Virus record (IMG/VR): IMGVR_UViG_3300033141_002403
Coordinates: 1-39,575 of that record
DNA from: a virus
DNA length: 39,575 bases
Strand: one strand, 5' to 3'
Shown: positions 1 to 39,575 of the stretch, piece after piece
Layout: each line of letters begins with the position of its first letter
Position numbering within the stretch: the first letter of the stretch is position 1
Notes under the pieces: generated by a model
Databases searched by the model: none
Told to the model about the DNA's origin: nothing
Seen by the model: the letters and a program-made list of their open reading frames with translations, nothing else
Program-made: the position numbers and the translations under genes

Positions 1-648
1 GAAAACGAATTGAAACGCGCCGAACAAACGTTTCGTAGTTTCGTCGACGAAGCAGCGAAAAAAGTAGAACTTCTTGACAAAGACATTCAGGCCAGGGAAA
101 AGCTCATTGAAAAATATATCAAGGAAATAGAAAAACTTGGTGTAGAAACCAAACAAGCCAAAGAGTTGTTCAAGCCGTTGCTTGAAAAAGCATGGGCAGA
201 GGTTTCCTTGACGAAGGAACGCGCTAAATGGACTGGTTTAGGGACATTAGCAAGCGCAGTTAGTGCTACCAGGCTAGATCCATGGAGCGCGGTTGCGTAC
301 GCTAAGCTGGCTGAAAAAGGCTATGATGTTGGAACGATAACTTTGGATGATTTGTTAGAGATGGCTGGGATGAGAAAAGAAAATGGGGCCAATGTTGCCG
401 AGCAACAAACGTCAAACCTGGTTGTTACACCACGTCAGGGAACAATGTTAGATGAGTTGCAGTCTTTCTTGGCAGACAATTTTAAAACTGCAGAAGATGC
501 AATTGCTGCTTATAGACAATTAAGCCCTGACCAGAAACGTGCCAGATGGGAACGGTGGGGGCTTATCAAACCGGGGGAAAACGTTGAAGATGCCGAACTA
601 CTGGATACACAATTTGAGTTTTTGATAAAGCTTGCAATGGCACAGTGA
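1..648 (+). CDS. C-terminal part of a large coiled-coil virion protein (5' end missing)
   Basis: The reading frame is open from base 1, so the gene begins outside the left edge. The 215 visible residues begin with a charged, heptad-like helix (about residues 4-75), followed by a mixed helical domain. The TTG at 10 has no ribosome binding site and is unlikely to be a real start. The gene at the right end of the window is also a long coiled-coil protein. Merging the shared GAAA of both ends joins the two frames into one protein of about 1149 residues. The stop lies just upstream of the next virion gene (659). Inferred role: internal virion or DNA-ejection protein. No catalytic motif is recognised. 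Confidence 0.7.
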   Translation, partial: ENELKRAEQTFRSFVDEAAKKVELLDKDIQAREKLIEKYIKEIEKLGVETKQAKELFKPLLEKAWAEVSLTKERAKWTGLGTLASAVSATRLDPWSAVAYAKLAEKGYDVGTITLDDLLEMAGMRKENGANVAEQQTSNLVVTPRQGTMLDELQSFLADNFKTAEDAIAAYRQLSPDQKRARWERWGLIKPGENVEDAELLDTQFEFLIKLAMAQ

Positions 649-658
649 GGCGATACCA

Positions 659-3600
659 ATGTCGATTAGTCCTTGGTTGCAGGAAGATGAGAAACAGGTA
701 AATCCTTGGTTGCAAGATGCGCCTCAACAAACAAACCCCTGGTTGCAAGATACGCCTCAACAGGTAAACCCTTCAAATCCTTGGCTAGAAATGGGCACTC
801 AAGAAAAAAGCCCTGAAGATGTTAAGCAGGGCTTTTCTCTTGAGGATTATGCCGGCAAACAGTTTGTAAATGTTCCTATGGGTGCACCAATAGGCCAGGC
901 TATGGATGCCGTTTACAAGTATGGCACTGGCGCGGTAATGTCTTTGTTTGACTTGCTTCAACGAGGACAGTACGCAAGTGCAAATGCTGTGAATGAACTT
1001 CTGGCGCGAACTGGTATCGGTGGTTATGGTTCATATCCTAAAGAGTGGCAGAAACCTATTGGGACTGCCATTTTAGAAGGACTTTCAGGCAAGACGAAAG
1101 GCAGTTATCTCGATGTAGCCGGCAAACTGTTCCAACCACAGCTAGAAGCATGGCAGAAAACCTGGGAAGAACGAACACAAAACTGGCCGGGGTGGTTGAG
1201 AGCTGCATGGCTTAAAGCGCCTGAATTTATCATGGTGCGTGGTTTAGGTTTAACAGGTGACATTGCACTGGATCCAGGCAATTACTTGGGTTTGGGCGCA
1301 CCTGTAAAAGGTGGAAGGGCCCTGCTATCTTTTGCTGGGAAATCTATAACTCCTCAGAAAATAAACAAGGTTGTGTTTGACAACTTAGCAGATTGGGCGA
1401 ATGCTTTCCGAAAATCCAAAGCAGGCCAACTTTTGACGAGATACTTGTCTGCTAAGGGGCCAATTAGCGACCAAGAATTGTGGCAGTTATCGCGAGAATA
1501 CGAAGCGCTTGCCGAACATATGAGGAATGAAGCTATTAAGAACAACATTCCTTTTGAGCAAGCTATGCAAGACATAGAAAAAAATCTTGGTATCTCGCGC
1601 GAAGCCATGATGGAGCTTTTGGAGAAGAAGTATGAAATAAGACAACCTTCCCTTGGTGCTGCTGGTTTGACAATAGATGAAGGTGTGCCCGGCGGTGAAG
1701 TTGTCGGCAAGGGCCGATGGGTAAAGAAAGCAGATCCTAATGCTTTGGCTAATCTTGAAGCATTAAAAAAAGCTTTAGGCGAAACAGAAGAACAATTGGC
1801 AGAAAAAGTTATATATCATGTTGATGAAATGCTTCGGGAAATCAAACAAGGGACGCCGGGGTTCCGATTCAGCACATATGAGGGGGAATGGGGGGGGCAA
1901 CCTTCTACCTATCCTGACTGGATAAAAGAACAGCATCTGGATACCAAAAGGGCAAAACAAGCTTTGGAGAAGATACGCAAAGATCCGTTGAAGGTGTTGT
2001 TAGGCGAATCATACACCTATATTCGTAATGGTGTTGAACACGAAGATGATATAGCCAACTATATTGCCGGCACTATAAAAGAACGTTTGACAAAAGGATA
2101 TGGCAGTGAACGTTTCTTAATGCGAGTTCCTCCTGATGAAGAAGTTCAGGGTCTGCTTGATTTTCGTGAAACTTTACGGCAACAGATGGAAGAACCGATA
2201 CCGAAACGGCCAACATTAGTTTTCGGTGAAGGCAATGATATTGTGCAACCTCGATTAGTGGGATCTGCTTCAGAGGTTCCTGTTGGGCCACCTTCAACCT
2301 GGACTTATGTTGTCAAACCTGGCGATACGCTTAGCGAAATAGCAAAGGCTAACAACACAACTGTTGAGGAATTGGCAAAACTCAACAAGATTGATAACCC
2401 GGATCTGATACGAGTAGGCCAAGAAATACGGATTCCTGCCCGGGTTGAGGGGATGGAACAGATACTTGGCCATGTTGAAAGGCCGTTGATAGAAACCTTA
2501 CCTGAAGATGTTGTCAAACTTCGCAACAGAATACGTAAACACCAGGATGAGATTCTACAGGCTGAAATAAAGGCTGGAATAGATATTTCCCCACTTGATG
2601 ATGAATTAGTAGCTTATATGGGGCATTATCGGACTAAAGAAGCGCGGGAAGCTATGAAAAAAGCAGGCCTGACGTGGGAGCAAGTCATTAAACAAGCTTC
2701 ACAACACCCGTCCACACGGGCTAGAAATATTCGGGGGTTAACAGCTCAAGAAATAAATGAGCTGGCTAGAACCGGAGAATTGATTCCTGGGTTTAAGGGA
2801 GAATTGTTGCAGGTAGACCCCATAGCTGTTCAAACTGTGCGCGATATGTATTCTGCTTCTGCTCGTGCTGGTGCACAGTTTATTGATGAGGTGAAAGCCA
2901 ATCCACAATGGGCAGTACCTGCTGGTGATACCATGCCAGTAGGTTTTAAACCACCTACGGATGAAATGAAGAAAAGGTTTGGAAGCAAGGTAGAGGGGTA
3001 TTTGTTCTCGGATGAAGCGCGAGAAGCTCTAACCAAATATGCCAAAGCAATGGATCCGGAAAAACTCGATCCTATTATCAAAGCCATAGATACATTCTAT
3101 CGATTCTGGAAACCGTATACTCTGGCAACACCAAAATGGATTGCCAATAACATTATTGGTAATCTGTGGAATGGCCTATGGCTTGGTGATATGAACCCTG
3201 CATCGTTGGTGCGGGGTCTGAGAGCAATGGTTGGTTCCTCTAAGAAGCTCAAGGGAACAAACCTAACCTATAAGGAAGTGCTAGAACAAGCCAAACGGCT
3301 TGGTGTTTATGATTCAGGCCTTTTTGCTACGGCTACCGAAAAAACGTTGCGTGAGAAGTTAGTGGGAGGCGACTGGGTTAGCCAGTTGACAAAACCAGCG
3401 CAACCAATTATGTCTGCGAACAGAGCAATTGAAAACCATATGCGATTGTCAATGTTCGTGGATAGACTTTCAAAGGGTTATAGCCCTAAAGCAGCAGCAA
3501 ATGACGTGAAGAAATTCTTGTTTGACTATACAGAGCTAAGCGATTGGGAGAAAAATGTCGCCAGACGTTGGTTGCCTTTTTACACTTGGCCGCGGAAAAA

Positions 3601-4363
3601 TATCCCGTTACAAATTGAGATGTTTGCTACTAAACCCGGCAAGTTTGGTTTGCTTCCAAAATTGCAGGGTGCTATAGAATACGGGCAAGAACTTCAAGAC
3701 AAAGAGACACTTCCAGAGTGGTTGCAAGAAACGCAACCGTGGCAAGTTGGCAGAACAAGAACAGGGAATGTCATTCAATGGCCTACAACCTATTCTATAC
3801 CTGCTATGGATATTTTAAGTTTGGGGAAGGGGCCTATACGAAGTGTCAGCGATGTCGGAAGAAGTGTTGTGAATGTCATCGGGAGTTTGGGCAAAGAAGT
3901 GGCAGGTGGAGGGCCATTAGCACAGGCTTTGATGATTGGCGCGTTTGGCTTTGATCCATTTACTGAAAGAGTTATTGGGCCAGACGATACTATTAAGTTG
4001 TTTGGGCAATGGGAAATACCAGAACGAGAAGCACGGTTGCTAATGGCTTTGGCACCACCTTTGCGCCATGCTCAATCAATGTTACAACCGAGTGGCTTGT
4101 TTGAAGAGGTTTATGGTACAGCACCTGAATTGGTGGGGCGTCTCATAAAGACGTTCTTCACAAACTTCTATATTCGGAATGAAGCCACAGACTTACAGCA
4201 GTGGGGACAAAGAGTAGAAAAGAAAGTCAGACAACTGAAAAGAGATCCATATGAGATGTTATGGGAAGATGTTTCGTTGCTGGAAAATCCGGATAAGTGG
4301 TTGGAGGCTATTGAGGAAAACCTGGACAAAGGAATAGACGAGATACTAGAAATGTTGGATTGA
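659..4363 (+). CDS. large internal virion protein with LysM domain
   Basis: The protein is 1234 residues. Start ATG 659 is chosen because a GAGG-type site precedes it; an upstream ATG at 632 overlaps the previous gene. Residues 4-36 carry three 11-residue repeats around the motif PWLQ, with a fourth partial copy. A LysM domain (about 547-592, with YVVKPGDTLSEIA and VGQEIRIP) would bind peptidoglycan. The C-terminal half has long helical and aromatic-rich stretches like those of large podoviral ejection or polyvalent proteins. No lysozyme or peptidase active site was recognised. It sits between the coiled-coil virion gene and the lysis cassette and is followed by a terminator. Inferred role: ejected or periplasm-spanning virion protein that contacts the cell wall. 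Confidence 0.72.
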   Translation: MSISPWLQEDEKQVNPWLQDAPQQTNPWLQDTPQQVNPSNPWLEMGTQEKSPEDVKQGFSLEDYAGKQFVNVPMGAPIGQAMDAVYKYGTGAVMSLFDLLQRGQYASANAVNELLARTGIGGYGSYPKEWQKPIGTAILEGLSGKTKGSYLDVAGKLFQPQLEAWQKTWEERTQNWPGWLRAAWLKAPEFIMVRGLGLTGDIALDPGNYLGLGAPVKGGRALLSFAGKSITPQKINKVVFDNLADWANAFRKSKAGQLLTRYLSAKGPISDQELWQLSREYEALAEHMRNEAIKNNIPFEQAMQDIEKNLGISREAMMELLEKKYEIRQPSLGAAGLTIDEGVPGGEVVGKGRWVKKADPNALANLEALKKALGETEEQLAEKVIYHVDEMLREIKQGTPGFRFSTYEGEWGGQPSTYPDWIKEQHLDTKRAKQALEKIRKDPLKVLLGESYTYIRNGVEHEDDIANYIAGTIKERLTKGYGSERFLMRVPPDEEVQGLLDFRETLRQQMEEPIPKRPTLVFGEGNDIVQPRLVGSASEVPVGPPSTWTYVVKPGDTLSEIAKANNTTVEELAKLNKIDNPDLIRVGQEIRIPARVEGMEQILGHVERPLIETLPEDVVKLRNRIRKHQDEILQAEIKAGIDISPLDDELVAYMGHYRTKEAREAMKKAGLTWEQVIKQASQHPSTRARNIRGLTAQEINELARTGELIPGFKGELLQVDPIAVQTVRDMYSASARAGAQFIDEVKANPQWAVPAGDTMPVGFKPPTDEMKKRFGSKVEGYLFSDEAREALTKYAKAMDPEKLDPIIKAIDTFYRFWKPYTLATPKWIANNIIGNLWNGLWLGDMNPASLVRGLRAMVGSSKKLKGTNLTYKEVLEQAKRLGVYDSGLFATATEKTLREKLVGGDWVSQLTKPAQPIMSANRAIENHMRLSMFVDRLSKGYSPKAAANDVKKFLFDYTELSDWEKNVARRWLPFYTWPRKNIPLQIEMFATKPGKFGLLPKLQGAIEYGQELQDKETLPEWLQETQPWQVGRTRTGNVIQWPTTYSIPAMDILSLGKGPIRSVSDVGRSVVNVIGSLGKEVAGGGPLAQALMIGAFGFDPFTERVIGPDDTIKLFGQWEIPEREARLLMALAPPLRHAQSMLQPSGLFEEVYGTAPELVGRLIKTFFTNFYIRNEATDLQQWGQRVEKKVRQLKRDPYEMLWEDVSLLENPDKWLEAIEENLDKGIDEILEMLD
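668..766 (+). repeat. three tandem 33-bp coding repeats (PWLQ motif)
   Basis: Three in-frame 33-bp units (668-700, 701-733, 734-766) encode S/N-P-W-L-Q followed by a D/E-rich and Q-rich spacer. A further NPWLE lies just after. The copies differ at several bases, so the repetition is not an assembly artefact. They form the extreme N-terminus of the LysM virion protein. Confidence 0.85.
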
Positions 4364-4397
4364 AGGCCCTGAGCTGAATGTTCAGGGCCTTATTTGT
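4363..4397 (+). terminator. intrinsic terminator after the LysM virion gene
   Basis: A perfect 10-bp stem (AAGGCCCTGA at 4363-4372 with TCAGGGCCTT at 4382-4391) has a 9-nt loop and is followed by ATTTGTT. It begins at the stop codon of the upstream gene and separates the virion genes from the lysis genes. Confidence 0.8.
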
Positions 4398-4418
4398 TAA
4401 CTGAAAGGACGTGCTGTT

Positions 4419-4622
4419 GTGGAAGGGACTACTTGGCAATGGATAGCACAGTTTGGGTTTGCAGCCGTTGTGGCTATGTATGTTCTTATGAGACTGGAAC
4501 CTACCATCAAAGAATTGGATAAGACGGTAAGATTGCTGACTATCGTAGTTGCTAAGAGTTCAGGCTTGGATGTTCATGAAATAGAACGACAATACATGGC
4601 GAGGAAGGTTGGCATTGCTTAA
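4419..4622 (+). CDS. YvrJ-like small membrane protein, putative holin
   Basis: The protein is 67 residues. Start GTG 4419 follows an AAAGGA site at 4404-4409. One N-terminal hydrophobic segment (about residues 6-24) is followed by an amphipathic charged helix. This is the arrangement of YvrJ-family proteins and of BhlA-type phage holin-like proteins. It directly precedes and overlaps the M15 peptidase gene, as expected of a holin/endolysin pair. Known: members of such families insert in the host membrane and help release endolysin. Function here is inferred from size, topology and position. Confidence 0.6.
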   Translation: MEGTTWQWIAQFGFAAVVAMYVLMRLEPTIKELDKTVRLLTIVVAKSSGLDVHEIERQYMARKVGIA

Positions 4623-4980
4623 CGATCTTCGTATATCAGATAACTTCAAGTTGTGCGAGTTTGAATGCAAATGTTGTCAACGTGTAAAGCTGGACCCACG
4701 TCTGATAATGCGTTTAGAAGCCCTCAGAAACGCCGTTAAACGGCCTATTCATGTGCTTAGTGGGTATAGATGCCCTGAACATAACAAAGCCATTGGAGGG
4801 GCGCCTAAGAGCCAACATATGCAAGGGAAAGCAGCAGACATCCGGGTAGAAGGCTTGGACGTTGAAGAGCTGGCAAACTGTGCAGATGCTATAGGTTTTG
4901 GTGGTATTGGAACGTATCGAAAACAAGGTTTTGTCCATGTTGATGTAAGAGATCGAAAAACCAGATGGAATGATGTTTAG
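4615..4980 (+). CDS. M15-family D-Ala-D-Ala-type peptidase, endolysin
   Basis: The protein is 121 residues from TTG 4615. That start is 7 bases after GAGGAAGG, whereas the in-frame TTG at 4609 is too close to the site. The M15 zinc pattern is complete: SQHxxGKAAD gives His68 and Asp75, and VHVD gives His108 and Asp110. An upstream SGYRCPEHN segment is typical of Peptidase_M15_3. The enzyme should cleave peptide cross-links of host peptidoglycan. It overlaps the holin-like gene by 8 bases. No separate cell-wall-binding domain is present. An N-terminal Cys cluster (residues 14-21, CEFECKCC) is characteristic of the family. Confidence 0.88.
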   Translation: MLNDLRISDNFKLCEFECKCCQRVKLDPRLIMRLEALRNAVKRPIHVLSGYRCPEHNKAIGGAPKSQHMQGKAADIRVEGLDVEELANCADAIGFGGIGTYRKQGFVHVDVRDRKTRWNDV

Positions 4981-5014
4981 TTTTCGTTTACTTATCCTGA
5001 AAGGAGTGCTAAAG

Positions 5015-5230
5015 ATGTTTGAGAAAATGAAGGTTAACCTTATGGTGGACGTAATTGCCTACATCCTCGATCGGGTGAATGACGATCCGAATGTACGTGA
5101 GTTTGTAATAACTAGTGGCAAGGTTTTAGCTGGTGCGATTCCTGGAGAGAAGATTGAACCACAGCTTGCAGAGTTTTTGGACTTGCTTAAAGAAGGGATT
5201 TTAAGCAGAGAAGATGATGAAGTAGCTTGA
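5015..5230 (+). CDS. small late phage protein of unknown function
   Basis: The protein is 71 residues from ATG 5015, preceded by GAAAGGAG. An in-frame ATG at 4970 overlaps the peptidase gene and lacks a site. It is helical with an acidic C-terminus and has no clear transmembrane segment or motif. It is the last plus-strand gene before attP and belongs to the lysis cassette by position. A role as a lysis accessory is possible but not shown by sequence. Confidence 0.65.
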   Translation: MFEKMKVNLMVDVIAYILDRVNDDPNVREFVITSGKVLAGAIPGEKIEPQLAEFLDLLKEGILSREDDEVA

Positions 5231-5237
5231 GTAAAAT

Positions 5238-5257
5238 CCCCTGCCGAGTGGCAGGGG
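5238..5257. terminator. bidirectional hairpin between convergent genes
   Basis: CCCCTGCC (5238-5245) pairs perfectly with GGCAGGGG (5250-5257) across a GAGT loop. On the minus strand the stem is followed by ATTTTAC, and on the plus strand by GTTGTAT. It lies between convergent genes 5015 (+) and 5269 (-), so it can serve both. Confidence 0.65.
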
Positions 5258-5268
5258 GTTGTATATTG

Positions 5269-5619
5269 TCACTTCTTGATTACTTTGTAGACGTGATCGT
5301 CAATTAAGAGTCTCCAAACTACAACTGATTGCCCATTTTCCAGTTCAACTGTTCGGGCCCATACAAGAACCGAAGGACGATAAGCATAAGTGTAATGATA
5401 TTCCATAAACTCAAATGTAAGACCGTTTTCCAGAGTGATAACTTTGTCGAAATCAGCGCCTTCGAATGTTCCGGGGGTTCTTGTTACATCAATGAGAATG
5501 TACCACTTCAAGTCCTCAAAAGTGCTAGCAGAAACGCTGAAATCAGCAGCTAAGACAAGTGCGTTAAAGCAAAGAAACAATACGGCGATAACTGGTAGTG
5601 ATAATATTATCTTCTTCAC
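5269..5619 (-). CDS. secreted protein, lysogenic 'moron' candidate
   Basis: The protein is 116 residues from GTG 5619, 5 bases after GGAGGGA. The N-terminus is a signal peptide: KK charge, hydrophobic core and a likely cleavage after VLA near residue 24. The mature part is a small beta-rich domain with no recognised family. It is alone on the minus strand between the lysis cassette and attP and has its own terminator. That is the usual place for genes expressed from the prophage. Inferred: exported protein that alters the lysogen. No lipobox Cys is seen. Confidence 0.7.
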   Translation of the reverse strand: MKKIILSLPVIAVLFLCFNALVLAADFSVSASTFEDLKWYILIDVTRTPGTFEGADFDKVITLENGLTFEFMEYHYTYAYRPSVLVWARTVELENGQSVVVWRLLIDDHVYKVIKK

Positions 5620-5713
5620 TTTTGTCCCTCCTTGAATTCCTAATGTTCGCTGGGCCATTTCCAAACACCTTCAAGTTTGCAGGAAATATCTTTTTTTATG
5701 TCGGCAACAAATA

Positions 5714-5735
5714 CACTTCCTTATAAATCGAAGTG
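5714..5735. promoter_or_regulatory. inverted repeat upstream of the secreted-protein gene
   Basis: CACTTC (5714-5719) and GAAGTG (5730-5735) form a 6-bp inverted repeat around CTTATAAATC, with an AT-rich centre. It is about 100 bases upstream of the minus-strand gene starting at 5619. It may be an operator. I see no convincing -35/-10 pair there. Confidence 0.3.
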
Positions 5736-6036
5736 CTAGTCATTTCTTTGTTCTTCTACGCCGTCTCAGAAGGGCTAGAAGGGCCGAAACCCGGCTTCTT
5801 GGTATCATAGGACTATGACAACCCCTTTCGGGCCTTTGGAGGCTTTCTGAGGGCTTCTGGAAGGATTATGCCTTAAACGTAACCTAATGAGATCCTCAAA
5901 AGGAACGAAGTCTGATTGGTCACCAGAAGGTCACCAAGTGCTGATACATCGTGTTTCCAGTGTAACCTAATGAAAAGCAAAAAACCAGTGTATAAACCTA
6001 TAGGCCATTGCCGAATGGTACTGGACGGTTGCACCA

Positions 6037-6086
6037 ACGGTTTCCTAAACCGTGTGTCGGAGGTTCGAGTCCTCTCGGGGCTACCA
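6037..6086 (+). other. 3' fragment of tRNA-Arg(CCU), integration core
   Basis: The anticodon stem (ACGGT/ACCGT), loop TTCCTAA with anticodon CCT, 5-nt variable loop, T-arm (GGAGG-TTCGAGT-CCTCT), 3' acceptor strand CGGGGCT, discriminator A and CCA are all present. The 5' acceptor AGCCCCG and a proper D-arm are missing upstream. It is a tRNA 3' half carried by the phage, which would restore the host tRNA-Arg gene on integration. It is not an independent tRNA gene. Confidence 0.85.
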
Positions 6087-6090
6087 TATG

Positions 6091-6114
6091 AAACCCCCTT
6101 GCTAGAGGGGGTTT
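6091..6114. terminator. hairpin after the tRNA fragment and after int
   Basis: AAACCCCCT (6091-6099) pairs with AGGGGGTTT (6106-6114), loop TGCTAG. No long T run follows, but the A/T ends of the stem would allow termination either way. It lies between the tRNA core and the convergent integrase gene. Confidence 0.5.
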
Positions 6115-6137
6115 AACGCGTTGAGTTTTGGTTACGT

Positions 6138-7295
6138 TCAGGGATTGTTTGTCGTTTTGGTCACCAAATGGTCACCAGGCGCGTCTATTAACCGCGCAAG
6201 CCGTTCCATAGCGTCTTCTTTCGCACCTGGCAACAGGTGACTATAGATATTGAGAGTTACCGTGGGATTAGAATGGCCGAGAATATTGCTTATAGTTGTG
6301 ATGTCAACACCAGCCCGGATGAGCAAACTGACAGCAGTATGCCGTAAGTTGTGAATGCAGATATAAGGCACTTTGGCCTTTTGGACGAGTGGACGCCAAT
6401 GTCGCCTGTGGATATTGCTAATATTCAACGGTGTTCCTACTTCACTAGCAAATACAAAGCCCATATCGCGATATTCAGAACCCAGGGCTAGTCGGTGTTC
6501 CATTTGTTTAATTCGGTGCTGTTGCAAAACCTGTACTACCGGTTTAACAATAGGAATTAAGCGTTTGGAGTTTTTACGCTTAGTGGGACCTAATTTTGGT
6601 TTGCGTCCTGCTTGGCGTAGTGTATGAGTAATAAGAAGCGTTCTGTTGTCAAGATCAGTATTCTGCCATTTAAGAGCAAGAGCTTCCCCTACTCGCAAGC
6701 CAGTATGCAAAAGCAAGTGGAATAAAGCATAGTGTCGGTTTGTTTGAGAGACCTCTAAAAAACGTCGTACTTCTTCTTCAGTCCAAATCACCATTTCTGT
6801 ATCAGGTTCTGGTGGGGGTTCTACTTGTTTCATGATATTCTGAGATACATACTTCCAACGTTCAGCATACTTCAAAGCTTCATGAAGTACATAATGTAAT
6901 CGGCGAATGCTGTGGTTACTTAAACGCGATTGCAGTTCTCGATAGAGAGTTTGGATTTCTTCTGCGCGCAGATCCCGTAAACGTCGTTCGCCGAAGTTAG
7001 GCTTGACATGAACACGGATAAGACTTTCATACCGGGCATATGTAGTCTCACGGACTTTGAGTTTAGCGTAAGTCTGCAACCATTTGTCCATGTATTGCGC
7101 TACAGTAACCTGATCAGGTTGTACCAATTGATCATGATTATACTCAACTAATAGTTCTGCAAGGCGTGCTTCTGCATCTTTCTTACGGCCATGCACTGTT
7201 TCTGTGTAGTAGTGACGTTTGCCTTTGGCGTCATAACCAAGATGTATACGGATGCGATAACTATTTTTACCCCGCTTCTGGATATTGCCTTTCAT
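6138..7295 (-). CDS. int: tyrosine site-specific integrase
   Basis: The protein is 385 residues from ATG 7295, preceded by AGGTGGG; an upstream ATG at 7328 lies deep inside the immA-like gene. An N-terminal AP2-like arm-binding segment (about 5-50) and a SAM-like core-binding domain (60-155) precede the catalytic domain. The active-site set is visible: Arg201 (TGLRVGEAL), His315 and Arg318 (HNLRH), His341 (LGHS) and Tyr351. It catalyses integration at the tRNA-Arg core and, with the excisionase, excision. It is adjacent to attP and overlaps the ImmA-like gene by 29 bases, so they are probably cotranscribed with the repressor. Confidence 0.95.
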   Translation of the reverse strand: MKGNIQKRGKNSYRIRIHLGYDAKGKRHYYTETVHGRKKDAEARLAELLVEYNHDQLVQPDQVTVAQYMDKWLQTYAKLKVRETTYARYESLIRVHVKPNFGERRLRDLRAEEIQTLYRELQSRLSNHSIRRLHYVLHEALKYAERWKYVSQNIMKQVEPPPEPDTEMVIWTEEEVRRFLEVSQTNRHYALFHLLLHTGLRVGEALALKWQNTDLDNRTLLITHTLRQAGRKPKLGPTKRKNSKRLIPIVKPVVQVLQQHRIKQMEHRLALGSEYRDMGFVFASEVGTPLNISNIHRRHWRPLVQKAKVPYICIHNLRHTAVSLLIRAGVDITTISNILGHSNPTVTLNIYSHLLPGAKEDAMERLARLIDAPGDHLVTKTTNNP

Positions 7296-7752
7296 TACAA
7301 TTGCACCCACCTGCTCCGATTTTCTCATAGGCCAGATGTTCCATCCGTTTCAAGATAAATTCTGGGCCTACCATGAAGTGATCCATTAGTTCTTCCAACG
7401 AGTATTGTTTATGTAGTAATGGCAAAAGTTCTCTTTCAGGGACCAGGTAGTCAACAGCCCAACGCGTAGCTAATCCCTCTGAACGTCCATATTCAATTTC
7501 GTAGATGTAATGCCGGGAAACAGCCGTTGCCGGAAAAAGATTTACGTACTTATAGTGATGGCCAAGTTCGTGGGCACAAACTTCTCTAAGCTTGGTTTCT
7601 TGTGTGTGTAATTCGTCTTCAAGCACAATCACTGGCCTGACTAAAGCAGGATGCCATATATATAAGCCCCAATATGCCCCTGCAAAGCTTCCCCATTCGA
7701 GTGCAATTCCAGCCCGACTGATATCGCGAAAGATGGTAAGCGTGGATACCAT
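7267..7752 (-). CDS. ImmA/IrrE-type metallopeptidase
   Basis: The protein is 161 residues with the zinc motif HELGHH (61-66). Start ATG 7752 has an AGGAGGTCATTC-type site upstream. Known members (ImmA of ICEBs1) cleave the cognate repressor and thereby induce the element. It lies between repressor and integrase in one minus-strand operon. The C-terminus has a Cys cluster (GGCNCN) in the region overlapping the int gene. Confidence 0.9.
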   Translation of the reverse strand: MVSTLTIFRDISRAGIALEWGSFAGAYWGLYIWHPALVRPVIVLEDELHTQETKLREVCAHELGHHYKYVNLFPATAVSRHYIYEIEYGRSEGLATRWAVDYLVPERELLPLLHKQYSLEELMDHFMVGPEFILKRMEHLAYEKIGAGGCNCNERQYPEAG

Positions 7753-7770
7753 TTGAATGACCTCCTTGTT

Positions 7771-8130
7771 TTACCGTTTTTTCTTACGTCCGTATTTTTC
7801 AAAGACAGCCTTCAAAACATGATCCACTGCTTCTTTCATATCATCAGACAACTGATCATAACCTGCTAAATGTTCGCGTGGAAATGTGGATACCAACACG
7901 TCTGGCGGCACGTCTGTTTTCCCGTCCTTTTCTGTTCGGCCTGCCAAATAATCCATAGACACGTTAAACAAGTCAGCTAGTTTTTCGAGTTTGTCCACTG
8001 TTGGTTTGTTGCGATCGTCTTCCCAAGAACTAATAGCTCCACGTGATAGATCTAGCTTAACTGCTAAATCATCTTGTGACCAACCTCGAGCTTTTCTCAA
8101 TGTTCGTATGCGTTCTCCCATTGTTGCCAT
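7771..8130 (-). CDS. Cro/CI-type repressor with HTH_3 domain
   Basis: The protein is 119 residues from ATG 8130, behind a GGAGGAAAG site; an ATG at 8220 would lie upstream of the promoter identified below. The XRE-type helix-turn-helix spans about residues 8-62 (WSQDDLA, SRGAISSWE, YLAGR). The C-terminal half has no Ser/Lys self-cleavage protease. This fits proteolysis by the neighbouring ImmA-like protein rather than RecA-driven autocleavage. It probably binds the divergent region 8177-8277 to hold lysogeny. Confidence 0.9.
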   Translation of the reverse strand: MATMGERIRTLRKARGWSQDDLAVKLDLSRGAISSWEDDRNKPTVDKLEKLADLFNVSMDYLAGRTEKDGKTDVPPDVLVSTFPREHLAGYDQLSDDMKEAVDHVLKAVFEKYGRKKKR

Positions 8131-8176
8131 TACAACTTTCCTCCCCCCCATTTCTATTTTGCGTAGCGCACCTCCC

Positions 8177-8205
8177 ATTATATATCTGTAGGCTTCTTTA
8201 TACAA
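8177..8205 (-). promoter_or_regulatory. promoter of the repressor-immA-int operon
   Basis: On the minus strand, TTGTAT (8205-8200) and TATAAT (8182-8177) are separated by exactly 17 bases. The start of the repressor gene lies 47 bases downstream. Confidence 0.75.
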
Positions 8206-8217
8206 CAGGAAAAGACA

Positions 8218-8238
8218 CAAGTTCGCGAGAAAAACTTG
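8218..8238. promoter_or_regulatory. operator candidate in the immunity region
   Basis: CAAGTT (8218-8223) and AACTTG (8233-8238) form a perfect 6-bp inverted repeat with a 9-base centre, midway between the divergent promoters. A related half-site, ACTAGCG, lies inside the spacer of the early promoter. These are good candidates for repressor binding. Confidence 0.55.
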
Positions 8239-8248
8239 CGTTAACCCC

Positions 8249-8277
8249 TTGACACGCAGGAATAACTAGCGTACAAT
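8249..8277 (+). promoter_or_regulatory. early lytic promoter
   Basis: TTGACA (8249-8254) and TACAAT (8272-8277) are separated by 17 bases, which is near consensus for a sigma-A-type promoter. It faces the excisionase-like gene and the early operon and lies next to the operator candidate. Confidence 0.85.
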
Positions 8278-8341
8278 GAAGACATAGAACGAACGTAAAA
8301 GTAACGGTGTATATCGGCAACGGTAAGGGGGTGATAATAGT

Positions 8342-8545
8342 ATGGCCAATCATGACGGGAATAAACCGGTGAAATTGGAAGAACTACCTGAAGCACTCAC
8401 GCCGGAACAAGTAGCGAAATTATTGCAGTGTTCAGTACAGTCAGTCTATCGCCGTTGCCGGACAGGAGAATTGCCTGCCAAGAAAATTGGACGACTGACA
8501 CGGATACCTAAGCGTGCATTTGTTGAGTGGTTTGAAGCCAGTTGA
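8342..8545 (+). CDS. excisionase-type winged-HTH protein
   Basis: The protein is 67 residues, behind GGGGGTGAT. The central segment LTPEQVAKLLQCSVQSVYRRC...GELPAKKIG is the MerR/excisionase HTH_17 pattern, followed by a wing ending in a W-F-E tail. Small proteins of this family bend DNA at attachment sites or act as early regulators (Cro-like). It is the first gene of the early operon, divergent from the repressor, and integrase needs such a partner for excision. Confidence 0.8.
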   Translation: MANHDGNKPVKLEELPEALTPEQVAKLLQCSVQSVYRRCRTGELPAKKIGRLTRIPKRAFVEWFEAS

Positions 8546-8603
8546 TGATATCGTACCTTGACAACTAATTTGTAAGAGACGGGGTTGCTCCGTTATCAGC
8601 AGT

Positions 8604-8682
8604 GTCCCTGGCGAGCACGGGCCTACTCCCGGTAGGGTACTGGTCACGGCGAGGGACCGAGGCTATATGGTGACGTATAGCC
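8604..8682 (+). ncRNA. structured leader RNA candidate
   Basis: A 165-base gap without a gene holds nested stems. GTCCCT (8604-8609) pairs with AGGGAC (8652-8657) and encloses CCTAC/GTAGG (8622-8626/8632-8636). This is followed by GGCTATA/TATAGCC (8661-8667/8676-8682). The element ends about 16 bases before the ribosome binding site of the next gene. It could be an attenuator, antiterminator or riboswitch-like leader. I do not recognise the family. Confidence 0.45.
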
Positions 8683-8709
8683 CATAAGAAAGAGAGGGAG
8701 GGACAAAGG

Positions 8710-8889
8710 ATGTCAGGACAACAGACGTTCGCACAGGAAGCGTGGGACATAGCCACACGGCTTGACGATCTGGATTCCCGGCTTATTGACAACGTTGACG
8801 ACAAGGTTGAGAGACAGGCTTCGGAGTTGGTGGAACAGTTGTATGCCTTGGCGCGACGGCTAGGGTGGAAGGGAGAACAGACAGCATGA
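8710..8889 (+). CDS. small acidic helical early protein
   Basis: The protein is 59 residues from ATG 8710, behind AGGGAGGGAC. It is mostly amphipathic helix with Asp-rich and Glu-rich patches (LDDLDSRLID, VDDKVE). The stop TGA overlaps the ATG of the Gam-like gene (ATGA), so the two are translationally coupled. No known domain. Perhaps a partner of the recombination proteins that follow. Confidence 0.7.
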   Translation: MSGQQTFAQEAWDIATRLDDLDSRLIDNVDDKVERQASELVEQLYALARRLGWKGEQTA

Positions 8890-9437
8890 GTATGGCAGAA
8901 GAATACTTAGAGTATCTTGACAGCCAAGTAGAGGCCGAACAGGAAGGTTTTGTTATTGATAACGATGACAAGGCCGATTGGGCGTTGAGGAAAATCGCTC
9001 AGGCTGAAAAACGGATACAGGAACGGGCCGAGTTTGTTGAAACCGAAATGGCAAAGCTGCAGGCATGGCAAAGTCAACAGGATGCACAAGACAAGCGCAC
9101 CATAGAGTTTATGACGGGGTTGCTGAAAATATACTTTGGCAAACTTCGGGAAAGTGGAACGTTGGGCAAGAAAAAATCCTATAAACTGCCCAACGGCACG
9201 TTAGCAGTGAGAAAGAAACAGCCGAAGCTGGCTTACGATGCCGATGCTTTCATCGCATGGGCCAGCAAAGAAGCTCCCGAATACGTTGCAACCATCTTGC
9301 AACCCCGGTGGGGTGAGTTTAAGAAGAGGATCAAAGTCATTGGCAGGGACGTAGTGGACACTGAAACAGGGGAAACTATCAAGTTTGTGACTGTTGAGGA
9401 ACCAGAAAGTGAATCTTTCTCTGTGAAAACCAGCTAG
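8886..9437 (+). CDS. Gam-like host-nuclease inhibitor
   Basis: The protein is 183 residues starting at the ATG inside the ATGA overlap. It has the Mu Gam-like layout: ADWALRKIAQAEKRI near the N-terminus, a long coiled coil to about residue 90, then the beta region KLPNGTLAVRKKQPKL followed by an AFIAWA helix. Known Gam proteins bind double-stranded ends and protect phage DNA from host exonucleases. The next genes (Sak4-like ATPase, SSB) belong to the same recombination cassette. A Siphovirus Gp157-type annotation would be the main alternative. Confidence 0.75.
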   Translation: MSMAEEYLEYLDSQVEAEQEGFVIDNDDKADWALRKIAQAEKRIQERAEFVETEMAKLQAWQSQQDAQDKRTIEFMTGLLKIYFGKLRESGTLGKKKSYKLPNGTLAVRKKQPKLAYDADAFIAWASKEAPEYVATILQPRWGEFKKRIKVIGRDVVDTETGETIKFVTVEEPESESFSVKTS

Positions 9438-9459
9438 TTAGAAGAGGGGGAGGAATACA

Positions 9460-10434
9460 ATGGCAATTCAATTCCGAAAGGCAGAGAGACGTAAGGCTAA
9501 GGCAAGGGTCGCATTAAGTGGCCCTTCTGGTTCGGGGAAGACGTATTCGTCATTGTTGATGGCGTTTGGGTTGGCTAGCAGTCCTGATAAGGTGGCCTTG
9601 ATTGATACGGAGTCTGGCAGTGGCGAGTTGTATGCGCACCTTGGCGATTATGCTTATGCTGCGCTGGAAGCACCTTTCACGCCACAGAAGTACATCGAAG
9701 CCATCAAAGCTGCTGAGGACGCCGGTTTTGAAGTCATCATCATAGATTCGCTTTCTCATGCATGGGCTGGCCAGGGTGGTATGTTGGATCTCCATGACAA
9801 AGCGACAGCCAAGACAGGTAATAGCTTTACAGCCTGGAGAAATGTAACTCCATTGCACAACCAGCTGGTAGATACTATCTTGGGCTGTAAGGCCCACGTG
9901 ATAGCTACTCTTAGAGCCAAAACGGAATACGTGGTTGAAAAGAATGGGGACAAAACCAACATTAGAAAGGTTGGTTTGGCGCCAGTATTTAGGGATGGTA
10001 TCGAATACGAATTCACTATTTTCTTTGACTTGTTGCAGACAGAACATACTGCAGCAGCCAGCAAGGATCGGACTGGCTTGTTCGACGGCCAGTACTGCAC
10101 CATCACGCAAGAAACAGGGCAGAAACTTCGTGAATGGCTGGAAAGTGGTACGGATGCACCAATACCACCACCAGCAACCACACAGGCCGAGGATGAGGAA
10201 CTTAAACGGTTGCGAAAGCAATTTTTTGCACAAGCCCGAGAAACGCTAGGTAATGCTGATTCGGACATGGTGAAAGAGTGGATTAAGTCATTATATGGTG
10301 CAGAAAGTTTCCTTGACATATCGCCGGAAGACTTACGAAAGACGATTATTGCCATGAAAAACGGAGGAGCTGAAAGAGCAGTAACGTCGTTTGTGAAGTT
10401 CCAAACAGAACGGGAGGCAACGGTGAGTGAATAG
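9460..10434 (+). CDS. Sak4-like RecA-fold ATPase (AAA_24 type)
   Basis: The protein is 324 residues behind AGAGGGGGAGG. Walker A GPSGSGKT is at 21-28, and the Walker B strand EVIIIDS is at 91-97. A further conserved segment, IATLRAKTEY, follows. Phage ATPases of this type act as single-strand annealing or strand-exchange proteins and usually sit beside SSB, as here. The C-terminal helical tail (about 235-324) follows a Pro/Thr linker. The gene overlaps the SSB gene by 8 bases. Function in recombination-dependent replication is inferred from family and context. Confidence 0.82.
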   Translation: MAIQFRKAERRKAKARVALSGPSGSGKTYSSLLMAFGLASSPDKVALIDTESGSGELYAHLGDYAYAALEAPFTPQKYIEAIKAAEDAGFEVIIIDSLSHAWAGQGGMLDLHDKATAKTGNSFTAWRNVTPLHNQLVDTILGCKAHVIATLRAKTEYVVEKNGDKTNIRKVGLAPVFRDGIEYEFTIFFDLLQTEHTAAASKDRTGLFDGQYCTITQETGQKLREWLESGTDAPIPPPATTQAEDEELKRLRKQFFAQARETLGNADSDMVKEWIKSLYGAESFLDISPEDLRKTIIAMKNGGAERAVTSFVKFQTEREATVSE

Positions 10435-10807
10435 GGTTATTCTCATTGGGAGACTCGTCGATGCTCCCACTTTGCGTTATGTTGGCAACGGCAAGGCAGT
10501 GGCAGATTTTCGCCTTGCCGTTGACAGGCCATATAAGAATCGGGACGGCGAACGTCAAACTGATTTTATCAACATAGTTGCATGGGGAAAACAAGCTGAG
10601 AATTGCGCCAACTATCTTGACAAGGGACGACAAGTTGCAGTGGATGGGCGATTGGAAATATCTCGCTGGCAAGATCAGCAGGGGAACAACAGGTACACTC
10701 CCCAGGTGGTAGCCCAATCTGTCCAATTCCTGGGGAACAAGAAGGAAGGTGATGAGGGGGCACATTCTACGTCATCAGATGATGATTACTCCGATGTCCC
10801 TTTCTGA
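10427..10807 (+). CDS. ssb: single-stranded DNA-binding protein
   Basis: The protein is 126 residues. Start GTG 10427 overlaps the ATPase stop and is preceded by GGGAGGCAACGG. The OB-fold is recognised from MNRVILIGRL, TDFINIVAWGKQAE and the DGRLE segment. The acidic tail ends in DDDYSDVPF, the standard protein-interaction tip of bacterial SSB. It coats single strands during phage replication and recombination. Confidence 0.95.
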   Translation: MNRVILIGRLVDAPTLRYVGNGKAVADFRLAVDRPYKNRDGERQTDFINIVAWGKQAENCANYLDKGRQVAVDGRLEISRWQDQQGNNRYTPQVVAQSVQFLGNKKEGDEGAHSTSSDDDYSDVPF

Positions 10808-10808
10808 T

Positions 10809-10901
10809 ATGACAAAGGATGATGTTAAAGCATTGCTGGGATTAGTTGTTTGTCTGTTTGCCGTCGTCACATGGACGACGGTTTTGTATTTGTGGAAATA
10901 G
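10809..10901 (+). CDS. tiny single-pass membrane peptide
   Basis: A 30-codon frame starts at ATG 10809, two bases after the SSB stop. It encodes a short polar start and one hydrophobic segment (about residues 9-26, rich in Val/Leu). No strong ribosome binding site is visible, but the position immediately after ssb allows reinitiation. Function unknown. Confidence 0.4.
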   Translation: MTKDDVKALLGLVVCLFAVVTWTTVLYLWK

Positions 10902-10922
10902 CTTGTAGGGGAGGAGACTGCA

Positions 10923-11144
10923 GTGATAGTAAGCGCAAGGGATTTTGACTATTACATAACTCGGCCTGAACGAGAACCAGAACCTATCGGCGAGTGCGAC
11001 CAGTGTGGCGATGATCTGTATGCGTGGAAACGGCGATACTGCTTGCCCTGGGGTGGTTATGTTTGTGAAGACTGCTGGGCCGAATACGAAGAGGCACACG
11101 AGGAAGAACTGGTTGCCTGGGGTGGCGCCGTGGAGGTGGCGTGA
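10923..11144 (+). CDS. small zinc-ribbon-like protein
   Basis: The protein is 73 residues from GTG 10923 behind GGGGAGGAG. CDQCG and CEDC form two Cys pairs about 26 residues apart, a likely zinc ribbon, with an acidic C-terminus. It is the first of five small genes between ssb and the replication initiator. Function unknown; many early phage genes of this kind modify host enzymes. Confidence 0.65.
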   Translation: MIVSARDFDYYITRPEREPEPIGECDQCGDDLYAWKRRYCLPWGGYVCEDCWAEYEEAHEEELVAWGGAVEVA

Positions 11145-11145
11145 A

Positions 11146-11364
11146 ATGGAGATGCTGACACGTCGAGAAGTAATAGAGTTGGGGTATGAAGCACATGACG
11201 GCCCTGAATTTACGGGCTATTGGTGCGCTTATAGTCACCGGCGTATTTGGTCGAACGACAAGGTATATGAGACTCCGGATGGTTATGTGCTGGAAGAGTA
11301 CATCGACGCCTATATCGACGAGCACGGCGACGACGACGTAGTTGAAGTAGAGGTGATTCGCTGA
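11146..11364 (+). CDS. small acidic early protein, unknown function
   Basis: The protein is 72 residues from ATG 11146, one base after the upstream stop. GGAGGTGG at 11132-11139 serves as its site. It is Tyr-rich and Trp-rich with a strongly acidic tail (DEHGDDDVVEVEV). The stop overlaps the next start. No family recognised. Confidence 0.6.
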   Translation: MEMLTRREVIELGYEAHDGPEFTGYWCAYSHRRIWSNDKVYETPDGYVLEEYIDAYIDEHGDDDVVEVEVIR

Positions 11365-11621
11365 TGCAGACAACGATCACGATTATGACCTGTGACAAAT
11401 GTGGTGTGGAAATTAATGAAAGAGCTAACAAGCAATTGTTACGTCTACACTACGTTGAACAAGCTGAAATCATAGATGCTATAGTCAGCGTCACTTTTTC
11501 TTGGCGTCAGAATGGTGGCAAAGACATACAAGACGGCGATTTGTGTCCCAAGTGTGTTATTGAGATTCTTAAGGAAGCAGTAGACAAGCTGGAGGGGGAG
11601 GAAGACAACCATGCTGACTGA
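11364..11621 (+). CDS. small Cys-pair protein, possible zinc ribbon
   Basis: The protein is 85 residues. The ATG at 11364 shares its first base with the previous TGA. N-terminal CDKCG and C-terminal CPKC pairs could bind zinc across a central beta segment. The acidic tail overlaps the next gene by 11 bases. Unknown function; the arrangement resembles other small early phage zinc proteins. Confidence 0.6.
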   Translation: MQTTITIMTCDKCGVEINERANKQLLRLHYVEQAEIIDAIVSVTFSWRQNGGKDIQDGDLCPKCVIEILKEAVDKLEGEEDNHAD

Positions 11622-11967
11622 TGAACAACTGCAGGCAATCGAACTTCGGCGTGAGGCCACGACATCAAGACAGGGACACGAAGTCAAGTGGGGACATTGG
11701 GAACGGAAGAAATGTTATGTGCAGGATGACATCATTATGCCTTGCAAGCTACTCGATAAAGCACTTGAGGGGGTCAGCCTGAGCAAACGAGCAGGGTTGT
11801 CGTTGCTGGTGTTGTCAAACGGCGAGACTGGCAAAACTGGCATTCTTCTACGGTCTGGTGATTATCACAGAGAAGGCGTCATCATCAATTATTGCCCGTT
11901 CTGTGGGACGCCGATAGCAGACCAGTTTGTTTTGGAGGAGGAAGCGAATGAAAATCAACCTGTCTAA
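11611..11967 (+). CDS. early protein with CPFCG motif
   Basis: The protein is 118 residues, behind GGAGGGGGAGGAAG. A CPFCGTPI motif near the C-terminus, with Cys43 in the middle (MPCKL), suggests a metal-binding or rubredoxin-like knuckle of the Lar type. Lar/RalR-type antirestriction proteins carry a CPFCG motif, but the rest does not clearly match, so that identity is only a possibility. Confidence 0.6.
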   Translation: MLTDEQLQAIELRREATTSRQGHEVKWGHWERKKCYVQDDIIMPCKLLDKALEGVSLSKRAGLSLLVLSNGETGKTGILLRSGDYHREGVIINYCPFCGTPIADQFVLEEEANENQPV

Positions 11968-12211
11968 ACCCAAATCAGAACGGCAACCACGGCGAGGAGA
12001 CATATGGCTGACACATGAAGGCTTTGCATATTTGATAGTGCGAAGCAAGAATAGCAACAACCTGTGTTTTGTGTCGCTGAATGGGGCACGGCAGGTTGGA
12101 GACTTTTGTTCTCCGACAATATCAGATGAGTATTTACAACAGGAATTTGGGCCGGGCGAACTTATCCCCAGTGAAGAACTGGAATTGCGACGTATTGAGA
12201 CGGCTGGCTAA
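11948..12211 (+). CDS. small SH3-like early protein
   Basis: The protein is 87 residues from ATG 11948, behind GGAGGAAGC. An upstream ATG at 11927 is in frame but lacks a site. It starts with a basic region, then alternates short beta strands (RGDIWLTHEGFAYLIV, NLCFVSLNG), reminiscent of a MazF/PemK-like or SH3 barrel fold. Catalytic residues cannot be assigned. Overlaps the preceding gene by 20 bases. Confidence 0.55.
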   Translation: MKINLSKPKSERQPRRGDIWLTHEGFAYLIVRSKNSNNLCFVSLNGARQVGDFCSPTISDEYLQQEFGPGELIPSEELELRRIETAG

Positions 12212-12312
12212 ACGCCGGCCCTTTCTTTTGTGACGGGTGCGTGAGGCATGGTTTCCCTCAGTATGTAGTATATGCAGTTTGTCATGAGGTATGCATCAGC
12301 GGAGGTGATAAC

Positions 12313-13236
12313 TTGCCGGGAGGTTTTATAACGACTAGGGACATTTTTGAGCATGCCATATGGAAGAACATCCCGCAGTTTCGGATGTTCTTTCTCATTT
12401 ATGGCAATGCAGTACATAGTCACAAAGGCGTAACTATCACCTCTAACATACATCTAAAACGTGGGCAATGGCTTAGATCATATAGGCAACTGCAACAAGA
12501 CTTAGCATACGTTGAAAACAATGCGGTGCGTACTTACAGCTTGTCGTTTATCAAGAAACTGATAGCGCAATTGGAAGCTGAAGGACGTATCACCACTAAG
12601 CAGACACAGCTAGGTACTTTATTTACAGTTGTGAATTACAACGAATATCAAACCCTTAACAACTACCAGGAGCCGAGAACAGGCCGAGAACAGGCAAACC
12701 CCCAGTATAACCTGGGTGAAAAAGAAGGAAACCCCTCTAACCGAGAACACACTGAGAACAGACTGAGAACAGACCGAGAACACACTGAGAACAATAAGAA
12801 GAATGATAAGAATGATAAGAATGATATAGGGTATAAAGAATGTTGCGACTCTGACGATTCGCAACCCCTCAAGTATCCCCCAGGAAGTATACCCTTGGAA
12901 CTAGCCAGACATCTCCGCTTCTGTATTCTGCAACGTGACGAAACAACCAAGGTTCCTCCTGATAACCCCAAAGCCCTTCAATCTTGGGCAACCGAAGCTG
13001 ATAGGATGGTCCGTCTTGATAAACGAGATCCGCAAGATGCCGCCAAACTAATGGAATGGTGTCAGCAAGATGAGTTTTGGTGTGTCAACATTCTCAGTAT
13101 GCGCAAATTTCGCCTGCAATATGACCGACTCAAACGCGATTCCCAACGCAAAGGACGGCAGAAGAAACAAGGCATGAGTCCTATTGATCAGCGGATGCTA
13201 GAACTTGGCATGATGGGAGGGCTTGACTTTGAATGA
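12313..13236 (+). CDS. phage replication initiator with winged-helix N-terminus
   Basis: The protein is 307 residues from TTG 12313, directly behind GGAGGTGATAAC; other in-frame starts upstream lack a site. The N-terminal half (about 1-115) matches the winged-helix domain of phage DnaD-like or replisome organiser proteins (IHLKRGQWLRSYRQLQQD, LGTLFTVVNYNEYQ). A low-complexity linker (about 120-178, repeated REHTEN and KND) is encoded by iteron-like DNA repeats. The C-terminal half is helical. It should bind the origin within its own gene and recruit the helicase through the next protein. Confidence 0.8.
   Translation: MPGGFITTRDIFEHAIWKNIPQFRMFFLIYGNAVHSHKGVTITSNIHLKRGQWLRSYRQLQQDLAYVENNAVRTYSLSFIKKLIAQLEAEGRITTKQTQLGTLFTVVNYNEYQTLNNYQEPRTGREQANPQYNLGEKEGNPSNREHTENRLRTDREHTENNKKNDKNDKNDIGYKECCDSDDSQPLKYPPGSIPLELARHLRFCILQRDETTKVPPDNPKALQSWATEADRMVRLDKRDPQDAAKLMEWCQQDEFWCVNILSMRKFRLQYDRLKRDSQRKGRQKKQGMSPIDQRMLELGMMGGLDFE
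12672..12830 (+). repeat. iteron-like repeats and AT-rich block, candidate replication origin
   Basis: Two tandem copies of GCCGAGAACAG lie at 12672-12693. Five more 11-bp copies of consensus AC(C/T)GAGAACA(C/G) lie at 12740-12793. Three direct copies of AAGAATGAT and an AT-rich stretch follow at about 12798-12830. Iterons plus an AT-rich unwinding block inside an initiator gene match the arrangement of lambda ori in gene O and of several Gram-positive phage origins. Confidence 0.7.
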
Positions 13237-13786
13237 ACAACAGGTGGTAGCAATTGTCAAGGTTCTGCAAAGTGCTTATCCGCGAACTGAATTTTCGAGA
13301 GAAACAATAACGGTTTATGAAAACATGCTGAAAGATTTGCCAGCCAAAGAAACGTCGGAGGCTGTTAAACGCTTGATTACTTCATCTAAATGGTTACCTA
13401 CCATTGCAGAAATACGTCAGGAAGTTGCCGAACTAATGACGGCGCTTCCGGATGCTGAAGAAGCATGGATAGAAGTACAGGACTATGCTAGGCATGGATG
13501 GTGTCCAACAGCTCCGCAATTGGCTCAATGGTCGAACCCGGTAATTGGCAAAGCAGTTGAGGCTATGGGAGGTATTGCAACTATTGCTCAAAGCGACCAG
13601 GGCGAATGGCTAGGTAGAGAGTTTAGACGAGTCTATGAACGTTTGCGTGAGAAACAAATCAGAAACGCGCAAATACAAGCTTTGCCAGGCTCTACGGCAA
13701 TACGTGATACAGCGAGGGCATTGATGGATCACTGGCGTTATGACGCAGATAGTGTCTTAAAAGAAATAGCAATTGCAGGAAATTAA
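13229..13786 (+). CDS. G39P-like helicase loader
   Basis: The protein is 185 residues from TTG 13229, 8 bases after GGGAGG; TTG 13223 is too close. It is all-helical, with the pattern YPRTEFSRETITVYENML and SSKWLPTIAEIRQE. This resembles phage replicative helicase loader/inhibitor proteins such as SPP1 G39P. It immediately follows and overlaps the initiator gene. Known role of the family: deliver the DnaB-type helicase to the initiator-bound origin. No phage helicase is seen, so the host enzyme is probably recruited. Confidence 0.72.
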   Translation: MNEQQVVAIVKVLQSAYPRTEFSRETITVYENMLKDLPAKETSEAVKRLITSSKWLPTIAEIRQEVAELMTALPDAEEAWIEVQDYARHGWCPTAPQLAQWSNPVIGKAVEAMGGIATIAQSDQGEWLGREFRRVYERLREKQIRNAQIQALPGSTAIRDTARALMDHWRYDADSVLKEIAIAGN

Positions 13787-13803
13787 GAGAGGTGTAACAT
13801 GCA

Positions 13804-14109
13804 ATGAGTGATTGGGAGTGCGCAGTTCCGATAGAACGATACCTGCAAGCAGATCCCGAGTACAGCACTCGTTGGAAGGCCAAAGTGCTTGGCGAGATAT
13901 GGGACACAGTGCAGGATGCTGACGCTAAGTTTCCGGAATACCATTCGCTTCATGAAGCATACGCGATCCTTAAAGAAGAGATGGACGAACTGTGGGACGA
14001 GATAAAAATGAACGGCCTTCCGGCAAGTATCAGAGCCGAAGTAGTTGACATTGGTGCTGTGTGCATTCGACTACTGCGTTACATAGACAGAAAGGCGGGG
14101 TGGAGTTGA
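13804..14109 (+). CDS. MazG-like NTP pyrophosphohydrolase
   Basis: The protein is 101 residues behind GAGAGGTG. The all-alpha NTP-PPase signature is present: Glu58-Glu59-x-x-Glu62 and Glu79-x-x-Asp82 (EEMDE and EVVD), which bind magnesium in the family. Such enzymes hydrolyse nucleoside triphosphates to monophosphates and may adjust nucleotide pools or ppGpp during infection. The 3' end overlaps the next gene, also MazG-like. Confidence 0.72.
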   Translation: MSDWECAVPIERYLQADPEYSTRWKAKVLGEIWDTVQDADAKFPEYHSLHEAYAILKEEMDELWDEIKMNGLPASIRAEVVDIGAVCIRLLRYIDRKAGWS

Positions 14110-14403
14110 ATACTCGTCGTGAGGTATGCTGGTTTGCTGAAAAAATGGAAACCGTCTTGCAAGAAAATGATTATAAAGGTGGTTGGAAAGATTGCAATAT
14201 TAACTGGTTATTTCGTCGCTTAGTTGATGAGGTCTTTGAGCTTGCAATTGCACTTTCCAAAGTTAATCAACATGCATGGAATAACCCACTAAACACTACA
14301 GCCAAAAGTGATGTTGTCAAAGAGGCTGTAGACATAGCAAATTTCGCAATGATGATTGCAGATTTGGCCAAGGAGAATGATAGCGAAAGGCGGGGTGGAG
14401 TTG
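14090..14403 (+). repeat. two exact 19-base direct repeats at gene junctions
   Basis: GAAAGGCGGGGTGGAGTTG occurs at 14090-14108 and again at 14385-14403, 295 bases apart. Each copy spans the 3' end of a MazG-like gene and the GTG/TTG start and ribosome binding site of the following gene. The upstream gene uses a different frame in each copy. It looks like a trace of duplication or recombination at gene boundaries. Confidence 0.85.
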
Positions 14404-14414
14404 GCGAGAAATGA
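14106..14414 (+). CDS. second MazG-like protein
   Basis: The protein is 102 residues from TTG 14106 (GTG 14100 is an alternative), behind AGGCGGGG. Family pattern: Asp41-Glu42-x-x-Glu45 (VDEVFE) and Glu73-x-x-Asp76 (EAVD), with an alpha-helical hydrophobic C-terminus. The first catalytic Glu is replaced by Asp, so activity is less certain. The gene overlaps both neighbours, and its two ends carry the same 19-base sequence (see repeats). Confidence 0.65.
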   Translation: MNTRREVCWFAEKMETVLQENDYKGGWKDCNINWLFRRLVDEVFELAIALSKVNQHAWNNPLNTTAKSDVVKEAVDIANFAMMIADLAKENDSERRGGVGEK

Positions 14415-14616
14415 AACAGCAGCGATGGAACGGAGATGCCAGACGTGTGCATGGTGGGTAGAAGAAAGTACACGTAAGGGAGAATGTCATAGATATCCGG
14501 CAAGATATTTGGATTATCCTAAGTGGCCAGTGACTTCCTATGCTGACTGGTGCGGAGAATGGAAGAGTAAAACTGTAATCATGTGTCAGGTAGAGGAGGA
14601 TGATTCCGATGACTAG
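14401..14616 (+). CDS. small Cys-cluster protein
   Basis: The protein is 71 residues from TTG 14401 (GTG 14395 possible), using the second copy of the repeated initiation region. CQTCAWW, CHRYPAR and DWCGEW resemble a widespread family of small phage proteins with a CxxC-C-C cluster, likely metal-binding. No biochemical function is known to me. The stop overlaps the start of the next gene. Confidence 0.6.
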   Translation: MARNETAAMERRCQTCAWWVEESTRKGECHRYPARYLDYPKWPVTSYADWCGEWKSKTVIMCQVEEDDSDD

Positions 14617-15034
14617 GGATGAAATTCTAGCAATGAAACCAGGGAGAGAGCTGGATAAGCTGGTTGAATCTACTTTTTTTGGCTGGAAAGAAGGAATGGA
14701 ATGTGATGGCGAGATTGGCGAACTACCAATCTCTAGCGATGGGTGGTTCTGCCTTAAATGCGGATATCAGGGCACATGGGGCGAGGACACGACACATTAT
14801 CAACAACCAAAACCCAGAAGTACAGACATAGCAGCAGCGTGGGAAATTCTAAAGGAACTAAACAAGAAAACATATGTCCGAGTAGAGAGACCTACTAAAA
14901 CTGGATATGAGTGTTTTGATAAATGGATTTGCGAAATTGGCGGCGGTAGAATTTATGCGTCTGGCAAAACAGCTCCAGAAGCTGTTTGCAAAGTGGCTCT
15001 GTTAGCTGTATTGGAGGGTATTCTTGATGACTAA
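14609..15034 (+). CDS. phage ABA-sandwich domain protein with zinc knuckle
   Basis: The protein is 141 residues from ATG 14609, 8 bases after GAGGAGG; the ATG at 14600 abuts the site. The ends match the phage ABA-sandwich (BC1872-type) family: MTRDEILAMKPGRELDKLV, then STDIAAAWEI and APEAVCKVALLAVLE. A CLKCGYQG insert around residue 50 is paired with Cys32 (MECDGE) and could bind a metal. Function of the family is unknown. Common in early regions of Bacillota phages. Confidence 0.72.
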   Translation: MTRDEILAMKPGRELDKLVESTFFGWKEGMECDGEIGELPISSDGWFCLKCGYQGTWGEDTTHYQQPKPRSTDIAAAWEILKELNKKTYVRVERPTKTGYECFDKWICEIGGGRIYASGKTAPEAVCKVALLAVLEGILDD

Positions 15035-15279
15035 ACGCGACTGGCAAAAAGATTGGGAATTAACGAAGCAAGCTACCCCTGGGCCGTGGGAAGACATAGA
15101 CGGTGAACTGATAGCATGGAAAGTTATAGACGGGGAGTTAGCAAGCAGCAGGCCCTTGCAAGTATATAGGAAAATAATTCCTACTCGGGGACTGGTGCAA
15201 ACGAACTGGAGCAGCCGTACGCGAACTTGAAGAAGCATTGGCAGCGTTGGAAGAAGGTGATGTTGGTGACGAGAGATGA
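15027..15279 (+). pseudogene. frameshifted TPGPWE-type phage protein
   Basis: The frame from ATG 15027 begins like small phage proteins with a TPGPWE motif (KQATPGPWED), then changes after about 15180 to an unlikely tail and stops at 15230. Shifting by +1 near 15180-15190 gives AAVRELEEALAALEEGD and a stop at 15279, the usual acidic helical C-terminus of this type. A single-base indel, either natural or a sequencing error, best explains this. A programmed shift is less likely because no slippery site is seen. Confidence 0.6.
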
Positions 15280-15508
15280 AATAGCCGAACACTGCCGGCA
15301 ACAACAACAGTTGCTGGGGTGCGAAGACGCACCAGTATGTTTTCTGATACCAGGCCGACTGGGGAAGCGCACTACAAGACGGTTGTGGCCTGGTGGCCCA
15401 AAGGGAGAAATTGTACAAGACGACATGGACGGGCGTGGCCTTCGTGTGATGTTTAAGGCAGATGAAGTGTTAGCAGCATTGGAGAAGGTGACGTCTAGTG
15501 AATCCTGA
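15266..15508 (+). CDS. small early protein, unknown function
   Basis: The protein is about 80 residues. Start GTG 15266 (or ATG 15260/TTG 15263) follows GAAGAAGGTGA. It begins VTRDEIAEHC, has a basic middle with LGKRTTRRLWPGGPKG and ends with a VLAALEKV helix. Similar small proteins occur in Bacillota phages, but I know no function. Overlaps the shifted gene upstream and the tiny membrane gene downstream. Confidence 0.55.
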   Translation: MTRDEIAEHCRQQQQLLGCEDAPVCFLIPGRLGKRTTRRLWPGGPKGEIVQDDMDGRGLRVMFKADEVLAALEKVTSSES

Positions 15509-15599
15509 CCTTAATGCGGTAAAAGGAATCATATTCGCATTGGTAATAAGCGTCCCGTTGTGGGCGTTTTTGTTGTTCTTGTGGTGGTGGTTGGTGTGA
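15498..15599 (+). CDS. 33-residue single-pass membrane peptide
   Basis: GTG 15498 follows GGAGAAGGTGACG. The frame encodes a short N-terminus and one very hydrophobic, Trp-rich segment (about residues 10-33, ending FLWWWLV). Its stop TGA overlaps the GTG of the next gene (GTGA at 15596-15599), which supports coupled translation. Function unknown; possibly a small membrane modulator. Confidence 0.5.
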   Translation: MNPDLNAVKGIIFALVISVPLWAFLLFLWWWLV

Positions 15600-16138
15600 A
15601 AGGCAGAAAGTGGATGCCAGAAGAAGATGAATTCATCCAGAAAAATATTCACTCAATGTCTTTCATAGAAATGGCCGAAACATTAGGACGCACCAGAGAG
15701 GCTGTTGCACAAAGAGCATATACCAAGCTGGGCCTTGCACGATATGGGCATCGTAGGGTTTGGACTGAGGGTGAAATTGCTTTTATCAAAGAAAACTTTG
15801 GGAAAATGAGTTATAGGCAAATGGAAGCAAAACTAGGCCGGTCGAGGACAAGTATAGGGAAAAAGGCCAACGAATTAGGATTACGTTATCGTCGGCAGCT
15901 ACGTGTTAGAAAGAGTTTATCGGCTGTTCGAACCGATATTGAAGGTTATCGACTCGGATTGTTTTGCTTGCTGTATCAACGTGCAAAGAAACTGGTAGAC
16001 GAAGGTAAGCTCAGGTTTGATATGCAAGGAGATTTGTTGTCCAACTTGTTGCACGCCTGGAATGAAGCTGTACGCGCTGGTACATGGGACCCGGATGCAG
16101 AGATCGCGGCAATACTTTCCAGACAAGTGGCAAGCTAG
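15596..16138 (+). CDS. double SANT/Myb-like DNA-binding protein
   Basis: The protein is 180 residues from GTG 15596 in the GTGA overlap; an earlier in-frame start would run through the membrane gene. Two tandem SANT/Myb-like helix-turn-helix units occupy about 4-50 (WMPEEDEFI, GRTREAV) and 52-95 (VWTEGEIAFI, GRSRTSI). A helical C-terminal domain follows. Probably a regulator. It is the last gene before the G+C-rich block and the noncoding stretch at 16139-16394. Confidence 0.7.
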   Translation: MKGRKWMPEEDEFIQKNIHSMSFIEMAETLGRTREAVAQRAYTKLGLARYGHRRVWTEGEIAFIKENFGKMSYRQMEAKLGRSRTSIGKKANELGLRYRRQLRVRKSLSAVRTDIEGYRLGLFCLLYQRAKKLVDEGKLRFDMQGDLLSNLLHAWNEAVRAGTWDPDAEIAAILSRQVAS

Positions 16139-16394
16139 AACAGTACATTGGCAACACTCTCCCGGCGACGCCGCAACCGCGGAGGTTTGCAAATACAAAT
16201 ATCACGAAAGGTGGGAAGACGAACCCCTTCAGCTCCACGTAGATTAAGGTGAAAGGGATAGTGTCGGTGATGCACCAGCGGCGAGGTGCTAGGGAGGGGG
16301 ACTGCCTATGATTCTCGCCGGGGAAACCCGGCATTAGTAGGGCTGTATAGCTGTAGGTGGGTGTAAAAAAACAGAGAGCTTCCCAAGTTGTAGC
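16139..16394 (+). ncRNA. structured noncoding region, RNA candidate
   Basis: This roughly 250-base stretch has no convincing gene but several stems. GCACC/GGTGC lies at 16272-16276/16285-16289. GCCGGG-GAAA-CCCGGC at 16317-16332 is a perfect 6-bp stem with a GNRA tetraloop. A purine-rich internal segment separates them. It ends in a strong terminator (16395-16420). Plus-strand transcription from the early operon would make it a 3' RNA tail or a processed small RNA. Family not recognised. Confidence 0.4.
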
Positions 16395-16420
16395 AAAGGC
16401 CCCTGCTAAGAGGGGCCTTT
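16395..16420. terminator. bidirectional intrinsic terminator
   Basis: A perfect 10-bp stem (AAAGGCCCCT at 16395-16404 with AGGGGCCTTT at 16411-16420) has loop GCTAAG. It lies between the plus-strand early operon and the converging minus-strand cassette. Confidence 0.75.
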
Positions 16421-16440
16421 GCATTGTTAATGCTAATGTT

Positions 16441-16478
16441 AATGCGCAGACGCGCATTTGCCGGGATGGGCTCCCGGC
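16441..16478. repeat. two adjacent perfect hairpins after the minus-strand cassette
   Basis: AATGCGC/GCGCATT (16441-16447/16452-16458, 4-base loop) is followed by GCCGGGA/TCCCGGC (16460-16466/16472-16478). They lie just downstream of the stop of the minus-strand gene at 16486. They may end its transcript or protect its 3' end. Confidence 0.6.
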
Positions 16479-16485
16479 TGGCCGA

Positions 16486-16812
16486 TCATTTGGCAGCGGC
16501 GATTATCTCTGCCGGGGAATACTCCCCGGCCGGAAGTTCGCAGCGGCCGATAAAACGCCGTGGCTTTGACCGATCCCAAGGTGTTTCCAGCCATAAACTG
16601 GAAACGTTGAAGACGTCGGTGATGAGGGTGTATGTTTCACCCTCGTAGGCAAATGTGATGACGCGTTCCGGTGGCCCACCCTCTCCGTTCATTTCGGCGG
16701 TGATGTGGTCCAGGGCTACAAACGGACTCTCTTCTTCCTGGCGGTAGTAGTCGTAGTACTGCCGCCGAAGCTCCGGGGATGTGTACTCTTCGAGATAGAT
16801 TTTTGTTGTCAT
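16486..16812 (-). CDS. unknown protein of the G+C-rich cassette
   Basis: The protein is 108 residues from ATG 16812, behind GGAAGGAAGTCATCA; in-frame starts further upstream lack a site. It is acidic and Tyr-rich at the N-terminus (RRQYYDYYRQEEE), with a central beta hairpin (VITFAYEGETYTLITD) and an EYSPAEIIAAA helical end. No family recognised. It is transcribed against the surrounding operon and is richer in G+C than its neighbours, pointing to acquisition from another source. A further perfect hairpin (16511-16530) lies inside its 3' end. Confidence 0.65.
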   Translation of the reverse strand: MTTKIYLEEYTSPELRRQYYDYYRQEEESPFVALDHITAEMNGEGGPPERVITFAYEGETYTLITDVFNVSSLWLETPWDRSKPRRFIGRCELPAGEYSPAEIIAAAK

Positions 16813-16850
16813 TGATGACTTCCTTCCTTTTGTGTTCTTGGCTTTCGCCG

Positions 16851-16890
16851 ACCACCCCGGAGGGTGGTTTCGGCCGGGGGCCACCCGGCC
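16851..16890. repeat. two adjacent perfect 7-bp hairpins between cassette genes
   Basis: ACCACCC/GGGTGGT (16851-16857/16862-16868, loop CGGA) lies next to GGCCGGG/CCCGGCC (16872-16878/16884-16890, 5-base loop). They occupy the gap between the two minus-strand genes and could attenuate transcription or set mRNA stability. They resemble the other GCCGGG-type hairpins in this block. Confidence 0.6.
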
Positions 16891-16911
16891 TCGTCAGGAC
16901 GATGTGAGCGA

Positions 16912-17811
16912 CTATCGGAGATTCTCCATCTCTCGGCTCCATCCCCAGCCCCAGATAATCTGGGTGACGGGACCAGAGTCACCAAACCGGACGACTTGGT
17001 ATGCGACTTCCGCTGGCTGGTCTTCCGGCTCACAGGCTTGGAGCTGCTTGCGTAACTCGCCGGCGTTGCGAGGGACAGGATTCTGCCCTCGGACGGAGCG
17101 GAGATACTCGACTCCATCCGAGTCGTGGACAACCTCGGCCCTGCCGGCAATGGCCAGCATGGCTTCCGGATTTGCAATGGCCGACTCCCCGTATGCGCAC
17201 TCATCCAGCATGGAAATGAGCGCGTCCGGAGTCACCGGGCGGTAGTATTCTTTTGCCGCCCGTTCCTCTTCTTCGGCGGCCCGCTCCCAGGCCGCACGCT
17301 CACGTAGCTCCTCGATTCGGCGGTCGATCGCCGCCGGAATCCATCCCTCTTCCATGTCGCACCAGGCATCAATTGCCTGGGCAAGCTCGTCCTCGTCCTC
17401 CGGGATCTCATCCTCCGGCCACGCCTCACATGGGTCGAACGGCTGGATGCGCAACACTTCGATGGCTTCGCCTTCGAAAACGGAACCCGAGAATGAGTTC
17501 CCGGTCGCAAACTCGGCAACGTGGATGTTGCCGTCCGCGTCAAGCTCAATGGCGCAGTGTGGGCCCTCGCCACGTGCGAGAGCCACTCCGCGCCATATTT
17601 TTTCGGCGGTGTCGCATAGGTCGTCGTATTTTTCCTCAAGTAATTGAGCCCACTTGGCTGATGGTGCCATGGTTTCCTCCTCCTTTTCAAAGTACCGCCG
17701 CAAGGCGGTTTCGGTGATGACTGACTCGGACTTCCGAGCCTCGAAAGCTGCCCGTCGCAATTGTTCTTCTACGGCCGGGGACAGGTAGAGCGTTTTCTTG
17801 ATTTTCTCCAT
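16912..17811 (-). CDS. ribbon-helix-helix protein with long acidic C-terminal region
   Basis: The protein is 299 residues from ATG 17811, behind an AAAAAAAGGAGGATGACAA context. Residues 3-42 fit a CopG/Arc-type ribbon-helix-helix domain (KKTLYLSPAVEEQLRRAAFEA, ESVITETAL). The rest is a strongly acidic, mostly helical region with a beta segment near the C-terminus (PVTQIIWGWGW); no known domain. A second start, ATG 17670 behind AAGGAGGAGGAAACC, could yield a 252-residue form lacking the DNA-binding part. It is expected to bind the paired sites upstream (17897-17934). The role of the C-terminal part is unknown. Confidence 0.68.
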   Translation of the reverse strand: MEKIKKTLYLSPAVEEQLRRAAFEARKSESVITETALRRYFEKEEETMAPSAKWAQLLEEKYDDLCDTAEKIWRGVALARGEGPHCAIELDADGNIHVAEFATGNSFSGSVFEGEAIEVLRIQPFDPCEAWPEDEIPEDEDELAQAIDAWCDMEEGWIPAAIDRRIEELRERAAWERAAEEEERAAKEYYRPVTPDALISMLDECAYGESAIANPEAMLAIAGRAEVVHDSDGVEYLRSVRGQNPVPRNAGELRKQLQACEPEDQPAEVAYQVVRFGDSGPVTQIIWGWGWSREMENLR

Positions 17812-17844
17812 TTGTCATCCTCCTTTTTTTCGTTTCGCACCTAC

Positions 17845-17873
17845 ATTATAACAGCACAGCGTCATGCCGTCAA
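17845..17873 (-). promoter_or_regulatory. near-consensus promoter of the minus-strand cassette
   Basis: On the minus strand TTGACG (17873-17868) and TATAAT (17850-17845) are separated by 17 bases. The ATG of the ribbon-helix-helix gene is about 34 bases downstream. Such a strong independent promoter fits expression in the prophage state. Confidence 0.85.
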
Positions 17874-17896
17874 GGGGTTGACGAAAATTTTTTCTC

Positions 17897-17934
17897 GGTA
17901 AATGTTGGTAATATGCCTGGCAAATGTTGCCAAT
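17897..17934. promoter_or_regulatory. paired operator-like sites, 22 bp apart
   Basis: GGTAAATGTTGGTAAT (17897-17912) and GGCAAATGTTGCCAAT (17919-17934) match at 13 of 16 positions. They are offset by 22 bp, two helical turns. The second contains the perfect inverted repeat GGCAA-ATG-TTGCC. They lie between the divergent cassette promoter and the 17995 operon and overlap a possible extended -10 (TGGTAATAT, 17906-17914). The adjacent ribbon-helix-helix protein is the obvious candidate ligand. Confidence 0.55.
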
Positions 17935-17952
17935 GGCGCGCAACATCAGGAT

Positions 17953-17969
17953 TAGTCAGGGAAAGTCAG
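17953..17969 (+). promoter_or_regulatory. repeated AGTCA motif, copy 1
   Basis: TAGTCAGGGAAAGTCAG lies 26 bases upstream of the 17995 gene. It matches 15 of 17 bases of the site at 23852-23868, which also lies just before a plus-strand operon. Each copy contains two AGTCA half-sites 10 bp apart. It may be a binding site for a phage regulator. Confidence 0.4.
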
Positions 17970-17994
17970 ACTAAGTTTAAGGAGGGTTAACTTC

Positions 17995-18501
17995 ATGTTG
18001 CAGAATCCAGTGCCAGACGATCTGCGCGAGATGTTCCTGGACGAACGGAAGAGCACAATCGCAGAACCTGAGCGGGTGGAGTGGAAAAAGGGAGCATCCT
18101 ATGATTATTTGTATATTGATGGCCAATATGTAGGCAGGTTGAGTTGGTTGACTGAGGGGATTTATTTTAAATTTTGGAACAACGACACCTGGAAGTTAAA
18201 AATACCGGACTGTTGCACTGAAGATCAGGCCAAAGCCTGTGCTGAAGCTGTGGCTAGGATACTGCGAGAAAAAACCATGCGTGACAGCAACCTTGTCGAA
18301 CGCCTGGCTGCGTTGGAGCATGAGCAATGGATGCAGTGGGCGAGGACGTTTATGGAATCTGAGGAGCTGCTCCCCGAACGAGCAGAACGATGGCAGCGAT
18401 GCATGCTTCCTTACGACGAGTTGCCAGAATGTCTCAAAGAGGAAGACAGAAAGTGGGCGCGCAAGATGTTGCGAGTGGTACGAGAGGGGGAAGCAGAATG
18501 A
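17995..18501 (+). CDS. protein with RyR-like C-terminal domain
   Basis: The protein is 168 residues, ATG 17995 behind AAGGAGGG. The N-terminal half is a small beta-rich domain (YLYIDGQYVGRLSW). The C-terminal half (about 100-165) follows the RyR-repeat pattern seen in bacteria and phages: LEHEQWMQWAR, RWQRCMLPYDELPE and KEEDRKWARKML. The biochemical role of RyR domains in phages is not established. It begins the second plus-strand early/middle operon and overlaps the next gene by ATGA. Confidence 0.7.
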   Translation: MLQNPVPDDLREMFLDERKSTIAEPERVEWKKGASYDYLYIDGQYVGRLSWLTEGIYFKFWNNDTWKLKIPDCCTEDQAKACAEAVARILREKTMRDSNLVERLAALEHEQWMQWARTFMESEELLPERAERWQRCMLPYDELPECLKEEDRKWARKMLRVVREGEAE

Positions 18502-18707
18502 CTGAACAAGGAAAACGGCAAGAGATGGTTACTGTGCGTAAGTCCCATCTTCGTTGGTTTGCCGGCTCAGTGTTGTTGGGAGGCGTTGCTTTGGGAGCAT
18601 CAGCAGCAATACTGGTTTTGGGTGGCCCTCGATGGGGAGCCGAAATCTGTACTGTGGCTGGCGGATGTGGGCTTGGATTTGCATGGGCAGTACTGGGAGA
18701 CAAATAA
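18498..18707 (+). CDS. small two-segment membrane protein
   Basis: The protein is 69 residues starting in the ATGA overlap, behind AGGGGGAAG. A basic start is followed by two hydrophobic, Gly/Ala-rich segments (about 21-41 and 47-65). Inner membrane location is expected. Function unknown; superinfection exclusion or membrane modification are possibilities without direct evidence. Confidence 0.6.
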   Translation: MTEQGKRQEMVTVRKSHLRWFAGSVLLGGVALGASAAILVLGGPRWGAEICTVAGGCGLGFAWAVLGDK

Positions 18708-18741
18708 ACGTCGTTAGACATCGAGGAAGAAGGCGATATGA

Positions 18742-18975
18742 ATGAGTGAACGCACAATGAAGCTAGCAGAAAATCTGGAAGCGATGATCAAGGCGGCTGC
18801 GGGATTCTTTGGTCGAGACAGAGATCTGCTGGGAATTGTGGGGCCACCGTATATTCGTTGCTTATGCGATGAGACGGAATCAGGCGAGTTGATGTTCCGT
18901 GGTGTGCCGGTCAAGATTGTTTCGGATGTTGGCTTTTACGTGTACGTGATGCGGTTGGAGGATGTGAGAGGCTGA
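18742..18975 (+). CDS. small early/middle protein, unknown function
   Basis: The protein is 77 residues from ATG 18742, behind GAGGAAGAAGG; the ATG at 18738 is out of frame and closes at once. A helical N-terminus is followed by beta strands (ELMFRGVPVKIV, FYVYVMRLE). No family recognised. The stop TGA meets the next ATG. Confidence 0.55.
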   Translation: MSERTMKLAENLEAMIKAAAGFFGRDRDLLGIVGPPYIRCLCDETESGELMFRGVPVKIVSDVGFYVYVMRLEDVRG

Positions 18976-19166
18976 TGCCTTGGATACATGAAACGCCAAA
19001 CATTATTCACTGTGTGAGTCTAAAACACAATAGAGACTTGATGTTTAAAGTCGAGGAAAACAAAGCAAAACCTTGCAACGGATGCTGGCGCAGGTGTGTT
19101 TGGGATATGCGAGACGGGCGAATTGTTCATACATTTCGGGCTGCAAAGGGTGATTCCGATGAGTAA
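18975..19166 (+). CDS. small Cys/His-containing protein
   Basis: The protein is 63 residues, ATG 18975 overlapping the previous stop. It contains the CNGCWRRC cluster plus a His-rich start, so metal binding is possible. Its last codons (GDSDE) form part of the repeated junction sequence overlapping the RuvC-like start. Function unknown. Confidence 0.5.
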   Translation: MPWIHETPNIIHCVSLKHNRDLMFKVEENKAKPCNGCWRRCVWDMRDGRIVHTFRAAKGDSDE

Positions 19167-19674
19167 CTACATGGGATTAGACCTGTCCCTAACATCGACA
19201 GGTATCGTCGTTGTCAACAGCGCCGGGGATGTTCTTACCTCCGGCGTTGTCGCGTCGAAGGAAAAGGATATGGAACGACTATTAGAGATTCGATTCCAGA
19301 TAACTCAAATAATGGTGGATTTTAACGTAATGTTGACTGCCATAGAGGGGTACGCCTATCACATCAGAAATAGCAGGGCACTTACAGGCCTAGCCGAGCT
19401 GGGGGGTGTTGTGCGTTCGGTGTTGTATGCGAGCGATAATCCTTATGTGGACATTCCACCTGCGTCTGTCAAAAAATTCGCAACAGGCAAAGGAAACGCG
19501 CGGAAAGATTTAATGCGTCTGGCTGTGTACAAGCGCTGGGGATTTGAGCATGAAAGTAACGATGTTGTAGACGCATTTGTCCTCGCACAGATGGCGAGGG
19601 CGATTGCCGGCGAGTATGAGAGGTTGACGAAGTGTCAGAGAGCCGTACTCAAGAAGCTGGAGGGAGACTTGTGA
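19159..19674 (+). CDS. RuvC-like Holliday junction resolvase
   Basis: The protein is 171 residues from ATG 19159, behind AAAGGGTGA; an upstream in-frame ATG (19096) overlaps the previous gene. The RNase H-like fold and four acidic catalytic residues are visible: Asp8 (GLDLSLTSTG), Glu63 (AIEGYAYH), Asp135 and Asp138 (NDVVDAFVLAQ). It would cleave four-way junctions during recombination-dependent replication or before packaging. Its stop overlaps the GTG of the next gene. Confidence 0.9.
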   Translation: MSNYMGLDLSLTSTGIVVVNSAGDVLTSGVVASKEKDMERLLEIRFQITQIMVDFNVMLTAIEGYAYHIRNSRALTGLAELGGVVRSVLYASDNPYVDIPPASVKKFATGKGNARKDLMRLAVYKRWGFEHESNDVVDAFVLAQMARAIAGEYERLTKCQRAVLKKLEGDL

Positions 19675-19892
19675 GAGAAACAATAATTCCTTTATTCCTT
19701 GTGTTTATAGGGTTAACATTTCTAGTTGTGCCGTTTCTCTTCAAATGTTCAAGGTGTGGTCGGAGGTCGAATTTTGTTAGGGTGGGCGAAGGATATTGGA
19801 TTTGTTGGAGGTGCAGAAAGAGAGATGACTATCGTGGAGTTACAAACGGCCTTCAAGGTGCTGATAAAACGTCTGCTGGAGGCAACCGGTGA
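19671..19892 (+). CDS. membrane-anchored zinc-ribbon protein
   Basis: The protein is 73 residues from GTG 19671 (GTGA overlap), behind GGAGGGAGAC. One N-terminal membrane segment (about 5-24) is followed by CSRCG and CWRC pairs 15 residues apart, a zinc ribbon facing the cytoplasm or outside. The 3' end overlaps the next gene by 68 bases, unusually long for this genome. Function unknown. Confidence 0.6.
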   Translation: MRETIIPLFLVFIGLTFLVVPFLFKCSRCGRRSNFVRVGEGYWICWRCRKRDDYRGVTNGLQGADKTSAGGNR

Positions 19893-20019
19893 GGGCCGTC
19901 TCATTATCAGCCGAGACGAGCTTGTAGAACAACGGCCGCGGCAGGATTACAGGGCCAGACGGCTTGAGAATGGAGACATCGAGATATGGTACGAAAGGGA
20001 TGATTCAGAATGCCAGTAG
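19825..20019 (+). CDS. small phage protein, unknown function
   Basis: The protein is 64 residues from ATG 19825, behind GGAGGTGCAGAAAGAG. It is charged and helical (MTIVELQTAFKVLIKRLLEA), then a short beta hairpin (RRLENGDIEIWYERDD). The start lies inside the zinc-ribbon gene in another frame. No family recognised. Confidence 0.5.
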   Translation: MTIVELQTAFKVLIKRLLEATGEGRLIISRDELVEQRPRQDYRARRLENGDIEIWYERDDSECQ

Positions 20020-20174
20020 AACGATGCAGAAAGAACGGGAAACCAGCTTATCGGTGGGGAAAGCATGGGAAGGCATATACGTATACCCCCGGCAACAAAA
20101 CCAGCCGGGAACGCGCAAAGGCGAAGGCTGCGCGACAAGGAAGGGCAATAAAGGCTAGGCAGGCGAAGAGGTAA
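20010..20174 (+). CDS. small basic phage protein (WGKxGKxY type)
   Basis: The protein is 54 residues from ATG 20010, overlapping the previous stop. The sequence YRWGKHGKAYTY followed by AARQGRAIKARQ matches a widely distributed small phage protein type that ends in an Ala/Arg-rich helix. Very basic, so nucleic-acid binding is plausible. Function unknown. Confidence 0.65.
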   Translation: MPVERCRKNGKPAYRWGKHGKAYTYTPGNKTSRERAKAKAARQGRAIKARQAKR

Positions 20175-20189
20175 GAGAGGGGTAAAACA

Positions 20190-20777
20190 ATGCAAGTTAA
20201 CCTGCTTGAACATACTCCAAACCCGGAACGACTCATCGAAACAGCAGCCCGGGTGTGTTATCAATCCCAATCCAAAGGTGCCCCAGGTCCTTTCATTCGC
20301 AAGTTGATAAAACGAGGTCATGAGAGTGTGCTTGAGCATGCCAGTGCGACGTTTCTAATAAGTGGTATCAGCCGGGCATGTTCGCATCAGCTTGTTAGGC
20401 ATAGATTGGCAAGTTACAGCCAAAAAAGTCAGAGATATGTTGAAGAAGATTGTTGGTTTCACATAATTGAACCCCAAAGTATTACTGCCCAACGGGACGC
20501 ATACGTCCTTTATTATCAAGCTGCAGAAATCTGTTACAATGCGTACCAAAAAATGAGAAAAATGGGCATTCCCAAAGAAGACGCACGCATGGTTTTGCCA
20601 CAGTGTTGGCTGACAGAACTGGTCATGACGGCGAATTTTCGCGAATGGAGACATATTCTCAAACTGCGTCTTGACAAGGCAGCGCAATGGGAGATACGCG
20701 AGGTTGCCGGCAGAGTGCTTCAGGAGCTGAAACAGATTGCTCCCAATGTGTTCTACGACCTGGAGGTGATAGATTGA
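20190..20777 (+). CDS. thyX: flavin-dependent thymidylate synthase
   Basis: The protein is 195 residues, ATG 20190 behind AGAGAGGGG. The ThyX motif RHRxxSxxxxSxR is complete at residues 70-82 (RHRLASYSQKSQR). Other family segments are present: GHESVLEHASATF and an FREWRHILKLR region near residue 160. It makes dTMP from dUMP using FAD, NADPH and methylenetetrahydrofolate, and supplies thymidylate for phage replication together with the MazG-like proteins. Overlaps the next gene by TTGA. Confidence 0.95.
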   Translation: MQVNLLEHTPNPERLIETAARVCYQSQSKGAPGPFIRKLIKRGHESVLEHASATFLISGISRACSHQLVRHRLASYSQKSQRYVEEDCWFHIIEPQSITAQRDAYVLYYQAAEICYNAYQKMRKMGIPKEDARMVLPQCWLTELVMTANFREWRHILKLRLDKAAQWEIREVAGRVLQELKQIAPNVFYDLEVID

Positions 20778-21010
20778 CGGTTATTAGATGGAAACATACT
20801 CCCAAACCAAGGCCGCTTTCGGATTATCGTGAGCGGCCTTGTATTTTGGAGGAAGGTATGCTTATTGAGTTGCGTCACAAGCCTGGTTTGTGGCGCATTC
20901 TTCTTGTTGACAGACGTAATAGGCAGGTTGAAGTGGTGCCCTACCGCGGGAAAGGAGAGAGTGAATGGGAACCGTGGAAGAATATACTTGCGATAGCGAG
21001 CACCATGTAA
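20774..21010 (+). CDS. small phage protein, unknown function
   Basis: The protein is 78 residues from TTG 20774 behind GGAGGTGATAG. The C-terminal half looks like an SH3-type barrel (MLIELRHKPGLWRILLVDRR, QVEVVPYRG). It lies between thyX and the late regulator and overlaps both. Function unknown. Confidence 0.55.
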   Translation: MTVIRWKHTPKPRPLSDYRERPCILEEGMLIELRHKPGLWRILLVDRRNRQVEVVPYRGKGESEWEPWKNILAIASTM

Positions 21011-21471
21011 GAGAAGAATGGTTTCAGCGAACGGAACGGTGGTTGTATCATCGTCGTCAATGGGCGGCGGAAGTTATGGCGTGGTTGGCAGAGCAGGAAG
21101 AATTAACCAGGGAACCTAGTGTTGGTGTAGCCAAATACTCACTTGCTCCGGTGTTCGGCGGGTTTGAGGTAAGTTCTACTGAGTGGTATGCGATACAGAA
21201 TGCAGATAGAGAGAATAATATGCCTGTCCAACTACGCGAGAAAGCCAAACGGGTGCGGCAGCTTGACTACGCTATACAAGCCCTGGGGCAACAAGAACGG
21301 GAGCTTGTGAGGTTAAAATACGACGAACACCTTGAGAATATAGAAGTATGGTGCGAATTGCGGTTATCGAGGTCGGTTTATTATGAAATGAGACGGCAAA
21401 TTGTTGAGACGGTGGCCCAAATTCTAGGTTTCCGGACGAATTCCGGACTAATACCGGACTCAAAAGCCTAA
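20965..21471 (+). CDS. ArpU/RinA-type late transcription regulator
   Basis: The protein is 168 residues from ATG 20965, behind GGAGAGAG. The C-terminal half fits the sigma-70 region 4-like helix-turn-helix of this family: ERELVRLKYDEHL and RLSRSVYYEMRRQIVETVAQILG. Known members activate the late operon or packaging genes in Gram-positive phages. The position, last before the noncoding switch region and the late genes, agrees. Candidate targets are the AGTCA motifs or a promoter in 21472-22170. Confidence 0.82.
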   Translation: MGTVEEYTCDSEHHVREEWFQRTERWLYHRRQWAAEVMAWLAEQEELTREPSVGVAKYSLAPVFGGFEVSSTEWYAIQNADRENNMPVQLREKAKRVRQLDYAIQALGQQERELVRLKYDEHLENIEVWCELRLSRSVYYEMRRQIVETVAQILGFRTNSGLIPDSKA

Positions 21472-21633
21472 TTTTTGTGATAATATGTTACCGGTGGCAC
21501 TTGGGCGACCACGCTGCTACCTCTCTGCAGCATTAGCATTCCTCCCTTTTTTGCGTGACGGATCGGGGTTTCCCGGTCGACCCGGCATTGGGGGCCAGCC
21601 GGGTTATCAAATTGGCTCCCCAAATGGGATCGT

Positions 21634-21669
21634 ACCCCGGAAACCTTCGAGGCCCGGGGTCCATTTTTT
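21634..21669 (+). terminator. intrinsic terminator 1 of the late switch region
   Basis: ACCCCGG (21634-21640) pairs with CCGGGGT (21654-21660), with an inner CCT-TCG-AGG hairpin, and is followed by CCATTTTTTG. It lies 160 bases after the late regulator gene. Confidence 0.75.
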
Positions 21670-21852
21670 GTTTGGGGCAGTTAATCTGAAACATTCTCCG
21701 GTTTGGAGGACTAAGGCTTTTGTGGTCTGAGGATTCACTGCCCTGACGAGAATAAGGCCGAGGGCTAATGTCCGACGCCTGGACGCGTTGTCGTTGAAGT
21801 CCGTACCATCCGGAACGGAGGTTAGTAGGCGGCAGGGCGTCTTTATTTATAT

Positions 21853-21928
21853 GGGCCAGTACCCGAGTGGCTAAAGGGAACAGAATGTACATCTGTTTTC
21901 GTTGGTTCGAATCCAACCTGGCCCACCA
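21853..21928 (+). tRNA. tRNA-Tyr(GUA)-like gene without long variable arm
   Basis: The 7-bp acceptor GGGCCAG/CTGGCCC is perfect. The D-arm has a CCC/GGG stem with loop GAGTGGCTAAA. The anticodon stem is ACAGA/TCTGT with loop ATGTACA (anticodon GTA). The T-arm is GTTGG-TTCGAAT-CCAAC, followed by discriminator A and encoded CCA. The D-arm is of the class II type normal for bacterial tRNA-Tyr, but the variable region is only TTTC (21897-21900). Position 37 is C instead of the nearly universal purine. It may be a divergent phage tRNA or a tRNA-like domain of a larger RNA. Confidence 0.8.
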
Positions 21929-21970
21929 AGTGTTGTCTGTGGCACTCGGGGGCCCCACACAGACTATACC

Positions 21971-22018
21971 AAAGCACTTCGCGGGTCGGTGCTTTGTGAT
22001 ATACCTAGCAAGACCCGC
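21971..22018 (+). ncRNA. H-type pseudoknot
   Basis: Stem 1 is AAAGCAC (21971-21977) with GTGCTTT (21989-21995). The intervening loop holds GCGGGTC (21981-21987), which pairs with GACCCGC (22012-22018). Both stems are perfect 7-bp helices with classical loop lengths (3, 1 and 16). It lies between the tRNA and a terminator. Confidence 0.65.
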
Positions 22019-22033
22019 CAAGCAAGATCATTC

Positions 22034-22064
22034 GCCTGCCCTCTTTCGGGAGGGTGGGCTTTTT
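22034..22064 (+). terminator. intrinsic terminator 2 of the late switch region
   Basis: GCCTGCCCTC (22034-22043) pairs with GAGGGTGGGC (22050-22059) in 10 pairs, two of them G-U, and is followed by five T. It ends the putative RNA. Confidence 0.85.
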
Positions 22065-22094
22065 GTATTCCCTGCTTCGGCGGCAGGGGGTTAA

Positions 22095-22127
22095 GGCGAC
22101 GGTTTCTCCTCTGGCCGTCGCCTTTTT
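22095..22127 (+). terminator. intrinsic terminator 3 of the late switch region
   Basis: GGCGACGG (22095-22102) pairs perfectly with CCGTCGCC (22115-22122), followed by TTTTT. It lies 44 bases before the first late gene, so late transcription must start after it, or read through it by antitermination. Confidence 0.85.
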
Positions 22128-22170
22128 GTTTGCCGACAGAGGAGAAATTCAAGCAGAGGAGAGAGCGCGT

Positions 22171-23331
22171 TTGTGGAAAAAAGTCAGCGCTTTGAAAGCG
22201 CACCCTTTGAATGAGCGGCTGTATGGAAATGAGGAATTGCCACAGGGGTTTATTGCAAGCATACAAACACAGGGCATATTAGTACCTCTCGCCGTCAAAG
22301 CGAACGGCACCATTATCAGCGGCCATAGACGCTGGCGGGCGGCTCAGGCGCTGGGAATGGATACCGTACCGGTGCAGATCGTTGCGTATGACAACGAACT
22401 AGACGAACGAGAGGCAATAGTTGAATTTAACCGTCAACGAGAAAAAACCTTCTCGCAGAAGATGGCTGAGGCCGAGGAATTGAAGGCTATTGAGTCCGAG
22501 AGAGCGCGAAAAAGGCAGGCGGAAGCCGGCAAGGCTAACTTGCCAACCGTGAGTGGTGGAAACATTTCCACCACTCAGCAATCTGAAAAAGGAAAGACGC
22601 GCGATAAGGTAGCGCAGGCCATTGGCCTGGGAAGTGGGCGTACGTATGAGAAGGCGGCTAAAGTCTGGGAAGCCGCCAAACAAGGCGACGAAACTGCTAA
22701 GAAAGTTGTTGCTGAACTAGATGCTGGTAAAAAAACAATCAATGCTGCCTACAAACAGGTTGTAGTGCACAAACAACGTCAAGAACAAGCGGAGGCCATA
22801 CGTAAAGAACCTCCACCTTTGCCTACTGGTCCTTTTCGGATAATCGTGGCCGATCCACCTTGGCATTATGATAAGCGGCCTGATGATCCGACACATCGGG
22901 CAGCGTTGCCTTATCCAAGCATGACAGTGGATGAGATATGTGCTTTGCCAGTGCAGAAACTGGCGGCAGATGATGCCGTTTTGTGGTTATGGGCGACAAA
23001 TGCGCACCTTCCTGACGCGTTTAGTGTTGTAGAAGCATGGGGTTTTCGGTACAAGACATGCTTAACGTGGGTAAAAGATCGCATGGGTACAGGGGATTGG
23101 TTGCGAGGACAGACAGAACATTGTCTTATGGCCATTCGGGGCAAGCCTGTTGTAATGCTGACAAACCAGACAACAGTATTGCATGGCCCGGTGAGAGAAC
23201 ATAGTCGCAAACCTGATGAGTTTTACCAGCTTGTGGAAGAGTTGTGCCCTGGTTCCAAAGTCGAGTTATTCGCAAGGACACAACGGGAGGGGTGGATAGT
23301 ACATGGCGACGAAATCCACCTCTTTACGTGA
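22171..23331 (+). CDS. ParB-like domain fused to MT-A70 adenine methyltransferase
   Basis: The protein is 386 residues. TTG 22171 is chosen because GAGGAGAGAG lies 6 bases upstream; a longer frame from 22054 would run through two terminators. The N-terminal ParB/sulfiredoxin-like domain (about 5-95) has ISGHRRWRAA. A helical linker follows (about 95-215). The C-terminal MT-A70 domain has the N6-adenine methylase motif DPPW (228-231) and the segment VLWLWATNAHLPDA. It should methylate adenine in DNA, perhaps to protect phage DNA from host restriction. The stop lies inside the nuclease gene that follows. Confidence 0.88.
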   Translation: MWKKVSALKAHPLNERLYGNEELPQGFIASIQTQGILVPLAVKANGTIISGHRRWRAAQALGMDTVPVQIVAYDNELDEREAIVEFNRQREKTFSQKMAEAEELKAIESERARKRQAEAGKANLPTVSGGNISTTQQSEKGKTRDKVAQAIGLGSGRTYEKAAKVWEAAKQGDETAKKVVAELDAGKKTINAAYKQVVVHKQRQEQAEAIRKEPPPLPTGPFRIIVADPPWHYDKRPDDPTHRAALPYPSMTVDEICALPVQKLAADDAVLWLWATNAHLPDAFSVVEAWGFRYKTCLTWVKDRMGTGDWLRGQTEHCLMAIRGKPVVMLTNQTTVLHGPVREHSRKPDEFYQLVEELCPGSKVELFARTQREGWIVHGDEIHLFT

Positions 23332-23833
23332 TACAGAAACATGGCGCAAGGGTCGCACGGGTGAGAAGTTGGTTGCCGAACTTCTTCAGCGGCAAGGCTG
23401 GTATGTTATCCCTAGTTATGACTACTCCGGTGAAGATGGAAACAAAGCACCTAAGTTACAAGGGCTGTCGAAAGCGTTTCCAGTACCTGATTTGGATGTT
23501 TCTAAAAAAGGAATACGTCGCTGGGCCGAAGTGAAGACGAAGGCGGCAGCTACTTATACTCGTATTACTCAGAGGTACGAGCACGGTATTCCAAAGCGCC
23601 ACTTCAACGCGTATCGGCAAGTACAGGACATCACTGGTTGTGAAGTTTGGTTGTTTGTGTTGGAAGAAAACACAGGCGAAGTATTGTGTGCTTCTTTGGA
23701 TGAACTAGATAAATATAAACGAGTTTATGATGGTTCTAAAATGAGTTGGGGAGGAATGGTATTTTTCCCTCGTGACATATTCAGGGTATTTGCAAAGTTA
23801 AAGACTGCCCACCTGGGCAGTCTTCCCGCGTAA
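23303..23833 (+). CDS. PD-(D/E)XK-type nuclease
   Basis: The protein is 176 residues from ATG 23303, behind GGGAGGGG and overlapping the methylase by 29 bases. The catalytic pattern VPDLDV...WAEVKTK gives Asp63 or Asp65, Glu76 and Lys78. The N-terminal GRTGEKLVAELLQRQGW with Glu21 resembles Holliday-junction or restriction-type folds. The methylase/nuclease overlap suggests joint function. Whether it attacks host DNA, trims recombination products or assists packaging is open. Confidence 0.72.
   Translation: MATKSTSLRDTETWRKGRTGEKLVAELLQRQGWYVIPSYDYSGEDGNKAPKLQGLSKAFPVPDLDVSKKGIRRWAEVKTKAAATYTRITQRYEHGIPKRHFNAYRQVQDITGCEVWLFVLEENTGEVLCASLDELDKYKRVYDGSKMSWGGMVFFPRDIFRVFAKLKTAHLGSLPA
23801..23824 (+). 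terminator. hairpin at the 3' end of the nuclease gene
   Basis: AAGACTGCCCA (23801-23811) and TGGGCAGTCTT (23814-23824) are fully complementary, inside the last codons of the nuclease gene. No T run follows directly; T6 comes 14 bases later. It could be a processing site or a weak terminator. Confidence 0.35.
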
Positions 23834-23851
23834 TAACGTTTTTTCTCCAGA

Positions 23852-23868
23852 TAGTCAAAGAAAGTCAG
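23852..23868 (+). promoter_or_regulatory. repeated AGTCA motif, copy 2
   Basis: TAGTCAAAGAAAGTCAG lies 15 bases upstream of the 23883 gene and matches 15 of 17 bases of the 17953-17969 site. Position before a new operon segment suggests a regulator target. Confidence 0.4.
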
Positions 23869-23882
23869 GACGTGTTGACAAC

Positions 23883-24320
23883 ATGAACCTAATCAAACGA
23901 ATTCCTGCGCAGATTGCACAGATGGTACGTGTTCTCAGTCGCAACTTTGAACTGATTGAGACTGAAATTAACGGCAATAGTGGGATTGTCGAGTCTGGTA
24001 GCAATGCCAATGGCTCTTATGTTAAGTGGGCTAACGGACTGATGGTGTGTCACAAATATCAGTTTCTGGATGGTACAACAGTAGTTCCTGCTGGTGCTAC
24101 GGCAGGTTATACGTGGACATTTCCCCAGGTGTTTAGTGCTGTTCCTGCTGTTTTTACTACGTGGGGGCTGGCAAGTGATAACGTTCATTTGGTGACGGTG
24201 GGCGTTAATATGAGCGGAGCATATCTGCTGACGGATTCGGCGAGGATAGCTGTGCATAACAACCATACCGGGGATTTGCAGCCAAAAGTAAATGTGTTTG
24301 CTATAGGAACATGGAGTTAA
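23883..24320 (+). CDS. tail-fibre/spike C-terminal-like virion protein
   Basis: The protein is 145 residues, ATG 23883; the ribosome binding site is weak (AGGACGTG). After a helical start, the sequence matches the fibre-tip type: SNANGSYVKWANGLMVCHKY, WTFPQVFSAVPAVF and a Gly/Asn-rich beta end. Such domains form receptor-binding knobs or decorate virions. It is unusual to find one upstream of the terminase genes. Distal fibre protein is the likeliest call. Confidence 0.65.
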   Translation: MNLIKRIPAQIAQMVRVLSRNFELIETEINGNSGIVESGSNANGSYVKWANGLMVCHKYQFLDGTTVVPAGATAGYTWTFPQVFSAVPAVFTTWGLASDNVHLVTVGVNMSGAYLLTDSARIAVHNNHTGDLQPKVNVFAIGTWS

Positions 24321-24335
24321 GTGAGGTGAAGGCGA

Positions 24336-24704
24336 ATGGCTAACCCTAATCCTCCGGTGGCTACACGGTTTAAGCCTGGACAGTCAGGCAATCCCAAAGG
24401 TTGTCCTAAAGGTATAGGGCACTTCCGGCGCAAGTGTCGTGACTACAGTGACGAAGCTCTTGAGTATGTTGTAAGTGTCATGCGGAATAAGTCTGTTCAC
24501 GTCAAGACTAGGATGGCTGCTGCTTGTTACATTATTGAGCATGCGTGGGGTAAACCAAAGCAGGCTGTGGTTACGGAGAACGAAGACGGCCAGCAGAGAC
24601 CTATCACCTTCGGAGTGTTTGACCTGACTGCACTGAGTCGAGAAGAATTGCAAGCGTTGAAACAACGATTGGATGAAGCTAATGACTCAAAAGGAAAAGC
24701 ATGA
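24336..24704 (+). CDS. DUF5681-type protein, putative small terminase subunit
   Basis: The protein is 122 residues behind GAGGTGAAGG. RFKPGQSGNPKG at 11-22 is the hallmark of DUF5681, followed by a helical, weakly HTH-like core (VHVKTRMAAACYIIEHAWGKPKQ) and an acidic helix. These proteins often take the position of the small terminase subunit, which recognises DNA for packaging. Here four genes separate it from the large subunit. Confidence 0.65.
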   Translation: MANPNPPVATRFKPGQSGNPKGCPKGIGHFRRKCRDYSDEALEYVVSVMRNKSVHVKTRMAAACYIIEHAWGKPKQAVVTENEDGQQRPITFGVFDLTALSREELQALKQRLDEANDSKGKA

Positions 24705-24705
24705 C

Positions 24706-24951
24706 ATGGAGATAGGCCGGATAGTGCTTGATTGTGCTCTTGACGGATACTTGGTTGGTGTTTGCTGGGACGAACACAGTGGAAGGTTTGCGGTACGGTT
24801 GGAAGGCTCTGATGGATTTTCGGCAGAAACGTCGCATGGTTCGCTGTTGAGGGCCTTACAGCAAGCACAAGAGGCGGTAAAAGCGGAGAAGAAGGGTTTT
24901 AAGTCTAAACCCAAGATAACCAGGGTTCCGCTTGTATTGGTGAAGAGGTGA
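24706..24951 (+). CDS. small late protein, unknown function
   Basis: About 81 residues from ATG 24706, behind AAAAGGAAAAGC; ATG 24682 and 24673 are in frame but overlap the previous gene without a clear site. The sequence has a beta-rich core (LVGVCWDEHSGRFAVRLEG), a helix and a basic tail (KKGFKSKPKITR). No family recognised. Confidence 0.5.
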   Translation: MEIGRIVLDCALDGYLVGVCWDEHSGRFAVRLEGSDGFSAETSHGSLLRALQQAQEAVKAEKKGFKSKPKITRVPLVLVKR

Positions 24952-24957
24952 TAAACA

Positions 24958-25740
24958 ATGGGAACAGGACTTGATAAAGCTGGACGGCAACCAGTGGAAA
25001 TATATGGGAGAATACCACAGTTTTATCCCGACAGTAACTTCTTGTTTGATGATGATTTTTCTAATGGTTTTAGCGGTTGGGTACCGCTTTTGGATCAAAC
25101 GATTGGCGGTACAGAGGGAACACTATCGCTTTCACCGGTTTCGTTAACAGGGCCGTATTCGCTGATGTTGGCAACAGGCCGACGGCAACGAAATACAGAG
25201 CCATGGGGGAGATGTTGTGCCATCAAACGATGTACAAGGCCAAGAGAAGGGAATTTCACATTTGATCTGTGGCTGGATTTTAGCGGTCCTGGGGCTTATG
25301 ATAAGTCACCTCGCGACATTGAAATTGGGATAGATACTCAACGTCGTTCGGATAATCAACGTTGTTACTTTCGAGTGCGCTGGCATAATTACGATGAAAC
25401 CAGCCAATCTAATCCGCGCAACTGGCAGATAACAGTTGACCCTGGTGAACTGGCAGATATACCAGATTCAACAATGTTGCTGCCGTGGAACCAAAATAAG
25501 CATACGTTTGTCTATATAGCTTTGACTGTAGACCTTACAAACATGCAGTATAAGACCCTTCGAGTTTTTGAAGAAGAGTTTGATTTATCCTCGTATACAC
25601 CCTATATTAGTTCTACTGTGCTCGAATTTGATGGTGGCCTGAATTGTTCCGTGGCAGTAAACAACACAGCACATGAAGCTGCTGACCAAGATTCACAAGC
25701 CTGGGTCCATATTGACCGTGCAAGGGGGTACTTCGTATGA
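24958..25740 (+). CDS. beta-sandwich virion protein (DUF6772-like)
   Basis: The protein is 260 residues behind AAGAGGTGATAA. It looks like a jelly-roll or carbohydrate-binding-type beta sandwich: DDDFSNGFSGWVPL near the start, then PYSLMLATG, FTFDLWLDFSG, IEIGIDTQRR and FVYIALTVDL. The family is probably DUF6772, which has no known function. Given its neighbours, a virion surface or receptor-binding role is inferred. It overlaps the next gene by ATGA. Confidence 0.6.
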   Translation: MGTGLDKAGRQPVEIYGRIPQFYPDSNFLFDDDFSNGFSGWVPLLDQTIGGTEGTLSLSPVSLTGPYSLMLATGRRQRNTEPWGRCCAIKRCTRPREGNFTFDLWLDFSGPGAYDKSPRDIEIGIDTQRRSDNQRCYFRVRWHNYDETSQSNPRNWQITVDPGELADIPDSTMLLPWNQNKHTFVYIALTVDLTNMQYKTLRVFEEEFDLSSYTPYISSTVLEFDGGLNCSVAVNNTAHEAADQDSQAWVHIDRARGYFV

Positions 25741-26165
25741 ATATGACGCAGATTCTTCTTTCTGAGTATTCCTTGACAGAAGAGTTAGAGATACCCAATA
25801 CCGATCTCGATTGGTCCTGGGCGAAGGAATTGACGTTTCAGATTTACGTTTCTGCTTTGACTGGAGCGCCTGCAGCAGCGAAACTTGAAGTGTCTTGGGA
25901 ATTACTGATACCAAATACGACTGTGTATCAGCAGTTTGCATCGCCGGTGTGGGTTCCGGCAGAGGCTGGGCAGTTAGTATCCTTGATTGCCGATGGTTCT
26001 GATTTTCCAAGCCCATTGTGTACGGAAGTCACGAGTTTGCCAGTGGTCTATCAGCGTACTATCAAGCATTTTGGGTATGCAGCTAGATTGAAAATGACAC
26101 CCACATTTACCGGAGGCACTACTCCAGGATGGACCGTAAGTGCCAACCTAATTGCCAAGGATTAG
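25737..26165 (+). CDS. putative virion decoration protein
   Basis: The protein is 142 residues, starting in the ATGA overlap behind AGGGGG. It is almost all beta with alternating hydrophobic strands (LTFQIYVSAL, KLEVSWELLIP, FGYAARLKMTP). No domain recognised. Adjacent genes 24958 and 26178 have the same beta-rich character, so the three may form one appendage. Confidence 0.55.
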   Translation: MNMTQILLSEYSLTEELEIPNTDLDWSWAKELTFQIYVSALTGAPAAAKLEVSWELLIPNTTVYQQFASPVWVPAEAGQLVSLIADGSDFPSPLCTEVTSLPVVYQRTIKHFGYAARLKMTPTFTGGTTPGWTVSANLIAKD

Positions 26166-26177
26166 GAGGGAAAGCAT

Positions 26178-26555
26178 GTGATTCGAGCTGTAACGGAAAT
26201 AATTGTCGTTGAGGGTTTGCAGATACGCGATACGAATATGGTATCTTATAACGTGGATACTTCCCCTTTTCGCAAGATCATAGTTTTAGCTAGGAACACA
26301 CACGACCAAGAGTTGAACTGCAGTTTCGGTATCCGTGGGCGTGGTGTTGCTCAATGGAATGGAACTGCTTGGGATTCCGGCGCTGATGATATCACGTTAA
26401 AAGCAAACTTCGATGTATACTCAGTACTAAATACGCACGATAGCTTGCAATTCCTGAATCTCGAAGGTATTAAGTCTCTCAAGATTAACATTCAAGCATC
26501 GGTTGCGCCTACAAATGGTGTACTAGACTTAATCGTGTGGGGTGTGCCCAACTAG
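26178..26555 (+). CDS. putative virion decoration protein
   Basis: The protein is 125 residues from GTG 26178, behind AGGAGGGAAAG. It is a beta-rich sandwich (ITEIIVVEG-type first strand, RKIIVLARNTHDQELNCSFGIRG). No family recognised. Last of the beta-rich group before the large terminase. Confidence 0.55.
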   Translation: MIRAVTEIIVVEGLQIRDTNMVSYNVDTSPFRKIIVLARNTHDQELNCSFGIRGRGVAQWNGTAWDSGADDITLKANFDVYSVLNTHDSLQFLNLEGIKSLKINIQASVAPTNGVLDLIVWGVPN

Positions 26556-26592
26556 AGAGATTTAGTTACACTCAAGGAGGTGTGCCTAACGT

Positions 26593-28290
26593 GTGATTGA
26601 TGTTGATAAGCTGACGCCTGAAGAGCGTGAGGCGCTCAGTGTAGCAGTGAAACTACAAGAGACAAGAATCCGGGGGAAAGATGACCCGGCTTTTTTTATG
26701 TCCTCCCAGCTGCGCATTAAGGATAAGAATGGTAAATTGGTGCCTTTCAAGCTTAATGCTGCGCAGTGGGAATTGCACAGTGTAGTAGAGGATTTAAGGG
26801 CACAAGACAAACCGATACGGATTATCATCCTTAAAGCCCGGCAGGAAGGTATATCAACCTACATTGCAGGTCTGTTTTACTGGGCGGTGACTAACCACGA
26901 AAACAGAACTGCTATCATTGTTGCGCATAAAACAGATGCTTCAGAAGAACTTTTTGCCAAACAAAGACTGTTCTATGATGAACAACCGGAACCTCTTCGG
27001 CCTATGAAACGATATTCTAGCAAACGCGAATTACTGTTTGAGAATCCTAATGAAGTAGAAAGGCCAAAAAATCCGGGTTTGCGCTCCCAAGTGAAGGTTG
27101 ATACTGCCGGTGATGAAGACTTGGGCCGTTCACAGACGATCCAATACGTTCACTTGTCAGAGTTTGCGTTTTGGCCGGATGCTGAGAAATCATTCACTTC
27201 TATTGCCCAATGTGTGCCCGAATCATCAGAAACTATGCTTTTTATTGAATCGACGGCCAATGGTATTGGGAACGAATTTCATAAGATGTGGCAGGCAGCA
27301 GTTAACGGCGAATCCGACTTTGTTCCTGTGTTCATCCCGTGGTTTCAGCTTCCTGAATATAGGCGGGAATTTCCTGACGATGCTGCGAAAGAAGCGTTTG
27401 CAGTCAGTTTAACTGATGACGAACAGGAAATGATGGAAGCTTATGGGCTTGACCTTGAACAGCTCAATTGGCGAAGATGGACGATTCGCAACAAGCTCAT
27501 GGGCGATGAGGAGATGTTCAAGCAAGAGTATCCATCAACGCCGGAAGAAGCGTTTCTCACTTCTGGTAGACCTTATTTCGACCGCAAGGCTCTTGAGATT
27601 CATTTGGCTAGGTGTCGCAAGGGTATTAAGGGTGATGTGATAGACAAGGAATTTGTTAAGAATGATGATGGATACTTGGAAGTGTTTGAACAACCACAGG
27701 ATGACGTTCCTTATGCCATTGGCGCTGATGTTGCTGAAGGGCTTGAAAAAGGCGATTATAGCGCTGCTGTAGTGTTTAACAGGCAGACGTTAGATGTTGC
27801 GGCTGTCTGGCATGGACATATAGATCCTGATGTGTTTGGAGACGAGATTAACAAGCTAGGGCATTATTACAATACTGCCTGGGTTGCTGTTGAAAGCAAT
27901 AACCAAGGGATAGCAACAAACAAACGATTGGTTAAGCTTAATTACCCGAGGCTGTATCACCGACAAACTGTTGATGAGGAAAACCCTCGGGAAACAAACA
28001 AAGTAGGTTGGTTGACTGGTCAACGAACAAGGCCGCTTATGCTTGCTGAATTAGCGGCCTATATTCGCGAGTTCGAAGGGAAGATGAATAGCCGACGGTT
28101 TGTGCAAGAGTGCTTGACTTTTGTTCGTAACGAGAAGGGCAAGCCAGAAGCTGAAGAAGGCGAACACGATGACATTGTTATGGCAGCAGCAATTGGGCTA
28201 CAGGTGCACAAACAATGCCCGGTGCCGAGAAAACGCAAGAAACGACGAGTTAAACGGCCCAGGCAGGTGGGCAAGCGAACGGCGTATTGA
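26593..28290 (+). CDS. terL: large terminase subunit
   Basis: The protein is 565 residues from GTG 26593, behind AAGGAGGTG. The ATPase half has the phage-type Walker A KARQEGIST (81-89) and a Walker B region YVHLSE (185-190). The RNase H-like nuclease half has Asp379 (GADVAEG), Glu434 (AVESNN) and Asp526/Asp527 (EHDDIVMA). It drives DNA into the prohead and cuts concatemers. A headful or site-specific mechanism cannot be decided from this alone. The portal follows 12 bases later. Confidence 0.93.
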   Translation: MIDVDKLTPEEREALSVAVKLQETRIRGKDDPAFFMSSQLRIKDKNGKLVPFKLNAAQWELHSVVEDLRAQDKPIRIIILKARQEGISTYIAGLFYWAVTNHENRTAIIVAHKTDASEELFAKQRLFYDEQPEPLRPMKRYSSKRELLFENPNEVERPKNPGLRSQVKVDTAGDEDLGRSQTIQYVHLSEFAFWPDAEKSFTSIAQCVPESSETMLFIESTANGIGNEFHKMWQAAVNGESDFVPVFIPWFQLPEYRREFPDDAAKEAFAVSLTDDEQEMMEAYGLDLEQLNWRRWTIRNKLMGDEEMFKQEYPSTPEEAFLTSGRPYFDRKALEIHLARCRKGIKGDVIDKEFVKNDDGYLEVFEQPQDDVPYAIGADVAEGLEKGDYSAAVVFNRQTLDVAAVWHGHIDPDVFGDEINKLGHYYNTAWVAVESNNQGIATNKRLVKLNYPRLYHRQTVDEENPRETNKVGWLTGQRTRPLMLAELAAYIREFEGKMNSRRFVQECLTFVRNEKGKPEAEEGEHDDIVMAAAIGLQVHKQCPVPRKRKKRRVKRPRQVGKRTAY

Positions 28291-28301
28291 GGTGAGCAAA
28301 C

Positions 28302-30146
28302 ATGGCTGAAAAGCTAACCAAAACAGCTAAACTTGTCCTGGACCGATTTAAAGAGAGTGAAACGGTTGTAGAAGGCCGTAAGAACAATTGGAAAGAGTGG
28401 TATAAGCAGTATCGGGCTTACCAGGAAATTACAGATGCTGACAGAGATGAAGATGGCAACTTGCTTAAAAGTATGCTTTTTATTCCCTATTCGACTACAC
28501 AGGTTGAAACCATTGTCCCAAGACACCTAAATGCTCTTTTCAGCAATTCTCCGTATGTAGCAGTGCTTCCAAGGGAACCCAGTGATATTGACGGGGCCAA
28601 ACCTATGGAGACACTTCTTGACTACGATTTTCAGAAGTGTCATTTAGTCAGAAAGTATGAAGACATGGTAAGAACCATGTATATCTACGGCACTAGTATC
28701 TTCAAGTGTTCCTGGAAGGTTGAGGCTGGAACCAGAAGGTATAGACGCAAACTCAACCCTGCAGAGCGTTGGATTAGGTTTCTACAGACTGGCAAGTATG
28801 AAGAATGGGTTGAAGAATCAGAAGAACAGATTCTTACTGATATGCCCTGGCTTGAAGCATTAGACTTGGCGGATTGTTTTCCAGATCCTGATTATGCTTC
28901 AATTCCTGAAATGCGTTACTTCATTTTGCGTCGTTGGATAGACGTTGACGTACTTAAAGCTAGGGCAAAAATCAATCCGGGACGATTCAAGAATTTGGAT
29001 AAGCTGGAAGATATGCTTGGCGAAGGTGAGTCGAACTGGTCTTGGGACACCATGCGTATGGATCGCAATGATGTTTCTGGAGCCAAAGCCAAGAAACCGG
29101 GGGCAGCTCATGCCAAGACTGCAATGGTTTATGAGTATTGGGAAGATGATCGGGTTATCTGGCTTGCTGAAGAAAAGTTGGTTATTAGAGATGAACCAAA
29201 CCCATTCTATCACGGCAAGAAACCTTTTGGAGCAATGCGAGCTATACCATTACCCGGAGAATTTTATGGTGTGGGTTTTATGGAGCTTTTAGAAGCTCTA
29301 CAGGACGAAATGAATACGAACAGGAATCAGCGTATTGATAACCGTTCGCTTATTATCAATGCCATGTTTGCTTATGATCCTGACAAGATAGATCCAGCAG
29401 ACTTGGTTACCAGACCTAACAACCTTATTCCTGTTGAAGGGGGAGATATTGAAAAATATCTGAAGCAGATTATAGTGGCTGACACAACGACACCTAGCCT
29501 ACAAGAAGAGCAGATCCTTGAAAAGAACATGAACGATGTTACTGGTATTCATGATTATGCGAGAGGACTCGCTCCTCAACACGCAGGCGAACGGGCGTCA
29601 ACGGTAGCTATGTTGCAGAATGTGGCTAATCTGCGTTTCCAATGGGTTGTTCAACGTTCCAGCGAGGAAGGGCTTGAAGAGATAGCTGAACAGTTCGGCT
29701 TGATGAATCAGCAGTATTTGTCTCAAGAGCAAGTGATTCGGATAGCCGGAGAAGATGGTAGTGGTTGGGACTTCTTAACTGTTGCCCCTGAGGATATTCA
29801 AGGTAACTTTGATTACAAGTTCGTAGGCACTGCTTTAGAAGCGCAGGCAAGTAAGGATATTCAGAGACAACAGCTTATTGAGATGTACAGTGCTGTCGTG
29901 CGCGGGAATCCACTCTTTGGTATTGCCGGCGAGCATAAATTCTTAGAACGGATGTTGGCAACATTCCCTGATAGCTATGGAATACAAAGCGCTCTGCGCA
30001 GTTTGGAAGAAATTCAAGCAGAGATGCAACTAATAATACCTCCACAAGCCCCAGGAATATCAATGGCTAATTCTGGGTCTGAAGCAGCAATGATGGGTGC
30101 ACAGACGCCAATAACAGCAGAGGAGGGTTCTGGTGGCACTATCTGA
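28302..30146 (+). CDS. portal protein (podovirus type)
   Basis: The protein is 614 residues, ATG 28302 behind GAGGTGAGC. The length and segments (NWKEWYKQYRAYQE, FIPYSTTQVETIVPRHLNALF, GEFYGVGFMELLEALQDEMNTNRNQ-type region near residue 340) fit head-tail connector portals of short-tailed phages. It forms the dodecameric ring at the prohead vertex through which DNA is packaged. A flexible Gly/Ser/Met-rich tail overlaps the next gene. Confidence 0.88.
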   Translation: MAEKLTKTAKLVLDRFKESETVVEGRKNNWKEWYKQYRAYQEITDADRDEDGNLLKSMLFIPYSTTQVETIVPRHLNALFSNSPYVAVLPREPSDIDGAKPMETLLDYDFQKCHLVRKYEDMVRTMYIYGTSIFKCSWKVEAGTRRYRRKLNPAERWIRFLQTGKYEEWVEESEEQILTDMPWLEALDLADCFPDPDYASIPEMRYFILRRWIDVDVLKARAKINPGRFKNLDKLEDMLGEGESNWSWDTMRMDRNDVSGAKAKKPGAAHAKTAMVYEYWEDDRVIWLAEEKLVIRDEPNPFYHGKKPFGAMRAIPLPGEFYGVGFMELLEALQDEMNTNRNQRIDNRSLIINAMFAYDPDKIDPADLVTRPNNLIPVEGGDIEKYLKQIIVADTTTPSLQEEQILEKNMNDVTGIHDYARGLAPQHAGERASTVAMLQNVANLRFQWVVQRSSEEGLEEIAEQFGLMNQQYLSQEQVIRIAGEDGSGWDFLTVAPEDIQGNFDYKFVGTALEAQASKDIQRQQLIEMYSAVVRGNPLFGIAGEHKFLERMLATFPDSYGIQSALRSLEEIQAEMQLIIPPQAPGISMANSGSEAAMMGAQTPITAEEGSGGTI

Positions 30147-30396
30147 TGAAGAAGTATTGAGACGCGCCGATGAACTTCGGGACATCATGAATCGACCTGG
30201 GTGGCAGATAGTGGTTGAATTTATTGAGGATAGACGGCGCAGAGCACTAAAGGATTTACGTAACAAAGATCCGGCAAATGCCGTGGAAATAGCAAAAGCA
30301 CAAGAGACAGCTAACACGCTGGATGGTTTAGAAAAAGATCTCCGGCGTGTTTTTATTTTAGCTGATGACATTCTCAAACGCCGTGAGCGCGAGTAA
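30133..30396 (+). CDS. small helical protein between portal and scaffold
   Basis: The protein is 87 residues from GTG 30133, behind AGAGGAGG, overlapping the portal gene by 14 bases. It is almost entirely charged helix (EEVLRRADELRDIM, DRRRRALKDLRNKD). Similar small genes often lie between portal and scaffold in podovirus genomes. It may be an assembly cofactor. No motif. Confidence 0.6.
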   Translation: MALSDEEVLRRADELRDIMNRPGWQIVVEFIEDRRRRALKDLRNKDPANAVEIAKAQETANTLDGLEKDLRRVFILADDILKRRERE

Positions 30397-30407
30397 GGAG
30401 GTAAAAC

Positions 30408-31427
30408 ATGGCTGATAGTATCTTGGACAACTTCGCTCTAACCCCCGAGACAGACGAATCAGAGGGTGTTAAAGCCGAAGAAACGTCTGCCGGACAAGGT
30501 GAAGGCGAAGCCCAAGCTCAGCGTCAACCTGTGGGTGAAAGTAAGCCCACGCAGCAAATGGATGAAACCAAGCAAACGGCCAGTTCCCCTTCTCAGGAAG
30601 GACAAGAACAGGTTAAGTTTGCTGGGGGATTCCAGAATAAGGCGGAACTGGTACGAGGGATTGTAAATTTAGAACAAAGGTTAGGACGCAAGAATGCGGA
30701 CTTGGATTTTGATGATGTCAATACTCTAAACCAATACTATAACGATTTAAGACAGGAATTTACTCTTAAAGCTATGACTGGCCAACTACAGCAAGGCCCC
30801 ACGGCCCCCCAGCAGGGACAAGGTCAAGGACAAGCCATGCAGGCTGGTTTAGCAACACCTCAACAGTTCCCAAACGTAACACAACAACCACAACAAACAC
30901 TCTCTCCGGAAGAACAGGCAAAGCAAAAGCAAGAACTTCTTAGGCGCTTTGTCAACAACCCTGATGAAGTGCTTAACGAATATGCCGAGAAACGTGCTCA
31001 AGCTTTGTTGCAGGAAGCATTGGGGCCATTATCACAGGTAACAAGCCAGATGGCGACAAGCCAGATGCTTCAGCAAATGAGAGCACAGTACGAAGATTTT
31101 GAGCTGCTTGAACCTACGATGACGGAAGTGTTTGAACAAATGGGCGAAGCTGGGCCTATGCTTGTTCAGACTATGGGGCCTCGATTTTTGGAGGTTCTTT
31201 ATAATGCTGCCAAGGGAATGAAAGCAGCAGAATTGACGGCTACAGCACATCAGCAGGGGGTGACATCTGGACGCCAAGAGCTTGCTAGGTCTTTGGCTGC
31301 TGGTTCCTCCGGTAGAGGTACTAATCCTAACCAGCGGCTTGAGACAGAAGCCCCGAAAACTGAAGCAGACAGGATACGCGAAAGTATTTTGGCAGCAGCC
31401 AAACGCAGAAGGGCATCTCTCTTATAG
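30408..31427 (+). CDS. capsid scaffolding protein
   Basis: The protein is 339 residues behind AAGGAGG. It has the scaffold profile: acidic, Gln/Glu-rich disordered N-terminus (about 1-75), a helical middle, a Gln-rich low-complexity stretch (about 125-170), a long helix and a basic C-terminus (AAKRRRASLL) expected to contact capsid protein. It directly precedes the major capsid gene. Confidence 0.82.
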   Translation: MADSILDNFALTPETDESEGVKAEETSAGQGEGEAQAQRQPVGESKPTQQMDETKQTASSPSQEGQEQVKFAGGFQNKAELVRGIVNLEQRLGRKNADLDFDDVNTLNQYYNDLRQEFTLKAMTGQLQQGPTAPQQGQGQGQAMQAGLATPQQFPNVTQQPQQTLSPEEQAKQKQELLRRFVNNPDEVLNEYAEKRAQALLQEALGPLSQVTSQMATSQMLQQMRAQYEDFELLEPTMTEVFEQMGEAGPMLVQTMGPRFLEVLYNAAKGMKAAELTATAHQQGVTSGRQELARSLAAGSSGRGTNPNQRLETEAPKTEADRIRESILAAAKRRRASLL

Positions 31428-31452
31428 CCGCTATCTAGCGGAGGTATGAAAG

Positions 31453-32619
31453 ATGAATCTACAGATGTTTGCTACTGCAACTGGAATAGTAGGTACTGAT
31501 GACTACGTTTCTACCCGTGTTAGGGTGGAAATGGCTGATGAGATAGTTGAACTTGAACCTGAAGCAGCGCCGTTAACTGTTTTGCTTAAGAAACTTCGCA
31601 AGAAAACTACGAACAACCATAAGTTCCAATGGCATGAAGGCGAAAGGCCGCCTGAGACTGATGCTATTAACAATGGTGCCGGCTATGCAGATAGTGATAC
31701 CAGTCTTGTCGTAGACAATGGCTCTTACTTTACTGTTGGCGACGTGGTTAAGGTGCCGCGTACCGGAGAGTGTATGCTGGTTACGGCTATTAGCAATAAC
31801 ACTCTAACTGTTGTTCGTGGTTTTGGCGAAACTTCTGCTGCTGCTCTTGTAGACAATGATCCTCTGTATATCATCGGTAATGCCAATGAAGAAGGCGCTA
31901 CCAGCCGGGACATTAATACCAGGACGGAAACTTTGCAGTATAACTTTACGCAGATTTTCCGGACTCCAATTGGTGTAACCGGGACAGCGGCTGCTGAACG
32001 GTATTATGGCCCTGACGAACGCGCCAACCAACGGGCTTACCGAGGTATACAGCATCTTGTAGAAATTGAGAAGTCGTTCTTGTTTGGCGAAAGATACGAA
32101 GATACTTCAGGCACACATCCACGCAGAACTACTCGAGGAGTGCTTGCCTGGCTTTCAACAAACGTAACTGATGCTGGTGGAGCTTTAACGGAGACAGAAT
32201 TTGATGAATGGCTGGAAGGTGTATTCCGGTATTCTGCTCCTGATGGAAGTTCTACCAAGATTCTGCTGGCTTCGGCGCGGTTGGTTTCTATAATCAACGC
32301 CTGGGGCAAAGATAAACTTGAGACTGTACCTAGAGATCAGGTTTATGGTCTCAGGTTGTTGAGGTATCGTTCGCCGCATGGTGAGCTGTTAATTACTAAA
32401 CACCACCTGCTTAAAGATGCTACCTATGGCTATTATGGGATAGCACTTGATCTGGCGAACCTGTATTACAGACCTCTTCGTGGTAGAGATACCCATTTAA
32501 ACACTGAAATCCAGGCGAACAACGAAGATGCTGTTGTAGATGAGTGGTTTACCGAAGCCGGCCTTGAACTACGGCTTGAGAAAACTCACGGATACATCTA
32601 CAACGTGGATGCTGCGTAG
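31453..32619 (+). CDS. major capsid protein, DUF5309 type
   Basis: The protein is 388 residues behind GGAGG. It resembles the DUF5309 (SU10-like) major capsid family: an early TDDYVSTRVRVEMADEI segment, the QFQW-like HKFQWHEGERPPE region, NFTQIFRTPIGVTGTA and a C-terminal TEAGLELRLEK. HK97-fold shell subunit. A strong terminator follows immediately, the usual way of keeping capsid mRNA abundant. Confidence 0.9.
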   Translation: MNLQMFATATGIVGTDDYVSTRVRVEMADEIVELEPEAAPLTVLLKKLRKKTTNNHKFQWHEGERPPETDAINNGAGYADSDTSLVVDNGSYFTVGDVVKVPRTGECMLVTAISNNTLTVVRGFGETSAAALVDNDPLYIIGNANEEGATSRDINTRTETLQYNFTQIFRTPIGVTGTAAAERYYGPDERANQRAYRGIQHLVEIEKSFLFGERYEDTSGTHPRRTTRGVLAWLSTNVTDAGGALTETEFDEWLEGVFRYSAPDGSSTKILLASARLVSIINAWGKDKLETVPRDQVYGLRLLRYRSPHGELLITKHHLLKDATYGYYGIALDLANLYYRPLRGRDTHLNTEIQANNEDAVVDEWFTEAGLELRLEKTHGYIYNVDAA

Positions 32620-32628
32620 TAATGGTAT

Positions 32629-32655
32629 GGTGGCCCTTGTGGGCCACCTTTTTTT
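32629..32655 (+). terminator. intrinsic terminator after the major capsid gene
   Basis: GGTGGCCC (32629-32636), loop TTGT, GGGCCACC (32641-32648), then seven T. A perfect 8-bp stem. Confidence 0.92.
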
Positions 32656-32677
32656 ACAACTTGGAGGTATTAACTAT

Positions 32678-33196
32678 ATGGCAAGGTTTCTTTCTAGTTA
32701 TGCTGGGCTGACATTGGTAATGAAACCTTCTAGACGTGTGATAACAGATGGTGTGCCGGTTTTTACACCTGGTGTTAAAGCGAGGTTTAGAGACGGACGA
32801 TTTGTTACCAATGATCCTAATATGATTGCCTGGCTTAGAAAACATCCAGGGAATTTTGCTAATGGAGGCAACAAATTTGTCGAAGAAGGTTTAGGCACAA
32901 ATCCTAAACCTGTCCGGCAAGAAATGCGTCGCGGTGTAGTAAATGCTGAAATGTTAGAACGTGGCAGAGCATTAGTCGAGCAAAACAAAGCAGAAACAAA
33001 AACTGAGACGGAAACTGAAACTTCAGATGAAAACGACGAGGAAGCTGAGGACGATGTTGTTTGGGAGAAGTACTACACTGAGACAGAGGACGGAAAGTTT
33101 CAGTGCAAGCTATGCCCTGAAAGAGAACCTTCAAGTGCAAAGGTTGGTATTATCGCTCATTTGAAATCGCACCAGGCTAAGGGCGAATTGAGTTGA
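32678..33196 (+). CDS. head protein with C2H2-like zinc finger tail
   Basis: The protein is 172 residues from ATG 32678, behind TTGGAGGTATT; a longer frame overlaps the capsid gene and terminator. The N-terminal half is a small beta domain (MARFLSSYAGLTLVMKPSRR). The middle is an acidic Glu/Thr-rich linker. The end has Cys143, Cys146, His161 and His165 in CxxC-x14-HxxxH spacing, like a C2H2 finger. Position between capsid and adaptor suggests a virion or assembly role. The finger is unusual for a head protein. Confidence 0.65.
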   Translation: MARFLSSYAGLTLVMKPSRRVITDGVPVFTPGVKARFRDGRFVTNDPNMIAWLRKHPGNFANGGNKFVEEGLGTNPKPVRQEMRRGVVNAEMLERGRALVEQNKAETKTETETETSDENDEEAEDDVVWEKYYTETEDGKFQCKLCPEREPSSAKVGIIAHLKSHQAKGELS

Positions 33197-33202
33197 TGAT
33201 TT

Positions 33203-33838
33203 ATGACGAGAGGCGAACTTAAAACTCGTGTGCGAAGATTGCTTGCAGAAACTGATAGCACGGGTTTTTATGCTGATGTAAACGATTTGGACAACGTAGT
33301 TGATGATGCTCACAAAGCAGTAGCCAGTGATATGGAAAGCTACGTCAAAGTGTCGCAAAGTTTGGAAGTCACTGGCTCAACTGCTTATCCTGATGATTGT
33401 CTGCGTATCTTGAATGTGGTTTATCAGAACAGAGATCTAAAACCTACTGACAGGGCCGAGCTTAACAGGCTTTACCGCAACACCTGGCAGACAAAAACAG
33501 CAGATACGCCTACGCATTGGTTGGAACCAGTGCCGAGATATATTAGGCTGTATCCAACGCCAACTACTGAACCCTGCACAGTTTATCTTGACTACGTGGC
33601 TGAACCTGCTGATTTTGTTAATGATGATTCTCAGTTAGTTGTTCCTGGTGATCAAGAACAATTGGTTGTTCTTAAAGCTGTGGCTTTAGCACTACTTGAA
33701 GAGCCGGAATATGAACGAAAAGCACAAGAGTTTGAGCGTATGTATTGGCAAAAAGTGCAGTTGCAGCAGTTAAAACAATCCAGGCGTCGTCGTGGAAGCA
33801 GGGCAGGACAGTGGCGTGTTATTAGACGTTCGCCGTAG
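33203..33838 (+). CDS. head-tail adaptor protein
   Basis: The protein is 211 residues from ATG 33203. The N-terminal helical hairpin (MTRGELKTRVRRLLAE, VDDAHKAVASDM), PDDCLRILNV and the C-terminal helices ending in Arg/Gln-rich sequence fit the SU10/gp6-type adaptor family of podoviruses. It should bind under the portal ring and support the nozzle protein encoded next. Confidence 0.8.
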   Translation: MTRGELKTRVRRLLAETDSTGFYADVNDLDNVVDDAHKAVASDMESYVKVSQSLEVTGSTAYPDDCLRILNVVYQNRDLKPTDRAELNRLYRNTWQTKTADTPTHWLEPVPRYIRLYPTPTTEPCTVYLDYVAEPADFVNDDSQLVVPGDQEQLVVLKAVALALLEEPEYERKAQEFERMYWQKVQLQQLKQSRRRRGSRAGQWRVIRRSP

Positions 33839-33850
33839 GGGGCTGATTTA

Positions 33851-35335
33851 ATGGCCCGAAGGAAATTCATTATAACACCGAGTTTTGAGGGGGGCCTTAA
33901 TACTAGTGGTTCCCCTCTTCATATCAAAGACAACGAAACACCAGATTGTGAAAACGTGGTGTTTGACGAAACAGGAGCTGTAAAGAAACGTCCTGGTTTC
34001 TCCAGATTGACATCAACAGCACTTGCTGCCGAAGAAGTATACAATTTGCATCGGTACTATAAGAGCAATGGGACAAAACAACTGATAGCAGTGCTTGCTT
34101 CGACAATACAGACTGTCGATGAAAACACAGGTGCAGGTTCAATAATTCACACTCAAACAACGGGAAGCAAGCATTACGATTTCGCCACCTGGCGCGATTA
34201 CCTGTTCATGGCTCAGGAAGCCGATCCACTTCTCAGGTATGATGGCACAACCGTAGAGGTTATCAAAGATGTCAACGGTACTAAAACCGACCCACCAGAT
34301 GGAATGCAGTTTGTGGTGGCCCATTATAACCGTATCTTCGGAGCCAGAACGCCTTCTAATCCTCACATGATTTATTATTCAGAACTTGGCGATGAAGAAG
34401 ATTGGCCGGTAAACAACTATGTCGTGCAGGCGGCTGCGGAAGGCGATTTTATTACTCAACTTGCTTCTTTTGGCCCTATGGTTTTGGTGTTTCACAACAA
34501 TGTTGTAAAAGCGCTCTATACTGGTGGCGGAGATCCCACAACCTGGACATATGATGTAATGTTCCCTGGTGTTGGATGCATAGCACCCGGGACTCTTGTG
34601 AAGCACCAGGGACGTCTTATATGGCTTTCTAGCGAAGGGGTTATATCTTGGGACGGGCAACGTCTTGAAAACCTTTCCAGAGGCAAAATCCAGGCTTCTT
34701 TGGACGCTGCAAATGTCAGCGATGCTTGTGCAGCCATAAACAAAAACAGATACTTCTTGGCCGTATCCGAAGATGGTTCAGGGACTAACGATAAGATTTT
34801 CGTTTTCGATTTTAAAACAAGGACGTGGACTAGATACGGGTTGTCTGTATCTGCTCTTTGTAGCTGGACAGGGCCGGGTGATGATAACGAGCTTTATTCG
34901 GGAAGTTATGATGGTTATGTTGATAAGCAAGACACCGGAACGACTGACAATGGAAAGGCCATAAATGCTTATGTTTGGACGAAACGGTTTACTGGCCCGA
35001 CCTTGGCTGCAGAAAAAATGGTGCGCAAGGTTCATCTTGAAGCAGAAGCATTGGGGGGGACGTTGACTGTTTCAACTTATGTTGATGGGATTCGGGCTGT
35101 TTATCACAAAGATGTTGCCCTGCTTGGTGAAATTCCCACATGGGGAGATCCAGACATAACCTGGGGTGATGGAACAACCTGGGGAGATACGAGCGCGTTA
35201 TCCTACGGGTTTTCATTGCCACCGAAGATACAAGGGCGAACAGTGCAGTTTAAGATTGAACATGACGATAGTGCTTCGTTCACGTTATATGGCTTGTTAG
35301 CTCAGATTATTGAACGGAGGTTGCGGTTGGCATGA
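33851..35335 (+). CDS. tail nozzle / head-completion protein
   Basis: The protein is 494 residues behind AGGGGGCTG. The sequence is beta-rich and repetitive in character, like the propeller-like nozzle or stabilisation proteins of short-tailed phages: GGLNTSGSPLHIKDNETPDCENVVFD at the start, YDGTTVEVIKDVNG and WTRYGLSVSAL later. It closes the tail channel after packaging. It follows the adaptor and overlaps the fibre gene by ATGA. Confidence 0.78.
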   Translation: MARRKFIITPSFEGGLNTSGSPLHIKDNETPDCENVVFDETGAVKKRPGFSRLTSTALAAEEVYNLHRYYKSNGTKQLIAVLASTIQTVDENTGAGSIIHTQTTGSKHYDFATWRDYLFMAQEADPLLRYDGTTVEVIKDVNGTKTDPPDGMQFVVAHYNRIFGARTPSNPHMIYYSELGDEEDWPVNNYVVQAAAEGDFITQLASFGPMVLVFHNNVVKALYTGGGDPTTWTYDVMFPGVGCIAPGTLVKHQGRLIWLSSEGVISWDGQRLENLSRGKIQASLDAANVSDACAAINKNRYFLAVSEDGSGTNDKIFVFDFKTRTWTRYGLSVSALCSWTGPGDDNELYSGSYDGYVDKQDTGTTDNGKAINAYVWTKRFTGPTLAAEKMVRKVHLEAEALGGTLTVSTYVDGIRAVYHKDVALLGEIPTWGDPDITWGDGTTWGDTSALSYGFSLPPKIQGRTVQFKIEHDDSASFTLYGLLAQIIERRLRLA

Positions 35336-36186
35336 GCACAGTAGCTTTACCTCATACAATCAATGTTGGTGATCCATTAAACCCGACACCGATAAATGAA
35401 AACTTTGAGGCGCTACGTGATGGTGTAAACAATATTGAGGATGCCAATGTTAGCGCAACGGCAGCCATTCAAGAAAGCAAGATACTTTTTGACGATACTG
35501 GGCATGACCATTCGGGTGGTAGCAACGGAAACCCGATACCGACAGCAGGAATTGAGGATTCGGCGGTTACGTCTGTCAAGATAGCTGACGGTGCTGTAAC
35601 AGATGCTAAACTTGCTGATGCCAAGTTGTCTTTGGCGAGTGGTGGAACGGTTAGTGGACAAGTTGTACTTCAACATGGAAATACCAGTTTAAGTGGCTAT
35701 GAGACTAGTGCTGTCTTAGGTAAGGAAGCACACGTTTTTTATGGCCCTGCTAATCGTTCAATTGTTTTCAAGATAAATGCCAATGATGACGGAGATGTTT
35801 TCGCTATTCTTGCTACGCAAGCCGATGGAACTACTGCTAGTGTATTTGAAGTATCTCGTTCAGGGATAATGATAGCAAATGATGGCTCTGGAAGCGGTCT
35901 TGATGCAGATAAAGTTGACGGTAAAGAATGGGTTCTTGTCCAGAATAGTTCGACTTCAGTAAGTGGTGGTGCAACAAAAGCAGTTATTATTCAAAGTGGT
36001 GCTGCAACACACCGGCAATATATGTTTTCGGTATATATTCCCGACGGTGGAGATGTAACTCAAGGATATGAAGAAACGGCAACTTGCGCTTGGATTGTTC
36101 GGAATGCTACCGGTGATGATGTTCTTTGGATACAAAACACCGGTTCTGATGCAACTTTCTATTACAAGGTTTGGGAATGGAAGTAG
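35332..36186 (+). CDS. tail fibre/spike protein
   Basis: The protein is 284 residues starting in the ATGA overlap. The N-terminal part includes the fibre-type INENFEALRDGVNNIEDANVSA helix. Then come GHDHSGGSNGNPIP and repeated AVT/AKL segments (SVKIADGAVTDAKLADAKL) typical of trimeric fibre shafts. The C-terminal beta domain is probably receptor-binding. Following the nozzle gene is the expected site. Confidence 0.78.
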   Translation: MSTVALPHTINVGDPLNPTPINENFEALRDGVNNIEDANVSATAAIQESKILFDDTGHDHSGGSNGNPIPTAGIEDSAVTSVKIADGAVTDAKLADAKLSLASGGTVSGQVVLQHGNTSLSGYETSAVLGKEAHVFYGPANRSIVFKINANDDGDVFAILATQADGTTASVFEVSRSGIMIANDGSGSGLDADKVDGKEWVLVQNSSTSVSGGATKAVIIQSGAATHRQYMFSVYIPDGGDVTQGYEETATCAWIVRNATGDDVLWIQNTGSDATFYYKVWEWK

Positions 36187-36194
36187 GTGACAAC

Positions 36195-36755
36195 ATGCCT
36201 AACCTCAACAACCTGTGGCAACAGAATGTGTATAACTGGTTACAAGGACGCAATCTTCCTTACGGCCAGCAATGGCAACAAACAGCTTATAATCAGGCTG
36301 CGCAGGATATAGGCAATACGTTGCGAGAAGAGTTTAACCGTCGTGGTATGTGGAATAGCGGAGCTTATGACAGGACGCTTGCTGATGCTTTAGCACGAAG
36401 CAGGGCTAACATAGCATTGCAGGCACAGCAAGGGAACACAAACGCCATTCAGAACGCCATGCAAGTGGCTATGCAGAACGCGCTCACACGAGGCGGCTGG
36501 GACCAGCAACGGCAGATGGCTGAGCTACAGAACCAATGGAACACCCAGGCATGGCAGAGACAGGCTGAATGGCAGAGACGAATGGCCGAACTGCAGAGAC
36601 AGTGGCAAAACCAAGACTGGCAGAGAGAAGCTGCTATGAGAAATAGGCAGGGATGGCTTAACTTTGTTGGTACTGGTTTGGGAGCTTTGTTAGGTTCACC
36701 GTGGATAGGAGATTTAGTAGGACGTTGGCTGGGCAATCAAATGAGTGGTTCTTAA
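36195..36755 (+). CDS. Trp/Gln-rich internal virion or ejection protein
   Basis: The protein is 186 residues from ATG 36195, behind AGGTGACA. The centre (about 95-155) is a chain of W-Q-rich units (QNQWNTQAWQRQAEWQRRMAEL-type, spacing near 7-10). The C-terminus is a glycine-rich hydrophobic segment (GTGLGALLGSPWIGDLVG). This suggests an amphipathic coiled assembly with a membrane-active tail, as expected of DNA-ejection proteins. No family recognised. It precedes the giant coiled-coil gene. Confidence 0.65.
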   Translation: MPNLNNLWQQNVYNWLQGRNLPYGQQWQQTAYNQAAQDIGNTLREEFNRRGMWNSGAYDRTLADALARSRANIALQAQQGNTNAIQNAMQVAMQNALTRGGWDQQRQMAELQNQWNTQAWQRQAEWQRRMAELQRQWQNQDWQREAAMRNRQGWLNFVGTGLGALLGSPWIGDLVGRWLGNQMSGS

Positions 36756-36769
36756 GCAGGTGAATCGTA

Positions 36770-39575
36770 ATGGCTACTAATTATCCATATTGGGGACAAG
36801 CTGCTGCGTCTGGCCTGCAGAGTTTTCTGCAGGCTTTTCAGGCTATGCAGGGGTTGAAACAGCAGCAGGAACGGGCGAATTGGCAAAAACAACTTGAAGA
36901 GTACAACAGGCAGAAAATAGAACAGCAATTGCAAGCACAGTACGCGCCGCTTTCCGAAATATATGCTTCGCGAGGTATGCAAGTACCAGAAGGAATGGAT
37001 CCCAGCAGGTTAGTCCCCTGGAGCGCTTTGCCTAACATTATCCCCAATGCTAAGGAAACGATTGAAGAAACAGGTATCCCGGTTGAAACTTTGTTTGCAA
37101 TGACAAACCGTAAAATGCCTGAAGGCTTAAACATCGAAGGGAATATTCCTTGGCAATATGCTTCACCTATAATTCAGAAAGTATGGGGACAAGCAGGTAA
37201 TATTCCAGAACAAGCAACCATTGCATCTCAACCATATGCAGAGATGTTTGGAATCGAGTTGCCAGAGAAAATAACTCCTAGCGAAGCAGAAATATATAAT
37301 GCTCTTGCCAGGACGCCATATTACTCTGGATTGCTGGCAAAAAGACTAGCAGATGTTAATGGCCGTGTGCCTGGCTATATTGCAAAAGCTGCGTTGGCAG
37401 GGCGTTTCCCAGATGAAATCTTGGAACAGATACCTGATGAGGGCTTTTCTGGCGAAGTATGGGATTATATTACCTCTGGTGTTCTTGATATAGCTCAAGC
37501 AATTCAAGCAGAAAAGACGGGCACGCTACGTGAAGCTCAAGCTGCGCAGGCCTATGCTACTGTAGATAAGATACGCCAAGACATTGCTGACGCTCTAAGA
37601 GCAGGGCAACCAATCGAGACGGCTAAAATAGCTCCGTTCTTAAGCATGTTTGGCGTTGATATGTCGCAATATGGCGAAACCATTACTCCGGAAGAACTTA
37701 AAGCAATTGGACAATTCGTAGACAAAGTAGCAGGTGCTTACAAGGACTGGCAGAGTGGTCTGAAGATTGCAGCTGAAATTCCTTGGATTGACAAGCTCAA
37801 TTCCGTGGAACTAAAAGCCAAAGAACAAGAGATTGCTAAGGTTGTTCAGGATATGGCTTTGGATCTGCGTGAGGCTGATAGAAAGGATAAAGATCTTGAG
37901 AGCATTATCAATCTGCGAAATGCACAGATAGAGAATCTGGCAGCCGATACAGATGCTACTAAAGCAGAGGTGGAATACACCAAGGCAAAAGTTGTCACTG
38001 AAGCTCTAAAGCAGGCAGGAATGATGACTGAGAATGAGCTTAAGAATCTTGAGCTTGAATTTGAAAGGCAGTTTGGAAAAGAGAAGATACAAGCAGAAAT
38101 TGCTGCAAAAGCTGCCCAAGCAGGATTAGACGAGGCCAGAGCACAGCAGTTGACAGAATCGCTGCCTCTGTATCTTCAGGCAATGCAGGCTGATATAGCT
38201 GTCAAAATGGCAACGGCCAAGGAAAAGACTGAGCTTCTACCACTAATCAAACAGCAGATAGAGCAAGCAATTCGCAAGGCTGCTGCTGACGCTGGTATTG
38301 CCGAACAGGAACTAGGGCGTATGGAAGCTACGTTCCAGACTTGGGTCGATCAGCAAGCAGCTAATCTTGCAAAAACGCTGGCCGGCGTTGAAGAAACCAA
38401 AGCTTCTACAGCACTCAAGTATGCTAATGCCGACCTGGCTGCTGCGAAGACAGCGTACCAGAAATGGGAGACAGCTAACGCTCAAGCTAAACGGGACCTG
38501 GAAAATGAGTTGCTTCAGGCGCAAATATTCGATACCCGTGCTAGTGCTGAACAAAAAGAGGCTAAGACACAGGAAATCCTCCAGACACTGCCCGTAATAC
38601 TGGCTGAGATGAGAGCGAGAACTGCTCTTACCGAAGCCAAAACGTTAACCGAAAATGAACAACGCCAGGTAATTCTGGATGTGCTCAAGAGCGAAGCTGG
38701 TTTGAATGAAGCCAATGCACAGAAGGTGCTTGCGCTTATACAGCCTACGGTTAACAAAATGGCAGCCGAAACAGGATTGATTAAGGCCAAGACGGTAACC
38801 GAAGGTGTCAGGCAAGAGTTGATGGCTTCAGAAGCCGAATTGAACGAAGCAAGAATAGCTTATCAGAATTGGGTTAACGAACACGCTGATGAACAACGGC
38901 AACTTGAAAATGAATTGTTGCAAGCCAAGATATGGGGCGAACAAGCAAGCACCGAACAAAAACAGGCAGAGACGAAGAAGATATTAGACACTTTGCCTGA
39001 TATTATAGCCGAAACCAGGGCCAGGACGGCCAAACTAGAAGCAGAGACAGCGACAGAGAATGCTATCCGTGATGCAACGGTTGCTGTGCTTATGTCTCGG
39101 GCTAATCTTAATCGGCAACAGGCAGAGGAAATAGCTACGTTGTTGCAACCCCGTGTTCAGAAAATGATGGCAGAGACCGAGAATATTCAATTCCGGACTG
39201 AACGCGGCAGAGCACTTCTTGAAGGAGAGTTGAAGAAACAATTAGCCGAGATTACCGGCATAGAACTTAGCAATGAAGAGGCAAAAAAACTGTTACCTCT
39301 GAAGATTACTGCTGCTGAGCTGGAAAACGAGGAAACGCGAAACATTATTACTCGTTTGGCAATTGCAGCCAAACAAGACGACTTCAACCTGCAGAAAGCC
39401 AAAGAATCTTGGCCTATTGAGTACCAAACTATGGTTGAAGAATTAGAACAAGCGCGCAAACGGACTGAACAGATGGGCCTTGAAACCGAAGAAATGAAGC
39501 TTCGGTTAGCAAGTTTGCCTCAAGAACTTAAGTTTGAGCTTCAGGCTAAAGCTGCTATAGCCGGTCTCAAAGAAA
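36770..39575 (+). CDS. giant coiled-coil virion protein (3' end beyond the window)
   Basis: The frame from ATG 36770, behind AAGCAGGTGAATCG, is open to the right edge: 935 codons. After a Gln-rich start (to about residue 55) and a globular part with MPEGLNIEGNIP and AALAGRFPDEIL, residues from about 320 on are nearly continuous charged helix, with an internal repeat of about 135 residues. The frame continues into the gene at 1-648 if the shared GAAA is merged, giving about 1149 residues. Inferred: internal core or ejection protein that forms a long helical bundle. A siphovirus tape measure is less likely because no tail-tube genes are present. Confidence 0.8.
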   Translation, partial: MATNYPYWGQAAASGLQSFLQAFQAMQGLKQQQERANWQKQLEEYNRQKIEQQLQAQYAPLSEIYASRGMQVPEGMDPSRLVPWSALPNIIPNAKETIEETGIPVETLFAMTNRKMPEGLNIEGNIPWQYASPIIQKVWGQAGNIPEQATIASQPYAEMFGIELPEKITPSEAEIYNALARTPYYSGLLAKRLADVNGRVPGYIAKAALAGRFPDEILEQIPDEGFSGEVWDYITSGVLDIAQAIQAEKTGTLREAQAAQAYATVDKIRQDIADALRAGQPIETAKIAPFLSMFGVDMSQYGETITPEELKAIGQFVDKVAGAYKDWQSGLKIAAEIPWIDKLNSVELKAKEQEIAKVVQDMALDLREADRKDKDLESIINLRNAQIENLAADTDATKAEVEYTKAKVVTEALKQAGMMTENELKNLELEFERQFGKEKIQAEIAAKAAQAGLDEARAQQLTESLPLYLQAMQADIAVKMATAKEKTELLPLIKQQIEQAIRKAAADAGIAEQELGRMEATFQTWVDQQAANLAKTLAGVEETKASTALKYANADLAAAKTAYQKWETANAQAKRDLENELLQAQIFDTRASAEQKEAKTQEILQTLPVILAEMRARTALTEAKTLTENEQRQVILDVLKSEAGLNEANAQKVLALIQPTVNKMAAETGLIKAKTVTEGVRQELMASEAELNEARIAYQNWVNEHADEQRQLENELLQAKIWGEQASTEQKQAETKKILDTLPDIIAETRARTAKLEAETATENAIRDATVAVLMSRANLNRQQAEEIATLLQPRVQKMMAETENIQFRTERGRALLEGELKKQLAEITGIELSNEEAKKLLPLKITAAELENEETRNIITRLAIAAKQDDFNLQKAKESWPIEYQTMVEELEQARKRTEQMGLETEEMKLRLASLPQELKFELQAKAAIAGLKE
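38453..39262 (+). repeat. two tandem 405-bp repeats in the coiled-coil gene
   Basis: Unit 1 begins at 38453 (AYQKWETANA) and unit 2 at 38858 (AYQNWVNEHA). Aligned segments include LENELLQAQI / LENELLQAKI, ILQTLPVILAEMRARTA / ILDTLPDIIAETRARTA and LIQPTVNKMAAET / LLQPRVQKMMAET. Unit length is 135 codons. A weaker earlier copy may begin near TFQTWVDQQ, at about 38333. Confidence 0.75.

Follow-up and report, generated by a model that had tools for sequence, protein, structure and literature searches.

The window studied here, a viral record of 39,575 bases, probably encodes a real late-leader RNA that carries a tRNA-derived module, and the reading that we favour and hold with some confidence gives this RNA an accessory role toward the tRNA machinery. 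The layout of the sequence, its repeats, its tRNA domain, the absence of genes and the recurrence of tRNA-like modules at the same site in other phages are all directly visible. Assignment to a late leader follows from the order of the parts, which is shared with related leaders: a regulator gene, phased repeats, a -10 box, a hairpin at +1, a tRNA-derived structured part, a terminator and the late genes.

The window carries an integrase, replication genes, ThyX, a late regulator, a ParB-MT-A70 methyltransferase, a terminase and later genes. The late transcriptional regulator gene (20965-21471, plus strand) encodes an Ltr/ArpU-like protein of 168 aa, which matches a transcriptional regulator family (phrog_36, 1.7e-13) and a transcriptional activator family (phrog_248, 7e-9), its match to Pfam DUF1492 falling just under the cut-off. 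From the end of this gene, 699 bases extend to the TTG start of the ParB-like/MT-A70 methyltransferase gene (22171-23331, plus strand; Pfam MT-A70, 8.5e-35; ParB_N, 2.9e-10), the first gene downstream of the leader. Open reading frames of at least 60 aa are present in 21472-22170; the five that were tested gave no match above chance in Pfam or PHROG, in agreement with the sequence-only reading, which had found no credible gene in this stretch. Related phages were collected by means of the window's terminase large subunit, a packaging and late gene (26593-28290, plus strand; phrog_2, 7e-39).

Three direct 11-bp repeats, TTCCGGACGAA, TTCCGGACTAA and TACCGGACTCA, lie inside the 3′ end of the regulator gene (21430-21462, plus strand). 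They are followed by an extended -10 element, TGTGATAAT (21476-21484, plus strand), part of a putative late promoter whose -10 box GATAAT (21479-21484) is located 20 nt downstream of the third repeat, so that the RNA would be expected to start at about 21491. Three phased repeats and a -10 box were scored together by a measure designed post hoc, once the sequences were known; the window scores 29 and the best of its shuffles 25 (0 of 200 as good), and in L093, L116 and L120 the score is equalled by 0-1 of 200 shuffles. Repeats of this kind belong to the published design of late promoters: the phi13 Ltr gene has four at its 3′ end, and for TP901-1 Alt there are four imperfect repeats from -76 to -32 (PMC13123087). 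As in Ltr/Alt late promoters, the regulator gene of the window (phrog_36, phrog_248) is directly upstream. Since repeats and -10 box follow this design, 21472-22170 is most likely the start of the late transcript, with a leader predicted to run from about 21491 to 22066. Compared with late promoters of the Ltr/Alt/RinA/ArpU type (phi13 P23, TP901-1), the window has in addition a long structured leader that contains a tRNA domain and ends in a terminator.

Phased repeats with a -10 box were also scored in 27 gaps upstream of terminases in the terminase-relative set. Those of L029, L079, L082, L093, L102 and L103 were matched by at most 1 of 100 shuffles, whereas L039 (7 of 100) and L080 (22 of 100) are without convincing repeats despite a similar regulator upstream; the protein upstream in L095/L096 reads like a sigma-like late regulator, yet no such repeats were found there. 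Among the 27, gaps with a sigma-like late regulator upstream mostly have repeats, and gaps behind other proteins do not stand out. Relatives of the window regulator carry 11-bp repeats in L167 and L173-L175; neither a tRNA nor convincing repeats were found at L165, L166 and L169-L172. L173, L174 and L175 are three prophage regions of one genome, in which the repeats are accompanied, within the roughly 760-nt gap that follows the regulator, by a T-arm-like hairpin, CAATTGGTGAGAGTCCAATG.

The predicted leader RNA opens at about +1 with a hairpin (21493-21521, plus strand) in which GGTGGCA (21493-21499) pairs with TGCTACC (21515-21521), and which is seen in the full-length minimum-energy fold. 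The structured 5′ part as a whole (21491-21852, plus strand) has a folding z of -2.6; within it, 21491-21671 reaches -0.9 and a branched domain at 21672-21852 reaches -3.3, and a terminator-like hairpin, CCCCGG/CCGGGG with a T run, occupies 21632-21669. Downstream of the tRNA domain, a hairpin GTCTGTG/CACAGAC (21935-21964, plus strand) appears in the fold of 21929-22066. Its loop repeats the GGCACTYGGG of the 5′ hairpin, which might reflect an internal duplication or a kissing or dimer contact. A pattern search then places an H-type pseudoknot at 21970-22018 (plus strand), with a first stem of 8 bp (21970-21977/21989-21996) and a second of 7 bp (21981-21987/22012-22018). The strict pattern, with stems of at least 8 and at least 7 perfect pairs within 60 nt, occurs three times in the entire 39.6-kb window, each time inside the region, and 1.6% of region shuffles hold one; the clean two-helix pseudoknot of the sequence-only reading is thus borne out. 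The probable 3′ end of the leader RNA is an intrinsic terminator (22034-22066, plus strand) formed by an 11-pair stem (22034-22059) and TTTTT. Terminator-like sites are four to five times as frequent in the region as in its shuffles (6 observed, 1.3 expected). A terminal hairpin with a T run had also been noted before, and strong terminators do exist at 22034-22059 (TTTTT) and at 22093-22124 (TTT), the latter belonging to the methyltransferase gene (L002/L003, see below).

The folding energy of the region is only moderately better than chance. Against only 20 shuffles, 21472-22140 has a z-score of -5.6, and 21491-22066 has -3.7 against 30; the separate domains of the leader range between -0.9 and -3.3. 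Among 20 segments of 360 nt sampled elsewhere in the genome, mostly coding, five have z of -2.8 or below. Because other mostly coding segments of the same genome reach z of -2 to -6, energy alone is no proof of an ornate RNA, and the z-scores were dropped as main evidence.

An embedded tRNA-like gene, already suspected from the letters, was confirmed at 21853-21928 (plus strand) as a tRNA-Tyr(GTA)-derived domain with encoded CCA, both by ARAGORN and by the Rfam tRNA model (57.1 bits against a cut-off of 29 bits). The domain shares its acceptor, D, anticodon and T stems, GUA anticodon and CCA with tRNA-Tyr genes of bacteria and phages, and differs from them in a variable arm 9 nt shorter, in A32 and C37, and in sitting inside a long leader. 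None of the 20 stem pairs (7+3+5+5) is broken, which favours selection on this copy. In comparison with the bacterial tRNA-Tyr genes L106-L109, it measures 76 nt instead of 85 nt, the difference being a 9-nt gap in the variable arm, so that their long (class II) arm is absent; the anticodon loop is changed at C32 (to A) and A37 (to C). The long variable arm of bacterial tRNA-Tyr is an identity element for the bacterial tyrosyl-tRNA synthetase. Judged by these positions, the window copy is neither a decayed nor a textbook tRNA-Tyr. In tmRNA and other tRNA-like RNAs, as in the related leaders described below, tRNA-like ends are joined to other structured RNA, whereas the tRNA of the window is nearly complete; ARAGORN reported no tmRNA.

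The domain could simply be an ordinary phage tRNA-Tyr gene located in a late leader, the flanking stems being terminators or processing signals, with RNase P and 3′ processing freeing a working tRNA and the rest being degraded. The Rfam score of 57 bits, the encoded CCA, the intact stems, the terminator-like appearance of several flanking hairpins and the general frequency of tRNA genes in phages all fit this explanation. We nevertheless consider it unlikely, if by no means far-fetched, given that the 9 nt are missing from an arm that serves synthetase recognition, that position 37 is a C, that a plain tRNA gene needs no structured 5′ part of 360 nt, and that the tRNA-like domains of related leaders probably cannot decode.

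These related leaders were found behind regulators of the same kind in Bacillota prophages. A strict T-arm pattern, a statistic likewise devised after the sequences were known, is present in 9 of 29 such leaders where 0.03 would be expected, frequently within a tRNA-Leu-like domain, and is lacking in the other 20; one genome contributes three of the nine as copies, which leaves about seven independent cases with the window among them. In L155, L156, L158, L120 and L119, tRNA-Leu-like domains lie between the hairpin and the terminator, with a D arm TGGCGGAATAGGTAGACGC or close to it, a T arm and an acceptor stem, and a long insert replaces the ordinary anticodon arm, for which reason they are probably unable to decode. 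Paired changes occur in their acceptor and T stems, in a sample of only five sequences. In a Cohnella prophage (L093) the corresponding gap measures 477 nt and holds a tRNA-Leu-like gene according to ARAGORN, whose default setting gave no match in 540 shuffles; the loose setting (-ps80) was discarded, with 94 matches in the same number. The L103 leader combines an acceptor AGGAATG/CATTCCT with a T arm GTGAG-TTCGATC-CTCAC (control 1/650). At 8480-8616 of L103, this T arm overlaps a second one, CCCGG-TTCGATT-CCGGG, and the two may pair with alternative acceptor strands, possibly forming a switching tRNA-like element.

Two natural pairs of leaders (L156/L157 and L158/L159, about 1490-1930, reverse strand) differ in this cargo. 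L156 and L157 have the hairpin and the terminator in common, the tRNA-like domain being found in L156 only; L158 and L159 repeat the pattern of presence and absence with a cargo of about 280 nt. A cargo that can be there or missing while the hairpin and terminator around it stay the same is an exchangeable module. This presence and absence suggests an accessory role, for which action on the tRNA machinery is the simplest guess. A late promoter, structured leader, tRNA-like cargo and terminator that recur together, with phage pairs differing only in the cargo, offer a direct test of the role of a tRNA-like RNA in the late phase.

For the window, regulator binding, transcription, termination, processing and function are steps that we infer, and the favoured reading of a late leader with a tRNA-derived accessory module would join them as follows. 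The late regulator (20965-21471) would bind the three helically phased 11-bp repeats that end its own gene and turn on the promoter with the -10 box at 21479-21484. The first product would be an RNA of about 575 nt stopping at the terminator at 22034-22066, and the late genes would be supplied by read-through of this terminator. The structured leader RNA would carry the tRNA-Tyr-derived module and the pseudoknot; the module, folded and cut like a tRNA, would serve as an accessory part that the tRNA machinery recognises, and may either stabilise the RNA or, late in infection, decoy tRNA-acting enzymes. Tentatively, as a claim that falls slightly short of an even chance, Ltr-driven late leaders of Bacillota phages may be a hot spot for structured RNAs of an undescribed class, in which captured tRNA-derived domains, flanked by a +1 hairpin and a terminator, form an exchangeable cargo, either tRNA-Leu-like with the anticodon arm replaced or tRNA-Tyr without the variable arm; the window RNA would then be a lineage-specific member, abundant late and engaging or misleading the tRNA machinery. 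The late-leader site may thus mark an overlooked kind of phage RNA, tRNA-like pieces recurring there in related bacterial viruses, and the place to search for further such RNAs is immediately behind the late regulator gene.

Starting from L093, two conserved RNA motifs were recognised in other phages. R2 is a hairpin close to +1 of Bacillota prophage late leaders, with a conserved core GGTAGCTNNATGCGCAGTCG; 11 of 300 genomes from the Cohnella family contain it. It is located at L079 8068-8132, L080 8436-8500, L082 8491-8555, L103 8390-8455, L116 1412-1478, L029 8956-9021 and, in L155-L164, at about 1501-1567. Across 15 distinct sequences, 12 of its 21 pairs change on both sides, and its covariation score is equalled by no shuffle. 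R1 is a strongly covarying motif of about 105 nt (L093 8424-8540; L116 1493-1612; L119 11358-11477, minus strand; L120 415-534; L128 1501-1645, minus strand; L142 7115-7239, minus strand; L144 8332-8450), in which 13 of 26 pairs have changed on both sides (7 sequences, 0 of 500 shuffles). It also seems to hold a pseudoknot helix, GUGG/CCAC becoming GCGG/CCGC in the L128 alignment. R1 often has a -10 box just 5′ and a terminator-like hairpin 3′, mostly behind late regulators; in L144 it lies between portal-like and capsid-like genes. The R1 region of L115/L116 has no Rfam match. Matches to R1 below about 30 bits (L122-L125, L129-L134) were discarded for want of an adjoining phage regulator, as was the match in L121, which adjoins cellular-looking genes; the pattern matches L136-L141 and L143 are not recognised by the R1 model. 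Model searches with filters off detected neither R1 nor R2 in the window region, and its kinship with these leaders is therefore one of position and layout, not of sequence.

R2 bears on a further possibility, a processive antitermination leader (as HK022 put, or like the lambda late leader), whose RNA would modify RNA polymerase to pass the terminators at 22034-22066 and 22093-22130 into the late genes. Strong terminators do separate the late genes from the putative late promoter, no clear promoter follows them, and a conserved, covarying hairpin lies near +1 in the late leaders of other phages. That hairpin, however, is absent from the window, L079 and L080 seem (read by eye) to have another extended -10 past the terminator, and the tRNA module would be left without a role; we regard this mechanism as improbable, though still a live rival.

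To our knowledge, GOLLD and ROOL, large phage RNAs found near tRNAs, had no known function for years. That the window RNA is a divergent relative of either, building an RNA nanocage, had some appeal from its comparable length, phage origin, late timing and embedded tRNA and pseudoknot, and is now very improbable, as neither GOLLD (RF02032) nor ROOL (RF03087) gave an Rfam match even at E<=10 in 21400-22300 and targeted searches yielded nothing above cut-off. These searches covered the window together with five related genomes or records. For GOLLD the sole match had 10 bits and lay at 9132, away from the region; for ROOL there was none, nor did the control genomes give one, so that no positive control scored. 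The window RNA resembles GOLLD, a large RNA of phages and prophages whose level rises in the lytic phase and which often lies near tRNAs, sometimes with a tRNA in its linker, but is shorter, does not match its Rfam model and has no recognisable match to a GOLLD 3′ domain. It resembles ROOL (about 580-660 nt, prophage-borne, near tRNA islands, with pseudoknots) without matching its Rfam model at any threshold used. Weak Rfam matches at E<=10 (HepC_CRE, Plastid-ycf2, CRISPR-DR58 and others) lie far under their cut-offs and were attributed to chance. The proposal of a GOLLD, a ROOL or a new class therefore survives in part: a non-coding, probably late RNA with an embedded tRNA is retained on the strength of the Ltr-type repeats, -10 box, terminator and layout of relatives, and membership in GOLLD or ROOL is not supported. 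A new RNA class is possible, the best support being the analogous leaders of other phages. Homologues of the window RNA itself were sought by blastn against 50,697 phages, where the matches listed covered only the tRNA and its surroundings (one, H1, was rejected as a cellular tRNA-Tyr locus), by exact 16-mers in viral contigs, which gave chance matches only, and by a 22-mer in genome contigs and by class and phylum sweeps, which gave none. No published description of such leaders was found in the open-access literature.

The sequence-only reading had also treated 21480-22170 as one long RNA. A leader RNA extending to about 22066 agrees with this; the remainder, 22068-22170 (plus strand), is a second unit, with a hairpin at 22068-22090 and the terminator-like hairpin at 22093-22124 (followed by TTT). 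The segment matching window 22068-22150 is kept in L002 (1764-1850) and L003 (1350-1430), where a related ParB-methyltransferase lies directly behind a terminase gene, without an intervening tRNA or long gap. Since the segment is kept before that gene without the upstream tRNA or RNA, we assign 22068-22170, by sequence comparison, to the leader of the methyltransferase gene and not to the late-leader RNA, whose probable end is 22066. The window's loop TTTCTCCTCTG (22103-22113) is complementary to CAGAGGAGAAA (22137-22147, 11 bp) or to CAGAGGAGA (22154-22162, 9 bp) in the ribosome-binding region; the corresponding L002 loop, TCCTCCGTG, forms 9 bp with CACGGAGGA and 8 bp with CACGGAGG. The loop and the downstream copies are both altered between the window and L002 with the pairing preserved, L002/L003 keeping the segment with loop and copies that differ from the window and are complementary all the same, and the methyltransferase leader resembles an on/off switch of translation or termination.
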